Source: Roseomonas sp. CECT 9278
GTDB lineage: Bacteria > Pseudomonadota > Alphaproteobacteria > Acetobacterales > Acetobacteraceae
Assembly (NCBI RefSeq): GCF_918698155.1
Contig: NZ_CAKKLX010000003.1
Location: 62,001 to 126,000, forward strand
Direction: 5' to 3'
Length of the DNA stretch: 64,000 nt
The position numbers and the translations under genes were made by a program. Every line of letters starts with the position of its first letter. Position 1 is the first letter of the stretch. The notes beneath the pieces are model-generated. The model was not told where the DNA came from and made no database searches. It saw only the letters and a list, made by a program, of their open reading frames with translations. Positions 1 through 64,000 of the stretch are shown here, piece by piece.

Positions 1-384
1 GCCGTGCACCAGCCCCTTCGCACCTTCCAGCATCCCGCGCGCGACGCGTTCGGCGCCGCCCATCTCCCACAGGATATTGGCGTGGATGCGGCCCTTGCCG
101 CCGGCCATGTCGTGCGCGCGCTTGGCCTGCGCGATGGCGCCATCGATCGCGTAGCGGACCAGCTCCTCGTGCCGGTCGCGGCGCGTCTTGCCATGGTAGA
201 CCTGCGGGATCGGGTTGCCGTCCGCATCGTAGGAATCGGCATTGACGGCGGAGAAGGTGCCGGCGCCGCCGGCGGCCGCCCAGGCGCCGCAGGTCGCGCC
301 ATTGGAGACGGCAACGCCCTTGCCGCCTTCGACCAGCGGCAGGACGTCCACGCCGCCCATGCGAATCGTATTGATGGCCTTCAA
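1..384 (-). CDS. nitronate monooxygenase family protein (partial, N-terminus)
   Basis: Gene runs off the left edge; only the first 128 codons are visible. The translation (MGGVDVLPLVEGGKG near residues 9-23, SNGATCGAWAAAGGAGTFS, later ILWEMGGAERVARGML) matches my recollection of the FMN-dependent nitronate monooxygenase / 2-nitropropane dioxygenase family, which oxidises alkyl nitronates in the cytoplasm. The first in-frame start with a plausible ribosome binding site is TTG at 384 (GGGAG about 9 nt before it); an ATG eight codons later is the alternative. It lies downstream of pnp on the same strand but is separated from it by a strong hairpin, so it is probably its own unit. The active-site half is outside the window, so function rests on the N-terminus only. 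Confidence 0.7.
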   Translation of the reverse strand, partial: MKAINTIRMGGVDVLPLVEGGKGVAVSNGATCGAWAAAGGAGTFSAVNADSYDADGNPIPQVYHGKTRRDRHEELVRYAIDGAIAQAKRAHDMAGGKGRIHANILWEMGGAERVARGMLEGAKGLVHG

Positions 385-427
385 CGAATGGCGCTCCCAG
401 CGACCAGCGTGACAGCTATATGGCACG

Positions 428-457
428 TGCCGGGGTCCCTGACAGGGGACCCCGGCA
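428..457 (-). terminator. hairpin between pnp and the nitronate monooxygenase gene
   Basis: A perfect 12-bp inverted repeat (428-439 with 446-457) with a 6-nt loop starts 7 nt beyond the pnp stop codon. It has no T-run on the minus strand, so it is better described as a terminator-like or mRNA 3'-end protecting hairpin than a classical intrinsic terminator. Confidence 0.6.
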
Positions 458-463
458 GGTGAC

Positions 464-2680
464 TCAGTCGGCCGCTTCGCCGCCGCGGTCGCGGCGCGGG
501 CCGCGATCGCCACGGTCGCGGCGTTCGCCGCCACGATCCGGGCCATCCTCGCGCGGGCGGCGCGCGCCGACCTGCTCGGTGATGTCCGCGCCCGTCGCCT
601 GGTCGACCACGCGCATCGACAGCTTGACCTTGCCGCGGTCGTCGAAGCCCAGGACCTTGACCTTCACCTGGTCGCCTTCCTTGACGATGTCGGAGGTCTT
701 GTTGACGCGCTCCTGCGCCAGCTCGCTGATGTGCACGAGCCCGTCCTTGGCGCCGAGGAAGTTCACGAAGGCGCCGAATTCGGCGGTCTTCACGACCTTC
801 CCGTTGTAGATCACGCCCACCTCGGGTTCGGCCACGATGCCACGGATCCAGTCGATGGCGCGCTGCGCGGCTTCCACCGACGTGGCCGCCACCTTGATGG
901 TGCCGTCATCCTCGATGTCGACCTTGGTGCCGGTCTGCTCGGTGATCTCGCGGATCACCTTGCCGCCGGAGCCGATCACGTCGCGGATCTTGTCCTTCGG
1001 CACGTTGATGACCGTGATGCGCGGCGCGGTCGCCGCCACGTCCGAACGGTTGCCCGACAGGCCCTTCGACATCTCGCCCAGGATGTGCAGGCGGCCATCA
1101 CGCGCCTGGTCGAGCGCGATCTTCATGATCTCGAAGGTGATGGACGTGATCTTGATGTCCATCTGCAGGCTGGTGATGCCCACATCGGTGCCGGCCACCT
1201 TGAAGTCCATGTCACCCAGGTGGTCTTCGTCGCCCAGGATGTCGGACAGCACGGCGAAGCCGCGGTCTTCCTTGATCAGGCCCATGGCGATGCCCGCGCA
1301 GGGGCGCTTCAGCGGCACGCCGGCATCCATCATGGACAGCGAGGTGCCGCAGACCGTCGCCATGGACGACGAGCCGTTGGACTCCGTGATCTCCGACACC
1401 ACGCGGATGGTGTAGGGGAACTTCGCCTTCTCCGGCAGCAGCGGATGGATGGCGCGCCAGGCCAGCTTGCCATGGCCCACTTCGCGCCGGCCCGGGGAGC
1501 CCATGCGGCCCGTCTCGCCCACCGAATAGGGCGGGAAATTGTAGTGCAGCATGAAGTCTTCGCGGTATTCGCCGGGCAGCGCGTCGATGATCTGCTCGTC
1601 CTGGCCGGTGCCCAGCGTGGCCACGCAGAGCGCCTGCGTCTCGCCACGGGTGAACAGCGCGGAGCCATGCGCGCGGGGCAGCACGCCCACTTCCGCCACG
1701 ATCGGGCGCACGGTGCGGGTGTCACGCCCGTCGATGCGCTTGCCGGTGTCGAGGATGTTGTTGCGCACCACGTCGGCCTCGAGCTCCTTCAAGAGCCCCT
1801 TGGCCGCGCCCACATCGGCACCCTCGGCTTCCAGCGCGGCGGCGATCTTCTTCTTGACCGCGCCGACCTTGTCCTGGCGGACCAGCTTCTGCGTCTCGGT
1901 ATAGGCCACCGCCATCTCGGCGCGGCCCAGTTCGGCGATGCGCTTCTTCAGCGCCTTGGTGGCCTCGGATTCCTCAGGCACCGCCCAGGGTTCCTTGGCG
2001 GCGACCTCGGCCAGGTCGATGATCGCCTGGATCACCGGCTGGAACGACTTGTGGCCGAATTCGACGGCGCCGAGCATCACCTCCTCGGTCAGCTCGCTCG
2101 CCTCGGATTCCACCATCAGCACGCCCTCGGCCGTGCCGGCGAGGACCAGGTCGAGCACGCTTTCCTTGCGCTGCTCGGCGGTCGGGTTCAGCACGTACTG
2201 GCCGTTGATGTAGCCCACGCGCGCGCCGGCGATCGGCCCGAAGAAGGGAATGCCCGACAGGGTCAGGGCGGCCGAGCAGCCGACCATGGCGACGATGTCG
2301 GCCTCGTTCTCGAGGTCATGCGACAGCACGGTCGCGACCACCTGCACTTCATTGCGGAACCCATCGGGGAACAGCGGGCGGATCGGGCGGTCGATCAGGC
2401 GGGAGGTCAGCGTCTCGAATTCGGACGGGCGGCCCTCACGCTTGAAGAAGCCGCCCGGGATCTTGCCGGCGGCGAAGGCCTTCTCCTGGTAGTTCACCGT
2501 GAGCGGGAAGAAGTCCTGCCCCGGCTTCACGCTGCGCGCGCCGACGGCGGTGCACAGCACGATGGTGTCGCCCAGGCGGGCCAGCACGGCGCCATCGGCC
2601 TGGCGGGCGATCTTGCCGGTTTCCAGCACCAGGGTCTTGTCGCCCCAGGCGATTTCCTTGCGGAAGTACTTGTCGAACAT
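464..2680 (-). CDS. pnp: polyribonucleotide nucleotidyltransferase (PNPase)
   Basis: Phosphorolytic 3'-to-5' exoribonuclease of the RNA degradosome, cytoplasmic trimer. The 738-residue product has the full architecture: two RNase PH-type domains (the first from about residue 12, starting [13 protein letters not shown]), a KH domain at about 553-618 with the [10 protein letters not shown] loop, an S1 domain at about 620-689 ([21 protein letters not shown]), and an Arg/Asp/Gly-rich tail of about 30 residues. The ATG at 2680 is chosen because it gives the family N-terminus and has AGAGGA 6-11 nt upstream; the reading frame stays open for another 73 codons upstream by chance. Unusually for this gene, no rpsO lies directly upstream; a 384-bp gap and an AbrB-family gene are there instead. 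Confidence 0.97.
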
Positions 2681-3064
2681 CGGTCGTCCTCTCGTCGCAT
2701 GGCACCGGATGCGCCCTGCGGACCATGCCCGCCCGTCCTTGCGCGGGCGGCGGCACGGCGGATGGGGCCAGGCTTGGCCCCGGGAGCGACACGGAGGGCA
2801 GCACAGGGGCGCACCGCGGATCCAAGGACCGGCGTGGTCGGCGTCTCGGGCGGCATGGGGTGGGCCCATCGCGGGGTCCGCGACGGGAAGGCCGCCCATG
2901 TGGCCGGAGACGCCGCGCCGGTCCGGTCAAGGAGGCCCGCGGCAGCACTGTCAGCCCGCCGCGGTCGCGGCGGTTGGCGCGCCCCGGCATCGGGCCGGTC
3001 GCTTCCAGGGGGGCATATGGCGCGGATCGCGGGAAAAGGCTACCGGAAACTCCCGGCCGGCGCG
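2681..3064. other. 384-bp gap upstream of pnp, no gene recognised
   Basis: Long frames cross this stretch on both strands, but none has a family match, a ribosome binding site or a sensible start. It should hold the pnp promoter and leader on the minus strand; I could not pick out a convincing sigma-70 motif. The ribosomal protein S15 gene often found here is absent. Confidence 0.5.
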
Positions 3065-4096
3065 CTACCGCCCATGCAGCCACCGGAAGGCCGGCGGCGT
3101 CAGCACCGTCACCAGGAAGATGCGCGTGACATGCAGCGTCACGATCAGCGCCACATCCATGCCCAGCACCTTGCCGGTCAGGCTCATTTCCGCCACGCCG
3201 CCCGGCGCGGTGCCCAGCAGCATGGCGCCCAGCGGCGCGCCGAACAGCCAGGCCAGCGCCGCCCCTGCCACCGCGCAGGCCACCATCAGCAACACCACCT
3301 GCACCACCGCATGCGGCAGGAAGCGGCGCAGCGGGCGGATCGTCTCGCGCCCGAAGGCGGCGCCCAGGCTGGCCCCCAGCACCACCTGCGCCAGCGCCGA
3401 CAGCCACGCCGGCACGCCCGACAGCACCACGCCCGAAGCCGTCAGCGCCGCCGTCACCGCCAGCGGCCCCAGCATCCACCCCGCACGCACGCCCACGCGC
3501 ACCAGCGCCCAGCCCGCCGCCAGCCCGCCCAGCACCTGCAGCACCAGGATGCCGGGCAGGAAGGGCAGCACGGCGGAGGCCTGCGGCACATCCCCGCGCA
3601 GCCCCGCCAATGCGAAAAGGTTGGGCACCAGCACCACCACCGAGCAGACTCGCAGCAGCTGCGCCAGGGCCACCGGCGCCGGCCGCCCGCCATAGGATTC
3701 CGCCAGCATCGCCATGTCCGCGACCCCGCCCGGGATCGATGAGAACCAGGCCGTCGCCATGTCCACCTTGCCGCGACGCGCCAGCACCGGCGCCAGCGCC
3801 GCGCCGATCGCCAGGGTGATGAAGGCCGCCAGCACCAGCAGCGCCGCCTGCGAGACCAGCACCGCCGCCGTCGCCGGCGTGAAATAGGCGCCGAGCGCGA
3901 TCCCGATGATGCCGAGGAAGCCGTTGCGCAGCCGCGGGTCGGCCTCGGCCGGCGCGCCCGACAGCCGCGCGGCGGCCACCGCCACCAGCGACCCGATCAG
4001 CCAGGGCAGCGGCAGCTGCAGCGCCCAGAACGCCGCCCCGCCCACCGCGCCGATCGCGCCCCCCAGCAGCAGGCGCAGGATGCGCGCCGCCGTCAT
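3065..4096 (-). CDS. AbrB-family (AmoA-like) integral membrane protein
   Basis: 343-residue protein of the PF05145/COG3180 'AbrB / ammonia monooxygenase-like' membrane family (unrelated to the Bacillus AbrB DNA-binding regulator). About ten hydrophobic segments cover the chain. Two halves repeat the same signature: SSIPGGVADMAML at about 117-129 and TAPGGVAEMSLTG at about 298-310, the internal duplication expected of this family. Biochemical role is not established; transporter function is generally assumed. Gene stands alone on the minus strand upstream of pnp; the 4.1-4.3 kb stretch behind it holds nothing I recognise. Confidence 0.85.
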   Translation of the reverse strand: MTAARILRLLLGGAIGAVGGAAFWALQLPLPWLIGSLVAVAAARLSGAPAEADPRLRNGFLGIIGIALGAYFTPATAAVLVSQAALLVLAAFITLAIGAALAPVLARRGKVDMATAWFSSIPGGVADMAMLAESYGGRPAPVALAQLLRVCSVVVLVPNLFALAGLRGDVPQASAVLPFLPGILVLQVLGGLAAGWALVRVGVRAGWMLGPLAVTAALTASGVVLSGVPAWLSALAQVVLGASLGAAFGRETIRPLRRFLPHAVVQVVLLMVACAVAGAALAWLFGAPLGAMLLGTAPGGVAEMSLTGKVLGMDVALIVTLHVTRIFLVTVLTPPAFRWLHGR

Positions 4097-4321
4097 GCCG
4101 GACCGCCAGCGGCAACCGGCCGCCGCACCGGCACCGCCGCGCGATCACGCCGGCGCGCCGTCCCCGGCCGCATCACCACGCCACCGCCCTGTCGGAAGGA
4201 AGAAATCCGCCCCGCTCCATCCACGGCGCCGCAAGCTGCGGCGCAGCCTTCCGCCCGGCGGCGCTGGCCACCGGCACGGGCCGATCCCGGCAGGTTTCGT
4301 GCCAGCCCGGCCGGCAGCCGC

Positions 4322-5152
4322 TCAGGCGGCGACCAGGATCCGGTCGCGGCCCTGCTGCTTGGCGTCATAGAGCGCCCGGTCGGCCGCCGCCAGGGCAGCA
4401 TCCAGCGCCGCATCCGTGGCACCCGCGCCGACCACCGCCACGCCGGCGCTCAACGTCACCGCCACCTCTCCGCCGGCCGGATGCGCCACCGTGGCGCGCA
4501 CCAGGGCGCGCAGCCGCTCCGCGACCGACACCGCATCGGCGATGTCGTCGCCGGGCAGCAGCAGGGCGAATTCCTCCCCGCCCATCCGCCCGGACACGTC
4601 GCTGCCGCGTACCGACGCGCGGATCGCCGCGCCCACACCACGCAGCACCACATCCCCCGCGGCATGGCCATGGCCGTCATTGATGGCTTTGAAGCGGTCG
4701 AGGTCGAAGGCCACCACCGCGCAGGGCTCGCCCTGCCGGCGCGCCGCCTGCAAGGCCGCGACGGCCCGTTGCGTGAAGCCGCGGCGGTTCGGCAGGCCGG
4801 TCAGCGGATCGGTCTCGGACTGCGCGGCGAGGCGCAGCTCCAGCGCATCGCGCTGCCGCCAGCCTTCGATCAGCAGCAGGAAGAACAGCGGCACCAGCAC
4901 GTCGATGACGCGCCAGCTCCAGTCGTCGGCCGTGGTCTCGGGCGCCGCGCCGCGCGCGATGGTGTCCAGCACGTCGCGCAGCGCCAGCCAGGCGATCGCC
5001 AGCAGCATCACCGCCCCGACCAGGCGCAGCAGCCGCCGCATCATGTCGGCGCGGGTGTTCACGGCGCGGACCGCACCGAAGGCGATGGCGGCCAGCGCCA
5101 GCAGCACGGTCGCGCTGCGGACGGCGATGTAGACATAGGAGTCTGTCGGCAC
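4322..5152 (-). CDS. membrane-bound diguanylate cyclase (GGDEF)
   Basis: Makes cyclic di-GMP from two GTP. The N-terminal third carries three hydrophobic segments (about residues 8-32, 41-62 and 85-102) with no recognisable sensory domain; the C-terminal GGDEF domain begins at DPLTGLPNRRGF. The active-site motif is intact as GGEEF (about residue 190), and an allosteric product-inhibition site RxxD (RGSD) lies five residues before it, so feedback inhibition is likely. The start is uncertain: GTG at 5152 is chosen because upstream codons overlap the divergently transcribed phosphoesterase region; its Shine-Dalgarno is poor. The two genes diverge from a gap of about 58 bp and could share control. 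Confidence 0.88.
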   Translation of the reverse strand: MPTDSYVYIAVRSATVLLALAAIAFGAVRAVNTRADMMRRLLRLVGAVMLLAIAWLALRDVLDTIARGAAPETTADDWSWRVIDVLVPLFFLLLIEGWRQRDALELRLAAQSETDPLTGLPNRRGFTQRAVAALQAARRQGEPCAVVAFDLDRFKAINDGHGHAAGDVVLRGVGAAIRASVRGSDVSGRMGGEEFALLLPGDDIADAVSVAERLRALVRATVAHPAGGEVAVTLSAGVAVVGAGATDAALDAALAAADRALYDAKQQGRDRILVAA

Positions 5153-5210
5153 GTTCCTGGTCCCGCGGCGCTGACGCGGGCTAGACTGCCACGCTCCCGT
5201 TAACGGATCG

Positions 5211-6947
5211 ATGCCCATGGCCTTCGCCGACCCACGCGACGGGGATCTCGAGGATGATGCCTCAAGCACCTCCCGCCATTCGCTGCTGGGCCATGCCTCC
5301 CATATCCTGCTCGAGATCAGCCTGCCGAAGCTGGCGCTCGCCGCGCTGCTGCTGCTGGTGGTGCCGGCGGTGCTGATCGGCGCGGCGCCGAAGGTCGCGC
5401 TGTGGTTCGCCGACCAGGTCTGGGCGCGGGTCTCGGACGCCGGCCGCTGGATCACCGTGATCGCCGTCCTGCTGCTGGCCGCCGGAATCCTGTGGCGCTG
5501 GAGCGCACGGCTGCTGCGCGCGGTCGAGCGCAATTTCTGGGCGCTGAACGCCGCGCTGGTGCAGCCGCTGTACATGGCGGTGCGCGAACTGGTCGGCCTG
5601 GCGCTGGAATTCGTCGCGCCGACGCGGGACTTCGCCGCGGCGCGCCGCCTGGCCGGGCTGGTCGCCGGCAGCCTGCTGGCGGTTGGCGCGGCGCTGGTCG
5701 CGCTGGCCGTGGGGCCGCTGCCCAGCGTGATCGTGGACGATCTCTCGCCCGCCGGCCTGCTGCGCGCCGCCGGCGACTCGCTGTCCAACGGCATCTGGGC
5801 CATCGCCGTGTACCTGATGGTCGGCGCGCCGGCCTGGTCGGTGGCCGAGGCCCTGGCCGGCTCCCCGCAGGAGATCGACAGCGCCATCGTCCCTGGCACC
5901 GCGGCCTGGCGCATCGCGCACCTGTCCGACATCCATGTGGTCGGCGACCCCTATGGGTTCCGCCTGGAATGCGGGCGCGACGGCCCGCGCGGCAATGCCC
6001 GCCTGGACGCCGCGCTCGCGGTGCTCGCGGCCGAGGACGCGCGCGAACGCCTCGACTGGATCATGGTCACGGGCGATGTCACGGATGCCGGGCGCAATGC
6101 TGAATACATCGCCTTCGAGGAAGCGCTGGCGCGCCATCCCGCACTGCGCGACCGCGTCCTGGTCATTCCCGGCAACCACGACGTCAACATCGTGGACCGC
6201 GCCAATCCGGCGCGGCTGGAACTGCCGATCGCGCCGGGAGGATCGCTGCGGCGGCTGCGCATGCTGGCCGCCACCGCGCGGCTGCAAGGCCACCGCGTGC
6301 ACGTGATGGACCGCGCCGCGCGCGCCCTGGGGCCGACGCTCAACGACTGGCTGGCGGCCGATGGCCGTGGCGCCGCGCTGGCGCGCTTCATGGACGATGG
6401 CGGCATCCGCGCCGGCCTGGCGGCACGCGAGGTCTGGAACCAGGCCTGGCCCATGGTGGTGCCGCCGCCGGCGCCCGATGGCCTCGGCGTGATCCTGCTG
6501 GATTCGAATGCCGAGACGCATTTCTCCTTCACCAATGCGCTCGGCCTGGTCGGCATGGACCAGATGCGCGCGGCGGAAGCCGCGATGGCGCAGTTCCCCC
6601 GCGCGCGCTGGCTGGTCGCGCTGCACCACCATCTGATGGAATACCCGCGCCCCGGCGCCGCGCTGGCCGAACGCATCGGCACCGCGCTGGTCAATGGCCA
6701 TTGGGTGCTGGGGCGGTTACGGCGCGTCGCGGCGCGCGTGCTGGTGCTGCATGGCCATCGCCATTTCGACTGGATGGGCACGAGCGGCGCGCTGCGCATC
6801 GCCTCCGCGCCATCGCCCGTCATGGGCGCGCCGGACCGGCCGGAGGGGCGTTTCTGGATCCATGCGCTGGCGCCGTCGGCGGATGGCGGCCTGGCGATGC
6901 TGGCGCCGCGGCCGGTCGCGGTGCCGGAGCCGCGGTCAGGGGCCTGA
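5211..6947 (+). CDS. membrane-anchored calcineurin-type metallophosphoesterase
   Basis: 578 residues. The first ~220 residues contain four hydrophobic segments (LALAALLLLVVPAVLIG; WITVIAVLLLAAGILW; a segment near 155-180; one near 205-220). The rest is a two-metal phosphoesterase with all ligand motifs in order: SDIHV (D-x-H, ~237), TGDVTDAG (~286), PGNHDVN (~320), LHHHLM (~471) and HGHRHF (~514). The substrate is unknown; the family includes nucleotidases, cyclic nucleotide and lipid-A precursor hydrolases. Two in-frame ATGs six bases apart (5211 and 5217) are possible starts. It diverges from the diguanylate cyclase gene, which tempts a nucleotide-signalling link, but that is speculation. 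Confidence 0.85.
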   Translation: MPMAFADPRDGDLEDDASSTSRHSLLGHASHILLEISLPKLALAALLLLVVPAVLIGAAPKVALWFADQVWARVSDAGRWITVIAVLLLAAGILWRWSARLLRAVERNFWALNAALVQPLYMAVRELVGLALEFVAPTRDFAAARRLAGLVAGSLLAVGAALVALAVGPLPSVIVDDLSPAGLLRAAGDSLSNGIWAIAVYLMVGAPAWSVAEALAGSPQEIDSAIVPGTAAWRIAHLSDIHVVGDPYGFRLECGRDGPRGNARLDAALAVLAAEDARERLDWIMVTGDVTDAGRNAEYIAFEEALARHPALRDRVLVIPGNHDVNIVDRANPARLELPIAPGGSLRRLRMLAATARLQGHRVHVMDRAARALGPTLNDWLAADGRGAALARFMDDGGIRAGLAAREVWNQAWPMVVPPPAPDGLGVILLDSNAETHFSFTNALGLVGMDQMRAAEAAMAQFPRARWLVALHHHLMEYPRPGAALAERIGTALVNGHWVLGRLRRVAARVLVLHGHRHFDWMGTSGALRIASAPSPVMGAPDRPEGRFWIHALAPSADGGLAMLAPRPVAVPEPRSGA

Positions 6948-7017
6948 AGCGGCTGTCGTCGGCCACAACGCCCTCAGCGTCGCGCCGGGGATCACGCTCA
7001 TCCCGCGCGGGCGCTGT

Positions 7018-7896
7018 TCAGGGCGCGAGCGCACCCGCCAGCCGCGCCACATGGTCATGGCCCATGCGCGCATAGGTCAGCGGATGCGCGCGGGCGGGAT
7101 CCTGCTCAGCCTCGACCACCAGCCAGCCCTCGTAGCCGCGCAGCGCGGCGAAGACCGCGGCGAAATCCACGCTGCCGTCGCCGGGCACGGTGAACACGCC
7201 ATCCAGCACCGCCGCCAGGAACGGCAGGTCGCGCGCCTTCGCATCGGCCATGACCGGCGCGCGCACATCCTTGCAATGCACATGCGCGATCCGCCCGGCA
7301 TGGGTGCGCGCCGCCAGCACCGGATCGCCGCCGGCGAAGGTCAGGTGGCCGGTATCAAGCAGCAGGTGGAAGGCCGGGCCGGTCGAGGCCATCAGCCGGT
7401 CGATCTCGGCCTGCGTCTCGATCACCGTGCCCATGTGGTGGTGGTACGCGAGGCGCAGCCCGCGCGCCGCCATGCGCCGCGCCATCTCGTCCAGCCGCGG
7501 CGCGAGCACGGCCCAGTCGGCATCGGTCAGCACCGGGCGGCGCGACAGCGGCGTGGTGCGTTCGCCGTGCACGGCGCGCGAGACCTCGGCGAAGACGCAG
7601 GCAGTGCAGCCCAGCGCCTGCAATAGCGCGAGGTGGGGTTCGGCGGCCGCCATCTCGGCCTCCACGTCGCGTTCCAGCAGGCGCGACCCGTACCAGCCGG
7701 AGGCAAGCGCCAGGCCGTGCCGCGCCAGGATCGGCGCCAGCGTCGCGGCGTCGCGCGGGAATTTGTTGCCGAGTTCGACGCCCGCGAAGCCGGCCTGGTT
7801 CGCTTCGGACAGGCAGGTCCCGAGCGGCGTCGCCGCGCCGAGTTCCGGCATGTCGTCGTTGGTCCAGGTCAGCGGGTTGATGGCAAGGCGGATCAC
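7018..7896 (-). CDS. iolE: myo-inosose-2 dehydratase
   Basis: Dehydrates 2-keto-myo-inositol to 3D-(3,5/4)-trihydroxycyclohexane-1,2-dione in inositol catabolism. TIM-barrel sugar-phosphate isomerase/epimerase fold; the diagnostic N-terminus INPLTWTNDDMPELG (residues 5-19) and the metal-site regions LAYHHHMGTVIET, LLLDTGHL and HVHCKDVR are all present. The 292-residue length is normal. I take GTG at 7896 as start (GGAG 7 nt upstream) because it gives the family N-terminus; an ATG at 7938 adds 14 residues but lies inside the 26-bp tandem repeat array. iolD follows the same strand upstream, 100 bp away. Confidence 0.93.
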   Translation of the reverse strand: MIRLAINPLTWTNDDMPELGAATPLGTCLSEANQAGFAGVELGNKFPRDAATLAPILARHGLALASGWYGSRLLERDVEAEMAAAEPHLALLQALGCTACVFAEVSRAVHGERTTPLSRRPVLTDADWAVLAPRLDEMARRMAARGLRLAYHHHMGTVIETQAEIDRLMASTGPAFHLLLDTGHLTFAGGDPVLAARTHAGRIAHVHCKDVRAPVMADAKARDLPFLAAVLDGVFTVPGDGSVDFAAVFAALRGYEGWLVVEAEQDPARAHPLTYARMGHDHVARLAGALAP

Positions 7897-7918
7897 TGTG
7901 GGGCTCCAGCTTGGCGGA

Positions 7919-8014
7919 TCACGGCGCGCCTCCGGCATTGCACCTCACGGCGCGCCTCCGGCATTGCACCTCACGGCGCGCCTCCGGCATTGCACCTCAC
8001 GGCGCGCCTCCGGC
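7919..8014. repeat. 26-bp tandem repeat, 3.7 copies, at the 3' end of iolD
   Basis: Three perfect 26-bp copies (7919-7944, 7945-7970, 7971-7996) plus 18 bp of a fourth (7997-8014). The fourth copy is the real 3' end of iolD, encoding its last residues (AGGAP) and stop; the others are duplications beyond the stop, each carrying another TGA and an ATG on the minus strand. Each unit contains the 8-bp palindrome GGCGCGCC. As 26 is not a multiple of three, the array runs through all three frames. Confidence 0.97.
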
Positions 8015-9823
8015 GCGACGCCTCTCATACTCCGTGCGGGCGCGCGTCTGCGCGGCGTCGCGCGGGACGGCGGTGACCGGCACGTCCCACCAGGCCCCGC
8101 CCTCGGTGGTCGATGCCTGCGGATCGGTCGTGACCACCAGCACCGTGGTGCGCCTGGCGCGCAACGCGGCGGGCAGGGCGGCCTCCAGCGCGGCGATGTC
8201 ATCAACCGCCACCGCATCGGCCCCAAGGCTGCGCGCATGGGCGGCGAAGTCGACCGGCGGGGCCGCATCGTCGAACAGGTTGTTGAACGCCGCGCCGCCG
8301 GTCCCGCGCTGCAGCCGGTTGATGCAACCGAAGCCGCGATTGTCGAGCATCACGATGGTCAGCTTCGCACCCATTGCGACCGAGGTCGCGATCTCGCTGT
8401 TCATCATCAGGTACGACCCGTCGCCGACCAGCACCACCACCTCGCGCTTCGGCATGGCCAGCTTGGCGCCGAGCCCGCCGGGGATCTCGTAGCCCATGCA
8501 GGAATAGCCGTATTCCAGGTGATAGGACGCCGCATCGTTCGCGCGCCACAGCTTGTGCAATTCGCCCGGCAGGCCGCCGGCGGCGCAGACCACGATACCC
8601 TCGCGCGGCATGGCGCGATTGACGGCGCCGAGCACCTGCGCATCGGTCGGCAGCGCGCCCGGCTTCGGCGCGACGGTGACACGCGCGACGGTGGCGTTCC
8701 ACCGCGCGACGGCGGGCGCGATGCGCCCCGTCCAGTCGGCCGGCGCCGCCCAGCCGGCCAGCGCGGTCTCCAGCGCCGCCAGGCCGCGCGCCGCATCGGC
8801 CACCATCGCCAGCGCGCCGTGCTTGCCCGCATCGAAGGCGGCGACGTTCAGCGCCACCAGCCGCGCCTGCGCGAACAGCGCGCGCGACCCGGTGGTGAAA
8901 TCCGCGAGCCTCGTGCCGATCGCCAGCACCAGGTCGGCCTTCGCCGCCAACGCATTGGCCGCCGCGGATCCCGTGACGCCGATCGCGCCGGCATTGCAGG
9001 GATGGTCCCAGGGCAGGCTGCCCTTGCCGGCCTGGGTCTCGGCCACCGGCACGCCGTGGCGCTGCGCGAAGCCGGCAAGGGCGGCTTCGGCGCCGGCATA
9101 CTTCACGCCGCCGCCGGCGATCAGCAGCGGGCGCTTGGCGCGCCGCAGGGCCGCGACGGCCTCCGCGAGGTCGCGCGCATCCGCCTCCGGCGCGCGGATG
9201 CGGTGCAACCGCCGCGCCAGGAACGCCGCCGGCACGTCGAACCCCTCCGCCTGCACATCCTGCGGCAGGGCGATGGTGGCCGGGCCGCATTCGGCCGGGT
9301 CGGTCAACACGCGCAGCGCGGCGGGCAGGCTGTGCAGCAGCTGCTCGGGCCGCGTGATGCGGTCGAAGAAGCGCGACACCGGGCGGAAGCAGTCATTCGC
9401 GCTGATGGTCGGGTCGCCGAACTGCTCGACCTGCTGCAGCACGGGATCAGGGCGGCGATCGGCGAAGACGTCGCCGGGCAGCAGCAGCAGCGGCAGGCGG
9501 TTCACATGCGCCAGCGCCGCCGCCGTGACCATGTTCGTCGCACCCGGCCCGATCGAGGTCGTGCAGGCCATCATGCGCCGCCGTGCATGGGTTTTGGCGT
9601 AGGCGATGGCGGCATGCGCCATGGCCTGTTCGTTGTGCGCGCGGAAGGTGGGCAGGCGCTTGCCGGCCGCCTGCAAGGCTGGGCCGAGCCCGGCCACGTT
9701 GCCATGCCCGAAGATGGCGAAGACCCCGCCGAACAGCGGCACGCGCCGGCCGTCGATCTCGGTCTCCTGCGCGGCGAGGAAGCGGATGGTCGCCTCGGCC
9801 GCGGTCAGGCGGATGGTGGCCAT
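7997..9823 (-). CDS. iolD: 3D-(3,5/4)-trihydroxycyclohexane-1,2-dione acylhydrolase
   Basis: Thiamine-diphosphate enzyme that opens the ring of the inositol-derived dione to 5-deoxyglucuronate. 608 residues with the three-domain ThDP layout: N-terminal Pyr domain (HNEQAMAHAAIAYAK around 62-76, containing the catalytic-Glu region), a central domain (LLIAGGGVKYAGAE), and the C-terminal PP domain with the ThDP/Mg motif GDGSYLMMNSEI near residue 465. ATG at 9823 has GGGGA 7-8 nt upstream. The C-terminus runs into a 26-bp tandem repeat. Probably co-transcribed with iolE; the 111-bp gap to the divergent iolG-like gene should hold both promoters. No iolB, iolC or mmsA is in the window. Confidence 0.95.
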   Translation of the reverse strand: MATIRLTAAEATIRFLAAQETEIDGRRVPLFGGVFAIFGHGNVAGLGPALQAAGKRLPTFRAHNEQAMAHAAIAYAKTHARRRMMACTTSIGPGATNMVTAAALAHVNRLPLLLLPGDVFADRRPDPVLQQVEQFGDPTISANDCFRPVSRFFDRITRPEQLLHSLPAALRVLTDPAECGPATIALPQDVQAEGFDVPAAFLARRLHRIRAPEADARDLAEAVAALRRAKRPLLIAGGGVKYAGAEAALAGFAQRHGVPVAETQAGKGSLPWDHPCNAGAIGVTGSAAANALAAKADLVLAIGTRLADFTTGSRALFAQARLVALNVAAFDAGKHGALAMVADAARGLAALETALAGWAAPADWTGRIAPAVARWNATVARVTVAPKPGALPTDAQVLGAVNRAMPREGIVVCAAGGLPGELHKLWRANDAASYHLEYGYSCMGYEIPGGLGAKLAMPKREVVVLVGDGSYLMMNSEIATSVAMGAKLTIVMLDNRGFGCINRLQRGTGGAAFNNLFDDAAPPVDFAAHARSLGADAVAVDDIAALEAALPAALRARRTTVLVVTTDPQASTTEGGAWWDVPVTAVPRDAAQTRARTEYERRRAGGAP

Positions 9824-9934
9824 GGCGATTCCCCTCCCCGGTGTCGTGGCGCGGCCGTGCTGCCGCGCATTGACGGCGACGCAGTGTTACGGATGGATGG
9901 CGCGGGCCACAAGCGAGGCCCGGGGAGGAACGCG

Positions 9935-10924
9935 ATGCTGGTCTTCGCGCAATTCGGCGCCGGGCGCATCGGCGCCATCCATGCCGCCAACCTGGCCGCC
10001 AGCGGCGCCGCGCGGCTGGCCCATGTGGTGGATGTGCACGAAGCCGCTGCCGCCACCCTCGCCGCGCGGCACGGCGCCCTGGCGTCCGATGCCGTGACGG
10101 CGCTGCGCGACCCGCTGGTGGATGCGGTGATCATCGCGTCCTCCACCGACACCCATGCCGACCTGGTGATCGCCGCGGCGAAGGCGGGCAAGGCGATCTT
10201 CTGTGAAAAGCCGATCGACCTCTCGCTGGCCCGCGTGGATCAGGCGCTAGCCGTGGTGCAGGCCGCCGGCGTGCCGATGCTGGTGGGCTTCAACCGGCGC
10301 TTCGACCCGAACTTCGCCGAATTGCATCGCCGCATCGCCGCCGGCGCGATCGGCGCGGTCGAGCAGGTGGTCATCACCTCGCGCGATCCCGGCCCGCCGC
10401 CGCTCGACTATATCCGCGTCTCGGGCGGCATGTTCCGCGACATGACCATCCACGACTTCGACATGGCGCGCTTGATGCTGGGCGAAGAGCCCATCGAGGT
10501 CTTCGCCACCGGCAGCGCGCTGGTCGATCCCGCCATCGCCGCCGCCGGCGACATCGACAGCGCCATGGTGCTGCTGCGGACGGCGTCCGGCCGCATGGCG
10601 CATATCAACAATTCGCGGCGCGCCGCCTATGGCTACGACCAGCGGGTCGAGGTGCATGGCAGCCTGGGCCGGCTGACCGCCGGCAACCGCGTGGCGACCA
10701 CGGTGGAACAGGCGGATGCGGCCGCCGTCGCCACCGACAAGCCGCTGCCTTTCTTCCTCGAACGCTATGCCGATGCCTATCGGATCGAACTCGCCGCCTT
10801 CATCGACGCGGTGCGCGCAGGCACGCCGATGCCGGTCGGCGCCAAGGATGGACGCCAGGCGCTGGTACTGGCCGAGGCCGCGCTGCAATCGCTGCGCGAC
10901 AACCGCCCGGTGCGCGTCGCATGA
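9935..10924 (+). CDS. iolG: inositol 2-dehydrogenase-like Gfo/Idh/MocA oxidoreductase
   Basis: NAD(P)-dependent oxidation of myo-inositol (or a stereoisomer) to the 2-keto form. 329 residues: Rossmann N-terminus with GAGRIGAIHA (residues 8-17), the family motif CEKPIDLSL near 90-98 with the catalytic Lys, VGFNRRFDPNF, and the C-terminal Gfo/Idh/MocA half with GGMFRDMTIHDFDMARLM, the His and Asp of which line the active site. ATG at 9935 has GGGGAGG 6 nt upstream; the frame is open much further upstream only by chance. Starts a rightward operon: its stop overlaps the SDR gene by 4 bp. The symbol reflects family and context; the exact isomer is uncertain. Confidence 0.88.
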   Translation: MLVFAQFGAGRIGAIHAANLAASGAARLAHVVDVHEAAAATLAARHGALASDAVTALRDPLVDAVIIASSTDTHADLVIAAAKAGKAIFCEKPIDLSLARVDQALAVVQAAGVPMLVGFNRRFDPNFAELHRRIAAGAIGAVEQVVITSRDPGPPPLDYIRVSGGMFRDMTIHDFDMARLMLGEEPIEVFATGSALVDPAIAAAGDIDSAMVLLRTASGRMAHINNSRRAAYGYDQRVEVHGSLGRLTAGNRVATTVEQADAAAVATDKPLPFFLERYADAYRIELAAFIDAVRAGTPMPVGAKDGRQALVLAEAALQSLRDNRPVRVA

Positions 10925-11703
10925 CCGCGCTGCCGAAGGTCTCGCTGAAGGGCCGCGTGGTGCTGGTGACCGGCGGCACCCAGGGCATCGGCGAGGGCAT
11001 CGCGCGCGCCGCGGCCGAAGCCGGCGCCGACCGCATCGCCATCACCGGGCGCGACATCGCGCGCGGGCGGGCGGTGGCGGATTCACTTGGCGTGCCGGCG
11101 GTGTTCATCCCCGCCGACCTGGCGGATGCCGAGGCGACGGCGCGCATCGTCGCGCAGGCCGAGGACGCGCTCGGTCCCGTCGATGCGCTGGTCAACGCGG
11201 CGGGGCTGACGGATCGCGGCACCATCCTCGACACGCCGGTGGCGCTGTGGGACCGGCTGTTCGCGGTGAATGCGCGCGCGCCCTTCATCCTGACCCAGGC
11301 CATCGCGCGGCGGCTGGTCGCGCTGGACCGGCCCGGCGCCGTCGTGAACATCATCACCATGTCCTCGCATGGCGGGCAGCCCTTCCTGACCGCCTATGCG
11401 GCGTCGAAGGGCGCGCTGGCGACGCTCACGAAGAACACCGCGCATGGGCTGCGCGACCACCGCATCCGGGTGAACGGGATCAACCTCGGCTGGGCCGATA
11501 CGCCGGGGGAGCACGCCATCCAGGCGCGCGACGGCAATCCGCCGGACTGGCTGGACCAGGCCGCGCCAGGCCAGCCCTTCGGCCGGCTGATCGAACCGCG
11601 CGACGTGGCGGGGCTGGCGATCCACCTGCTGTCGGACGCCGCGGCGATGATGACCGGCGCGCTGATCGACTTCGACCAGAACGTGATGGGAGCCTACGGA
11701 TGA
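10921..11703 (+). CDS. short-chain dehydrogenase/reductase in the inositol operon
   Basis: 260-residue classical SDR. Cofactor loop TGGTQGIG at 18-25, NAAG at about 91-94, and catalytic YAASK at about 158-162 with an upstream Ser in the IITMSS segment. No C-terminal oddity. ATG overlaps the stop of the iolG-like gene (ATGA) and its own stop overlaps the next ATG, so it is translationally coupled on both sides. In several inositol loci an SDR accompanies IolG, perhaps to handle scyllo- or chiro-inositol or a polyol; the substrate cannot be read from sequence. Confidence 0.85.
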   Translation: MTALPKVSLKGRVVLVTGGTQGIGEGIARAAAEAGADRIAITGRDIARGRAVADSLGVPAVFIPADLADAEATARIVAQAEDALGPVDALVNAAGLTDRGTILDTPVALWDRLFAVNARAPFILTQAIARRLVALDRPGAVVNIITMSSHGGQPFLTAYAASKGALATLTKNTAHGLRDHRIRVNGINLGWADTPGEHAIQARDGNPPDWLDQAAPGQPFGRLIEPRDVAGLAIHLLSDAAAMMTGALIDFDQNVMGAYG

Positions 11704-12476
11704 ACGACCTCGCGCGACGCCGCGACGCCGCCGCGCTGATCGCGGTGGAGGCCGCCGACCTGGCGCAGCGCCTGCGCGCTTCGGGCGGCGGCGTGGCCAG
11801 CCTGAAGGGCGCGCAGGACTTCATCACCGAAGCCGATGGCGCGACCGAACGCTTCATCCGCGACGCCCTCGCCGCGCAATTCCCGAACGAGGCGATCCTG
11901 GGCGAGGAGATGGGCGGCGTCGCCGATGCCAAGGGCCCGCTCTGGGTGTTGGACCCGATCGACGGCACGTCGAATTTCTCGCGCGGCGGGGATCGCTGGT
12001 GCGTGTCGATCGGCCTGGTGATGGACGGGCGCGCGGTGGCCGGCGCGATCGCCCGCCATGCCCCGGCCGAGGTCTTCGCAGCCGCCGAGGGCCTTGGCGC
12101 AACCCTGAACGGCGCGCCGATCCGTGCCGCGCCGACCACCGATTTCGGCCGCGCCATCATCGAATGCGGCTGGTCCCTGCGCGTGCCGATCGCGCGTTTC
12201 CACCGCATGGCCGAAGGCGTGATGGCGCAGGGCGCCGGGATGCGCTGCGGCGGGTCGGGCGCGCTCGGGCTGGTGGAAGCGGCGGCGGGGCGGCTCGATG
12301 GCTACCTGGAATTGCACATCAACGCCTGGGATGCCGCCGCGGCCATCGTCATCGCGCGCGAGGCCGGCTGCTGGACCAATGGCTTCGACAGCGGCGGCTG
12401 GCTGGTGGGCGGCAACCCCATCGGCGTCGGCGCGCCGGCGCTGGGCGCGCGGCTCGGTGCGCTGCTGGAGGCTTGA
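11700..12476 (+). CDS. inositol monophosphatase family phosphatase
   Basis: 258-residue Mg-dependent phosphatase of the IMPase/FBPase superfamily. All metal-site motifs are present: GEEMGG (~68-73), DPIDGTSNF (~86-94) and WDAAAAIVIAREAG (~210-223). Substrates of the family include inositol-1-phosphate, 3'-phosphoadenosine phosphate, histidinol phosphate and fructose bisphosphate. Coupling by ATGA overlap to SDR and iolG genes makes inositol phosphate (or another polyol phosphate) the most economical guess. It sits immediately before an ABC importer, which suggests uptake of a phosphorylated substrate followed by dephosphorylation. Confidence 0.85.
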   Translation: MNDLARRRDAAALIAVEAADLAQRLRASGGGVASLKGAQDFITEADGATERFIRDALAAQFPNEAILGEEMGGVADAKGPLWVLDPIDGTSNFSRGGDRWCVSIGLVMDGRAVAGAIARHAPAEVFAAAEGLGATLNGAPIRAAPTTDFGRAIIECGWSLRVPIARFHRMAEGVMAQGAGMRCGGSGALGLVEAAAGRLDGYLELHINAWDAAAAIVIAREAGCWTNGFDSGGWLVGGNPIGVGAPALGARLGALLEA

Positions 12477-12558
12477 ACGCGGCGCGCGGACGCGCGTAAC
12501 TGAACCGTCACATTCTGGCGCCGGGCAGCAGACCCGGCCCTCTGGGAGGACTACCGCC

Positions 12559-13596
12559 ATGGCGACCCGTCGCCCTCTTGCCATCGCCATCGCCATCGCC
12601 GCCGGTGCGTTCGCCGCACTGCCCGCCGCCGCCCAGGCGCAGGGCAACCTGACCGTCTATTGCTCGGTGCAGGAGGAATGGTGCCGCCCGATGATGGCCG
12701 CCTTCGAACGCGCCACCGGCATCCGCGTGGCCATGACGCGCAAATCCTCCGGCGAGACCATGACGCAGATCCGCGCCGAGGCGTCGAACCCGCGCGGCGA
12801 CGTGTGGTGGGGCGGCACCGGCGACCCGCACATGCAGGCAGGCCAGGAGAACCTCACGGTCGAATACCGCTCCCCGCGCCTGGCGGAATTGCAGCCCTGG
12901 GCGGTGCGCCAGGCGGAGCAGGCGCAGTTCCGCACCGTCGGCATCTATGCCGGCGCGCTGGGCTATTCCTACAACACGCGCGAGCTGGAACGCCGCCGCA
13001 TCGCCGCCCCCACCTGCTGGGCGGACCTGGCGAAGCCCGAGTTCCGCGGCGAGGTCCAGGTGGCCGACCCGAACACCTCCGGCACCGCCTACACCATGCT
13101 GGCCACGCTGGTGCAGGTGATGGGGGAGGAACCCGCCTTCACCTACCTGCGCGCCCTGCATCGCAACGTGAACCAGTACACGCGCTCGGGCGCGGCACCG
13201 GCGCGCGCGGCGGCCACGGGGGAATCGCTGGTCGGCATCACCTTCCTGCATGACGCGGTGACGCAGAAGGTCGGCGGCGCGCCGGTCAACATCGTCGCCC
13301 CCTGCGAGGGCACCGGCTACGAGATCGGCTCCATGTCGATCATCCGCGGCGCGCGCAACATCGAGAATGCGCGCCGCTTCTACGACTGGGCCTTGAGCCC
13401 CGAGGCGCAGGCCATCGGCGCGCAGGCCAATTCCTTCCAGCTGCCGTCGAACCGCGCCGCGCCGATCCCGCCGCAGGCCCCGCGCTTCGAGGATGTCCGC
13501 CTGATCGACTACGACTTCGCCCGCTGGGGCAGCAGCGAACAGCGCACCCGCCTGTTGCAGCGCTGGGAACGCGAGGTGCGCGCGGCCGCGCGCTGA
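12559..13596 (+). CDS. ABC importer periplasmic binding protein (iron/AfuA-type, COG1840)
   Basis: 345 residues with a clear Sec signal peptide (basic MATRRP, hydrophobic core, cleavage near AAAQAQ, residues 22-28). The mature part is a type II periplasmic binding protein of the ferric/phosphosugar group: LTVYCSVQEEW at the start, GYSYNTRELERR, EGTGYEIGSMSIIRGARN and YDWALSPEAQAIG near the end. Strong ribosome binding site GGGAGGA 8 nt before ATG 12559. By eye I do not find the paired tyrosines that clamp ferric iron in FbpA-type proteins; the equivalent stretch reads ITFLHDAV. The AfuA branch of this family binds sugar phosphates, so iron should not be assumed. Followed at 6 nt by its permease. 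Confidence 0.85.
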   Translation: MATRRPLAIAIAIAAGAFAALPAAAQAQGNLTVYCSVQEEWCRPMMAAFERATGIRVAMTRKSSGETMTQIRAEASNPRGDVWWGGTGDPHMQAGQENLTVEYRSPRLAELQPWAVRQAEQAQFRTVGIYAGALGYSYNTRELERRRIAAPTCWADLAKPEFRGEVQVADPNTSGTAYTMLATLVQVMGEEPAFTYLRALHRNVNQYTRSGAAPARAAATGESLVGITFLHDAVTQKVGGAPVNIVAPCEGTGYEIGSMSIIRGARNIENARRFYDWALSPEAQAIGAQANSFQLPSNRAAPIPPQAPRFEDVRLIDYDFARWGSSEQRTRLLQRWEREVRAAAR

Positions 13597-13602
13597 GGCG
13601 GC

Positions 13603-15789
13603 GTGGGCGCGCTGCTGCTCGGGCGTGCCGCGCTCGCGGCCGTGCTGGCCGGGGTGCTGCTGGCACCCTGGCATGGCGTGGACTCCGGCGTCGCGGGGCT
13701 GGCGGCCTGGCCTTCCGGCGACGCCGCGCCGTTGGTCGCGCTGCTCGCGAACGGCACGCGCTGGTGGCTGTGGCCGGCGGTGATTGTGCTGCTGGCGCCC
13801 GCACCGGCGCTGCTGGCCGGGCGCGTGCCGGGGCGGCTGCTGGCGTGGTGCGGCGCGGGCGCGATCGCGCTGGTCTTCGTGCAGGGCTACGCGATCGGGC
13901 TGCGCGGGCTGGCCTGGCCGATGCTGGCGCCGCTGATGGGCGAGGCAGGGCCGCAGACCGCGCTGGGCTGGGGCGCGGCGATCCTGCTGGCCGGCGCCTT
14001 CGCCATGCTGTCGGCCGGGCTGGCGGCGCAGGGGCGCTTCGGCGGGGATGCCTTCATCGCCTTCCTGGTGGCGGGCAGCGCGGGGTTGTTGCTGCTGTTC
14101 GTGTTCGTGCCGCTGTCCACCATCCTGGCCGCGGCGGTGATGGAGGATGGCCGCATCGCGCCCGCCGCGCTGGCCACGCGGCTGGCCGCGCCGGAGGCCT
14201 GGAGCCTCGCCTGCCTCAGCACCCACCAGGGCTGCGGCGTGGTGTGGAACACGCTGCTGCTGGCGAGCCTGACGGCGGTGATCTCGACCCTGATCGGCCT
14301 CGCCTTCGCGCTGCTGGCCGCACGCGGGCAGATGCGCGCGCAGCCGGCCTTCCGCGCCATGACCATCCTGCCGCTGATCACGCCGCCCTTCGTGGTGTCG
14401 CTCGCGCTGATCGTGCTGTTCGGACGCACCGGCATCGTCACCACCGCGCTGTGGGAATGGTTCGACATTCCGCGCAGCCGCTGGATCTATGGGCTGCCGG
14501 GCGTGCTGCTGGCGCAGGTGCTGGCGCAGGCGCCGATCGCCTTCGTGCTGCTGGAAGGCGCGGTGCGTGCGATCGGCCCGTCGCTGGAGGAAGCGGCGTC
14601 CACCATGGGGGCGCGGCGCTTCACCGTGTTCCGCACCGTGACCTGGCCGCTGCTGCGCCCGGCCATCGCCGCCTGCCTGCTGCTCGCCTTCGTCGAGAGT
14701 CTTGCCGACTTCGGCAATCCGCTGGTGCTGGGCGGCGATTTCGACGTGCTGTCGACGCGCATCTTCTTCGCCATCGCTGGCGCGCGGCACGATCCGGGGC
14801 GCGCGGCGGCGCTGGCGCTGCTGCTGCTGGCGCTGACCTTCGGCGCCTTCGCCCTGCAGGCGCTGTGGCTGGGCAAGCGGCGCTATACCACCGTCACGGG
14901 CAAGGGCGATTCCGGCGTGCCGGCGCCGCTGCCGCGCGGGCTGCGCTTCGCCTGTGGCGCCGTGGCCTGGCCCTGGATGGCCTTCACCGCGGCGGTCTAT
15001 GGCATCATCCTGGTGGGCGGCTTCGTGCACGATATCGGGCGCGCCGACATGTCCTTCACCTGGCGCCATTTCGTGACCGGGTTCGAGGTGGAATGGGCGA
15101 ACGGCCCGGCCTTCCGCGGGTCGGCCTGGGACAGCCTGTTCACCACCATCCAGGTGGCGGCGATCTCCGCACCACTCACCGCCGGGCTCGGCATCCTGCT
15201 GGCCTGGCTGCTGGCGCGGCAGGCCTTCCCCGGTCGCAGGTCGCTGGAATTCACGACCATGCTGTCCTTCGCCATCCCGGGCACGGTGGTCGGCGTCTCC
15301 TACATCATGGCGTTCAACGAACCGCCCGTGGAGCTCACGGGCACGGCGTTGATCCTGGTGATCTGCTTCGTGTTCCGGAACCTGCCGGTCGGCGTGCGCG
15401 GGGGCATCGCGGCGCTGGCGCAGATCGACAGGTCGTTGGACGAGGCATCGGCCACCATGGGCGGAGGCGCCTTGCAGACGCTGCGCCGCGTCGTGCTGCC
15501 GCTGTTGCGCCCGGCCATCGTGGCGGCGCTGGCCTTCAGCTTCGTGCATGCCATGACGGCGGTCTCGGCGGTGATCTTCCTGGTCTCGGCGCAGCACAAC
15601 CTGGCCACGGTCTATATCGTCGGGCGGGTCGAGGCGGGGGAGATGGCGCTCGCCATCGCCTACTCCACCGTGCTGATCGTGGTCATGCTGGCGGTCGTGC
15701 TGGGCATCGAGAAGATGGTCGGCCGCGCACAGATCGGACGGCGGGCAGCAACGCCGTTGCCGGCGACACCCATGCGGGCCGGCGCGTGA
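13603..15789 (+). CDS. ABC importer permease, two fused BPD_transp_1 domains (FbpB/ThiP type)
   Basis: 728 residues carrying two copies of the binding-protein-dependent permease domain in one chain, the usual form of iron/thiamine/AfuB-type importers. Each half shows an EAA loop that contacts the ATPase: EEAASTMGARRFTVFRTV (~330) and DEASATMGGGALQTLRRV (~613). Roughly twelve transmembrane segments; the first ~150 residues form extra hydrophobic segments before the first domain. The start GTG at 13603 is only 6 nt after the binding-protein stop. Membrane component working with the flanking genes. Confidence 0.9.
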   Translation: MGALLLGRAALAAVLAGVLLAPWHGVDSGVAGLAAWPSGDAAPLVALLANGTRWWLWPAVIVLLAPAPALLAGRVPGRLLAWCGAGAIALVFVQGYAIGLRGLAWPMLAPLMGEAGPQTALGWGAAILLAGAFAMLSAGLAAQGRFGGDAFIAFLVAGSAGLLLLFVFVPLSTILAAAVMEDGRIAPAALATRLAAPEAWSLACLSTHQGCGVVWNTLLLASLTAVISTLIGLAFALLAARGQMRAQPAFRAMTILPLITPPFVVSLALIVLFGRTGIVTTALWEWFDIPRSRWIYGLPGVLLAQVLAQAPIAFVLLEGAVRAIGPSLEEAASTMGARRFTVFRTVTWPLLRPAIAACLLLAFVESLADFGNPLVLGGDFDVLSTRIFFAIAGARHDPGRAAALALLLLALTFGAFALQALWLGKRRYTTVTGKGDSGVPAPLPRGLRFACGAVAWPWMAFTAAVYGIILVGGFVHDIGRADMSFTWRHFVTGFEVEWANGPAFRGSAWDSLFTTIQVAAISAPLTAGLGILLAWLLARQAFPGRRSLEFTTMLSFAIPGTVVGVSYIMAFNEPPVELTGTALILVICFVFRNLPVGVRGGIAALAQIDRSLDEASATMGGGALQTLRRVVLPLLRPAIVAALAFSFVHAMTAVSAVIFLVSAQHNLATVYIVGRVEAGEMALAIAYSTVLIVVMLAVVLGIEKMVGRAQIGRRAATPLPATPMRAGA

Positions 15790-15853
15790 GCGTGCCGGCG
15801 AAGGTCGCCACGGCGCGCGGCGGGCACGCAGGCCTGGACTGGATGAACATGCC

Positions 15854-16924
15854 ATGACCACCGATGCCGCCATCCGCTTCACCGGCGTGACCAAGGCCTT
15901 CGGCCAGGTGCGCGCGGTGGACGATGTCACCTTCGACCTGCCGCAGGGCGCGCTGGTCACGCTGTTGGGGCCGTCGGGCTGCGGCAAGACCACCACGCTG
16001 CGGCTGGTGGCGGGGCTCGAATTGCCGACCGCGGGGCGGATCGAGATCGAGGGCCGCGACGTCACGCGCCTCGCGGCCGCCGAACGCCGCATCGCCATGG
16101 TGTTCCAATCCTACGCGCTGTTCCCCCACATGAACGTGCTGGAGAATGTCTCCTACGGCCTGGTGGTCGGCGGCGCGCGGCGCCAAGCGGCGGAGGCCGA
16201 GGCCAACGCCATGTTGAAGACGCTGGGGCTGGACGGCCTGGGTGCGCGGCTGCCGGCGGAACTCTCCGGCGGGCAGCAGCAGCGCGTGGCGGTGGCGCGC
16301 GCGCTGGTGCTGCGGCCCAAGGTGTTGCTGTTCGATGAGCCGCTGTCCAACCTCGATGCCCGCCTGCGCCGGCGTGTGCGGGAGGATATCCGCGACCTGC
16401 AGAAGCGGCTTGGCCTGTCGGTCGTTTACGTCACGCACGACCAGCAGGAGGCGCTGGCCGTCTCGGACCTGGTCGTGGTGATGAAGGATGGCCGCATCGC
16501 GCAGAAGGGCACGCCGGCCGCGCTGTACGACGACCCCGCCGACGCCTTCATCGCCGACTTCATGGGCGAGGCGAATGTGCTGCAGGGCGAGGTGCTGGAC
16601 GAGGGACGCATCGCGCTCGGCGGCGCGGTGCTGGAGACGGTGATGCGCGCGCATCCGCCCGGCCCCGCCGCGCTGGCGGTCCGCCCGGAATCGATCCGCC
16701 TGCTGCCGCCGGAGGCCGGTGCCGGCCTGCCCGGTCGCGTGCAGCGCGCCGCCTTCCTGGGCCAGACCCGCGAATACGAGGTCGCGACGCCGGCCGGGAT
16801 GCTGTTCGTGGTCACGCCCGCGGCGGCGCAGGCCTGGGCCGAGGGTGCGGAGGTCTCGTGCCGGCTGGATCGCGCGATTCCGCTGCGGCGCGACGGCGCG
16901 CAGGAGGCCGCGGGCGGGGCGTAG
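15854..16924 (+). CDS. ABC importer ATPase with C-terminal TOBE domain
   Basis: 356 residues. Walker A GPSGCGKTT (~38-46), Q-loop FQSYALFPHMNVLENV, signature LSGGQQQRVAVARAL (~137), Walker B LLFDEPLSNLDARLR (~157) and H-loop VYVTHDQQEA. The last ~110 residues form a TOBE-type regulatory domain (ALAVRPESIRLLPPEAG). This is the CysA/PotA/FbpC class of importer ATPases. It follows the permease by 64 nt and closes the operon that begins at the iolG-like gene; a cluster of intergenic repeat elements follows. Confidence 0.92.
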   Translation: MTTDAAIRFTGVTKAFGQVRAVDDVTFDLPQGALVTLLGPSGCGKTTTLRLVAGLELPTAGRIEIEGRDVTRLAAAERRIAMVFQSYALFPHMNVLENVSYGLVVGGARRQAAEAEANAMLKTLGLDGLGARLPAELSGGQQQRVAVARALVLRPKVLLFDEPLSNLDARLRRRVREDIRDLQKRLGLSVVYVTHDQQEALAVSDLVVVMKDGRIAQKGTPAALYDDPADAFIADFMGEANVLQGEVLDEGRIALGGAVLETVMRAHPPGPAALAVRPESIRLLPPEAGAGLPGRVQRAAFLGQTREYEVATPAGMLFVVTPAAAQAWAEGAEVSCRLDRAIPLRRDGAQEAAGGA

Positions 16925-17049
16925 GCCGCGGCGGGCAGGCGCAAGCAACGCGCCGGCGAAGAAGGCCGGCTGGCCGCGCCTGGCCGATGACGCGAAGGCG
17001 CGGGTCGAGCCGATCGGCAGCTTGGCCACTGGCGCGGCGACGCTGCGCG

Positions 17050-17157
17050 GCGGGAGCCATTTCCGCTCGCCATGGCTCCGTGCAATGCCGCCCGCCCGTT
17101 GTCTTCACGAGCATCCTTGCCCGTCCAGACGAACCCGTTTGAACGGACGATGCCCTC
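17050..17157 (-). repeat. dispersed intergenic repeat, copy A1
   Basis: On the minus strand this segment shares blocks with copy B at 49.0 kb: an imperfect hairpin (17122-17149; 5-bp outer and 4-bp inner stem), then GGATGCT, GACAA, GGCGGCATTGCA (17081-17092, a 12/12 match to 49069-49080), and a GAGCC/GGCGAGCG block at 17056-17079. It lies between convergent genes, directly next to copy A2. Confidence 0.75.
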
Positions 17158-17257
17158 GCGCATGCTGCGTTCGCTCGCGCTCACGTCGCTGGCTTTGGCC
17201 TTTTGTTTTCAGAGCATCTTCACGCGTTCAGATGAGTCCATCTGAACGCGATCTGCC
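17158..17257 (-). repeat. dispersed intergenic repeat, copy A2, with a perfect 12-bp hairpin
   Basis: Perfect inverted repeat 17223-17234 / 17239-17250 with loop AGTC, six bases beyond the stop of the MFS gene. Read on the minus strand it continues GAAGATGCTCTGAAAACAAAAGG, the same order of blocks as copies A1, B (49.0 kb) and C (31.0 kb). Together A1 and A2 fill the 333-bp gap 16925-17257 between the convergent importer and MFS genes. Likely acts as a bidirectional transcript end. Confidence 0.8.
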
Positions 17258-18424
17258 CTAGGATGCGGGCCGCAGGCGTTCCGCCACCAGCGCCGCGATC
17301 GCCCCCGCCAGCATCAGCCCGGCCATCGGCCGCGCCGTGCCGTCGGCCAGCGCGCCGACCAGCGCGCTGCCGGCCGCCGCGCAGGTGAACTGCAGGGTGC
17401 CGAGCAGCGCCGAGGCGCTTCCGGCCCGCCCCGCATGGCGCGACAGGGCGCCCACCGCCGCGTTCGGGAAGACCAGCCCGGTGCAGGCCAGCGCCACCAT
17501 CGCGGCCGCGATCACGCCGATCAGCCCGCCCGCGCCGGTCCAGGCGGCCACCGCCAGCACCGCCACCGCCACCGCCGAGACCCGCAGCGCCAATGCCGGG
17601 ACGCGGCTTGCCCCGAAGCGGCGCAGCAGCATCGGGTTCACCTGCGATGCCGCGATGAAGCCGGTGGCGCTGATGCCGAAGACCAGCCCGAAGCTCGTGG
17701 CCGACATGCCGAACTGCTCAATGTACACGCCCGGCGCGCCGCTGATGTAGGCGAAGACCATGAACATGGTCGCCGCGCCCATCAGCGCATGGGTGATGAA
17801 AACGCGCTCGCGCCCGATCTGCACGAAATCCGTCAGCAGCCGCAGCACCGAACGGCGGATGCGGCGGTCGGGCGGCAGCGTCTCCGGCAGGAAGCGCCAC
17901 GCAAGCAGGCAGGACAGCCCGCCATAGGCCGCGCAGACCCAGAAGATCGCGCGCCAGCCGCCGGCCTCCAGCAGCAGCCCGCCCAGCGTGGGGGCCAGGA
18001 TGGGCGCCGCGCCCATCACCAGCATCAGCCGCGACATCAGCCGCGCCGCGGCAAGGCCCTCCGCCAGGTCGCGCACCATGGCGCGCGGGATCACCGCGCT
18101 GGCCGCGCCGCCGAAGGCCGCGACGCAGCGCCAGGCGGCCAGCGTCGGCATGTCCGGCGCCAGCGCGCAGCCGATCGACGCCACCGTATAGACCGCCGTG
18201 CCGATCACCAGCGGCCGACGCCGCCCCAGCCGGTCCGCCAGGCTGCCCTGCACCAGTTGCCCGACCGCGAGGCCGACGAACCAGGCCGCCAGCGTGATCT
18301 CGACACTGCCGCGCGCGGTACCGAGCTCCGCCTCGATCGCCGGGAAGGCGGGCAGATACATGTCGGTCGAAACCGGACCGATCGCCGTGAGGAAGCCGAG
18401 GAGGAGGGGAAGCCAGGCGGCCAT
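17258..18424 (-). CDS. Bcr/CflA-type MFS drug efflux transporter
   Basis: 388 residues, twelve hydrophobic segments. N-terminus PLLLGFLTAIGPVSTDMYLPAFP (residues 5-27) is the hallmark of the Bcr/CflA (DHA1) subfamily; the MFS loop motif ADRLGRRRPLVIG follows TM2, and motif C-like GAAPILAPTLGGLL follows in TM5. Such pumps export sulfonamides, bicyclomycin, chloramphenicol or amino acids such as cysteine; substrate unknown here. ATG at 18424; longer upstream frame overlaps the oppositely transcribed methyltransferase gene. Diverges from the FkbM gene. Confidence 0.88.
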   Translation of the reverse strand: MAAWLPLLLGFLTAIGPVSTDMYLPAFPAIEAELGTARGSVEITLAAWFVGLAVGQLVQGSLADRLGRRRPLVIGTAVYTVASIGCALAPDMPTLAAWRCVAAFGGAASAVIPRAMVRDLAEGLAAARLMSRLMLVMGAAPILAPTLGGLLLEAGGWRAIFWVCAAYGGLSCLLAWRFLPETLPPDRRIRRSVLRLLTDFVQIGRERVFITHALMGAATMFMVFAYISGAPGVYIEQFGMSATSFGLVFGISATGFIAASQVNPMLLRRFGASRVPALALRVSAVAVAVLAVAAWTGAGGLIGVIAAAMVALACTGLVFPNAAVGALSRHAGRAGSASALLGTLQFTCAAAGSALVGALADGTARPMAGLMLAGAIAALVAERLRPAS

Positions 18425-18553
18425 GCGGGTTCCGTTCGGGTGCGGCCGTGCCGCGCGGCACCCATACGCCACGTGCGGCGCGCGGCAAGCCGGCGTGAAC
18501 GCTTCGGAAAGATCATCCGGCGAGGATGCCCGCCGCTGCAGGAGGCAGCCGCC

Positions 18554-19438
18554 ATGCCCGACCCGAGCTTCCGCGCCCTGTCGGGCGACGGTGATCCCCG
18601 CGGCCTTCAGGACGACACGCCGCGCATCAAGGTCATCGATATCGGCGCCAACCCGATCGATTCCGACCCGCCCTATGCCGCCATGTTGCGCGCCGGCGAT
18701 GCCGAGGTGGTGGGGTTCGAACCCAACCCGGCCGCGCTGGACCTGCTGGATACGCGCAAGGGGCCGCTGGAACGCTACTTCCCGCATGCCGTCGGCGATG
18801 GCCGGCGCCACACGCTGCATATCTGCCAGGCGCCGGGCATGACATCCCTGCTGGAACCCGACCCGGATGTGCTGGCGCTGTTCCACGGCTTCCCCGACTG
18901 GGGCCGCGTGATCGCGACCGAGCAGGTCGACACCGTCCGCCTCGACGACGTGCCCCAGACGCAAGGCGCCGACCTGCTGAAGCTCGATATCCAGGGTGCC
19001 GAGCTGATGGTGCTGCGCCACGCGCAGGCCCGCCTGCGCGATGCCGTGGTGGTCCAGGCCGAGGTCGAGTTCCTGCCGCTCTACAAGGGCCAGCCGCTGT
19101 TCAGCGAGATCGACATCTTCCTGCGCGGCCACGGCTTCGTGCTGCACCGCTTCTTCCCCACCGTCAGCCGTGCCGTGCAGCCAATGATGGTGAACAACGA
19201 TCCCTATGCGGGGCTCGGCCAGCTGGTCTGGGCCGATGCGGTGTTCATCCGCGACTTCGCGCGGCTGGACGCGCTGTCGGACCGGCAGCTCCTGGCGATG
19301 GCGGCGATCCTGCACGACTGCTACGCGGCCTGCGACATCGCCTTCCGCCTGCTGGCCGAGCATGACCGCCGCCGCGGCGGCCGCCGCGCCGCCGCCTACC
19401 TGGCGGGGCTGCAGTCGCCCTTGCCGCGCGCCGCCTGA
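18554..19438 (+). CDS. FkbM-family SAM methyltransferase
   Basis: 294 residues. SAM-binding loop KVIDIGANPIDSDPPYAAML (from about 25), acidic loop VVGFEPNPAALDLL, and the FkbM signature LLKLDIQGAELMVLRHAQ at about 140-157. FkbM enzymes O-methylate sugars, polyketides or surface glycans; the substrate here is not evident. An AGGAGG ribosome binding site lies 9 nt before ATG 18554. The stop is 16 nt before the next methyltransferase, with which it is probably co-transcribed. Confidence 0.85.
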   Translation: MPDPSFRALSGDGDPRGLQDDTPRIKVIDIGANPIDSDPPYAAMLRAGDAEVVGFEPNPAALDLLDTRKGPLERYFPHAVGDGRRHTLHICQAPGMTSLLEPDPDVLALFHGFPDWGRVIATEQVDTVRLDDVPQTQGADLLKLDIQGAELMVLRHAQARLRDAVVVQAEVEFLPLYKGQPLFSEIDIFLRGHGFVLHRFFPTVSRAVQPMMVNNDPYAGLGQLVWADAVFIRDFARLDALSDRQLLAMAAILHDCYAACDIAFRLLAEHDRRRGGRRAAAYLAGLQSPLPRAA

Positions 19439-19454
19439 CATGACGGGACACGCC

Positions 19455-20036
19455 ATGACCCTGCTTGCCGACGCCCCGCCCACCCTGCGCAGCCTGTTGC
19501 ATGTCGGCTGCGGGCGGGCCGACCCCGCCAAGTTGCCGGCCGGCTTCTTCGCCCCCGGCGAATGGCACGAGGTGCGGCTCGACATCGATCCCGGCGTGGC
19601 GCCGGATATCCTGGGCTCGATCACCGACATGTCGGTCGTCGCCACCGCGTCCTTCGATGCGGTGTGGTCGGCCCACAACCTCGAACACCTGTTCGCGCAT
19701 GAGGTGCCGCTGGCGCTGCGCGAATTCCGCCGCGTGCTGCGCCCGGGCGGCTTCGCGCTGATCACCCTGCCGGACCTGCAGCGCGTGGCCGAGCTGGTGG
19801 CCCAGGACCGGCTCGCCGACCCTGCCTACTTGTCGCCCGCCGGGCCGATCGCACCGCTCGATATGCTGTACGGCCATGGCGCGGCGATCGCCGCGGGCAA
19901 TGCCTTCATGGCGCATCGCACCGGCTTCACCGCGCGCACGCTGGAAGCTGCGCTGGTCACCGCGCGCTTCGATTCCGTGCGCGTCGTGCGGGACGAAGCC
20001 TATGCGCTGTGGGCGACCGCCACGGTGGCGGGCTGA
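19455..20036 (+). CDS. class I SAM-dependent methyltransferase (Methyltransf_11 type)
   Basis: 193 residues. Begins LLHVGCGRADPAKLP (SAM loop, lacking the usual second glycine pattern), then a DIDPG acidic loop, SFDAVWSAHNLEHLFAHEV and LREFRRVLRPGGFALITLPDL, the post-I and motif III regions typical of small Methyltransf_11 proteins. ATG 19455 is preferred (CGGGA 6 nt upstream); an ATG at 19440 is the alternative. Its 3' end overlaps the convergent AraC gene by 37 bp. Paired with the FkbM gene; glycan or lipid methylation is a guess from that pairing. Confidence 0.82.
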   Translation: MTLLADAPPTLRSLLHVGCGRADPAKLPAGFFAPGEWHEVRLDIDPGVAPDILGSITDMSVVATASFDAVWSAHNLEHLFAHEVPLALREFRRVLRPGGFALITLPDLQRVAELVAQDRLADPAYLSPAGPIAPLDMLYGHGAAIAAGNAFMAHRTGFTARTLEAALVTARFDSVRVVRDEAYALWATATVAG

Positions 20037-20827
20037 ACCGTACCCGGCGTCACGCCGAAGGCAGCGCGATACGCCGCGCCGAAGGCGGGTGCGCTGGCAT
20101 AGCCCACCGCGGCCGCCGCGCGCGCCGGGGCCATGCCGCTGGCGAGCAGCGCCGCCGCCTCCGCCAGGCGCAGCGCCTGGCGCCAGCGCGCGAAGCCCAT
20201 GCCGGTCTCGGCCTGGAACAGGCGCCGCAGCGTGCGCGGGCTGGCGCCCGTGCGGGCCGCCCAGTCATCCAGCGTCAGCGCGCTGTCGGGCCGCGCCGCC
20301 AGCGCCGCCGCCAGGCGGACCAGCCGGGCGTCGCGCGGCTGCGGCACGCCCAGCGGCAGGGCCGGCGCGCGGGCGATCTCTTCCAGGATCAGCGCGGCCA
20401 GGTGGCCGCCACGACCCTTCTCGTCCCATTCCAGCGGCTCGGCGCAGGCGGCCAGGATCAGTTCGCGCAGCAGCGGCGCCACCGACAGGATGGCGGCCCG
20501 TGGCGGCCCGGCCGCCGCCGCGTCGGCGCGCAGGAACAGCGCGCGCATGGCCAGCCCGCGGGGCATCGCCACCGCATGGGGCACGGCCGCCGGCATCCAG
20601 AGCGCGCGCCCCGGCGGGACCGTGAAGCGCTCGGCATCCGTGGTCACGCGCATGATGCCGGCGGTGGCATACAGCAGTTGCGCGCGGTCGTGGCTGTGGC
20701 GCGGCACCGCCTCGCCCTCGGCATAGTCGCGCGCGAAGGCGGCCAGCGGGCGGTCCACCCGGTCCTGCGGAAGGTCGCGCCGCGGCGCCTGGCCGTCTCG
20801 CGACAGGATTTGGCCTGACGTCGCCAT
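20000..20827 (-). CDS. AraC-family transcriptional regulator with cupin sensor
   Basis: 275 residues. N-terminal cupin-like fold (RHSHDRAQLLYATAGIMRV... VPPGRALWMPAAVPHAV, about 43-90), C-terminal double helix-turn-helix (LDDWAARTGASPRTLRRLFQAETGMGFARWRQALRL ... AVGYASAPAFGAAYRAAFGVTPG, about 190-262). It diverges from an MFS gene whose ATG is 60 bp away, so it most likely controls that transporter. The stop lies inside the methyltransferase gene on the opposite strand (37-bp overlap). Confidence 0.88.
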   Translation of the reverse strand: MATSGQILSRDGQAPRRDLPQDRVDRPLAAFARDYAEGEAVPRHSHDRAQLLYATAGIMRVTTDAERFTVPPGRALWMPAAVPHAVAMPRGLAMRALFLRADAAAAGPPRAAILSVAPLLRELILAACAEPLEWDEKGRGGHLAALILEEIARAPALPLGVPQPRDARLVRLAAALAARPDSALTLDDWAARTGASPRTLRRLFQAETGMGFARWRQALRLAEAAALLASGMAPARAAAAVGYASAPAFGAAYRAAFGVTPGTVQPATVAVAHSA

Positions 20828-20887
20828 GCGGCCGAGCGTAGCCTGCCGCAGCACCCGGGCGGAAGTCCCGGCACCCGAGGACAAGCC

Positions 20888-22138
20888 ATGACCGCGGCCC
20901 AGCGCCAGGTGGTGTTCATCAACGCCGCCCATACCTTTACCCATTACTGCCTGCTGATCCTGGCGACCGCCGTGCTGGCCATGGTCACCCAGGACCGTGC
21001 GACCTTCGGCGGCGACTACGGCCCGATCCTGGCGCTCGGCACGGCGATGTTCGTGACCTATGGGCTGGGCGCGCTGCCAATGGGCTGGCTGGCCGACCGC
21101 GTCGGCCGGCGCGCGCTGATGACGGCGTTCTTCCTCGGCACCGGCTTCTTCATGGCGGCGGCGGGCTTCATGGACGGCCCGGTGGCGATCGGCGTGGCGC
21201 TTGGCCTGATGGGCTGCTTCGCCGCGATCTACCACCCGATCGGCACCGCCGTGCTGGTCGAGGCCGCCGGCGATCGCGTTGGCCGCGCCATGGGCATCAA
21301 CGGCGTCTTCGGCAATCTCGGCGTGGCGAGCGCGCCGGTGGTCACCGCCTTCGTCGCGGCCGCCCTCGGCTGGCGCTGGGCCTTCATCATCCCCGGCGTC
21401 GCCTGCATGGCGGTCGGCCTGCTCTACATGCGCGAACCGGATTTCGATGCCGTGAAGGCCGGCGGCGGCGCGCGCCCCTTCGCCGAGATCCCGCCCAGCG
21501 TGGTGCGCCGCGCCGTGCTGATCCTGATGTCGATCGCCGCCGTCTCCGGCCTGGTGTTCAACGCCTTCACCCTGCTGCTGCCGAAGCTGATGCAGGAACG
21601 CCTGGCGGACAGCCCGGACCTGCTGCCAGTGGTCGGGCTGCTGGCCTTCCTGGCGACGCTGTGCGGCGGCCTGACGCAATTCACCGTGGGCAACATCATC
21701 GACCGCACCACGCTGAAGCGGGTCTTCATGCCGCTCGGCATCGCCGTGGTGCCGGCGCTTTTCGCGCTGTCCTTCCTCGATGGCTGGCTGGTGCTGCCGC
21801 TGGCGGGGATTGTCGCCGCCTGCGTGTTCGGCCAGGTCACGGTGAACGAGACGATGACGGCGCGCTATGTCGCGCCCCCGCTGCGCGCGAAGCTCTATTC
21901 GGTTCGCTTCACCATCGGCTTCATGGGCGCGGCCGTCGCCTCCCCGCTGATCGGCTTCCTGCATGAAGCCACCGGCTCCCTGGCCGTCGCGATGCTGGTG
22001 CTGGGCGGCTTCGCGATGGTGACGCTGGTCTGCGCCTTCGCCTTCCCCGACCGGCCGGAGGAGCTCAAGCCCGAGCTCTGGGCCCGCGCGCCCGAATTCG
22101 CCGAGGCGCGCCGCCCGGCCGCGCTGCCCGCCGAATAG
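20888..22138 (+). CDS. MFS transporter
   Basis: 416 residues with twelve hydrophobic segments. MFS motif A is seen as GWLADRVGRRALM (~66-78). The N-terminus QVVFINAAHTFTHYCLLIL and YHPIGTAVLVE around 118 are typical of the fosmidomycin-resistance (Fsr)-like branch; substrate unknown. GAGGA ribosome binding site 6 nt before ATG 20888. Divergent from the AraC regulator, its likely controller. Confidence 0.86.
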   Translation: MTAAQRQVVFINAAHTFTHYCLLILATAVLAMVTQDRATFGGDYGPILALGTAMFVTYGLGALPMGWLADRVGRRALMTAFFLGTGFFMAAAGFMDGPVAIGVALGLMGCFAAIYHPIGTAVLVEAAGDRVGRAMGINGVFGNLGVASAPVVTAFVAAALGWRWAFIIPGVACMAVGLLYMREPDFDAVKAGGGARPFAEIPPSVVRRAVLILMSIAAVSGLVFNAFTLLLPKLMQERLADSPDLLPVVGLLAFLATLCGGLTQFTVGNIIDRTTLKRVFMPLGIAVVPALFALSFLDGWLVLPLAGIVAACVFGQVTVNETMTARYVAPPLRAKLYSVRFTIGFMGAAVASPLIGFLHEATGSLAVAMLVLGGFAMVTLVCAFAFPDRPEELKPELWARAPEFAEARRPAALPAE

Positions 22139-22147
22139 CGCGCCGCG

Positions 22148-22483
22148 TCACCCCGCCGTGGCGAGGCGATCGAGCGCCTCCCGCACCAGCACCGCCGCGA
22201 GCTCCTGCGCCGCCTGCCACCCGGCCCCGGCCACCGGCGCCGTGCTGCCGATCGGGTGGATCGTCACCAGCGGCGGCGTCGGAGCCCCTGGCCGCGGCCC
22301 GTGCCAGCGCAGCTTCACCTGGGCCACCCCGGGCAACCGCTGCACTGCCAGGCGCGCCGCCGCTTCCGCTGGCGTGCCCCGACCCTCCAGCCGATGCGCC
22401 GACAGGATGTCCTGCGACAGGTTGACCACGGCATCGAAGCCCAGTCGTGCCGGTGCGCCGTGGTCATCGGGTCTTGCGGGCAT
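22148..22483 (-). CDS. hypothetical protein, 111 residues
   Basis: I do not recognise a family. The frame begins MPARPDDHGAPARLGFDAVVNLSQDILSAHRLEG and ends with an amphipathic helix-like stretch (WQAAQELAAVLVREALDRLATAG). The middle is Pro/Ala-rich (RWHGPRPGAPTPP). Codon use is in line with neighbours, but the ribosome binding site is poor (C-rich upstream). It is convergent with the MFS gene and diverges from aroE. Could be a spurious frame. Confidence 0.45.
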   Translation of the reverse strand: MPARPDDHGAPARLGFDAVVNLSQDILSAHRLEGRGTPAEAAARLAVQRLPGVAQVKLRWHGPRPGAPTPPLVTIHPIGSTAPVAGAGWQAAQELAAVLVREALDRLATAG

Positions 22484-22610
22484 GGGGAGGAAATGGTCCC
22501 GGCATCGGCGGTTTGCAGGGGCGCTCGCGCGCCGCGCCGACATGCAGCCCGGCGCCGGCCCCGCTGTCCACCCCCTTGCACGACGCCCGCCGGCCGGGCT
22601 TGCTGGCGGG

Positions 22611-23450
22611 ATGCGCCTTCTCACCGGTCACGCGCGCCTTGCCGGGGTCCTCGGCTGGCCTGTCTCGCATTCCCGCTCGCCGCGCCTGCATGGGCATTGG
22701 CTTGCCACGCTCGGGATCGATGGCGCCTACCTGCCGCTGCCGGTCCACCCGGACCGGTTCGCCACCGCCGTCCATGCGCTGGCGGATCTCGGTTTTCGCG
22801 GCGCCAATGTCACCATCCCGCACAAGCAGGCGGCCTTCGATGTCTGCCACAGCGTCGATGCCACGGCGCGGCGCGCCGGCGCGGTGAACACGCTGGTGTT
22901 CCGCGACGGCCGGATCGAGGGTTCCAATACCGACGGGTTTGGCTTCCTGGAGAGCGTGCGCGCCGGGGTGCCGGGCTGGCAGCCTGCCGCTGGCCCGGCC
23001 GTGCTGCTCGGGGCCGGTGGCGCGGCGCGGGCGGTGGCGGCCGCGCTGCTCGACGCCGGCTGCCCGAGGGTCACGCTGGTGAACCGGTCGCGCGCCCGGG
23101 CAGAGGCCTTGGCCGGTGATCTCGGCGGCCCCATCGTGGTGGCGGACGTACCGCCGCTGCACGATGCCGCGCTGCTGGTGAACACGACGGCGCTCGGTAT
23201 GCAGGGACAGCCGCCGTTGCAGCTCGACCTGGCGCCCCTGCCCGCACAGGCCGTGGTCGTGGACATCGTCTATGTCCCGCTGGAAACCCCGCTGCTCGCC
23301 GCGGCGCGGGCACGCGGGCTTCGCGCGGTGGATGGGCTCGGCATGCTGCTGCACCAGGCGCGCCCCGGCTTCGAAGCCTGGTTCGGCGCCGCCCCCGGCG
23401 TGGACGAGGCGCTACGCGCCGTGGTCGCCGCCGACATCCCGCCACGATGA
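22611..23450 (+). CDS. aroE: shikimate dehydrogenase (NADP+)
   Basis: Reduces 3-dehydroshikimate to shikimate in aromatic amino-acid synthesis. 279 residues. Substrate domain: VLGWPVSHSRSPRLHG (~13-28) and NVTIPHKQA with the catalytic Lys (~66). NADP domain: LLGAGGAARAV (~127) and NRSRARAEAL. SNTDGFGF supplies the conserved catalytic Asp. ATG 22611; ribosome binding site GGCGGG is close. Its stop overlaps coaE by 4 bp; aroE-coaE-dnaQ is the alphaproteobacterial near-origin block. Confidence 0.95.
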   Translation: MRLLTGHARLAGVLGWPVSHSRSPRLHGHWLATLGIDGAYLPLPVHPDRFATAVHALADLGFRGANVTIPHKQAAFDVCHSVDATARRAGAVNTLVFRDGRIEGSNTDGFGFLESVRAGVPGWQPAAGPAVLLGAGGAARAVAAALLDAGCPRVTLVNRSRARAEALAGDLGGPIVVADVPPLHDAALLVNTTALGMQGQPPLQLDLAPLPAQAVVVDIVYVPLETPLLAAARARGLRAVDGLGMLLHQARPGFEAWFGAAPGVDEALRAVVAADIPPR

Positions 23451-24070
23451 TCGTCATCGGCCTGACCGGCGGCATCGGCATGGGCAAGTCCACCGCCACC
23501 GCCACGCTGCGCCGCCTGCGCATCCCGGTCTTCGATGCGGATGCGGCCGTCCATCGGCTCCAGGCCCGCGGCGGGCGCGCCGTGGCGCCGATCGCCGCGG
23601 CCTTCCCCGGCTGCGTGCGCGACTGCCGGGTGGATCGCGAGGCCCTGCGCCGCGCGGTCCTGGGCAATCCCGCGGCGCTGAAGCGCCTCGAAGCCATCGT
23701 CTGGCCGCTGGTGCGTGATGCGGAGCGCCGCTTCCTGGCCCGTGCCCGACGCAACGGGCAGGGCATCGTCGTGCTCGACGTGCCGCTGCTGTTCGAGAAT
23801 GGCGGCCAGCGGCGCGTCGACCAGGTGATCGTCGTCTCGGCGCCGGCCGCCGTGCAGCGCGCGCGGGTGCTGCGGCGGGCTGGTATGACGGCGGAACGCT
23901 TCGCGGCCATCCATGCGCGGCAGATGCCGGATGCGGAGAAGCGGCGACGGGCGGATCATGTGGTCCGAACGGGGATCAGTCGGCATTTCGCGCAGGCGGC
24001 CATCCGCAGGGTGGTGAGGAAGCTGCGGGGCTCTGCCCCGCACCCCGCAAGGGGCCGACGGGCCCCTTGA
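23447..24070 (+). CDS. coaE: dephospho-CoA kinase
   Basis: Last step of coenzyme A synthesis: phosphorylates the ribose 3'-OH of dephospho-CoA. 207 residues with P-loop GLTGGIGMGKST (5-16), DADAAVHRL (~30), and VVLDVPLLFENGG (~108-120), the substrate-binding signature. Overlaps aroE by ATGA. The last ~15 residues (RGSAPHPARGRRAP) are encoded by two stacked GC hairpins at 24025-24069 and are probably not part of the conserved fold. Confidence 0.95.
   Translation: MIVIGLTGGIGMGKSTATATLRRLRIPVFDADAAVHRLQARGGRAVAPIAAAFPGCVRDCRVDREALRRAVLGNPAALKRLEAIVWPLVRDAERRFLARARRNGQGIVVLDVPLLFENGGQRRVDQVIVVSAPAAVQRARVLRRAGMTAERFAAIHARQMPDAEKRRRADHVVRTGISRHFAQAAIRRVVRKLRGSAPHPARGRRAP
24025..24069 (+). repeat. 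paired GC hairpin module at the end of coaE
   Basis: First hairpin 24025-24041 (6-bp stem GCGGGG/CCCCGC, loop CTCTG) followed by a perfect 9-bp hairpin 24048-24056/24061-24069 with loop GACG. The same order (CTCTG-loop hairpin, short linker, hairpin with a 4-nt loop) occurs at 39624-39677. It lies inside the 3' end of coaE and may end its transcript, although no T-run follows. Confidence 0.75.
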
Positions 24071-24113
24071 CCACGGGATTCTAGGGTCGGACCAAGCCTG
24101 CTAGTGTTGCGCC

Positions 24114-24812
24114 ATGCGGCAAGTCATCCTTGATACCGAGACGACCGGTCTCGATCCCCTGCATGGGGATCGCGTGATCGAGGTGGCGGCGGTCGAGCTT
24201 GTGAACCTGCTGCCGACTGGCAATGTCTTTCATCGGCTGGTCGATCCCGAGCGCGACATCCCGGCCGAGGCCACCCGTATCCATGGCTTCACCAACGCCG
24301 ATCTCCAGGGCAAGCCGCGCTTCGCCACCATCGTCGAGGAGTTCATCGCCTTCCTGGGCGATTCGCCGGTCATCGCCCACAACGCGCCTTTCGACTTCGG
24401 CTTCCTCGATGCCGAGCTTCGCCGCTGCGGCGCGCCGCCGCTCGATCGCAGCCGCATGATCGACAGCCTGGCCCTGGCCAAGCTTCGCTATCCGGGCATG
24501 CCGAACAGCCTCGATGCGCTGTGCCGGCGCCTTGGCGTCGACAACTCCATGCGCGCCGCCCACAACGCGATCCTGGACTGCCGGCTGCTCGCGCAGGTCT
24601 ACCTGGAGCTGATGGGCGGCAAGCAGCCTGGCTTCGAACTGGCAGCCAGCCAGGCCGGCGGGGCCGATGCCCTGACCATGGGCGAGAGCGTCGCCTGGAC
24701 GCCACGCCCCATCCCGGTCAGCGACGACCAGGCCGGCAGCCACCAGGCCTTCCTGCGCGCCAAGGTGAAGGACGCGCTGTGGCTCAAGCCACCCTTCGCG
24801 ACCGAGGCATGA
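24114..24812 (+). CDS. dnaQ: DNA polymerase III epsilon subunit (3'-5' proofreading exonuclease)
   Basis: 232 residues. ExoI motif LDTETTGLDP (6-15), ExoII HNAPFDFGFLDAEL (~89), and ExoIII region HNAILDCRLLAQVYLEL (~150), a DEDDh-type active site with catalytic His and Asp in place. The tail ends TPRPIPVSDDQAGSHQAFLRAKVKDALWLKPPF, like the C-terminal segment that binds the alpha subunit in this clade. Separated from coaE by a hairpin module and ~43 bp. Confidence 0.94.
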   Translation: MRQVILDTETTGLDPLHGDRVIEVAAVELVNLLPTGNVFHRLVDPERDIPAEATRIHGFTNADLQGKPRFATIVEEFIAFLGDSPVIAHNAPFDFGFLDAELRRCGAPPLDRSRMIDSLALAKLRYPGMPNSLDALCRRLGVDNSMRAAHNAILDCRLLAQVYLELMGGKQPGFELAASQAGGADALTMGESVAWTPRPIPVSDDQAGSHQAFLRAKVKDALWLKPPFATEA

Positions 24813-25030
24813 TGCGGATCCTGCTGGGCGTCGTGCTGGGCATCGCCCTGGGATGGGTCGCGACCAGCGCGGCGGTGCTCACCTACGGCATGATGGCGCG
24901 CGTGAGCCAGGCCGAGGGTGCCTTCGCCATGGGCGCGATCTTCCTCATCGGCCCGCTCGGCGGCGTGGTTGGGGCCATCGCCGGCGGTATCGTGGGCGCG
25001 CGCTGGGCCCGGCGCGCGCGGGCGCGCTGA
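24809..25030 (+). CDS. small two-helix membrane protein, 73 residues
   Basis: Starts at ATG 24809, overlapping the dnaQ stop by 4 bp. Sequence MMRILLGVVLGIALGWVATSAAVLTYGMM is one hydrophobic segment, followed by a loop (ARVSQAEGAFAM) and a second glycine-rich segment GAIFLIGPLGGVVGAIAGGIVGA ending with RWARRARAR. The Gly-x3-Gly pattern suggests tight helix packing. Family not recognised. Position and coupling to dnaQ support a real gene. Confidence 0.65.
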   Translation: MMRILLGVVLGIALGWVATSAAVLTYGMMARVSQAEGAFAMGAIFLIGPLGGVVGAIAGGIVGARWARRARAR

Positions 25031-25047
25031 CACCACGCGCCGCGGCG

Positions 25048-26106
25048 TCAGGCCGACCGCAGGATCCGCATCAGCTGGGTGACATGCTCCGGCGGCGTCT
25101 GCGGCACGATCCCATGGCCCAGGTTGAAGATGTACGGCCGGCCGCGCATCGCCCCCAGGATCGACCGCGCCTCGGCTTCAAGCGAGGCCCCGCCCGCCAC
25201 CAGCGCCAGCGGATCCAGGTTGCCCTGCAGCGCCATGGTCGGCGGCACCGCCTGCGCCGCCCAGCGCGGGTCCATCGAGGTATCGATGGCGGTCGCATCC
25301 ACCCCCGCCCGCGCGGCGTAATCCGTCAGCAGCGGGCCCGCCAGGCGCGGGAAGCCGATCAGCGGTACCCCCGGGCAGCGCTTGCGCAGCGCCCGGGTGA
25401 TGGCCGCGGTGGGTTCGATCACCCACCGACGGAACTGGCCAGGCGAGAGCATCCCGGCCCAGGAATCGAAGATCATCAGCGCCTCGGCGCCGGCCTCGAC
25501 CTGCGCCACCAGGTATTCGACCGTGGCGTCCTGCAGGGTGCGGATCAGCCGCCCGAACAGCGCCGGGTCGGCATAGGCGAGCCCCCTGGCGGCCGGGAAT
25601 TCCTTGCTGCCCTTGCCTTCCAGCATGTAGCAGGCGACCGTGAAGCAGCCACCGGCGAAGCCGATCAGCGTGGTGCGCGGGGCCTCGGCCGCCAGGCCGG
25701 CGCGGACCCGGGCCACCGTCTCGAACACCGGCGCGGCACGTGCCACCACCACGGACGGATCCAGCGCGGCGATCGCCTCTGCCGTGCGCAGCGGCTCGAG
25801 CAAGGGGCCCTCGCCTTCCGCGAAGCGCAGCGGCTGCCCCAGCGCCCAGGGGATCATCAGGATGTCGGAGAACAGGATCGCCGCTTCCATGCCATAGCGG
25901 CGGATCGGCTGGAGCGTGACCTCGGCCGCCAGCGGCGGCGTGGTGCAGAGGCTGATGAAATCCCCGGCCTGCGCGCGCAGCTCGCGGTATTCCGGCAGGT
26001 ACCGCCCGGCCTGGCGCATCAGCCAGGCCGGCGGCGGCCATACGGCTTCGCCACCCAATGCGCGCAGGAGAGGCTTGGTCGGGCCGGTCGCTGGTTCGCT
26101 GTCCAT
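25048..26106 (-). CDS. hemE: uroporphyrinogen decarboxylase
   Basis: Removes four carboxyls from uroporphyrinogen III to form coproporphyrinogen III (heme biosynthesis). 352 residues. Signatures: WLMRQAGRYLPEYRELRA (~28-45), FSDILMIPWALG, GFAGGCFTVACYMLEG, DSWAGMLSP and LGHGIVPQTPPEHV near the end. ATG 26106 (GAAGGG 6 nt upstream) is preferred over the in-frame TTG at 26112. In many alphaproteobacteria hemE forms one border of the chromosomal origin; the gap upstream of it here has matching features. Confidence 0.95.
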   Translation of the reverse strand: MDSEPATGPTKPLLRALGGEAVWPPPAWLMRQAGRYLPEYRELRAQAGDFISLCTTPPLAAEVTLQPIRRYGMEAAILFSDILMIPWALGQPLRFAEGEGPLLEPLRTAEAIAALDPSVVVARAAPVFETVARVRAGLAAEAPRTTLIGFAGGCFTVACYMLEGKGSKEFPAARGLAYADPALFGRLIRTLQDATVEYLVAQVEAGAEALMIFDSWAGMLSPGQFRRWVIEPTAAITRALRKRCPGVPLIGFPRLAGPLLTDYAARAGVDATAIDTSMDPRWAAQAVPPTMALQGNLDPLALVAGGASLEAEARSILGAMRGRPYIFNLGHGIVPQTPPEHVTQLMRILRSA

Positions 26107-26404
26107 GGACAACCCTTCGCAAGGAATCAGGTTTTAAGAAAGGGTGTGTAGGTAGTTGGGGGTGTGGATGACGGGGATTCAGCCACCGCCGATCCGCCAG
26201 GCGGTTTCGCCCACCGGCCGGCCGGCCCCGCCACCCCAGGTACAGCCTGGGCTGGTTGAAGCTGTCCACATCGTCCCCAGGGAGCGCCGCGATCCATCCG
26301 CAGGCCGCCATGGATGTGTCGTCGATTCACGATGTCCACCGAGGCGACGCGACGGCATGATTCCATCCCCGTCATCCACAGCGAAGCGCGCTACTATCCC
26401 CACG
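26107..26404. other. candidate chromosomal replication origin (oriC)
   Basis: The 298-bp gap between divergent hemE and the PPDK-regulator gene is the place of oriC in Caulobacter and Rickettsia (established: hemE/RP001 border). Seen here: two DnaA-box-like 9-mers TCATCCACA, one mismatch from TTATCCACA, in opposite orientation (26163-26171 on minus, 26372-26380 on plus); a weaker CTGTCCACA at 26262-26270; four GANTC sites (26124, 26176, 26324, 26359); and a relatively A/T-rich tract at 26118-26158 containing GTTTTAAGAAAG. No open frame of note. Confidence 0.62.
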
Positions 26405-27307
26405 ATGATCCACCGCCAGATCAACCTCCATTTGGTCTCCGATTCCACCGGGGAGACACTGAACTCGATCGCGCGCGCCACGCTCGCGCGGTTCGACGAC
26501 CACCATGTCATCCATCATCGCTGGTCGCTGGTGCGGTCCCGCCTGCAGCTCGACCGCGTGCTGGAGGGCATGGAGCACGAGCCCGGGCCGGTGCTGTTCA
26601 CCCTGGTCGATTCCAGCCTGCGCCTGGCGCTGGAGGAACATTGCGGGCGGCTCGGCCTGCCGTGCTTCTCGCCGCTCGATCCCGTGATGGATCTGTTGCA
26701 GAGCGCGATCGGCGCCCGCGCGAAGGAACGCCGCGCCGCCCAGCATGTCATGGATGCCGATTACTTCCGGCGCATCGACGCGATGCACTACGTGCTCAGC
26801 CATGATGACGGGCAGGGCACGCTGGGCATCCGCAATGCCGACGTGGTGCTGGTCGGGGTGTCGCGGTCGTCCAAGACGCCGACCTGCTTCTACCTGGCGA
26901 ATCGCGGGATCAAGGCGGCCAATGTGCCGATCGTGCCGGGCGCCGCGCTGCCGGATGCGCTGGAGAACCCGCCCTGCCCGGTGGTCGGCCTGCATATCGA
27001 GGTGAATGCGCTGATCGACATCCGCCGCCACCGTCTCAAGATCATCGGCGCTGGCGGCGTGCGCCAGGACGCCACCGACTACATCGATCCCGAGGCGGTG
27101 AAGGCCGAGATCGTCGCCGCGCGCCGCCTGTGCACCGCGCGGGGCTGGCCCGTCATCGACGTGACCCGCCGCAGCATCGAGGAAACCGCCGCGACGGTGC
27201 TGCAGCTGATGGATGCCTGGCATGCCCGCCGCAAGGATGCCGTCGCGCCGCCGCCGCCCGATGACCCGGCCGCGGCGGTGCTCGGCCAGGCCGGGCCGGG
27301 CGCGTGA
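26405..27307 (+). CDS. PPDK/PEP synthase regulatory kinase-phosphorylase (DUF299)
   Basis: Bifunctional ADP-dependent Ser/Thr kinase and Pi-dependent phosphorylase that switches pyruvate phosphate dikinase or PEP synthase off and on. 300 residues; N-terminus [20 protein letters not shown] is the family hallmark, and the P-loop reads [10 protein letters not shown] at about 151-160. Ends in a Pro/Ala-rich tail. ATG 26405 lacks a strong ribosome binding site. Divergent from hemE across the candidate origin; overlaps maf by GTGA. Confidence 0.93.
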
Positions 27308-27915
27308 TCCAGGCTTCGGCGCCGCGCCTGGTGCTTGCCTCGGCGTCGCAGGCGCGCCGGGCGTTGCTTGAAGCCGCCGGGCTCCGGTTCGAGGCCGTCG
27401 CCGCGGCCGTGGACGAGGCTGCGATCAAGGAATCCGCCCAGGCCGAAGGGATACCTGCGGCCGATGCCGCGCTGATGCTGGCGGATGCCAAGGCCGAGCG
27501 CATTGCGCGGCGCGACCCCGAGGCGTTCGTGATCGGCTGCGACCAGCTGCTGGTCTGCGAGGGCCTCTGGTACGACAAGCCGCCCGACCTGGCCGCCGCG
27601 CGGTCGCAGCTCATGGCGCTGCGTGGCCGCGCCCATGACCTGGTGACGGCGGTGGTGTGCCACCGTCGCGGCGGTCGGATCTGGCAGCATGTGTCGGTGC
27701 CGCGCCTGGTGATGCGCGACTTCAGCGAGGCGTTCCTGGCCTCATACCTGGCGCTGGAGGGCGAGGCGGTGCTGGCCTCGGTCGGCGCCTATCGCCTGGA
27801 AGGCCCCGGCATTCACCTGTTCGGCCGTATCACCGGCGACCACTCGGCGATCCTTGGCCTGCCCATGCTGGACCTGCTGTCCTTCCTGCGCCACCACCGC
27901 GTCATCACTGCTTGA
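27304..27915 (+). CDS. maf: Maf-family nucleotide pyrophosphatase
   Basis: Hydrolyses modified nucleoside triphosphates (YhdE type dTTP/UTP, YceF type m7GTP). 203 residues; N-terminus [19 protein letters not shown] (8-26), the Mg/substrate motif reads [16 protein letters not shown] (~79) where the family usually has GADQ, and later [19 protein letters not shown]. The Ala-to-Cys change leaves the catalytic Asp intact. Start is GTG 27304 overlapping the previous stop (GTGA). Confidence 0.92.
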
Positions 27916-27928
27916 TTTCCCCCGGGAT

Positions 27929-27985
27929 CCAAGGGGCGGTTGCCCCTTGGTGAGGGGAGCGCGAGGGGGGCAAAGCCCCTCTCGC
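27929..27985. terminator. paired GC hairpins between convergent maf and azlD
   Basis: Perfect 9-bp hairpin 27929-27937/27942-27950 with loop GGTT, then an 11-bp hairpin with one G-T pair 27961-27971/27975-27985, loop AAA. The pair fills almost the whole 72-bp gap between two convergent genes, so it probably ends both transcripts. The GGTT-loop hairpin matches the one at 39782-39803. Confidence 0.75.
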
Positions 27986-27987
27986 CC

Positions 27988-28308
27988 TCACAGCATCGCC
28001 CGGACAACCAGCATCGCCGCCAACCCCGCGACCAGTGCCGGCAGCAACCGCCGTCGCATCGCCAGACATGCCGCGACCCCCACCGCCAGCCCCGCCAACC
28101 GTGCCGCCAGCGGCACCTCCGCCAGCGCGCCGGCGGGCGCCACGATCGCCAACGTGACGAAGGCCGCCAGCGTGGCCTGGGCGACGGCGGTGGCCCAGGC
28201 GATGACCGGATGATCCGTCGTGAGCCCGCCGGCGAGCCACACCCCGGCGAGGCGCAGCGCCAGACAGGCCGCGGCCGTCAGGATCAGCGCGAGGTCAGCC
28301 GGCGCCAT
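27988..28308 (-). CDS. azlD: AzlD-family small subunit of branched-chain amino acid exporter
   Basis: 106 residues, four hydrophobic segments, no large soluble part. Matches AzlD (LivH-like), the small partner of AzlC in export of branched-chain amino acids or analogues such as 4-azaleucine. It overlaps azlC by 14 bp, supporting co-translation. ATG 28308 with a normal context. Confidence 0.85.
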   Translation of the reverse strand: MAPADLALILTAAACLALRLAGVWLAGGLTTDHPVIAWATAVAQATLAAFVTLAIVAPAGALAEVPLAARLAGLAVGVAACLAMRRRLLPALVAGLAAMLVVRAML

Positions 28309-28993
28309 GGCGACGCCCGATCAGGAAAGCCGCCGTGCCGCCCACCAGCCCCGCCGCGAGCAACGCGACCGAAGCCGGCAGCAGCCAGGCCAGGGCCGCC
28401 GCGGCTGCACCGCAGAGCACCGCGCGCCGCGGGGCCGGCCGGTCCAGGTCGGCGGCCAGCAGCAGCGCGTAATACAGCGGGTTGACGAAAAGCAGCCCCG
28501 CGCGGGCCTCCGGCCCCAGCGCCCCGGCCAGGTGGAAGCCAGCGAGGGAGGCAAAGCCCGCCACCATCCACGACGTCAGCCCGAAGCCGAGGAACCACGG
28601 CACGCGGTCCGGCCTGTCCACCGCCGGCAGCGCGCGCATGGCCGCCGCCCAGGGCGTCACCGCGATGAACGGCACCGCGGGCAGCAGGCGCCAGCGGCTG
28701 CGCGCCGACAGCACCGGCGTGATCGAGACAGCCATCGGAAGGAACCGGGCGTTCACCGCGACCGCGCCCAGCACCGCGATGCCGACCCCGCCGGTCCAGC
28801 CGGCGCCGGCCGCCTGCACCAGCACCAACTGCCCCGGCATGCCATAGATGCCCCAGCAGGCCAGCACGGCCCAGCCGGGCGATAGGCCTGCCTCCTGCAC
28901 CGCGGCGCCGAAGGCGAGGAAGGTCGCGGCCATGGCAATGCCCGGCGCGCCCAGGGCCTCGCGCAGGCCCGGCAGGAAGGCGTTGGATGTCAC
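28295..28993 (-). CDS. azlC: AzlC-family branched-chain amino acid exporter large subunit
   Basis: 232 residues with about seven hydrophobic segments. FLPGLREALGAPGIAMAATFLAFGAAVQEAGLSPGWAVL and the segment GAVAVNARFLPMAVSITPVL are typical of AzlC. Start taken as GTG 28993; longer frames upstream overlap the leader of the oppositely oriented Bug gene. Export pump with the overlapping azlD. Confidence 0.86.
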   Translation of the reverse strand: MTSNAFLPGLREALGAPGIAMAATFLAFGAAVQEAGLSPGWAVLACWGIYGMPGQLVLVQAAGAGWTGGVGIAVLGAVAVNARFLPMAVSITPVLSARSRWRLLPAVPFIAVTPWAAAMRALPAVDRPDRVPWFLGFGLTSWMVAGFASLAGFHLAGALGPEARAGLLFVNPLYYALLLAADLDRPAPRRAVLCGAAAAALAWLLPASVALLAAGLVGGTAAFLIGRRHGAG

Positions 28994-29088
28994 CCGTGCA
29001 TGCTGCCACGCCGATGGCGCCGTGCCAGCCCGTGGCCTTGGCGCGGTGGGTGGGGCATGGTCGCGGGTATCCTCGGGAGGGAAGAACC

Positions 29089-30051
29089 ATGGCGATCCAA
29101 CGCCGGGCCGTGCTCGCCGCCGCCGTTCTGGCCGCGCCGGGTGTCGCCGTGGCACAGGCGTTTCCGGCGCGGCCGGTGCGCATCATCGTGCCGTTCTCGG
29201 CCGGCGGGCCGACCGATGCCATCGCGCGCTTCGTCGCGCAGCAGCTGGAAGCGGCGTGGGGCCAGTCGGTGGTGGTGGAGAACCGCCCGGGCGCCGGCGG
29301 CAGCACCGGCAGCGCGGTGGTGGCGCGAGCCGCGCCTGACGGGCACGTGCTGCTGGTCACCGCGAATTCGCATGCGATCAACCCATCCGTGCTGCGCAGC
29401 ATGCCCTTCGACACGCTGCGCGACTTCACCGCCGTGTGCCGGCTGGCCGATGCGCCCTTCCTGCTGGTCGCGCATCCCTCGCTGGGCGTGCGGACGCTGC
29501 CGGACTTCGTGGCGGCGGTGAAGGCGCGCCCAGGCCAGTTCAACTACAGCTCGGCCGGGCACGGCACCGGCAACCACCTGACGATGGAGCGGCTGAAGCA
29601 GATCGCCGGGCTCGACATCGCGCATATCCCGTTCGGCGGCGCCGCGCCGGCGACCACGGCGCTGCTGTCGGGCCAGGTGCAGGCGCTGGTGAACAACCTG
29701 GTGAATTCATTGCCGCATATCGCCGAGGGCAGGATGGTGCCGATCGCGATCGGCAGCCCCGACCGCCAGGCGGTGCTACCCGACGTGGCGCCCTTCGCGG
29801 CGACCTATCCCGGCTTCCTGTCGATGAACTGGTACGCCGCCTTCGGCCCGGCCGGCATGGCACCGGCGCTGGTGCAGCAGATCAACGCGGCGATGGCGCG
29901 CGCGGTGCGGGTGCCAAGCGTGGCCGATCGGCTGCGCGCGCAGGGCATTTCCCCGGCCGGCGGCCCGGCCGATGTGTTCGGCCAGGAGGTGGCGGCCGAG
30001 GTCACGGAATGGGCGCAGGTCACCCGCGCCGCGGGCATCCAGCCGGAATAG
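29089..30051 (+). CDS. Bug (TctC-like) tripartite tricarboxylate carrier binding protein
   Basis: 320 residues. Signal peptide [22 protein letters not shown] (1-22, basic RR, cleavage at AVA-QA), then the Bug hallmark [26 protein letters not shown] and the binding-loop motif [19 protein letters not shown]. Bug proteins bind carboxylates, nicotinate, aromatic acids and the like. No TctA/TctB membrane genes are adjacent, as is common for the expanded Bug sets. Strong GGGAGGGAAG before ATG 29089. Confidence 0.92.
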
Positions 30052-30248
30052 GCGGCGTCCTCGCCAGATCGCCCCCTGCCCACGCGGACTCATGCACCTG
30101 GGCACGGATCTTCGCGGAAGCCATGGGCCAGCGGCGGTGCGGCGCGCCGCGGCGATCGCGCTGCAGCCCCGGTAACTGCTGGCGGTTGCGCGATCGCGGC
30201 CGAGGCGGCAGGAAGCCCCCGCGCCTGCCCCGACCTCCCGCCATCCGG

Positions 30249-30986
30249 ATGCTGCCCGTGACCCTGACGCTCTATCCCGCCATCGACCTCAAAGGCGGCC
30301 AGGTCGTGCGCCTCAAGCGCGGCGAGATGGACCAGGCGACGGTCTATGCCGAGGACCCGGCGGCGCAGGCGCGCGCCTTCGTGCAGGCGGGCTTCGGCTG
30401 GGTGCATGTGGTCGACCTGGACGGCGCCTTCGCCGGGAAGCCCGCGAATGCCGCGGCGGTGCGCGGCATCCTGGCGGCGGTGCCGGGCGCGCGGGTGCAG
30501 CTGGGTGGTGGCATCCGCAGCATGGCGGTGGCGCAGGCCTGGCTGGATGCCGGCGTGGCGCGGATCATCCTGGGCAGTGCGGCGGTGAAGGACCCGGATT
30601 TCGCGCGGGCGGCGTGCCGCGCCTTCCCCGGCCGGGTGGCGCTGGGCATCGATGCGCGGGACGGCATGGTCGCGACGGAGGGCTGGGCGGAGACGTCGGA
30701 CGTGTCCGCAACCGACCTGGCGCGGCGCTTCGAGGACAGCGGCGCGGCGGCGGTGATCTACACCGACATCGCGCGGGACGGGATGCTCGGCGGCGTGAAT
30801 GTGGAGGCGACGGCGGCACTGGCGCGCGCGGTGGCGCTGCCGGTGGTGGCGAGCGGCGGCGTGGCGGGGGTCGAGGATCTGGTGGCGCTGCGCGAGGCGG
30901 GGGCGGGGATCGCGGGCGCGATCATCGGGCGCGCGCTGTATGATGGGCGGATCGATGCGGCGGCCGCGCTGGCGGCGGCGGGTTAG
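30249..30986 (+). CDS. hisA: ProFAR isomerase
   Basis: Histidine biosynthesis: isomerises 5'-ProFAR to PRFAR. 245 residues, beta/alpha barrel; [19 protein letters not shown] with the catalytic Asp (~13), [43 protein letters not shown] and VASGGVAG for phosphate binding. ATG 30249 is used, though a GTG at 30258 is an equal candidate. hisH, usually just upstream, is absent; a Bug gene sits there instead. The partner enzyme gene hisF starts 2.6 kb downstream. Confidence 0.95.
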
Positions 30987-31090
30987 AGCATCACCCGCCC
31001 AAACGGAATTCTTTGGGCGGGTAAAGAGGCTCGCAAGAACAATGATCTGGAGACGTTGAGGCGAGCCGAAGCGAGCGGAAACGGCTCTGG
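30987..31090 (+). repeat. dispersed intergenic repeat, copy C
   Basis: Starts right after the hisA stop with AGAGCATC and an 11-bp perfect hairpin (30993-31003/31012-31022, loop of 8 nt), then GGGTAAAGAGGCTCGC, AAGAACAATGATCTGG and a GCGAGCC-N3-GCGAGCGGAAA block at 31061-31081. Same block order as copies A1/A2 (17.1 kb) and B (49.0 kb). Fills the gap between convergent hisA and the 641-residue protein gene. Confidence 0.78.
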
Positions 31091-33019
31091 TCAACTAGCG
31101 CGCCGGCCAGCGCGGCAGGCAGCGATGTCGACCAAAATCGCGCCACGGACGAAGTCAGGCTCGGCGCGAGCCGCGTCGACTGCGCTGCGGAACGCGGCCT
31201 CGGCGAGATCCTCACGGCCAGGGCTGCGTGCAGTTGACATGATCCGACAGGCTTCGGGGAAGGGGCGCCCCAAGTCAGGCAGGAGAGCCAGCGCGTCGTG
31301 CAGCCGTGTCGCAGCCCACGCGCCAAGACCGCCGCGCGCACCTTCCTGCGCAGCCGTGAGCAAGGGCCCCATGCGGACAGGCGCCGGCTGGCGCGACAGG
31401 AAGGTGAGAATGGCCTCGATGCGCTGAACGTTGCCGCGTTCGTCGAGAACCGCGTTGCGCCAGTGCGGTACGTCGCCTGGCCGCGACGCCATCATCCAGT
31501 GAACCTCCCGCGACGCGATATCTCGGCGCGCGAGCCTCAGCGCGGCCCCGGAGGGCAGGCCCAGGCCTTGCAGGAAGGCCGCCGCCGATCGTGCCTGGTC
31601 CGCATCCGGCGCCACCACGAAAGGAGCCGCGAGAGTGCCGAGTACGCACAGTGCTGCGTCTTCCGCGCCGGCCCGCGCGAATTCCACCGCCAGGGCATAC
31701 GGATCCGAGACACCACGCCGCACAATGGGCGCCGGCCGATCGCTCCGCGGCGCACAGATGGAAGGGCGGGAGTCGGACCGCCACGCCAGTTCCTCATGCA
31801 GCAGCGCCAGCGCGGCACGGTATTCGCCGATGTCGTTCAACGCCGCGCCCGCCTCGATCCAGTAGGTCTCGTTCTCACGCGGCGGGACGGATCGCACGAG
31901 GCTTCGCAACGCCTCGGCGCGGACCAGCGCATCCGCGCGCGCGCCGGCAGCGGCGGTGGCGCGGATCAGTCGGCGGACATGATGCATGTCGGCGCTCCCG
32001 TACCGGCGCCGCTCGAGAGAGCGCGGCCAGGCCTCCGCGATCAGCCGCAGCGCCTCTGTCCGATCCCCGGCAGCCAGGGCTGCCGCGATGGCGAGATCGG
32101 CATGGACCGCCATCACCGATCCCTCGCCGCTTTCGCGCGCCCGGGCCTCCGCCCGGCCTGCATCGCCCAGGCGCCACCACAGCCGTATCTCGGTCCCGGT
32201 CGCTGGCGCGGTGCCGATGCGCGCCAGGGCGTCCCGCGCACCCGCGGGATCGTCGAGCGTGGTGCGGAACTCCGCGAGATTCTCCCACACTCGGATATGG
32301 CGCGCGACCCGCTCGTTCCAGCGCGCCATGCCGGCATCAACCCCCTGCCAGGCCGCACTCGCCCGAAACGCGGAGCGGGCCTCGCGGGACACCGCCTCCG
32401 CCGTCGCGACACCTTGCTGCTCGGCCAAGGCGGCCAGGAGCCCGTCACCAGCCCGCCGGTACGCGTAGGCCGCCCGGCCGGCGGCCCCGAACAAAGTGGT
32501 CGAGGAGCCGTACAGCGCCGCGAGCGGCCCGTCGGGATCAGCAAGGCCATCGAGCCAGGAAAACGCGGGCGTGCCCGCGCGCACCGACGCCATGAATCGC
32601 GCAACGGCAATCGGCGAAGCGAGGTCCGGCGCGCCTTGGCCCCCCGCGCGCACCGGCGCGCGCCGCGCCACCGCTTCGGCGATGTCGACCTCATCGAGAG
32701 CCAGCAGCGCCGACATCACGCGAGTCACGGCGAAGGTGGCATCGGTCGCCGGGCGCACGGCATGGAGTGGCAGGTCGGCGCCGGCGGCATGGACATCCAC
32801 GATGCAAACGGGCGTCGGCGCGTAGAGGCAGGCCTCGTCAGCCCGCGCCAGCGTCGCGCCGATGCAGGCCAGGGCGGTGAATGCGATGCTGGCGGACCGG
32901 GTTATCCGGCGTACCGCCGAAAACAGGGTCGGCCCGATGATGGTGTCGACCGATCGTGGCAGCGCGCGTCTCGACCCGGCGTCGCCATCATCACCCTGCA
33001 TCGTCCGGCGCGATCCCAT
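31091..33019 (-). CDS. exported alpha-helical protein of unknown function, 642 residues
   Basis: Not recognised as a named family. A signal-like stretch SASIAFTALACIGATLARADEACLYAP lies at about residues 42-68, followed by a short region with two Cys (EACLYAPTPVC) and then ~550 residues of Ala/Arg/Leu-rich helices with TPR-like spacing (AEAVARRAPV, IGEYRAALALLHEELAW, ALAVEFARAGAEDAALCVLG). The start (ATG 33019) is uncertain; ATG 33001 is nearly as good. It interrupts the his genes on the opposite strand. Probable periplasmic helical-repeat scaffold; this is inference. Confidence 0.68.
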   Translation of the reverse strand: MGSRRTMQGDDGDAGSRRALPRSVDTIIGPTLFSAVRRITRSASIAFTALACIGATLARADEACLYAPTPVCIVDVHAAGADLPLHAVRPATDATFAVTRVMSALLALDEVDIAEAVARRAPVRAGGQGAPDLASPIAVARFMASVRAGTPAFSWLDGLADPDGPLAALYGSSTTLFGAAGRAAYAYRRAGDGLLAALAEQQGVATAEAVSREARSAFRASAAWQGVDAGMARWNERVARHIRVWENLAEFRTTLDDPAGARDALARIGTAPATGTEIRLWWRLGDAGRAEARARESGEGSVMAVHADLAIAAALAAGDRTEALRLIAEAWPRSLERRRYGSADMHHVRRLIRATAAAGARADALVRAEALRSLVRSVPPRENETYWIEAGAALNDIGEYRAALALLHEELAWRSDSRPSICAPRSDRPAPIVRRGVSDPYALAVEFARAGAEDAALCVLGTLAAPFVVAPDADQARSAAAFLQGLGLPSGAALRLARRDIASREVHWMMASRPGDVPHWRNAVLDERGNVQRIEAILTFLSRQPAPVRMGPLLTAAQEGARGGLGAWAATRLHDALALLPDLGRPFPEACRIMSTARSPGREDLAEAAFRSAVDAARAEPDFVRGAILVDIAACRAGRRAS

Positions 33020-33064
33020 GACCGGAGACCTGCCACGCGCGGGCCCGCGCGGGCAATGTCGGCG

Positions 33065-33463
33065 CTATTCTCCCGAACCACCCCCGCCGCCATCCGACCC
33101 GCCGCTGCTCGACGAAGAAGAACTGTCACTTTCGGAGGAACCGCCGCCGCCATCCGACCCGCCGCTGAACCACGACCCCCAGGACGAAGCGCCGCCCTCC
33201 TGGCGCTTCTCGCTGTCCGCCATCAGCACCGTCGCGGCGGCGGCCGTGCCGGCGGCGCTGTTGTCGCGGCGATCGCTGTCGCTGCCCGACTCCGGGCCGT
33301 CATCCTCGTCCTCGCGCTCGCGCCGCAGGCCGCGGCGTTCCAGCACCCGCTCATAGGCCGCGCGCTTGCGCGGCCCCCACCAGAAGCGCGGGGAGGCGCG
33401 CTCGATCTCCGCCTCGGTGAAGGTGAAGCCGTCCTCGATCACACCCACGCCGTCGAAGCGCAT
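33065..33463 (-). CDS. hypothetical protein with Ser/Gly-rich tail, 132 residues
   Basis: N-terminal 45 residues look structured ([20 protein letters not shown], then [18 protein letters not shown]), followed by a charged linker and a low-complexity Ser/Gly tail ([20 protein letters not shown] and on). The tail DNA carries a direct repeat of CCGCCGCCATCCGACCCGCC at about 33085 and 33147. GGGAGG lies 9 nt before ATG 33463. Unknown family; with its neighbour it forms the block that splits the his genes. Confidence 0.6.
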
Positions 33464-33591
33464 CGGCCATGCCCTCCCGTCAACATGCATTCACTTGACC
33501 TGTGAAACATTCGGCCCCAATCGCTGCGGTTTGCAATCCTGCGGATCACACCGCGCCGGTTCGCCGACAATTGGGAAGGTCATCCATCACC

Positions 33592-34374
33592 TTGCTCGCG
33601 CTGCGCGTCATCCCGTGCCTGGACGTCAAGGATGGTCGCGTCGTGAAGGGCGTGAACTTCCTCGAGCTGCGCGACGCCGGCGACCCGGTCGAGCAGGCCC
33701 GCGCCTACGACACCGAGGGCGCGGACGAGATCACCTTCCTCGACATCACCGCCAGCCACGAGAACCGCGACACCATCCTCGATGTCGTCTCGCGCACCGC
33801 CGCGCAGGTCTTCATCCCGCTGACCGTGGGCGGTGGCGTGCGCAGTGTCGAGGATGCGCGCCGCCTGCTGCTGGCGGGTGCGGACAAGGTCTCGATCAAT
33901 TCCGCCGCCATCGCCGACCCGGACGTGGTGCGCCGCTGCGCCGAGGCCTTCGGCAGCCAGGCGATCGTCGTCGCCATCGACGCGCGGAAGAAGGACAGCG
34001 CCGAGGGCTGGGAGGTCTTCACCCATGGCGGCCGCCGCGGCACCGGCATCGATGCGGTGGACTGGGCGCGCCGCGTGGCCGCGCTGGGCGCGGGGGAGAT
34101 CCTGCTGACCTCGATGGACCGCGACGGCACCAAGCAGGGCTTCGACCTGCCGCTGACGCGCGCGGTGCGCGCCGCGGTGCGGCTGCCGATCGTGGCGTCC
34201 GGCGGGGTCGGGACCACGGCGCATTTCGTCGATGGCGCGGCGGCCGGGGCGACCGGGCTGCTTGCCGCTTCGGTGTTCCACTACGGGGAATTCAGCATCG
34301 CCGATGCCAAGGCGGCGCTTGCCGGCGCCGGCCTGCCGGTGCGCCACGCCCCCCGCATGATGAGGGCCGCGTGA
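33592..34374 (+). CDS. hisF: imidazole glycerol phosphate synthase cyclase subunit
   Basis: Cyclase of the HisH/HisF complex, converting PRFAR plus ammonia to IGP and AICAR. 260 residues, beta/alpha barrel. [19 protein letters not shown] with the first catalytic Asp, [12 protein letters not shown], and [13 protein letters not shown] with the second catalytic Asp (~176). TTG 33592 gives the family start but its ribosome binding site is distant; the frame is open to 33502. Overlaps hisE by ATGA. hisH is not in the window. Confidence 0.94.
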
Positions 34375-34952
34375 TGGCAAAGACTGCGAAGCGGAAGCCT
34401 GCGGCCAAGAAGGCCGTGCCGAAGAAGTCCACCGCCAAGAAGGCCGCGCCCAGGAAGCTGCCCAAGGGCGAGCGGGTGCCGGTGCCGGCCATCGTGCGCG
34501 GCAGCGCGGCGGTGGCCAAGGCCAAGCTGCCCAAGCCGGTCCGCAAGGCGGAACAGCGCCTGTTGGCGCCGCTCGTGCCCGCCATCAAGGGTGCCGATGC
34601 GGCCATCCTGGACCGCCTGTGGCAGGTGGTGGAGGCGCGCCGCCAATCCGGCGATGCCGGTCGTTCGCATTCCGCCCGGCTGCTGGCGCGCGGCACCGCG
34701 AAGGTGGCGCAGAAGCTGGGCGAGGAAGCCGTCGAATGCGTGATCGAGGCCGCGGTCGGCAACCGCGCCGAGACCGTGCTCGAAAGCGCGGACCTGCTGT
34801 ATCACCTGGTGGTGGTGTGGGTGGATGCGGGCATCGCGCCGCAGGAGGTCTGGGCCGAATTGGCGCGCCGGCAGGGCATTTCGGGCATCGCCGAGAAGGC
34901 CGCCAGGCCGCAGGGCATCCTGCGCGCGGCGGGCACGCGCAAGCTGCCGTGA
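34374..34952 (+). CDS. hisE: phosphoribosyl-ATP pyrophosphatase with a basic N-terminal extension
   Basis: Second step of histidine synthesis: hydrolyses PR-ATP to PR-AMP. The HisE fold occupies about residues 78-190, with [29 protein letters not shown] (catalytic GEEA..E) and [13 protein letters not shown]. HisE is usually ~100-110 residues; this one has ~192 because of an N-terminal extension of ~65 residues rich in Lys, Ala and Pro ([17 protein letters not shown]), resembling histone-H1-like/AlgP-type tails. ATG 34374 overlaps the hisF stop, so the extension is translated in frame. Its purpose is unknown. Confidence 0.9.
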
Positions 34953-35040
34953 CCCGTGCGGCGCAGACCGCGCGCGGCATGCTGCGCGACGCTTGCGCCA
35001 CCGCTGCGCTTGGCCAGGATGGCCGCGAAGGAGACCCGCC

Positions 35041-35427
35041 ATGTCCGTGACCGGCCTGCCGCCCTATGACGACACCAACATCTTCGCCCGCATCCTGCGC
35101 GGGGAGATCCCCTGCAAGCGCGTGCATGAGGACGCGCACGCGCTGGCCTTCCACGACATCAACCCGCAGACGCCGGTGCATGTGCTGGTGATCCCGAAGG
35201 GTCGCTACGTGTCGATGGCGGATTTCGCCGCAACGGCGACCGAGGCCGAGATCGCCGGCTTCTGGCGGGCGGTGGGGAAGGTGGCGCGCGACCTGGGGCT
35301 CGAGGACGGGGGCTATCGCGTGCTGACCAACATGGGCGTGGATGGCGGGCAGGAAGTGCCGCATTTCCACGTGCACATCTTCGGCGGGCGGCGGGTCGGG
35401 CGGATGGTGCCGCGCGCCGAGGGATAG
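35041..35427 (+). CDS. HIT-family nucleotide hydrolase
   Basis: 128 residues. Contains the histidine triad HFHVHIFGG (~107-115), preceded by NPQTPVHVLVIPKGRYVSM. The YDDTNIFARILRGEIPCKRVHED start is typical of the HinT/PKCI branch, which hydrolyses adenosine phosphoramidates. AAGGAG lies 8 nt before ATG 35041. It follows hisE by 88 bp, as in many alphaproteobacterial his clusters. Confidence 0.92.
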   Translation: MSVTGLPPYDDTNIFARILRGEIPCKRVHEDAHALAFHDINPQTPVHVLVIPKGRYVSMADFAATATEAEIAGFWRAVGKVARDLGLEDGGYRVLTNMGVDGGQEVPHFHVHIFGGRRVGRMVPRAEG

Positions 35428-35443
35428 CGCGCGGCCCGCGTGG

Positions 35444-36376
35444 TCAGCCGGCCGGCTGGGCCGGGGCCGCGGCGGGCGGCGCGGCGGGCCGCGCCGGCGC
35501 CCCTTCCGGGTTCGGCGCATCGGTCGGCCGCGGGCGGTTCATCATCGCCCCGGTCATCGGGATGAAATACACACCCACATCCTTGCGGCTGCGCACGCGC
35601 CCGTCCTGGTCCTTGGAATAGATGTACAGGAACTGCCCGCGGCGGAACGGCTGGCCGATCGGGATCACCAGCTGCCCACCCGGCTTGAGCTGCTGGATCA
35701 GCGCCGGCGGCACATACTGCGCGGCGCAGGTCACGATGATGGTGTCGAACCCGCCGGTCACTTCCGGCCAGCCGAAGAAGCCATCGCCCACGCGGGTTTC
35801 CACGTTGGAATACCCCAGCGGCGCGAAGATGCGCTGCACCGCGGTGCCGAGCGGGTTGATGATCTCGATCGAATACTGCTTGGCCACGCAGCGCGACAGC
35901 AGCGCCGCCTGGAAGCCCGACCCGGTGCCGATTTCCAGCACCACGTGGTCCGGCTTGGGCGCGCAGACCTGCGTCATGTAGGCCTGCCCCAGGTAGTCCG
36001 ACAGCGCCGACCCATAGCCCAGGCCCCAGGGCTTGGGGTCGTTCTCGTACGCCACGCCGGCCTGGTTCGACCGGCCTTCGTAGTTCCAGTGGAAGTATTC
36101 GCGCGGGAGCGTTTCGAAGGCGCGCATCACCACCGGGTCGGCCTCACCGTTGAAGCGGGCCTTCAGGTAATTCTCGATGCGGCGCATGGCAGCCGGCTTG
36201 CGGGCCTGGATGGCGTTGAAATTCGCCTCGGTGATGGTGGTCTCGCGGCCCGAGGCGCGCATCGCCGCCAGATAGGCTTCCCGCGTCCAGGCGGTGCTGC
36301 CCTGGGCCTGCACGAGCGGCGGCGCGGCCAGCGCGCCAAGCGCACCAAGCAGCAGGGGGCGGCGGGAGATCGTCAT
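35444..36376 (-). CDS. exported protein-L-isoaspartate O-methyltransferase-like protein
   Basis: 310 residues. Begins with a twin-arginine-like signal MTISRRPLLLGALGALAAPPLVQAQ (1-25), so it is probably periplasmic. The SAM motif is VVLEIGTGSGFQAALL (~143) and VTCAAQYVPPALIQQLKPGGQLVIPIG, as in PCMT, which repairs isoaspartyl residues. Ends in a Pro/Ala-rich tail (PARPAAPPAAAPAQPAG). An exported PCMT raises the question where SAM would come from, so activity is uncertain. Its ATG overlaps the stop of the upstream membrane protein gene by 4 bp. Confidence 0.85.
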   Translation of the reverse strand: MTISRRPLLLGALGALAAPPLVQAQGSTAWTREAYLAAMRASGRETTITEANFNAIQARKPAAMRRIENYLKARFNGEADPVVMRAFETLPREYFHWNYEGRSNQAGVAYENDPKPWGLGYGSALSDYLGQAYMTQVCAPKPDHVVLEIGTGSGFQAALLSRCVAKQYSIEIINPLGTAVQRIFAPLGYSNVETRVGDGFFGWPEVTGGFDTIIVTCAAQYVPPALIQQLKPGGQLVIPIGQPFRRGQFLYIYSKDQDGRVRSRKDVGVYFIPMTGAMMNRPRPTDAPNPEGAPARPAAPPAAAPAQPAG

Positions 36377-38748
36377 GGGCGTGTCCTTGGCCAGGCGAGG
36401 GCGGCCCCAGTGTAACAAACCATCCCCGCCGCCAGAAGCCAGGACAGCCCCGCCCCATGGCCGATTAAATTCGCCAGTGGCGTCGCCACCACGGAGAACG
36501 CCCCGTTCAGCGCCCAGGCCCAGGGCAGCAGCGCCGGCCCCTCCTGTTGGAAGCGGTCCAGACCCAGCGGGAAGGGAAAACCCAGCGCGAGGGAGATTGG
36601 CGCGAGCGCCACCACGAGGATCGCCGCACGCGCCAGCCAGGGCAGGTCCAGCGCCGCCAGCACCGCCGGCCGCACGCCGACCAGCGCCAGCACGCCGCAG
36701 GCCAGCGCCACCACCACCGCGAAGCGCAGCGCGCGCCCGGCCCGCGTCACGCTGCCCGCCCACATCGCACCGATGCCCGAGAACACCAGCATCGTGGTCA
36801 GCACCAGCGCGAAGCCGGATGTGCGGTCCCCCAGCAGCAGCGCCGCGTGTTCGATGAAGGCGATCTCGATCAGCAGGAAGCCCAGGCCGAGTGCTGGGAA
36901 ATACACCAGCGCGCGGCCCAGCACCGGCGCGGGCACGCGCAGCGCCCCGCGCGCGAACAGCGGCAGCAGCGAGACCACCAAGGCCAGCACGATCGCCTGC
37001 GCCAGCACCGCCACATTCACCAGCAGGCCGATCTCCTGCTGCGGCAGGATCTCGATGCGTTCCAGCGCGGCCCCCAGCGACGGCAACCGCACCAGCGGCG
37101 ACAGCCAGGGCCGGTCGGCGGTGACGGGCGAACGGTCGAAGGCATCGACGGGCGGCGTGCCGGCCAGCACCAGCGCGGCCTCCCGCGCCACCGCGTCCTG
37201 CGCCTGGCCGCCCTGGTCCACCGTGGTCGCTTCCAGCGAGACCGGCGGCAGGTCGTTCCAGACGTCGCGCCCCTCCATCACCAGGCCCGGCGCGTAGGAC
37301 AGGTCGAAGGATCGTTCCTCGGCGAAGGACGACAGCCGTTCGACCTGCGCGCGCGTGAAAGGGTCCCGCGATATCAGTACGCGCAGGTTCCACGCGCTGC
37401 GGATCACCACCACGTGCCGGGCGGGTTCGGCCACGCCGGCAATGCGCAGCGCCTCGCGTGCCGTGGACAGAACGCGGATCGCATAGACCGGCAATTCGCG
37501 GATGCCGACCGGCACCGACACCATGCCCCCGCGTTCCAGCCGCGCGAGGAATCCCGCCAAAGCCTCGGCCGTGAAGGCGGTGCGGTTCTGGTCGTCGGCG
37601 CCCATGAAATCGCCGGCGAAGTCGACCAGTTCGAACACGCCCGATGCGGTCAGCGGATGCGCCGCCGAGACCACCACGCGCGGGTCGGCCGCCAGCGCCG
37701 GCGACGGCCCGAGCCCATGCAGCAGCGCATCGCGCAGCACAGGTTCGGGCTCGACGATGGTGACGTGATCGGCGCCCAGCGCCAGCGCCTCCGCCGCCCG
37801 GAACCCGCCCGCGCCGCCCAGCACCAGCACGCGCGGCGAAGCCAGCAACGCATAGGGCGCGGCATCGAGCGAGGCCGGCGCGTGCTCGGCGCTGACCGGC
37901 CCGCTCGGCAGCGCGGCGATGCGCGACCCGTCGCGATAAAGCCCGAAGGACCGCGGCGGCGCCGGGATGCCCATGCCGCCGGCATTGTTCGACACGTCGG
38001 TGTCCAGCCGCTCGGTGAAGTTATCCAGCAGCATGTAGACGCCGCGCGGCGACAGGATCTGCGCCACCACGCGGCTGTCGGGCACGTTCAGCGGCGCGTA
38101 GATCGCCTTGAATTCGTTCACGCGCGGCGCGGCCAGGCCGAACACCGCGGCTTCGGTCGCCGCCAGCACCACGACCGCGGCGACGCGCCAGCGCACACCG
38201 CCCGACAGCATCGCCGCCACCGCCAGCAGCGGCAGCAGCGCGGGCACCAGCGCAAAGGGATGCAGCACGAACATCAGCACCAGCGCCAGCACCGCCCCGG
38301 TCCCCGCGCCCAGCAGGTCATAGCCGTACACGCGCCCGACCTGGTCGTGATGCACCACGAAGTTCAGCGACACCGCCAGCCCGGCGAGGAAGAAGAACGG
38401 AAACAGCGCCGCGTAATACAGCGCGATGTTCACCAGCTGCGCCTCGGCCGTGGCGGGGTTCTGCAGTTCCAGCGGATTGAACCCGTTCAGCGTCGCGCCG
38501 ATCCAGCCCGCGCCGCCCACCGCCAGCATCGCGATGGGCAGCGCCGGCAACAGCCAGCGCGCATGGCGCAGGAACACGCCCCGCCCCAGCACCATCACCA
38601 CGCCCGAGACGGCAAACCCCGTCATGGCGATCGAGATCACCCAGTAGCCATATTCCGACCAGCTCGCGACGGCGAAGAAGCGCGTCAGCGCGATCTCGAC
38701 CCCCACCGCCGCGCCGGCGATGAGGAACAACGGAAACAACGATGCCAT
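36373..38748 (-). CDS. multi-span membrane protein with spermidine synthase-like domain
   Basis: 791 residues. About 7 hydrophobic segments (1-220), a soluble SAM-dependent methyltransferase-like domain in the middle (RVLVLGGAGGFRAAEALALGADHVTIVEPEP, ~306), then 6-7 further segments. This is the large 'spermidine synthase-like' membrane family rather than the soluble SpeE. Whether it makes a polyamine is unknown. Middle gene of a three-gene leftward operon with 1-bp (TGATG) and 4-bp overlaps. Confidence 0.8.
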   Translation of the reverse strand: MASLFPLFLIAGAAVGVEIALTRFFAVASWSEYGYWVISIAMTGFAVSGVVMVLGRGVFLRHARWLLPALPIAMLAVGGAGWIGATLNGFNPLELQNPATAEAQLVNIALYYAALFPFFFLAGLAVSLNFVVHHDQVGRVYGYDLLGAGTGAVLALVLMFVLHPFALVPALLPLLAVAAMLSGGVRWRVAAVVVLAATEAAVFGLAAPRVNEFKAIYAPLNVPDSRVVAQILSPRGVYMLLDNFTERLDTDVSNNAGGMGIPAPPRSFGLYRDGSRIAALPSGPVSAEHAPASLDAAPYALLASPRVLVLGGAGGFRAAEALALGADHVTIVEPEPVLRDALLHGLGPSPALAADPRVVVSAAHPLTASGVFELVDFAGDFMGADDQNRTAFTAEALAGFLARLERGGMVSVPVGIRELPVYAIRVLSTAREALRIAGVAEPARHVVVIRSAWNLRVLISRDPFTRAQVERLSSFAEERSFDLSYAPGLVMEGRDVWNDLPPVSLEATTVDQGGQAQDAVAREAALVLAGTPPVDAFDRSPVTADRPWLSPLVRLPSLGAALERIEILPQQEIGLLVNVAVLAQAIVLALVVSLLPLFARGALRVPAPVLGRALVYFPALGLGFLLIEIAFIEHAALLLGDRTSGFALVLTTMLVFSGIGAMWAGSVTRAGRALRFAVVVALACGVLALVGVRPAVLAALDLPWLARAAILVVALAPISLALGFPFPLGLDRFQQEGPALLPWAWALNGAFSVVATPLANLIGHGAGLSWLLAAGMVCYTGAALAWPRTRP

Positions 38749-39665
38749 CAGGACCAGGCCGCCTTGCGCGCGAGGAAATCATCCACCGCCGCATTGAAGC
38801 GCGCCGGCTCATCGACGAACAGCGCATGGCCGGCGCCTTCGTACACCTCGACCGTCGGCGCCGGATGTCGCTGCGCCACCGCCTCCGCCTGGCCGCGCAG
38901 CCGCGGCGTCACGGCGTAATAGACCGGCCGCCGCACGGCATAGAGGCTGTCGCGCCAGAACTCCCGCGGCCGCGGGTAGGACAGCAGCCGGATGGATGCC
39001 TCGACCGGCATCCGCTGCGCATCGCGCGCTATGCCATCGAGATACGCCGCCTCCTGCGGCGTCCGATACATCCCCGCCACGAAGCCGCGCACCGTCGCAT
39101 CCCGCCGCTGCCGCAAATTCTGGAAGAACCGCGACGCGCGCGGCGGCGGCGGCAGCCCCTCGCCCACCGAATTGTCGATCAGCACCAGCCCCGCAATCCG
39201 CGCATCCCCCGCCAAATCGGCATAGGACAGCACGTCCAGCACCCCCAGCGACCACCCCGCCAGCACCACCCGCCCACCACCCAGCTGCGCCAGCAAATCC
39301 CGCACATCCTGGCCACGCCGCGTCGGCTCATACCCCTCCCGCGGCACCTCGCTGAGCCCCTGCCCGCGCGGGTCCAACACCACCACCCGCCATCGCCGCG
39401 ACAAGGCCTCGACCTGCGGCGCAAAAATCCGCGCCGGCATGCACCACCCCGGCACAAACACCACCACCCGCCCCGACCCGGCCTCCAGATACCGAAGCCG
39501 CACGCCATCACTCGTCCTGAACCACCGCTCTGCCCCAGCGGCGCGCACGGACGGCGCGACGACGGACATCGCGGCTGCGGCGATCAGGGCGCGGCGGGAG
39601 GCTCTGACAGGGGTGGGCGCGTCTCGGGAGGGCTCTGCCCTCCCGAACCCTCCCGCCGGGGGCAT
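38748..39665 (-). CDS. alpha/beta hydrolase, exported
   Basis: 305 residues. Signal-like stretch RASRRALIAAAAMSVVAPSVRAAGA (~22-46, RR motif). The hydrolase fold follows: FVPGWCMPARIFAPQ oxyanion region, nucleophile GWSLG (~137), catalytic His in GAGHALFVDEP. Resembles haloperoxidase/esterase-type enzymes. Start is unclear: the only ATG before the signal sequence is 39665, which lies inside a hairpin of the intergenic module; ATG 39569 would lose the signal. First gene of the leftward operon with the membrane spermidine-synthase-like and PCMT-like genes. Confidence 0.75.
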   Translation of the reverse strand: MPPAGGFGRAEPSRDAPTPVRASRRALIAAAAMSVVAPSVRAAGAERWFRTSDGVRLRYLEAGSGRVVVFVPGWCMPARIFAPQVEALSRRWRVVVLDPRGQGLSEVPREGYEPTRRGQDVRDLLAQLGGGRVVLAGWSLGVLDVLSYADLAGDARIAGLVLIDNSVGEGLPPPPRASRFFQNLRQRRDATVRGFVAGMYRTPQEAAYLDGIARDAQRMPVEASIRLLSYPRPREFWRDSLYAVRRPVYYAVTPRLRGQAEAVAQRHPAPTVEVYEGAGHALFVDEPARFNAAVDDFLARKAAWS

Positions 39666-39677
39666 ACGTGCCCCCGG
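39624..39677. repeat. paired GC hairpin module overlapping the hydrolase 5' end
   Basis: 9-bp hairpin 39624-39632/39638-39646 (loop CTCTG) then 9-bp hairpin 39656-39664/39669-39677 (loop TACG). Same arrangement as the module at 24025-24069. The ATG of the hydrolase gene is within the second hairpin, so the first ~18 codons are made of the repeat. Confidence 0.78.
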
Positions 39678-39692
39678 ACCCGCGGAAACCGA

Positions 39693-39769
39693 ATGGGCAG
39701 GATGAGGGAGGGGCTCATCGGCGGTACCGACGCGACGGGCACACCATGCCCCTCCCTGATCCTGCCCAT
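39693..39769. repeat. long inverted repeat, 21-bp arms
   Basis: Arms 39693-39713 and 39749-39769 are reverse complements with one mismatch; spacer of 35 bp. Lies between recR and the hydrolase, next to further GC hairpins. Function unknown; could form a strong cruciform or RNA stem. Confidence 0.85.
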
Positions 39770-39781
39770 CTGACCCAGGGT

Positions 39782-39831
39782 CTGGGAGGCGGTTGCCTCC
39801 CAGCGGGGGGCCCGGGGGGCTGGCCCCCCGG
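39782..39831. terminator. paired GC hairpins downstream of recR
   Basis: 9-bp hairpin 39782-39790/39795-39803 with loop GGTT, then 8-bp hairpin 39812-39819/39824-39831. The first matches the one at 27929-27950 in size and loop. Sits 16 bp beyond the recR stop on the minus strand, so it probably ends the dnaX-ybaB-recR transcript. Confidence 0.7.
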
Positions 39832-39847
39832 TCACGTCCACCCCCGA

Positions 39848-40441
39848 TCACAGCGGCCGCCGTGCCTTGAACGCCGCCGCCAGTGTGCCGTCGTCGAGCA
39901 CGTCGAGGGCGCCGCCGATGGGCACGCCCTGGGCCAGGCGGGTGATGGAGGTGCCGGTCGGTTTCAGGCGGTCGGTCAGGTAGTGGTTGGTGGTGGCGCC
40001 GTCGACGGTGGCGGGGAGGGCGAGGATGACTTCCTCGATGCGGTCGGTTTCGATGCGCTGGAGGAGGGGGGTGATGCTGAGGTCGTCGGGGCCGGTGCCG
40101 CCGAGGGCGGAGAGCAGGCCGCCGAGGACGTGGTAGGTGCCGCGGTGGGCGTGGGCGCGTTCCAGCGCCCAGAGGTCGGCGACGCCTTCCACCACACAGA
40201 CGATTTTGTGGTCGCGGTGCGGGTCGCGGCAGATGTGGCAGGGCGATTGGGTGTCGAGGTTGCCGCAGGTTTCGCAGGGGCGGACGGCGTCGGCGGCGGC
40301 GTGCAGGGCTTCGGCGAGGGGGAGCATTTTCTCCGCCGGGTCCATCAGCATTTTCAGCACGGCGCGCCGTGCGCTGCGCCGGCCGAGGCCGGGCAGGCGC
40401 GACAGCAGCGTGACGAGGTGTTCGACCGGGTCGTTCTGCAT
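39848..40441 (-). CDS. recR: recombination mediator RecR
   Basis: 197 residues; works with RecO in loading RecA at gaps. N-terminal helix-hairpin-helix LLSRLPGLGRRSARRAVL (~13-30), a four-Cys zinc site CETCGNLDTQSPCHIC (~56-71), Toprim domain CVVEGVADLWALE, and C-terminal TNHYLTDRLKPTGTSITRLAQGVPIGGALDVLDDGTL. Last of the dnaX-ybaB-recR block. Confidence 0.96.
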   Translation of the reverse strand: MQNDPVEHLVTLLSRLPGLGRRSARRAVLKMLMDPAEKMLPLAEALHAAADAVRPCETCGNLDTQSPCHICRDPHRDHKIVCVVEGVADLWALERAHAHRGTYHVLGGLLSALGGTGPDDLSITPLLQRIETDRIEEVILALPATVDGATTNHYLTDRLKPTGTSITRLAQGVPIGGALDVLDDGTLAAAFKARRPL

Positions 40442-40523
40442 GATGCCGGGAGGGTGTGGCGGGTGGCGCCGTGTCGCGCAAAACGGAATTGTCAGCCGGC
40501 GGTGCTGGTGCCGTCGGCGTGTG

Positions 40524-40847
40524 TCAGAACGGCAGCTTCATCCCCGGCGGCAGGCTCATGCCCGCGGTCGCCTTCTGCATTTCCTCGGCCATGGTCGCCT
40601 CGACCTTCTGCTTGGCGTCGGCGTGCGCGGCCACCAGCAGGTCTTCCAGCACTTCGCGCTCATCGGCGTTCATCAGCGACGGGTCGATCGTCACGCGCCT
40701 GAGCTCGCTTTTCCCGGTCATGCGGACCTTCACCATGCCGCCGCCGGAGGAACCCTCGACCTCGGTCGCTTCCAGCTTCGCCTGCATTTCCTGCATGCGC
40801 GACTGCATCTGCTGCGCCTGCTTCATCATGTTGGCGAGGTTCTTCAT
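40524..40847 (-). CDS. YbaB/EbfC nucleoid-associated protein
   Basis: 107 residues; dimeric DNA-binding protein. [30 protein letters not shown] helical N-terminus, [22 protein letters not shown], and [25 protein letters not shown]. Located between dnaX (12 nt) and recR, the standard position. Confidence 0.95.
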
Positions 40848-40859
40848 CGTGCTGTGCCT

Positions 40860-42812
40860 TCAGTCGTCGTTGGGGAGGTCGTCGTCGTCGGTCCAGGCGG
40901 AATCCGCCTCGGGCGGGGCGAAGTCGCGGCCGTCCAGCTCGTCGGGTTCGGCGGTGCGGGCGGCGGGGGTGGCGACCAGGCCGTAGTCGTCGGCGGCGTC
41001 GTCGCGCACCGTCTCGATGGTCGCACCCGGGAAGGCGGCCAGGATGGCCTGCACCAGCGGGTGGGTCTGCGCGATGGCGCGGCGGTCGGTCTCGGCGCTG
41101 CGACCCTGTTCGGCCAGGGTGGGTTCGCCGGGCTCGTTGCTGACCGTGACGGTCCAGCGGGTGCCGGTGCGATCCGCCAGCAGGGCGGTGAGCTGCGCGG
41201 CCAGGTCGCGCGGGGCAGAGGGCAGCGGGCGGATCTCGACGCGGCCCGGCGCGATGCGAACAGGATGCACATCGTGCAGCAGATGCGCGTGCAGCAGTGG
41301 CTTCACGCCGGAGGCCAGCGCCACCACCTCGCGCCATTCGCGCGGCTGCGGCGGGGCGTCGGCGACCGGCTCCGGTGCGGCGGAGGCCACGGCGCCACCG
41401 CCGGCGATCGCCCGCATCCCGCCCGACCCGCCGCCAGGTGCCGGGCGCGGCGCGGCATCGCCCGCACCCTCGGCCGTCAGGCGCTTCACGAGTTCGCCCG
41501 GCGTCGGCAGGTCGGCCACATGCGCCAGGCGGATCAGCACCATCTCGGCCGCGGCGCGGCGGTCCACGCCTTCCTGCTGCACCTCGGCCACACCCTTCAG
41601 CAGCATCTGCCAGGCGCGCGCGAGCGTCGGCACCGACAGGCGCATCGCCAGCGCCGCGCCGCGGGTGCGCTCGGCCTCGGGCAGCGTGGCGTCGTCCTTC
41701 AGCGCGGGGGCGGCGCGGAAGCGGGTCAGCAGGTGGGTCAGTTCCGCGAGGTCCTGCAGCACCGCCAGCGGATCGGCGCCGACTTCATGCGTGCGGTCCA
41801 GGATGGCGAGCGCCCCGGCGACGTCGCCGCCCATCACCGCCTCCATCAGGTCGAAGACCATGAAGCGGTCCGCCAGGCCGAGCATGTCGCGCGTGGAGTC
41901 ACCCGTGACGGCGGCGCCGCCCGCCAGCCCGATCGCCTGGTCGAGCAGCGACAGCCCATCGCGCACCGACCCATCGGCGGCGCGGGCGATCATGCCGAGC
42001 GCCTCGCTTGCCACCGTCACGGCTTCCTTGGCCGCGATGCCGGCGAAGTGGTCGCGCAGCATGTCCTGTGGCACGCGGCGCAGCGAGAACACCTGGCAGC
42101 GGCTGCGGATGGTGACCGGCACCTTGCGCAGTTCCGTCGTGGCCAGCACGAAGGTGACCGATGGCGGCGGTTCCTCCAGCGTCTTGAGCAGCGCGTTGAA
42201 GGCGGCGGCCGAGAGCATGTGGCACTCGTCCAGGATGAACACTTTCTGGCGGCCCTGGGCGGGGCGGAAGCGCAGCGCCTCGCGCAGTTCGCGCACGTCG
42301 TCCACGCCGTTGTTCGATGCGGCGTCCATTTCCGTCACGTCGGGGTGGCGGTCGGCCAGGATCGCCTTGCATTCCGGGCAGACCCCGCAGGGGTCGGCGG
42401 TGGGGCCGCCCTGCCCGTTCACGCCGATGCAGTTCAGCGCGCGGGCGATGATGCGCGCGGTGGTGGTCTTGCCCACGCCGCGCACGCCGGTCAGCAGGAA
42501 GGCGTGGTGCACGCGCCCCTGCGCGAAGGCGTTGCGCAGCGTGCGCACCAGCGCGTCCTGGCCGATCAGGTCGTCGAAATGCGTGGGCCGGTATTTGCGC
42601 GCCAGCACGCGGTAGCCGGCCGCGGTGGGTGTCCCGCGCACGGCCACGGCCGATGCGCCGGCGTCCTGCACCGGGCCGGCGGGCGGCGCCGCGGCAGGCG
42701 CGGGGTCGCCGAACAACCCCGGTCCCTCGGGCGCGGGGGGCTCCGGCAGGCCGTCCTCGGCCGGCGCGTCCGCATCCTGCGCGGAGGGGGAGCCGAGGAG
42801 GTCGGAAGCCAT
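40860..42812 (-). CDS. dnaX: DNA polymerase III tau/gamma subunit
   Basis: 650 residues; clamp-loader ATPase. After a ~67-residue Pro/Ala-rich N-terminal extension the conserved start RVLARKYRPTHFDDLIGQD appears, then Walker A GVRGVGKTTTARI (~104), a four-Cys zinc module (ALNCIG ... CGVCPEC), DECHML Walker B, LLKTLEEPP, and RDGLSLLDQAI. The C-terminal part carries the tau-specific region. I see no obvious frameshift signal for a short gamma form. ATG 42812; the SRP RNA gene is directly upstream on the same strand. Confidence 0.95.
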   Translation of the reverse strand: MASDLLGSPSAQDADAPAEDGLPEPPAPEGPGLFGDPAPAAAPPAGPVQDAGASAVAVRGTPTAAGYRVLARKYRPTHFDDLIGQDALVRTLRNAFAQGRVHHAFLLTGVRGVGKTTTARIIARALNCIGVNGQGGPTADPCGVCPECKAILADRHPDVTEMDAASNNGVDDVRELREALRFRPAQGRQKVFILDECHMLSAAAFNALLKTLEEPPPSVTFVLATTELRKVPVTIRSRCQVFSLRRVPQDMLRDHFAGIAAKEAVTVASEALGMIARAADGSVRDGLSLLDQAIGLAGGAAVTGDSTRDMLGLADRFMVFDLMEAVMGGDVAGALAILDRTHEVGADPLAVLQDLAELTHLLTRFRAAPALKDDATLPEAERTRGAALAMRLSVPTLARAWQMLLKGVAEVQQEGVDRRAAAEMVLIRLAHVADLPTPGELVKRLTAEGAGDAAPRPAPGGGSGGMRAIAGGGAVASAAPEPVADAPPQPREWREVVALASGVKPLLHAHLLHDVHPVRIAPGRVEIRPLPSAPRDLAAQLTALLADRTGTRWTVTVSNEPGEPTLAEQGRSAETDRRAIAQTHPLVQAILAAFPGATIETVRDDAADDYGLVATPAARTAEPDELDGRDFAPPEADSAWTDDDDLPNDD

Positions 42813-42868
42813 GCGGTGCCTTGTGCGATCCCCTGGGGCTGCGGCGCGGCCCCGTGGGCCGTGAAGGT

Positions 42869-42964
42869 GGAAGGCCGACAAGCGACCCGGGCGAGAACCC
42901 GTTACGGCTGCTTCCTTCCGGACCTGACCGGGTTGGCGAGGAGCCCGTCCGCCGCCGACCTTCC
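42869..42964 (-). ncRNA. ffs: signal recognition particle 4.5S RNA
   Basis: On the minus strand the segment contains the universally conserved apical core GGTCAGGTCCGGAAGGAAGC (tetraloop GGAA), followed by AGCCGTAAC. The outer ends pair: 5' GGAAGGTCGGC (42964-42954) with 3' GTCGGCCTTCC (42879-42869) over 11 positions including two G-U pairs. Length about 96 nt, a small bacterial SRP RNA. Position before dnaX matches the conserved ffs-dnaX-ybaB-recR order. Exact ends are estimates. Confidence 0.93.
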
Positions 42965-43058
42965 GAGGGCACCATATCATGCGCCGCCCCCGCCGCGCCA
43001 ATGGGGGCCGTAACCGACGCCGAAGGCAAGGCGAAAGCGGGTGAACAGGAGAACCGCC

Positions 43059-43529
43059 ATGGCCGTTTCCCGCCGCTCGATGCTCTGGATCGTCCCCGGC
43101 GCCACGATCGCCGTCCCGCTCGGCGCACTGCTGCTGCCGCGCGACGGCCAGGCCGCGCAGGTCAATGCCGAGCGCGGCATCGCGGTGCGCGGCACCGACG
43201 TGGTCGCCTATGCCACCCAGGGCCGCCCGGTGGCGTCCAGCGCCGCCTTCGCGCATGCGTGGCGCGGCGCCACCTGGCTGTTCGCGACCGCCGCGCATCG
43301 CGATGCCTTCGCCGCCGACCCGGACCGCTACGCGCCGGCCTATGGCGGCTTCTGCGCCTATGCCGTGAGCGAGGGCTACACCGCCCCCATCGACCCGGCC
43401 GCCTGGCGCATCGTCGATGGCCGGCTGTACCTGAACTACGACCGGTCGGTGCAGCGGCGCTGGGAACGCGACATCCCCGGCCGCGTGGCGCGCGGCGACG
43501 CCAACTGGCCGCGCCTCGCGGCGCGATAG
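43059..43529 (+). CDS. exported YHS-domain protein
   Basis: 156 residues. Twin-arginine-type signal (VSRRSMLWIVPGATIAVPLGALLL, 3-26). The mature part has the YHS-like core: GIAVRGTDVVAYATQGRPVASSAAFAHAWRGATWLFATAAHRDAFAADPDRYAPAYGGFCAYAVSEGYTA. YHS domains often sit in metal-handling proteins; function unknown. ATG 43059 preferred (AGGAG 7 nt upstream) over GTG 43041. Confidence 0.85.
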   Translation: MAVSRRSMLWIVPGATIAVPLGALLLPRDGQAAQVNAERGIAVRGTDVVAYATQGRPVASSAAFAHAWRGATWLFATAAHRDAFAADPDRYAPAYGGFCAYAVSEGYTAPIDPAAWRIVDGRLYLNYDRSVQRRWERDIPGRVARGDANWPRLAAR

Positions 43530-43651
43530 CGCAGAGGCCCATGCACCGGACCGGTTCGCCACATGAAGACAATGGCGAACAATCCGGGCGCGTTCCGGGG
43601 CATTCCTTCCGGCACAGGCACGGTGGCGTGCCGCCCACCGGAGAAGCCGGA

Positions 43652-44230
43652 ATGCTCGACACCCATGACACGCCGGTCGGCTGGCCGGCGCCGCGCCCCG
43701 TGCCCCCCGCCCGCGCCGCCGACGACTGGCTGGCCGTGCCCGAGGCCGATCTGCACGAGGCCCATGGCGAAGCCTGCGCCCTGTTCGCCACCGCCGCGCC
43801 CGAGGCCCGGCTGCGCCACGCCCGCAGCATCGTCCTGATCGAACAGCTGCTCGCGGCGCGCGCCCTGCTGCGCGCCGGGCTGGTCGCGCCGGCGGCGGCG
43901 CGCGCGGCGCTGCAGGCGGACCATGCGCTCGGCTACTTCTTCGGCCTGGCCGCGAGCGGCGGGGACCCGACCGCGGCGCCGCCGAACGATCGCGCCCTGG
44001 CGGCCGCGCTGCGCCATGTGCATGGCCTGGTATTCGGGATGGCCGCGGCGCACCGCATCGCCGATGCCGGCGCGATCGAGGTCGGCGCGGCCTTCGGCGA
44101 CGGCCTGCTGGCGGCCGAGGCCGACCTGCATGGCTTCCTGGCGGGCGCGGTGCTGCCGATGGGGCTGCTGGCCGCCCTGCCCTGGGCCGGCTGCACCTGC
44201 GGCGGGGACCCGACGGCACGCCCGCACTGA
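43652..44230 (+). CDS. hypothetical alpha-helical protein, 192 residues
   Basis: No family recognised. Ala-rich helices throughout (LLAARALLRAGLVAPAAARAALQADHALGYFFGLAAS; VHGLVFGMAAAHRIADAGAIEVGAAFGDGLLAAEADLHGFLAGAVLPMGLLAALPWAG). Ends with CTCGG, a CxC pair near the C-terminus. GGAG is about 8 nt before ATG 43652. No signal peptide. Convincing coding bias but no function can be given. Confidence 0.6.
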   Translation: MLDTHDTPVGWPAPRPVPPARAADDWLAVPEADLHEAHGEACALFATAAPEARLRHARSIVLIEQLLAARALLRAGLVAPAAARAALQADHALGYFFGLAASGGDPTAAPPNDRALAAALRHVHGLVFGMAAAHRIADAGAIEVGAAFGDGLLAAEADLHGFLAGAVLPMGLLAALPWAGCTCGGDPTARPH

Positions 44231-44484
44231 TGCGGGGGGCCGCGCGCGCCGGCGCCCGGCCCGCCCCCGGCCCCGCGGCGCGACACCCGCGCTGCCCGTC
44301 GCCGGCGCAGGACGACGTGGCGATGCGTGGGCCGGGCCGGGCGGCACGATCCGCCGCGCCGTGACCGCTTGCCCGCCGGGCGGCGTGACATTGCGTCACG
44401 CCGTGCCGCGGTCCCGCCATGGCGGGGCCTCCGGCGCGCCTTGCCGCCGGGGTCTGCTTCCAGACGCCGGAAAGGAGACCCCCG

Positions 44485-44739
44485 ATGCGCCGCTTCGCCG
44501 CCGCCGCCGCCCTGGTTCTCGCGACACTCATCGCCACCCCTGCCGATGCCGGGGATTACCGCCGCCATGGTCCCGGCTGGGGCCATGCGCCGTCCTGGCA
44601 CCATCGCCCGCCGCCGCCGCCGCGGCACTGGCACCGGCCCTATCGCCACGGCCCGTCCTGGCATGGCTGGCGCCAGGAACGCCCGCGCCACGGCTGGGAC
44701 CATCGCCGGCACGCCTGGGGCCCGCATGACCGCTGGTGA
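44485..44739 (+). CDS. small exported His/Pro/Trp-rich protein, 84 residues
   Basis: Signal peptide MRRFAAAAALVLATLIATPADAG (1-23). The mature ~61 residues are mostly His, Pro, Arg, Trp and Gly: WHHRPPPPPRHWHRPYRHG, WHGWRQERPRHGWDHRRHAWG. Such composition often means metal binding (Ni, Cu, Zn) or a disordered periplasmic protein. Strong ribosome binding site AAAGGAG 7 nt before ATG 44485. No partner genes next to it. Confidence 0.72.
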   Translation: MRRFAAAAALVLATLIATPADAGDYRRHGPGWGHAPSWHHRPPPPPRHWHRPYRHGPSWHGWRQERPRHGWDHRRHAWGPHDRW

Positions 44740-45006
44740 GGCCGCCACGGCCGTCGCCCCGCGCCACGGCGCCGGGCGGCGGCGCCGCGACGATCCATGC
44801 CGCGGCAGGCACCGCGCCGCCCCGCCCAAACCTGCGGCGGGCCGCCATCTTTCATCCTTTACCCGTTCGTGCGATCCAGCAGGCCAGCCTGGCGTGGCGC
44901 GCGGATGTTCGCCGCGCGACCGAATGCAACGGCCGGTCGCTGGCGCGGGGGCGCCGGCGCGCGCAGGATGCGCGCCTGGCCGGGGGGAATGGAGGGGACC
45001 AGCCTG

Positions 45007-45966
45007 ATGTCCGCTACGGCGCGCCGCGCCCTGCTGCTCGGCGCATGTGCGTTGCCCGCGGTCGGACGGCCGGCCCGTGCCTGGCGGCCGGGCGGCCCGC
45101 TGCGCCTGGTCGTGCCCTTCGCCGCGGGGGGCGGCAACGACACGGTGATGCGCGCCCTGGCGGATGCCGCGGAGCCCGCGCTCGGCCAGGAGATCGTGAT
45201 CCAGAACAAGCCCGGCCGCGCCGGCATGGCGGCGATCGCGGCGTTGGCCACCGCGCCGCCGGATGGACGGCTGCTGGCGCAACTGCCCGCGGCCGCGCTG
45301 CGCACCGCGTTGCTCGAACACCTGCCCTTCGAGATCCCGAACGACATCACCCCGCTGCTGGGCGTGGCCGGCGCCGCCTTCGGCGCCATCGCCAAGGCCG
45401 GCCGCTTCCCCGATGGCTGGGCCGGCTTCCTGAGCGAGGCGCGCGAGAAGCCTGGCGTGCTGTCCTATGGCAGTTCGGGCGTGAATTCGAACGGCCACCT
45501 GACCATGGCGCGGCTGCTGCTGCGCGAACGCGTGCAGGCGGTGCACGTGCCCTTCCGCGGCGCGCTGCACGGCGCCCGCGCCCTGGCCGCCGGCGATGTG
45601 GACGTGATGGCCGGGCCGGTGCGGATCGGCACGCTGGTCGATGACGGCGAGGCCGCCTGGCTGCATGTCTGGAGCGCGCAGCGCCTGCCGCGCTGGCCCA
45701 CCGCGCCGACGCTGCGCGAACTGGGCTATCGCCTGACCGTGACGGCGCCCTTCGGCATCATCGCCCCGCCGCGCCTGCCGGACCCGATCGCCGAGGCGCT
45801 GCGCGACGCCTTCCGCGCCGGCATGCGCGACGAGGCCTTCCGCGCCGCGCTGGATCGCAACGACATGACCGAGGACTATCGCGAGGGTGCGGCCTATGGC
45901 GCCTTCCTGGCGGAATCGGCGCGCATGGAGGAAATGCTGATCGGCCGGCTGGGGCTGCAGCCGTGA
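45007..45966 (+). CDS. Bug (TctC-like) binding protein
   Basis: 319 residues. Signal peptide MSATARRALLLGACALPAVGRPARA (1-25). Bug hallmark GGPLRLVVPFAAGGGNDTVMRALAD and the loop VIQNKPGRAGMAAIAALATAPPDG. Ligand unknown; no membrane partner genes nearby. Its stop overlaps the GNAT gene start (GTGA), an unusual coupling for a binding protein. The 267-bp region before it holds nothing I recognise. Confidence 0.9.
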   Translation: MSATARRALLLGACALPAVGRPARAWRPGGPLRLVVPFAAGGGNDTVMRALADAAEPALGQEIVIQNKPGRAGMAAIAALATAPPDGRLLAQLPAAALRTALLEHLPFEIPNDITPLLGVAGAAFGAIAKAGRFPDGWAGFLSEAREKPGVLSYGSSGVNSNGHLTMARLLLRERVQAVHVPFRGALHGARALAAGDVDVMAGPVRIGTLVDDGEAAWLHVWSAQRLPRWPTAPTLRELGYRLTVTAPFGIIAPPRLPDPIAEALRDAFRAGMRDEAFRAALDRNDMTEDYREGAAYGAFLAESARMEEMLIGRLGLQP

Positions 45967-46835
45967 CGGCGGGTGCGCCGCCGGATGCGCGCGGGCCGGC
46001 GGGCGCTATGCCGGATCTGCGCGCGCTGGAGCGCGCTTTGCCAGACGTGCGCGCGCTGGAGCGCGCTATGCCAGACGTGCGCGCGCTGGAGCGCGCGACG
46101 CTCTCCACCGTGCCCGCGCCGCGCATCGCCTTCGACGGGCCCTTCGTGGTGCGCGCCTTCGCCGGCGGCACCGGGCGCGCCAATGCCGCCTCCGCGATCG
46201 ACCCCGCGCCCGATCCCGACCTCGCGGCGCGCATCGCGCGGATCGAAGCGCGCTACGCCGCGCTCGGCCTGCCGCCACGCTTCCGCGCCACGCCGCTCGA
46301 CCCCCCGGGCCTGGGCGCGCTGCTCGCCGCGCGCGGCTATGTGGAGAAGGACGAGACGGTCATCCTGGTCGCGCCGATCGGCGCCATCGCCGCTGCCGAC
46401 CCCGCCGCCACCGCGCTGCCCGCGCCGGACGCCGACTGGATGGCGGTGACCGCCACCGCGGAACACCAGACCCCCGCGCGCCGCCAGGAAAAGCAAGGCA
46501 CGCCGGCCCTGCTGATGGTGCCCGGCGCCTGGATCACCCTGCACGAGGACAACGCCGCCGCCGCGGTGATCTCGGTCGTCGCGGCGGGCGATCTGGCCGG
46601 CTTCTTCGACCTGGCGGTGCCGCCCACCCATCGGCGCCGCGGGCTGGCGGCACGGGCGGTGCGCGCCGCGGCGCATTGGGCGCAGGCGCAGGGCGCCACC
46701 TGGCTGTTCTGCCAGGTGGCCGCGGCCAATGCGGCGTCGCTGGCGCTGAACACCGGGCTCGGCATGACCGAGGCCTATCGGTATCGCTACCTGGTGCGCG
46801 CGCAGGATGCCGTGCCGGCGCTGCGCTTCGGCTGA
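45963..46835 (+). CDS. GNAT-family N-acetyltransferase
   Basis: 290 residues from GTG 45963. The GNAT acetyl-CoA motif A is FFDLAVPPTHRRRGLAARAVRAAAHWAQAQGA (~222-253), followed by the motif B segment VAAANAASLALNTGLGMTEAYRYRYL. The N-terminus holds three in-frame copies of a decapeptide (A-[ML]-PD-[LV]-RALER, residues ~15-44) from a 30-bp tandem DNA repeat. The true start may be one of the ATGs that open copies 1 and 3 (46008 or 46068). Acceptor substrate unknown. Confidence 0.84.
   Translation: MTAGAPPDARGPAGAMPDLRALERALPDVRALERAMPDVRALERATLSTVPAPRIAFDGPFVVRAFAGGTGRANAASAIDPAPDPDLAARIARIEARYAALGLPPRFRATPLDPPGLGALLAARGYVEKDETVILVAPIGAIAAADPAATALPAPDADWMAVTATAEHQTPARRQEKQGTPALLMVPGAWITLHEDNAAAAVISVVAAGDLAGFFDLAVPPTHRRRGLAARAVRAAAHWAQAQGATWLFCQVAAANAASLALNTGLGMTEAYRYRYLVRAQDAVPALRFG
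46005..46094 (+). repeat. 30-bp tandem repeat, three copies, in frame in the GNAT gene
   Basis: Copies 46005-46034, 46035-46064 and 46065-46094 differ at only a few positions (copy 1 has GGAT where the others have AGAC; copy 2 begins GCTTTG rather than GCTATG). Length variation would change the protein by ten residues per unit. Confidence 0.95.
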
Positions 46836-46964
46836 CCGACCGCCACCGGATGCGCCCGTCCGCGCAACCCGGCCGGCGGCCGCACCGCTGCGCCGCAGCA
46901 AAACCGCGTGCGCCTGCCACCGGAACGGCTACGATGCGCGCAGAACGTCCCGGAGCCGCACCGC

Positions 46965-48119
46965 ATGCCACGACACCCCGCCCCGAAGCGCGCCAACGGC
47001 TACAACAAGAAGGTCGCGCTGGTGCTGCAGGGGGGCGGCGCGCTCGGCAGCTACCAGGCCGGGGTCTATGAGGCGATCGCCGGGAGCGACTACCTGCCCG
47101 ACTGGGTCGCCGGCATCTCGATCGGCGCGATCAACGCCGCGATCATCGCCGGCAATGCGGAAGCCGACCGCGTGGCGAAGCTGCGTCGCTTCTGGGAGGT
47201 GGTGACGACGCCGCCAGGCTGGCCGGACCTCGCCTTCGGGCGGCTGCCCGGCGCGCGGCGCCAGGCCGCGGCCACCAGCGCGCTGCTGTTCGGCCAGGCC
47301 GGCTTCTTCGCGCCGCAGCCGCCCACCGCCTGGTTCGCGAAGCCGCCGCCGACCAGCTACTACGACACCGCCGCGCTGAAGGGCACGCTGGAAGCCCTGG
47401 TGGATTTCGACCGCATCAACCACGCCACCGGCACGCGCCTGTCGGTCGGCGCGGTGAACGTGCGGACCGGCAACTTCGCGTATTTCGACAGCGCCGAGAT
47501 CCCGCTGCGCGCCGAGCACATCATGGCGAGCGGCGCCCTGCCGCCCGGCTTCCCGGCCATCGAGATCGACGGCGAGCACTATTGGGATGGCGGCCTGGTC
47601 TCGAACACGCCGCTGCAATACGTCATCACCAAAAGCCCGCGCCGGTCGCGCCTGACCTTCCAGGTGGATGTGTTTCCCGCCCGCGGCCGCCTGCCCACCA
47701 CGCTCGAGGAAGTGGCCGAGCGGGAGAAGGACATCCGCTACAGCAGCCGCACCCGCGCGGCGTCGGACATTATCCGCTTCACGCACGACCTGCGGCACAA
47801 CATCAACGCGCTGATCGAGAAACTGCCGCCCGAGCTGCGCGACACGCCCGAGGCGCATTTCCTGTACAATTTCGGCTGCGTCACCACGATGGATGTCGCC
47901 CAGCTGATCTACCGGCCCGAGCAGGACCAGGGCCAGTCCAAGGACTACGAGTTCAGCCGCGCGACCATGGAGGATCGCTGGGCGCATGGGCGGGAGGATG
48001 CCCAGGCGACGCTCGATGCGGCGCCGTGGCTCGCGCCCATGCCGCCCGATGTCGGCGCGCGCACCTTCGATGTCACCGGCGACCGCCTGCGCGCCCTGGG
48101 CCGGCGCGAGCACGCCTGA
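46965..48119 (+). CDS. patatin-like phospholipase
   Basis: 384 residues. Oxyanion motif LQGGGALGSYQAG (~21-33), nucleophile GISIG (~49-53) and the Asp of the dyad in WDGGLVSNTPL (~207). The rest (RYSSRTRAASDIIRFTHDLRHNI) belongs to the DUF3734-type C-terminal half of this bacterial patatin group. Lipid acyl hydrolase, cytoplasmic or membrane-associated. GGAG 9 nt before ATG 46965. Confidence 0.92.
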   Translation: MPRHPAPKRANGYNKKVALVLQGGGALGSYQAGVYEAIAGSDYLPDWVAGISIGAINAAIIAGNAEADRVAKLRRFWEVVTTPPGWPDLAFGRLPGARRQAAATSALLFGQAGFFAPQPPTAWFAKPPPTSYYDTAALKGTLEALVDFDRINHATGTRLSVGAVNVRTGNFAYFDSAEIPLRAEHIMASGALPPGFPAIEIDGEHYWDGGLVSNTPLQYVITKSPRRSRLTFQVDVFPARGRLPTTLEEVAEREKDIRYSSRTRAASDIIRFTHDLRHNINALIEKLPPELRDTPEAHFLYNFGCVTTMDVAQLIYRPEQDQGQSKDYEFSRATMEDRWAHGREDAQATLDAAPWLAPMPPDVGARTFDVTGDRLRALGRREHA

Positions 48120-48242
48120 AAGCGCGCCCCGGCCCGGTCACCCGTTCCGGCGGACGGATGCGGGTGGCAGGGTGCTGGAGCGGGCCAGCGCCGGCCGTCA
48201 CCCACGGTCTTCGACCCCCCACCCCATCCGAGGAGCCTTCGC

Positions 48243-48983
48243 ATGACCCCCGACGAGGTCCGCCGCCGCGCCTTCGCCATGCCGCTGACCAGCCCGGCCT
48301 ATCCGCCCGGCCCGTACCGCTTCGTCAATCGCGAGTTCCTCATCATCACCTACCGCACCGATCCCGAGGCGCTGCGGCGCGTGGTGCCCGGGCCGCTCGA
48401 ATTCGACGAACCGCTGGTGAAGTACGAATTCATCCGCATGCCCGACAGCACCGGCTTCGGCGACTACACCGAAAGCGGCCAGGTCATCCCGGTGCGCCTG
48501 GGCAGCCAGAAGGGCGGCTACGTCCATGCCATGTTCCTCGACGATGAATCGCCGATCGCCGGCGGGCGCGAATTGTGGGGCTTCCCCAAGAAGCTGGCCA
48601 AGCCGGTGCTGCGGGTGGAACAGGACACGCTGGTCGGCACGCTCGACTACGGCAGCGTGCGGATCGCCACCGGCACCATGGGGTACAAGCATCGCGCGGT
48701 GCCGATGGACAAGCTGCAGGCATCGATGGCCGAGCCCGGCTTCCTGCTGAAGGTCATCCCGCATGTCGATGGCACCCCGCGCATCTGCGAACTGGTGCGG
48801 TACTTCATGACCGATGTCGTGCTGAAGGGCGGCTGGAGCGGCCCCGCCGCGCTGTCCTTCACGCCGCACGCGATGGCACCGGTGGCGGACCTGCCGGTGC
48901 TGGAGGTGGTGTCCGCGACGCATCTGGTGGCCGACCTGACGCTGGCGCTGGGCGAGGTGGTGCACGACTACCTGGCCGGCTGA
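48243..48983 (+). CDS. acetoacetate decarboxylase family protein
   Basis: 246 residues. Active-site region [14 protein letters not shown] with the Schiff-base lysine at about 117-118, and [25 protein letters not shown] near the N-terminus. Family members decarboxylate acetoacetate or act as aldolase-dehydratases on other keto acids. First gene of a rightward cluster of catabolic genes running to 54.3 kb; a repeat element (copy B) lies just behind it. Confidence 0.88.
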
Positions 48984-49003
48984 CCGGCGCCGCCACGGCG
49001 CCC

Positions 49004-49110
49004 GCCAGCAGATCCCGGTCGGATGGACCCGTCCGATCGGGTAGGGATGCTGCTGCGGACAAGGGTCCGGCGGCATTGCAGCGAGCCAAGGCGAGCGCAA
49101 AGGCCTCCAG
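49004..49110 (+). repeat. dispersed intergenic repeat, copy B
   Basis: Hairpin 49014-49023/49032-49041 (10 bp with one G-U pair, 8-nt loop), then GGGATGCTGCTGCGGACAAGG, GGCGGCATTGCA (49069-49080), and GCGAGCC-N3-GCGAGCGCAAA (from 49081). Homologous to A1, A2 and C. Unlike the others it lies between two genes in the same direction. Confidence 0.75.
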
Positions 49111-49138
49111 GCCCGCCGCCCAACCGGAGGACACCGCC

Positions 49139-49549
49139 ATGGCGAAGAACGAGGACTGGCAGAAGGGCGACGCCGTGCGGCGCAGCCTGATGGGCTCCGC
49201 CACGGTCGAGCGCATGGCCCAGGGCGTCTATGACGACCCGATCATGGAGGCCTTCGGCGACTATGCGCGCGAGGCGGTCTTCGCGAAGCTCTGGGCGCGT
49301 CCGGGGCTCGACCTGAAGACGCGCACGCTGATCTGCGTGATCTCCGACACCGCGACCCATGCCTGGCCGGAACTCGCGATCCACCTGCGGATGGCGCGGC
49401 GCGCCGGCTGGTCGGAGGAGGAATTGTCGGAATCGCTGCTGCACCTGTCCGGCTATATCGGCCTGCCCTCGGTGCGCGAGGGGCTGATCGTGGCGCGCGC
49501 GGTCTTCGCCGAGATGCGGGGCGAGCCGGAGGGCGGGCTGGGCGCGTAG
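49139..49549 (+). CDS. carboxymuconolactone decarboxylase family protein (first copy)
   Basis: 136 residues, all-helical CMD/AhpD-like fold: ARPGLDLKTRTLICVISDTATHAWPELAIHLRMARRAGWSEEELSESLLHLSGYIGLP. The usual CxxC of AhpD is absent, so a gamma-CMD-type role is more likely than a peroxidase. GGAGG ribosome binding site 8 nt before ATG 49139. One of two CMD-like genes in this cluster. Confidence 0.85.
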   Translation: MAKNEDWQKGDAVRRSLMGSATVERMAQGVYDDPIMEAFGDYAREAVFAKLWARPGLDLKTRTLICVISDTATHAWPELAIHLRMARRAGWSEEELSESLLHLSGYIGLPSVREGLIVARAVFAEMRGEPEGGLGA

Positions 49550-49614
49550 CGGCGCCGGCTCTGGTCGCCGCCGCCGCGGGGTCCTAGGCTTCCCCGCGGG
49601 CAGGGACGCGGGAC

Positions 49615-50397
49615 ATGGATTGGCAAGGCGGCGGCTGGGAGCTCGACATCCTGGTCACGGGATATCCGGGCAAGGCGGTGCTGCACGGGGGCCTCGGCTG
49701 GAGCACGGTGGTGCTGCTGCGCGGGCATGGGCGCATCGTCGTGCTGGATGGCGGCGGCTACGGGCTGCGCCGCCCGCTGCTCGACCACCTGAAGCAGCGC
49801 GGCATCGCGCCGGGCGACGTGACGGACCTGCTGCTGAGCCATTCCCACCACGACCATGCGGTGAACTGGCCGATGTTCCGCCAGGCACGCATCTGGCTCG
49901 GCCGGGTCGAACTGGCCTGGGCGCTCGGCGTGCCCTGGGGCGAGACCGCGGTGCCCGAGCACGCGATCGCGGCGCTGTCGCAGTGGCCGACGCTGCGCCT
50001 GGTGGATGACGGCGAGGAGGTCCTGCCGGGCATCACCGCGCATCTCTCGCCGGGCCACACGCCCGGCCACCTGATCTTCGTCATCGCCGGCGACGGCCAG
50101 GATTGCGTGCTGCTGCAGGACGCGGTGAAGAACCGTGTCGAACTCACCACGCGGCGCACCGACATGACCTACGACCCGGCGGTCAGCCGCGCGACGATCG
50201 ACATGGTGTGGGAGATCGTGCGCGCGCGCCCCGGCTGCCTGCTGGTCCCGGGCCATGACCTGCCGATGGTGGTCGAGAACGGCGTGCCGCGCGCGATCGG
50301 CCGGCAGCAGGCGGCGATCCGCGGCTGGTTCGGCGCCACGCTGGACGACACGACGCGCTTCGACCTCGCGCCATCCGCCCAAGGAGCGACGCCATGA
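49615..50397 (+). CDS. metallo-beta-lactamase fold hydrolase (first copy)
   Basis: 260 residues. Zinc motif SHSHHDHAVNW (HxHxDH, ~76-82), LSPGHTPGHLIF, metal-bridging Asp in LLQDAVKNR, and PGHDLPM near the C-terminus. Broad family: lactonases, glyoxalase II, esterases. Overlaps the aldolase gene by ATGA, so part of the same operon; a lactone or thioester substrate fits. Confidence 0.86.
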   Translation: MDWQGGGWELDILVTGYPGKAVLHGGLGWSTVVLLRGHGRIVVLDGGGYGLRRPLLDHLKQRGIAPGDVTDLLLSHSHHDHAVNWPMFRQARIWLGRVELAWALGVPWGETAVPEHAIAALSQWPTLRLVDDGEEVLPGITAHLSPGHTPGHLIFVIAGDGQDCVLLQDAVKNRVELTTRRTDMTYDPAVSRATIDMVWEIVRARPGCLLVPGHDLPMVVENGVPRAIGRQQAAIRGWFGATLDDTTRFDLAPSAQGATP

Positions 50398-51176
50398 ACC
50401 AGGCCACATCCCTCGCCATCGCGCCGGTCCAGGGTTCGGTCAGCGCGGCCGAATGGCAGGCGCGCGTCGACCTCGCGGCCTGCTACCGGCTGTGCGAGCG
50501 CTACGGCATGTCGGACATGATCTACACCCACATCACGGCGCGCGTGCCGGATGCGCCGGGGCAGTTCCTGATCAATCCGAACGGGCTGCTGTTCAGCGAG
50601 ATGACGGCGTCATCCCTGCTGAAGGTGAACGAGGACGGCGAGGTGCTGTACCGCCCCGACCTGCCCTATGGCCTGCATCCGGCCGGCTTCACCATCCATT
50701 CGGCGATCTATCGCGCGCGGCCCGATGCGGCGGCGGCGATGCACACCCACACCATCGCCGGCATGGCGGTCAGTGCGCTGAAATGCGGGCTGCTGCCGCT
50801 GACCCAGACCGCCACGCGCTTCTACGGTCGTACGGCGTATCACGATTTCCGCGGGCCGGAGCGCGACCCGTCCGAGCGCGACCTGCTGGCGACGTCGCTG
50901 GGGGCGCTCAGCTACTGCATCCTGCGCAACCACGGCCTGCTGACGGTCGGCGAGAGCGTCGCCGAGGCCTTCATCGCCATGTGGGGCCTGGAACGCGCCT
51001 GCCAGGCGCAGCTCGCCGCCATGGCCTGCAACACGGAACTGGAAATGCCGAGCGCCGAGGTCGTGGAGAAATCCTGCTCGATGTACGCGCCGGGCAATTC
51101 GCGGACATACGGCCCGCTGGAATGGCAGGGGCTGCTGCGGATGCTCGACCGCACGGATCCCGGCTTCCGCGACTGA
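50394..51176 (+). CDS. class II aldolase/adducin family protein
   Basis: 260 residues. Zn-binding histidines AAMHTHTIAGMAV (~115-121) and ILRNHGLLTVG (~178), with YTHITARVPD and FLINPNGLLFSEMT as in L-fuculose-phosphate aldolase-like proteins. Catalyses retro-aldol or decarboxylation chemistry; exact substrate unknown. Couples to the MBL gene upstream. Confidence 0.88.
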   Translation: MNQATSLAIAPVQGSVSAAEWQARVDLAACYRLCERYGMSDMIYTHITARVPDAPGQFLINPNGLLFSEMTASSLLKVNEDGEVLYRPDLPYGLHPAGFTIHSAIYRARPDAAAAMHTHTIAGMAVSALKCGLLPLTQTATRFYGRTAYHDFRGPERDPSERDLLATSLGALSYCILRNHGLLTVGESVAEAFIAMWGLERACQAQLAAMACNTELEMPSAEVVEKSCSMYAPGNSRTYGPLEWQGLLRMLDRTDPGFRD

Positions 51177-51253
51177 TCGCCCGACGTCCCCCGGGGCCGC
51201 AGGCGGCGACCGCCGTGCCGCCAGCACAGCACCACAGCAGGAGCAACAGCCGC

Positions 51254-51583
51254 ATGGCCGCGTCCAACATCGAGCGCCGCAACCGCATCAAGCCGAACTT
51301 CCCCAAGCTGATCGAGATGACGGAGCAGTACGTCTATGGCGACGTGTGGGAACGCCCGCAGCTGTCCAAGCGCGATCGTTCGCTCATCACCATCGCCGCG
51401 CTGACAGCGCTCGGCTGGACCGACCAGCTGGATGGGCACATCTCCCGCGGCCTGGCGAACGGTCTGACGCGGGAGGAAGTGACCGAGGCGATCACGCATC
51501 TCGCGATGTATTCCGGCTGGCCTTCCGCCATGACGGCGGCGCATGTCGCGACCGACGTGTTCGACGCGCAGGACAAGGGCTGA
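51254..51583 (+). CDS. carboxymuconolactone decarboxylase family protein (second copy)
   Basis: 109 residues: LSKRDRSLITIAALTALGWTDQLDGHISRGLANGLTREEVTEAITHLAMYSGWPSAMTAAH, the gamma-CMD pattern without CxxC. AGGAG 11 nt before ATG 51254. Shorter than and different from the CMD at 49.1 kb, so they probably act on different intermediates or in one hetero-complex. Confidence 0.88.
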   Translation: MAASNIERRNRIKPNFPKLIEMTEQYVYGDVWERPQLSKRDRSLITIAALTALGWTDQLDGHISRGLANGLTREEVTEAITHLAMYSGWPSAMTAAHVATDVFDAQDKG

Positions 51584-51587
51584 CGCC

Positions 51588-52526
51588 ATGAAGGTGGGAT
51601 TCATCGGCCTCGGCACCATGGGCGCCTTCATCGCGGCCAACCTGCAGAAGGCCGGGCATGACCTGGTGATCCACGACGTGCGGCGCGACGCCGGCGCGAA
51701 CCGCCTGGCCGCCGGCGCCGTCTGGGCCGACACGCCGCGCGCGGTGGCCGAGCAATCCGACATCGTCTTCACCTCGCTGCCCGGCCCGAAGGAGGTCGAG
51801 CCGGTGATGTTCGGCGCCGATGGCATCATCGCCGGGGTGAAGCCCGGCACGGCGGTGTTCGACCTGTCGACCAATTCCCAGGCGCTGGTGCGCCGCTTCG
51901 CCGAGGCGCTCGCCGACAAGGGCGCCTACGGCTTCGACGCCCCGGTCAGCGGCGGGCCGAAGGGCGCGGAGACCGGCAGGCTGGCGATCTGGGTCGGCGG
52001 CGACCGCACGGCCTATGACCGCTTCAAGCCGGTGCTCGACGCCTTCGGCGACCAGGCGCGCTACATCGGGCCGGTGGGGACCGCGACGGTCGCGAAGCTG
52101 GTCCACAACATGGCCGGCTACGCCATCCAGACCGCAATGGCGGAGGTCTTCTCGATGGGCGTGAAGGCGGGCATGGACCCGCTGGAATTGTGGGAATCGG
52201 TGCGCCAGGGCGCGCTGGGCCGCAAGCGCACCTTCGACCGGCTGGGCGACCAGTTCCTGGTCGACCACTACGACCCGCCATCCTTCGCGCTGAAGCTGGC
52301 GCACAAGGACATCTCGCTGGCGGTCGGGCTGGGGCGCGAGCTCGGCGTGCCGATGCGCCTGTGCAACCTGGTGCTGGAAGACTTCAACGAGGCGCTGAAT
52401 CACCCGGGCTGGGATTCGCTCGACAGCCGCGTGCCGATGAAGATGCAGCTCGACCGCGCGGGCGTGGCGATCAAGTGCGACCCCAAGGCGGTGCAGGCGG
52501 TGCTCGACGCGGATGGCGCCACATGA
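51588..52526 (+). CDS. 3-hydroxyisobutyrate dehydrogenase-like oxidoreductase
   Basis: 312 residues. Rossmann GFIGLGTMGAFIAANLQKAGH (4-24), DAPVSGGPKGAETGRLAIWVGGD, and catalytic Lys in VAKLVHNMAGY (~170). The family includes tartronate semialdehyde reductase and hydroxyisobutyrate dehydrogenase. ATG 51588 sits 4 nt after the CMD stop. Overlaps the next gene by ATGA. Confidence 0.9.
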   Translation: MKVGFIGLGTMGAFIAANLQKAGHDLVIHDVRRDAGANRLAAGAVWADTPRAVAEQSDIVFTSLPGPKEVEPVMFGADGIIAGVKPGTAVFDLSTNSQALVRRFAEALADKGAYGFDAPVSGGPKGAETGRLAIWVGGDRTAYDRFKPVLDAFGDQARYIGPVGTATVAKLVHNMAGYAIQTAMAEVFSMGVKAGMDPLELWESVRQGALGRKRTFDRLGDQFLVDHYDPPSFALKLAHKDISLAVGLGRELGVPMRLCNLVLEDFNEALNHPGWDSLDSRVPMKMQLDRAGVAIKCDPKAVQAVLDADGAT

Positions 52527-53308
52527 CCTGGAAGGTCTACGCGCTGCGCTACGCCATGCGCGATGCGCGGCGGCACGAGCACTTCATCGGCGGCGACCCG
52601 CATGACGCGCCGATGCCGATGGACTACTTCGTCTGGGCCATGGTGCGCGACGGCCAGGCCATCGTGCTCGATACCGGCTTCACCGAGCCGGTGGCCCGCA
52701 AGCGCGCGCGCACCTGGCTGCGCTGCCCGGTCGACAGCCTGCGCCTGCTGGGGGTCGACCCGGATGCGGTGGAGGATGTGGTGATCTCCCACCTGCACTA
52801 CGACCATGTCGGCACCTTCCACAAATTCGCCCGCGCGCGCTTCCACCTCCAGGAAGCCGAGATGCACTACGCCTGCGGCCACTACATGAAGCACCGCAAG
52901 CTGCGCCATTCCTTCGAGGTCGAGGACGTCGCCGGCATCATCCGCATGACCTACGCCGACCGCGTGGTGTTCCACGACGGCGATGCCGAACTGGCGCCCG
53001 GCATCACGCTGCATGTCGCGCCGGGCCATTCCGCCGGGCTGCAATGCGTGCGCGTGGCGACCGAGCGCGGCCAGGTGGTGCTCGCCTCCGACGTCACGCA
53101 CTACTACGAACACATGGAGACCGGCCGGCCCTACACCACGGTCTTCCACGTGGGCGGCCTGCTGGACGGCTTCGACCGGCTGCGCGCGCTGGCACCTTCG
53201 CCCGCGCATATCGTGCCCGGCCACGACCCTGAGGTGATGCGCCGCTACCCTGCCGTGCCGGGGCTCGCGGGCATCGCCGTGGAACTGCATCGCGACCCGA
53301 TCGCATGA
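52523..53308 (+). CDS. metallo-beta-lactamase fold hydrolase (AHL-lactonase-like, second copy)
   Basis: 261 residues. HLHYDHVGTFHKF (~90-102) with the HxHxDH ligand set, VAPGHSAGLQCV, LASDVTHYYEHM and PGHDPEV. N-terminus YFVWAMVRDGQAIVLDTGFTEP is typical of AiiA-like lactonases. It may open a lactone in the pathway, or quench N-acyl homoserine lactones; I cannot tell. ATGA overlaps on both sides. Confidence 0.86.
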   Translation: MTWKVYALRYAMRDARRHEHFIGGDPHDAPMPMDYFVWAMVRDGQAIVLDTGFTEPVARKRARTWLRCPVDSLRLLGVDPDAVEDVVISHLHYDHVGTFHKFARARFHLQEAEMHYACGHYMKHRKLRHSFEVEDVAGIIRMTYADRVVFHDGDAELAPGITLHVAPGHSAGLQCVRVATERGQVVLASDVTHYYEHMETGRPYTTVFHVGGLLDGFDRLRALAPSPAHIVPGHDPEVMRRYPAVPGLAGIAVELHRDPIA

Positions 53309-54300
53309 CGCTGCGCGACGGCGTCTTCACGCTTGGCGACCTGCCGCTGCGCCGCGGCGGCGTGCTGCCGGAGGCGCGGATCGTCTGGCGCACGCATGGC
53401 ACGCTGGCACCCGCGCGGGACAACGTGGTGCTGTACCCCACGAGCTATGGCGCGCAGCACCCGGACCTCGAATGGCTGATCGGGCCCGATGGCGTGCTGG
53501 ACCCGACGCGCTGGTTCATCGTCATCCCGAACATGTTCGGCAATGGGCTGTCCTCCTCGCCCAGCAACACCGCGCCCTGGCCGACGGTGGTGACGGCGCA
53601 TGACAACGTGGCGGCACAGAAGCGCCTGCTGGCCGAGGTGTTCGGCGTGGAGCGCCTGCACGCCGTCTATGGCTGGTCGATGGGCGCGCAGCAGGCCTAT
53701 CACTGGGCGGCGGCGTATCCCGACGCGGTGGACCGCGCGGTGATCAACTGCGGCAGCGCGCGCACCGCCACGCACAACCGCGTGTTCCTGGCCGGCATGA
53801 TGGCGGTGCTGGAAGCCGCGCCCGAATACGACGGCACGGCGCTGTTCGCCGCGCAGCCGAGCGCCGCGCTGCGGGCCTTCGGGCGGCTCTATGCCGGCTG
53901 GGCGCTCAGCCAGGATTTCTATCGCGCCGGGCTGCATGTGTCCGCGCTGGGCGCGCCGGACCTCGACACTTTCTACCGCACCGATTGGGAAGACCGCTTC
54001 GGCCGCCGTGCCGCCGCCGACCTGCTGGCCATGCTGCGGAGCTGGGATGCGGGGGACATCGCCGATGGCGGCGACCTGGTGGCCGCGCTGCGCGGCATCA
54101 CCGCGCGCGTGCTGTTGATGCCCTCCGAGACCGACCTGTATTTCCGCGTGGCCGACAATGCGGCCGAACTGCCGCATCTGAAGCACGGGCGCCTGGCGCC
54201 GATCCCGTCCGTCTGGGGCCATCGCGCCGGCAACCCGGTGGCGAACCCGGCCGACGCGGCCTTCATCAAACGCGAAGTGCGCGCCCTGCTCGACGCTTAA
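53305..54300 (+). CDS. MetX-like alpha/beta hydrolase (homoserine O-acetyltransferase family)
   Basis: 331 residues. ARIVWRTHGTLAPARDNVVLYPTSYG and the nucleophile elbow YGWSMGAQQAYHWA (Ser ~125) are the MetX pattern; acid/base residues are in LMPSETDLYFRVADN and VWGHRAGNPV (His ~305). Family members include acyltransferases and hydrolases; in this operon an ester or thioester hydrolase role is as likely as acyl transfer to homoserine. No met genes nearby. Confidence 0.85.
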   Translation: MTLRDGVFTLGDLPLRRGGVLPEARIVWRTHGTLAPARDNVVLYPTSYGAQHPDLEWLIGPDGVLDPTRWFIVIPNMFGNGLSSSPSNTAPWPTVVTAHDNVAAQKRLLAEVFGVERLHAVYGWSMGAQQAYHWAAAYPDAVDRAVINCGSARTATHNRVFLAGMMAVLEAAPEYDGTALFAAQPSAALRAFGRLYAGWALSQDFYRAGLHVSALGAPDLDTFYRTDWEDRFGRRAAADLLAMLRSWDAGDIADGGDLVAALRGITARVLLMPSETDLYFRVADNAAELPHLKHGRLAPIPSVWGHRAGNPVANPADAAFIKREVRALLDA

Positions 54301-54330
54301 CCGGCGCGCAAGACTGCCCGGCCTAGGGTC

Positions 54331-56489
<2,159 letters not shown>

Positions 56490-56493
<4 letters not shown>

Positions 56494-57836
56494 CCACGCG
56501 CCGCGCCCTGCCGCGCCGCCGCCGCCGCGCCCCCGGGCCGGCGCCCGAGGCCGTGCCCTTCCAGGACCCGCTGGAGGCGGTGATCGCCGAGCCCCCGCCG
56601 CGCCTGTTGCGCGGTGTGCACTGGCTGGTGGCGGCGCTGTTCGTCGCCCTGGTCGGCATTGCCGCGGTGGCGCAGGTGGATGTGGTGGTGACCGGCGCCG
56701 GCCGGCTCGCGCCCGATGCCCCGCCGATCGTGCTGCAACCGATGGAGCGCGCGGTGATCCGCGAGATCCGCGTGCGCCCCGGCGACGTGGTGCGGCGCGG
56801 CGACGTGCTGGCGCTGCTCGACCCGTCCTTCGCCGAGGCCGACCGCGCGGCGCTGGCCGCGCAGCGCGGCACCATCGCCGCCACGCTGGCGCGGCTCGAT
56901 GCCGAGCTGGCCGGCCTGGCGGCGCCCGACGCCCCCGACCGCGACGCCCGGCTCCAGGCCGGGCTGCAGGCGCAGCGGGCGGCCTTCGTCGCCACCCGCC
57001 TGCGGGCCCTCGATGAGGAAATGCAGGGCCAGCGCACCGCGATCCGCGCGCTGGAGGATGCCGACGCCGCCGCCGCCGAGCAGGTGGCGATCGCCCGCGA
57101 CATCGAGGCCCTGCGCGCCCGCCTGCTGGAAGGCCAGATCGGCTCGCGGCTCGCGTTGCTCGAGGCCCGGGCGCGGCGCATCGCCGCCGAACAGCAGCGC
57201 GAACAGGACCGCGCGCGGCTCGGGACGCTGCGCCACGCGCTGACGCAGAAGCAGGCGGAACGCCAGGCGTTCCTCGATGACTGGCGCCGCCAGGTGCTGG
57301 AGGAAGTCGCGCGGCTGCGGGCCGAGGCGGCGCGCGTGGACGAAGCCCATGGCAAGGCGGTGCGCCTGGCCGAGCTGACCACCATCGTGGCGCCGGCCGA
57401 CGGCACCGTGCTGGATGTCGCGCGCCGGTCGGCCGGGTCCATCCTGCGCGAGGCGGAGCCCCTGGTGACGCTGGTGCCCGCCGGCGCGCCGCTGATCGCC
57501 GAGGTGGCGCTGCGCTCCGCCGATGTCGGCCAGGCCCGGCCCGGCGACGCCGCCGTGGTGAAGATCGACGCCTTCCCCTGGCAGCGCCACGGCGCGCTGG
57601 CCGGCCGGCTGCGCGCCATCGCGCAGGATTCCCGCGGCGAGGACGGCGCGCCCGCCGCCCCCGCCGGCGCGCTGCACCGCGCCCAGGTGGTGCTGGACGC
57701 GCCGGTGCTGGCCGGCGGCACGCCGATGCCGGGCATGACCGTGACCGCCGAGATCCATGTCGGCTCGCGCAGCCTGCTGGCCACGCTGCTGCAGCCGCTG
57801 ATCCGCGGCGCGCGCGAAAGCCTGCGGGAGCCCTGA
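56490..57836 (+). CDS. type I secretion membrane fusion protein (HlyD family)
   Basis: 448 residues. Arg-rich cytoplasmic start ([15 protein letters not shown]), one membrane span WLVAALFVALVGIAAVAQV (~44-62), split lipoyl-like halves (PPIVLQPMERAVIREIRVRPGDVVRRGDVLALLD and VAPADGTVLDVARRSAG), a long coiled coil between (~115-300), and a C-terminal beta domain. Bridges the ABC transporter to an outer-membrane channel. Followed after 149 bp by the repeat protein gene. Confidence 0.92.
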
Positions 57837-57985
57837 GCGCCTTTAACCGTTGGGCAAGCGATGCGTGCGCATGCTGCCCGCGGCACCGTGCCGACAGGAC
57901 GTCCAAGCCGGTGCCCGACGTCGCCAGCCGCATCCACGGCCGGCGTCCTTTGTCCAGCACGGACAAGCACCGGCCGGAGCCTGCA

Positions 57986-60900
57986 ATGCCCGTCATCTCG
58001 TCGCTCAACACCACGCAGATCCAGGGTCTGACGACCACGACGATCGCGGGCCTGACCACCACCGACATCCGCAGCCTGGCCGCCACGCAGCTGGCCGCGC
58101 TGACCACCACGCAGGTGGGCGTGCTGGCCACCACGCAGATCGCGGCGCTGACCACCACGCAGGTCGGCGCGCTCGAGACCACCGATGTCGCGGTGCTGAC
58201 CACCGCGCAGCTGCGCGGGCTGGGCGCCACGCATATCGCGGCGCTGACCACCACGCAGGTCGGTGCGCTGACCACCACGCAGGTGGCCGGGCTCAGCGCG
58301 TCGCAGGTGGCGGGCTTCCAGACCTCCGACATCGCGGCGCTGACCACCACGCAGGTCGGCGCGCTGACCAGCACGCAGGCGGCGGCGCTGACCACCACGC
58401 AGCTGGTCGCGCTCGAGACCACCGATGTCGCGGTGCTCAGCACGACGCAGGTGCGCGCGCTGTCCTCGGCGCAGGTGGCGGCGCTGACCACCACGCAGGT
58501 TGGCGCGCTGACCACCACGCAGGTGGGGGCGCTGACCACCACGCAGGTGGCCGGGCTGTCCTCGGCCCAGGTGGTCGCGCTGAACACGACGCAGATCGGC
58601 GCCTTCACCTCGACCCAGCTCGGGGCCCTGACGCCGGCGCAGCTGCGCGCGTTCGACACCACCGACATCGCGGCGCTGACCACCACGCAGGTGGGCGGGT
58701 TGCGCTCCAGCCAGGTCACCGCGCTGACCACCACGCAGGTCGCGGCGCTCGAGACGACGGACCTCTCGGTGCTGACCACCACGCAGCTGCTCGGGATGTC
58801 GACCTCCCAGGTGGCGGCGCTGAGCACGACGCAGGTCGGCGCGCTGACCACCACGCAGGTGGCGGGGCTGGCGGCGCGCCAGGTGGCGGCGCTGGAGACC
58901 GCCGACCTCGCGGCATTGACCACCACGCAGGTGGGCGCGCTGTCCTCGGCGCAGCTCGGCGCGCTCGGCACCACGCAGGTGCGCGCGCTCGAGACCACCG
59001 ACCTCGCGGTGCTGACCACCACGCAGCTGCGCGGCCTGGGCGCCAGCCAGCTGGGGGCGCTGACCACCACCCAGGTGGGGGCGCTGACCACCACGCAGGT
59101 GGGCGGGCTGACCACCACGCAGATCGCCGGGCTGACCTCCAGCCAGGTCGCCGCCATGACCACGACGCAGCTCGGCGCATTGACCTCGACCCAGGTCGCC
59201 GGGCTGTCCACGGTGCAGCTGCGCGGCTTCGACACCACCGACATCGGCGCACTGACCACCACGCAGGTGGGCGGGCTGAGCGCGACGCAGCTCGGGTCGC
59301 TGACCACGACGCAGGTGGGCGGGCTCGAGACCACCGACATCGCGGTGCTGACCACCACGCAGGTGCGCGGGCTCGGCGCCAGCCTGGTCGGCGCGCTGAC
59401 CACGACGCAGGTGGGTGCGCTGACCACCACGCAGGTCGCCGGCCTGTCGGTCAGCCAGGTGGCCGGCTTCGAGACCACCGACATCGCGGCGCTGACCACG
59501 ACACAGCTCGGCGCGCTGTCCAGCACGCAGGTCGGTGCGCTGACCACGGCGCAGGCCCGCGCGCTCGAGACCACCGACCTCGCGGCGCTGACCACGACGC
59601 AGATGCGCGGCCTGACGGCAGCGCAGCTGGGCGCGCTGACCACCACCCAGGTGGGTGCGCTGACCACCACGCAGGTCGCGGCACTCACCACCACGCAGGT
59701 CGGCGGGCTGTCTTCCACCCAGGTGGTGGCGCTGACCACGACACAGCTCGGCGCGTTGACCACGACGCAGGTCGGCGGCCTGACCACGGCGCAGCTGGCC
59801 GGCTTCGACACCACCGACATCGCGGCGCTGACCACCACCCAGGCCGGCGGGCTGCGCAGCTCGCAGATCGCCGGGCTGTCCACCGCGCAGGTCGCGGCGC
59901 TCGAGACCACGGACCTGGCGACGCTCACGACCACGCAGCTGCTGGGGCTGACCGCGGCGCAGGTGGCGGGGCTGACCACGACACAGGTGGCGGCGCTGAC
60001 CACCACGCAGGTGGCGGCGCTGACCAGCGTGCAGGTCGCCGCCATCCAGAGCACCGACCTCGCCGCGCTGACCACGACCCAGGTGGCGGCGTTGACCGCC
60101 ACGCAGATCGGTGCGCTCGTGACCTCGCAGCTGCTCGGGCTCGAGACCACCGACCTCGCGGTGCTGAGCACGACCCAGGTGCGCGGGCTGCGCGCCACGC
60201 AGCTGGCGTCGCTGACCACCACGCAGATGGCCGCGCTGACCACGACGCAGGTCGATGCCCTGACCACCACGCAGGTCGCCGGCCTGACCTCGACACAGGT
60301 CGGCGCGCTCACCTCGACACAGCTGGGCGCCTTGACCTCGACGCAGGTCGGCGCCCTGTCCACGGCGCAGCTGCGCGGGCTGGACACCACCGATATCGGC
60401 GTCCTGACCACGACGCAGGCGGGTGGGCTGACCTCGACGCAGCTCGGGTCGCTCACCACCACGCAGCTCGGCGGCCTTGAGACCACCGACCTCGCGGTGC
60501 TGACCACGACGCAGCTGCGCGGGCTCGGCTCCTCCCAGGTCGCTGGCCTGACCACCACGCAGATGGGCGCGCTGACCACCACGCAGGTCGGCGGCCTGAC
60601 GCCGACGCAGCTTTCGGGCCTGACCACGACGCAGGTGGGTGCGCTGACCACCACCCAGATGGGCGCGGTCGGCACCACCGCGCTGCGCGGTCTGCTGCCG
60701 ACGCAGATCGGCGCGCTGACCACGACGCAGGTGGGTGCGCTGACCACGACGCAGGTGGGCGCGCTGACCGCGACCCAGCTGGCCGGCCTGGAATCGACCG
60801 ATGTCGCGGCGCTGACCACGACTCAGGTGGGCGTGCTGTCCACCACGCAGGTGGCGGCGCTGAACACCACGCAGCTGCGCGGCCTTGAGACCACCGACCT

Positions 60901-62335
60901 GGCCGTGCTGACCACCACGCAGCTGCGCGCGCTGGGCGCCACCATGATCGGCGCGCTGACCACGACGCAGGCGGCGGCGCTGACCACCACGCAGGTCGTC
61001 GGGCTCAGCAACACCCAGCTTGGCGGGCTGACCTCGACGCAGGTCTCGGCGCTGACCACCACGCAGCTGGGGGCGCTGACCTCGACCCAGGTGGGTGCGC
61101 TGACCACGGCGCAGCTGCGCGGCTTCGACACCACCGACATCGCCGGCCTGACCACCACGCAGGTGGCCGGCCTGGTCAGCAGCCAGGTCGCCGGGCTGAC
61201 CACGACGCAGCTGGTGGCGCTGGAGACGACGGACCTCGCGACGCTCGGCACCACGCAGCTGCGCGGGCTGTCGACCACGCAGGTGGCGGCGCTGAACACC
61301 ACGCAGGTGGGCGCGCTGACCACGACGCAGCTCGCGGGGCTGACCTCGGCGCAGGTGGCGGCGCTGACCACCACGCAGGTCGGCGTGCTGAGCACGACGC
61401 AGGTGGGCGGCCTCGGCACCACGCAGGTGCGCGGGCTGACCACGGCGCAGCTGGCCGCGCTCAGCACCACGCAGGTCGGCGCGTTGACCACCACGCAGAT
61501 CGCCGCGGTCTCGGTGGCGCAGCTGCCGGGGTTCGAGACCACCGACCTCGCGGCCTTCACCACCACACAGATCGGCGCGCTCAGCCGCACGCTGGTCGGC
61601 GCGCTGTCCACCACCCAGGTCCGCGCGCTGGAGACCACCGACCTCGCGGTGCTGACCACGACGCAGGTCGGTGGCCTGGTGGCGTCGCAGGTGGGGGCGC
61701 TGACCACGACGCAGGTCGGTGCCCTGACCACCACGCAGTTGGCGGTGCTGACCACGACCCAGGTGGGGGCGCTGACCACGACGCAGGTCGGCGTGCTGAC
61801 CACGACCCAGGTGGGGGCGCTCGGCACCACGCAGGTGCGCGGGCTCTCCACGGCCCAGCTGGCGGCGCTGACCACGACCCAGGTGGGCGCGCTGAGCACG
61901 ACCCAGATCGGCGCGCTGGGCGTGACCCAGGTGCGCGGGATCGAATCGACCGACGTCGCGGTGTTGAACACGACGCAGATCGGCGCCCTGACCTCGACGC
62001 AGATCAACGCGCTGACCGGGCCGCAGGTGGCGGCGTTGAGCTCCACCGCCATCGCCGCGCTGACCACCACCCAGCAGGTCGGTCTGACCTCCAGCCAGCT
62101 GGGCGAACTGACCACCACGCAGGTGGCCGCGCTCAGCACCACGGGCGTGGTGGCGCTGACCACGACGCAGGTGGCGGGGCTGACCACGACGCAGATCGGC
62201 GCCTTCAGCACGACGCAGGTCGGCGCGCTTGAAACCAGCGACATCGTCGCACTGACCGACGAACAGGTGGCCGGCTTCACCACCACGCAGATCGACGTGA
62301 TGACCACCGCGCAGGTGAACGCCCTGTTCGCCTGA
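57986..62335 (+). CDS. giant octapeptide-repeat protein, probable type I secretion substrate
   Basis: 1,449 residues: a 5-residue start (MPVIS), exactly 180 uninterrupted octapeptides (most common form ALTTTQVG), and a 4-residue end (ALFA). Consensus by position: A/G-L-T/S/x-T/S-T/S/A-Q-V/L/I-G/A. My count gives 123 Thr in the first 60 units; no Lys, Cys, Trp or Tyr anywhere. About 26 units have Asp at position 6, usually with Glu/Asp at position 3 (xETTDxA). Units 8-103 form four 24-unit (576-bp) superrepeats. No Sec signal and no RTX nonapeptides. ATG 57986 (GGAG 6 nt upstream) is chosen over GTG 57911, which would add 25 unrelated residues. Function unknown; adhesin, surface layer or matrix protein is inference. 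Confidence 0.9.
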   Translation: MPVISSLNTTQIQGLTTTTIAGLTTTDIRSLAATQLAALTTTQVGVLATTQIAALTTTQVGALETTDVAVLTTAQLRGLGATHIAALTTTQVGALTTTQVAGLSASQVAGFQTSDIAALTTTQVGALTSTQAAALTTTQLVALETTDVAVLSTTQVRALSSAQVAALTTTQVGALTTTQVGALTTTQVAGLSSAQVVALNTTQIGAFTSTQLGALTPAQLRAFDTTDIAALTTTQVGGLRSSQVTALTTTQVAALETTDLSVLTTTQLLGMSTSQVAALSTTQVGALTTTQVAGLAARQVAALETADLAALTTTQVGALSSAQLGALGTTQVRALETTDLAVLTTTQLRGLGASQLGALTTTQVGALTTTQVGGLTTTQIAGLTSSQVAAMTTTQLGALTSTQVAGLSTVQLRGFDTTDIGALTTTQVGGLSATQLGSLTTTQVGGLETTDIAVLTTTQVRGLGASLVGALTTTQVGALTTTQVAGLSVSQVAGFETTDIAALTTTQLGALSSTQVGALTTAQARALETTDLAALTTTQMRGLTAAQLGALTTTQVGALTTTQVAALTTTQVGGLSSTQVVALTTTQLGALTTTQVGGLTTAQLAGFDTTDIAALTTTQAGGLRSSQIAGLSTAQVAALETTDLATLTTTQLLGLTAAQVAGLTTTQVAALTTTQVAALTSVQVAAIQSTDLAALTTTQVAALTATQIGALVTSQLLGLETTDLAVLSTTQVRGLRATQLASLTTTQMAALTTTQVDALTTTQVAGLTSTQVGALTSTQLGALTSTQVGALSTAQLRGLDTTDIGVLTTTQAGGLTSTQLGSLTTTQLGGLETTDLAVLTTTQLRGLGSSQVAGLTTTQMGALTTTQVGGLTPTQLSGLTTTQVGALTTTQMGAVGTTALRGLLPTQIGALTTTQVGALTTTQVGALTATQLAGLESTDVAALTTTQVGVLSTTQVAALNTTQLRGLETTDLAVLTTTQLRALGATMIGALTTTQAAALTTTQVVGLSNTQLGGLTSTQVSALTTTQLGALTSTQVGALTTAQLRGFDTTDIAGLTTTQVAGLVSSQVAGLTTTQLVALETTDLATLGTTQLRGLSTTQVAALNTTQVGALTTTQLAGLTSAQVAALTTTQVGVLSTTQVGGLGTTQVRGLTTAQLAALSTTQVGALTTTQIAAVSVAQLPGFETTDLAAFTTTQIGALSRTLVGALSTTQVRALETTDLAVLTTTQVGGLVASQVGALTTTQVGALTTTQLAVLTTTQVGALTTTQVGVLTTTQVGALGTTQVRGLSTAQLAALTTTQVGALSTTQIGALGVTQVRGIESTDVAVLNTTQIGALTSTQINALTGPQVAALSSTAIAALTTTQQVGLTSSQLGELTTTQVAALSTTGVVALTTTQVAGLTTTQIGAFSTTQVGALETSDIVALTDEQVAGFTTTQIDVMTTAQVNALFA
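57986..62335 (+). repeat. 24-bp coding tandem array with 576-bp superperiod
   Basis: 180 imperfect 24-bp units, each one octapeptide. Acidic units fall at numbers 3, 8, 14, 18, 28, 32, 38, 42, 52, 56, 62, 66, 76, 80, 86, 90, 100, 104, 117, 121, 131, 135, 148, 152, 165, 177: spacing 6-4-10-4 repeats four times (58169-60472), then becomes 13-4-10-4-13-4-13-12. Alternate 576-bp blocks resemble each other most, suggesting a 1,152-bp duplication. Confidence 0.95.
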
Positions 62336-62359
62336 CGCCAACCTGCAGGAGACCACGGC

Positions 62360-64000
62360 ATGGCCAGGATGGGCATCGCCGAACTGGTGGGCAGCGCGCA
62401 GGCGCTGGCCACCGCGGGCCAGGCGTCGCTCGCCGCGGAGCTGTACCGCGACTGGGTGGCGCTGAACCCCGACGACCCGCTGCTGCATGCGGCGGAGTTC
62501 AACCGCGGCGTGCTATTGGCCGCGCTGGGCGACACGCATGGCGCGATCGAGGCCTTCTCGGCCGCGATCCGGCGCCGGCCGGACTTCCTGCCGCCCTACA
62601 TCAACCTGGGCGCGGCCTATGAACGGCTGGGCGCCGGCGCGCAGGCCTTCGGGCACTGGTCGCATGTCTCGACCAGCCTGTCGGCGCTGACCGGGGACAG
62701 CGTGGCGTGGAAGGCGACCGCGCTGAAGCAGATGGCGCAGATGCTGGAATCCGCGCGGCGCCTGTCGGAAGCCGAGGACACGCTGCGCCAGGTGGCGGAG
62801 CTCACGCCCTGGCAGCGCGACGTGGTGCAGCACTGGATCAGCCTGCGCCAGCGGCAATGCCAGTGGCCGCTGCTGCAACCGCTGGCCGGGCATGATCGCG
62901 CGGCGCTGCTGCGCCGCATCGCGCCGCTGTCCATGGCCTGCCATGCCGACGACCCGATGATGCAGCTGGCGGTGGCGCATGCGCATGTGGCGCAGGATCA
63001 CGGCGCGCCGGAACGCTTCCGCACCACCGCGGATTTCGCCGACCGCATCGGGCAGGTCCCGGCGCGGCGGCTGCGCGTGGGCTACCTGTCGTCGGACCTG
63101 CGCGAACACGCCATCGGGTCGCTGATGGCCGGGATGTTCGCGCTGCACGACCGCGCGCAGGTGGAAGTCTTCGCCTATTATTGCGGCGTCCCTCAGGAGG
63201 ACGCGACCAAGGCGCGCATCCGCGCATCGGTCGAACACTGGCGCGACATCACCGCGCTGGACGACGACGCGGCCGAGGCGCTGATGATCGCCGACGGCGT
63301 GGACATCCTGGTCGATGTGAACGGCCACACGCGCAGCGCGCGCACCCGCTTGCTGGCGCGGCGCCCCGCACCCATCATCGTCAACTGGCTGGGCTATCCG
63401 GGCAGCATGGGCAGCCCGTTCCACCACTACATCATCGCCGACGCGACCATCATCCCGCCCGGCCACGAAGGCTTCTACTCGGAACGCGTGGCGCGCCTGG
63501 CCTGCTACCAGCCGAACGACCGCGCACGCCCGGCCGGCGACGACACCGCGCCGACCCGCGCCGCCCACGGCCTGCCGGCGGACGCGACCGTTTTCTGTTC
63601 CTTCAACGGCACGCAGAAGGTCACGCCCTTCGTCTTCGCGCGCTGGATGGCGATCCTGCGCGGCGCGCCGGACAGCGTGCTGTGGCTGCTGAAATCCTGC
63701 GACGAGGTGGAGGCGCGGCTGCGCGCCCAGGCAGCGGCCGCCGGCGTGGCGCCCGAACGTATCGTCTTCGCCCCCATCATCGGCAATCGCGCGCACCTCG
63801 CGCGCTATGCGCTGGCGGACCTGTTCCTCGATACGCTGCCCTATGGCGCGCACACCACGGCTTCGGACGCGCTGTGGATGGGCGTGCCGGTGCTGACCGT
63901 GCCCGGGCGGTCCTTCGCCGCGCGGGTCTGTGCGTCCCTGGTGCAGGCGGCCGGGCTGCCCGACTTCGTCTGTGCCTCCGCCGAGGACTACGTCGCGCGC
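62360..64000 (+). CDS. TPR/OGT (SPINDLY-like, GT41) glycosyltransferase, partial
   Basis: Frame open to the window edge (547 codons). Starts at ATG 62360 with CAGGAG 9 nt upstream, 24 bp after the repeat protein stop. Residues ~1-110 are TPR-like (ASLAAELYRDWVALNPDDPLL; HGAIEAFSAAIRRRPDFLPPYINLGAAYERLG). The catalytic half has the GT41 signatures: RVGYLSSDLREHAIGSL (~238), DILVDVNGHT, NWLGYPGSMGSPFHHYIIADATIIPP, FCSFNGTQKVTP, and DTLPYGAHTTASDALWMGVPVLTVPGRSFAARV (~490). GT41 enzymes attach sugars (GlcNAc, Fuc or others) to Ser/Thr of proteins. Its natural target here would be the threonine-rich neighbour. Confidence 0.9.
   Translation, partial: MARMGIAELVGSAQALATAGQASLAAELYRDWVALNPDDPLLHAAEFNRGVLLAALGDTHGAIEAFSAAIRRRPDFLPPYINLGAAYERLGAGAQAFGHWSHVSTSLSALTGDSVAWKATALKQMAQMLESARRLSEAEDTLRQVAELTPWQRDVVQHWISLRQRQCQWPLLQPLAGHDRAALLRRIAPLSMACHADDPMMQLAVAHAHVAQDHGAPERFRTTADFADRIGQVPARRLRVGYLSSDLREHAIGSLMAGMFALHDRAQVEVFAYYCGVPQEDATKARIRASVEHWRDITALDDDAAEALMIADGVDILVDVNGHTRSARTRLLARRPAPIIVNWLGYPGSMGSPFHHYIIADATIIPPGHEGFYSERVARLACYQPNDRARPAGDDTAPTRAAHGLPADATVFCSFNGTQKVTPFVFARWMAILRGAPDSVLWLLKSCDEVEARLRAQAAAAGVAPERIVFAPIIGNRAHLARYALADLFLDTLPYGAHTTASDALWMGVPVLTVPGRSFAARVCASLVQAAGLPDFVCASAEDYVAR

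Follow-up and report, generated by a model that had tools for sequence, protein, structure and literature searches.

Chromosomal origins of the hemE–COG1806 type, among them Cori of Caulobacter crescentus (Brassinga et al., via PMC1914354), are the closest described systems to the locus studied here, which has the boundary genes, DnaA boxes and an A/T-rich part in common with them. The same source reports related alphaproteobacterial origins without CtrA sites. A second comparison is the basal unwinding system, described in PMC10225481, which reports that across more than 2000 species 85% of origins have DnaA-trios, and mentions the hemimethylated GATC cluster of the E. coli origin. Adenine methylation at GANTC has been studied in two relatives: the Caulobacter origin has several GANTC sites and ccrM deletion leaves its initiation control intact (PMC3973325), and CcrM stimulates the expression of repABC at ori2 of Agrobacterium, an effect that its authors call reminiscent of Dam/SeqA control (PMC11514494). 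No paper on a Roseomonas or Acetobacteraceae origin was found that matched all subject terms, and nothing wider is claimed. The locus is a further case of an already known origin type, and GANTC in the Caulobacter origin was known before.

A candidate origin between hemE and the PPSR gene

The window, the whole stretch of DNA that was analysed, is 64 kb long (C3:62001–126000) and comes from a 5.44-Mb draft genome of 113 contigs, of which contig C3 measures 234 kb. A sequence-only reading of the window had proposed an oriC in a gap between divergent hemE and PPDK-regulator genes. The gene pair was confirmed by Pfam matches in opposite orientation (Table 1), with the hemE start set at ATG 26106; the open reading frame list opens it at an in-frame TTG at 26112. 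Synteny, DnaA boxes, an unstable tract, conservation and the proximity of parS and parB all support the origin proposal, and judging from these sequence characters the 298-bp gap is very probably the chromosomal oriC of this Neoroseomonas-type bacterium (Acetobacteraceae). That would locate the origin in a group of Roseomonas-like bacteria.

Table 1. Features of the hemE–PPSR region, in window coordinates
Feature	Position	Strand	Evidence or remark
hemE, uroporphyrinogen decarboxylase, left boundary gene	25048..26106	-	PF01208, E 1.2e-111
Candidate oriC, hemE–PPSR intergenic region	26107..26404 (C3:88.1–88.4 kb)	.	298 bp
Presumed DNA-unwinding element, includes GANTC 26124–26128	26124..26158	.	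nearest-neighbour stability scan, rank 1
DnaA-trio-like TAG-G-TAG-TT, adjoining GC clamp GGGGG (26158–26162)	26149..26157	+	sequence
Left DnaA box TCATCCACA	26163..26171	-	motif scan; aligned with 31 relatives
Weak second box (CGGGGATTC on +), contiguous with left box	26172..26180	-	overlaps GANTC 26176–26180
Third, weaker box CTGTCCACA, two mismatches to TTATCCACA	26262..26270	+	motif scan
GANTC site (GATTC)	26324..26328	.	motif scan
GANTC site (GATTC)	26359..26363	.	motif scan
Right DnaA box TCATCCACA	26372..26380	+	starts 209 bp after left box
-10-like TACTAT, end 7 nt before PPSR ATG	26392..26397	+	leaderless promoter, inferred from sequence
PPSR/PPDK-regulatory protein (COG1806-type, Kinase-PPPase family), right boundary gene	26405..27307	+	PF03618, E 3.6e-82

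DnaA boxes and the unstable tract

The two inverted boxes and the weaker third that the sequence-only reading described were all recovered, each outer box differing from TTATCCACA by one mismatch. Sites with at most one mismatch to the DnaA box number three in the 64 kb, and two of them are in the gap. None of 2000 dinucleotide shuffles of the region yielded three YBRTCCACA boxes, and nowhere else in C3 do three DnaA boxes fall within 350 bp. The orthologous gap of a congener (G104) is likewise the sole three-box place per 350 bp in the 400 kb read; the 420 kb scanned in the near-complete relative G088 never had a pair of such boxes inside 350 bp, and the gap itself (L115) has a single box of at most one mismatch. 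Conservation in sister species had been proposed as a check, and YBRTCCACA is present in at least one copy in the gaps of 74 of 79 relatives (from the best 80 of 409), totaling 157 instances against a shuffle mean of 2.2.

The gap is less GC-rich than its surroundings (0.641, vs 0.724 for the whole window). Its A/T-rich tract is short (about 26124–26145), and lies inside both the least stable 35-mer (26124–26158) and the least stable 50-mer (26108–26157) of the window, at the hemE side of the gap. In relatives this side keeps a common order: unstable tract, TAG-bearing stretch, GC clamp, TGTGGATRA, and a contiguous box with a GGGGA core. By eye, and uncounted, the tract of relatives often carries GANTC. 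For column counts we anchored 80 sequences (79 relatives and the window, best 80 of 409) and dropped six without an anchor; the anchors of a few of the remaining 74 (e.g. L074, L137, L140) are visibly misplaced yet were kept. Of these 74, 60 have a TAG in the 20 bp preceding the box, compared with 29.6 in shuffles, and columns +10 to +14 from the left box start read G-G-G-G-A at 73–96%. The distance between outer boxes was scorable in 36 of the 80 sequences, with L074 entered with a misplaced left site, and is 207–210 bp, about 20 helical turns, in 30 of the 36. The position of the third box varies among relatives.

In sequence, the hemE side resembles a basal unwinding module composed of unstable tract, TAG trios, GC clamp and tandem boxes. 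Box, clamp, trios and tract stand at 26124–26180 in the order described for that system in PMC10225481; the correspondence is one of anatomy, and the contiguous second box is weak, with its GGGGA core. The analysis shows anatomy, conservation and location, and from there we infer unwinding, helicase loading and firing as follows. DnaA-ATP would bind the outer boxes, which are inverted and 209 bp apart, as well as the weaker inner boxes. Starting at the left tandem boxes, a DnaA filament would extend over the GC clamp, engage the TAG trios on one strand and melt the neighbouring unstable tract; the helicase would be loaded there, on the hemE side. ParB–parS, 41–46 kb away, would then segregate the new origins. 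Methylation of GANTC by CcrM would most likely mark newly fired, hemimethylated origins and tune overlapping promoters.

Conservation of the address

Of 80 named relatives (best 80 of 409), 79 share the divergent hemE–PPSR arrangement; in the remaining one (L091) the contig breaks off 59 bp upstream of the PPSR gene. Within that same best 80 of 409, PPSR identity ranks Roseomonas rosulenta and Neoroseomonas species as the nearest. At class level, divergent hemE was found in 28 of 29 loci; these 29 scored best among 50 other matching genomes, from 77 genomes drawn. Since the relatives are mutually related, such counts are not independent. A PPSR match is present in 98 of 120 family genomes; because the other 22, and 26 of the 77 class genomes drawn, gave no match, the hemE–PPSR address is not universal.

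Across the window and 31 Neoroseomonas-like relatives, the gap mostly measures 294–302 bp and has box-like edges. The gaps of relatives were taken to begin at the first aligned hemE residue, and some include a few hemE codons.

What is kept within the gap is the unwinding module and the outer boxes at near-fixed spacing; CtrA and IHF sites are not. We found no full CtrA site (TTAA-N7-TTAA) in the window and an exact one in 1 of 79 relatives (best 80 of 409). The IHF consensus, in its strict form, occurs neither in the window nor in any of the 79 relatives (best 80 of 409). As CtrA sites are nearly absent, we do not class this origin as Caulobacter-type and CtrA-controlled. It differs from the Caulobacter origin in lacking a full CtrA or consensus IHF site, in its length of 298 bp, and in the GANTC arrays, of up to 12 sites, that some relatives carry.

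Position relative to parS, dnaA and GC skew

In all six genomes searched, the best parB and the nearest parS-like site (up to two mismatches) are 6–43 kb from the gap. Our own genome has parS-like sites at C3:42145 and 45392 and its best ParB at C3:46900, 41–46 kb from the gap. In the five relatives (G104, G088, G102, G045 and G100), the best parB is at 6–31 kb and the nearest parS-like site at 8–28 kb. By contrast with these distances, dnaA in the same five is 0.18–1.7 Mb from the gap or, in G104, on another contig; in our own genome it is on contig C9, not C3.

The genome of G100 is a single 2.7-Mb contig with six parS-like sites, three of them perfect and 11.2–15.1 kb from the contig start, near which its PPSR gene also lies. 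Besides the nearest, G100 has two parS-like sites that are 0.25 and 1.2 Mb off.

The GC-skew minimum, which the sequence-only reading offered as a test, gave a divided answer. Skew in the window alone is weak and irregular. Taken strictly, C3 shows the outcome that this reading had named as refuting, since its cumulative minimum is at about 180 kb, some 92 kb from the candidate; the skew is, however, weak and patchy, and the contig represents only 234 kb of a 5.44-Mb genome. In the 400 kb of G104 read, the minimum is at 177 kb, about 170 kb from the gap at 346 kb, and is due mostly to a strongly skewed run near one end of those 400 kb. If taken alone, these two minima speak against the oriC reading. 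The near-complete relative G088 nonetheless gave its best even-replichore fit at the gap. For G088 we pooled sixty 20-kb samples into 42 bins, treated contig C1 (5.48 of about 6.0 Mb) as a circular chromosome, and scanned it in 50-kb steps, with the PPSR position at 567 kb included. The top even-replichore score, 0.274, fell at 567 kb, and the dnaA position scored -0.116. None of 5000 permutations scored as well at 567 kb, and 7 of 1000 did so at any position. With unequal replichores allowed, 100–150 kb scored slightly higher (0.286) and 600–650 kb tied with 567 kb, which limits the resolution to a few hundred kb. Within the contiguous stretch from 380 to 800 kb (420 kb), the G088 skew minimum is at 590 kb. 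Other points that weigh against the oriC reading are the slightly higher score at 100–150 kb, the single box and the GANTC count equalled elsewhere in G088, the lack of full CtrA and consensus IHF sites, the genomes with no PPSR match and the two distant parS-like sites of G100.

A local skew reversal was noted at C3:180000–200000; that stretch has one DnaA box but no cluster.

C3 holds a second pair of DnaA boxes outside the window, at C3:34269–34382 (L006:14269–14382), in the same direction and with starts exactly 105 bp apart. They lie at the 3' ends of convergent genes, one for an acyltransferase (PF01553, plsC-like) and one that we take to be ChaC-like. Among 20 same-genus loci (L277–L296), the 105-bp pair is found in 11 (with orthologues in L278–L287); in nine of the 20 both boxes have the TCCACA core, at most one mismatch and the 105-bp spacing, and L279 and L287 have a weaker site at +105. 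It was not seen in the other nine, of which L288, L289 and L292 have box 1 and GGGGATAA near that distance, nor in any of ten loci outside the genus (L297–L306). In the 11 loci the spacer shows little conservation, and [G/A/C]TCTGGGGA follows box 1. The pair is 23–154 kb from PPSR in the nine genomes with both on one contig. A role like that of datA or DARS is our guess; among the matches listed for datA/DARS and alphaproteobacteria, work on E. coli and Vibrio predominates.

We consider it extremely improbable that the origin is elsewhere, whether at the C3 skew minimum near 180 kb, at parAB–parS (C3:42–47 kb, with parS-like sites at 42.1 and 45.4 kb), at the second box pair (C3:34.3 kb) or at dnaA. 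The skew minimum, the parS-like sites and the box pair each lend this some support, but the surroundings of the minimum offer just one box and no more than 3 GANTC per 350 bp, and the box pair is between convergent genes and missing from nine of the 20 same-genus loci. The neighborhood of dnaA, which the sequence-only reading had named as a competing place, was dropped: no box was found in the 140 kb of C9 read, and its score in G088 is negative.

GANTC sites and presumed promoters in the gap

The sequence-only reading counted four GANTC sites in the 298 bp (at 26124, 26176, 26324 and 26359) and estimated about one by chance. The count is correct, and the mean density of the window (57 in 64 kb) would give 0.27; all 298-bp windows with four GANTC in the 64 kb overlap the gap. 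Dinucleotide shuffles of the gap give a mean of 1.18, with P(>=4) = 0.028, so the excess is modest in a single genome. Within C3 the gap ties with one other place, C3:16123, for most GANTC per 350 bp (5). The G104 gap also has 5, exceeded at two other places (7 and 6), and the 4 in the G088 gap are equalled at several other places (two in 420 kb).

The gaps of 79 relatives (best 80 of 409) contain 342 GANTC, threefold more than the dinucleotide-shuffle mean of 117 (100 runs, maximum 146), vs 88 expected from base composition and about 21 from flanking density; seven other palindromes of equal composition number 24–90 in the same gaps. Over base composition this is a 3.9-fold excess, compared with 1.7-fold at class level (82 vs 47, 28 loci). 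Individual gaps vary from none (3 of 79) to at least seven (14 of 79), with arrays of 10–13 in L128, L129, L132, L138 and L149 (Belnapia, Craurococcus) and in L032, L043 and L048. The G036 gap has 12 per 350 bp, where the next place in 220 kb has 7, and the G102 gap has 12 vs 4 elsewhere in 180 kb. The GcrA-type motif YGAKTCG is also enriched, with 52 occurrences vs 15.6 in shuffles.

The RAMA (CcrM-type) and GcrA families match in all six genomes searched. Among 14 control genomes, RAMA matched in Caulobacter only, and GcrA in Caulobacter and, oddly, Sulfolobus. The RAMA match of our own genome (C18:85903–86208) runs over one TAG codon.

Both motif enrichments and both protein families would also suit a gap that is a double promoter only, with DnaA and GcrA/CcrM regulating hemE and PPSR and replication starting elsewhere, as would the PPSR end of the gap. 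There only 7 nt separate the -10-like hexamer from the ATG, as in a leaderless promoter; aligned relatives often have a TATTCT-like reading at this position, and the right DnaA box overlaps the presumed -35 region. A promoter would nevertheless not require an unstable tract with trios and a clamp, nor tandem boxes placed at a near-fixed distance from a far box, and both the proximity of parS and parB and the G088 skew put the origin region at hemE–PPSR. Promoter and origin functions can, moreover, coexist. We think it very unlikely that the gap is a promoter region alone. With the gap taken as oriC, DnaA may also control the PPSR gene, since the right box overlaps its presumed promoter.

In E. 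coli, oriC has a GATC cluster on which SeqA acts. The origins of GANTC-rich relatives are similar in having adenine-methylation sites densely placed inside the origin, and differ in methyltransferase and motif; the window's own origin has only four sites. The sequence-only reading held that GANTC methylation controls replication in alphaproteobacteria. Enrichment of the sites and an encoded CcrM-type protein agree with such a link, but Caulobacter without CcrM controls initiation normally (PMC3973325). In light of that result and of the Agrobacterium ori2 work, the arrays represent a testable rather than demonstrated methylation timing, and a role of CcrM in timing initiation is speculative. 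GANTC-rich relatives would provide a natural test of whether CcrM can time initiation outside Caulobacter.

A novel reading, which we regard as unlikely, is that in this family methylation has replaced the control of oriC by CtrA and IHF known from Caulobacter. Fired, hemimethylated origins would be silenced via a GcrA-like or SeqA-like reader, aided by arrays of up to 12 GANTC per ~0.3 kb in Belnapia and relatives, and in part of the genus the distal box pair, its 105 bp making ten helical turns, would regulate or titrate DnaA as datA and DARS do in E. coli.

Gene order beside the probable origin

The genes aroE-coaE-dnaQ (window 22628–24812) are on the hemE side of the origin. The dnaQ gene is on that side in 32 of 109 loci compared, whereas 25 of 29 class-level loci have aroE on the side of PPSR. 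The block seems to have moved across oriC.
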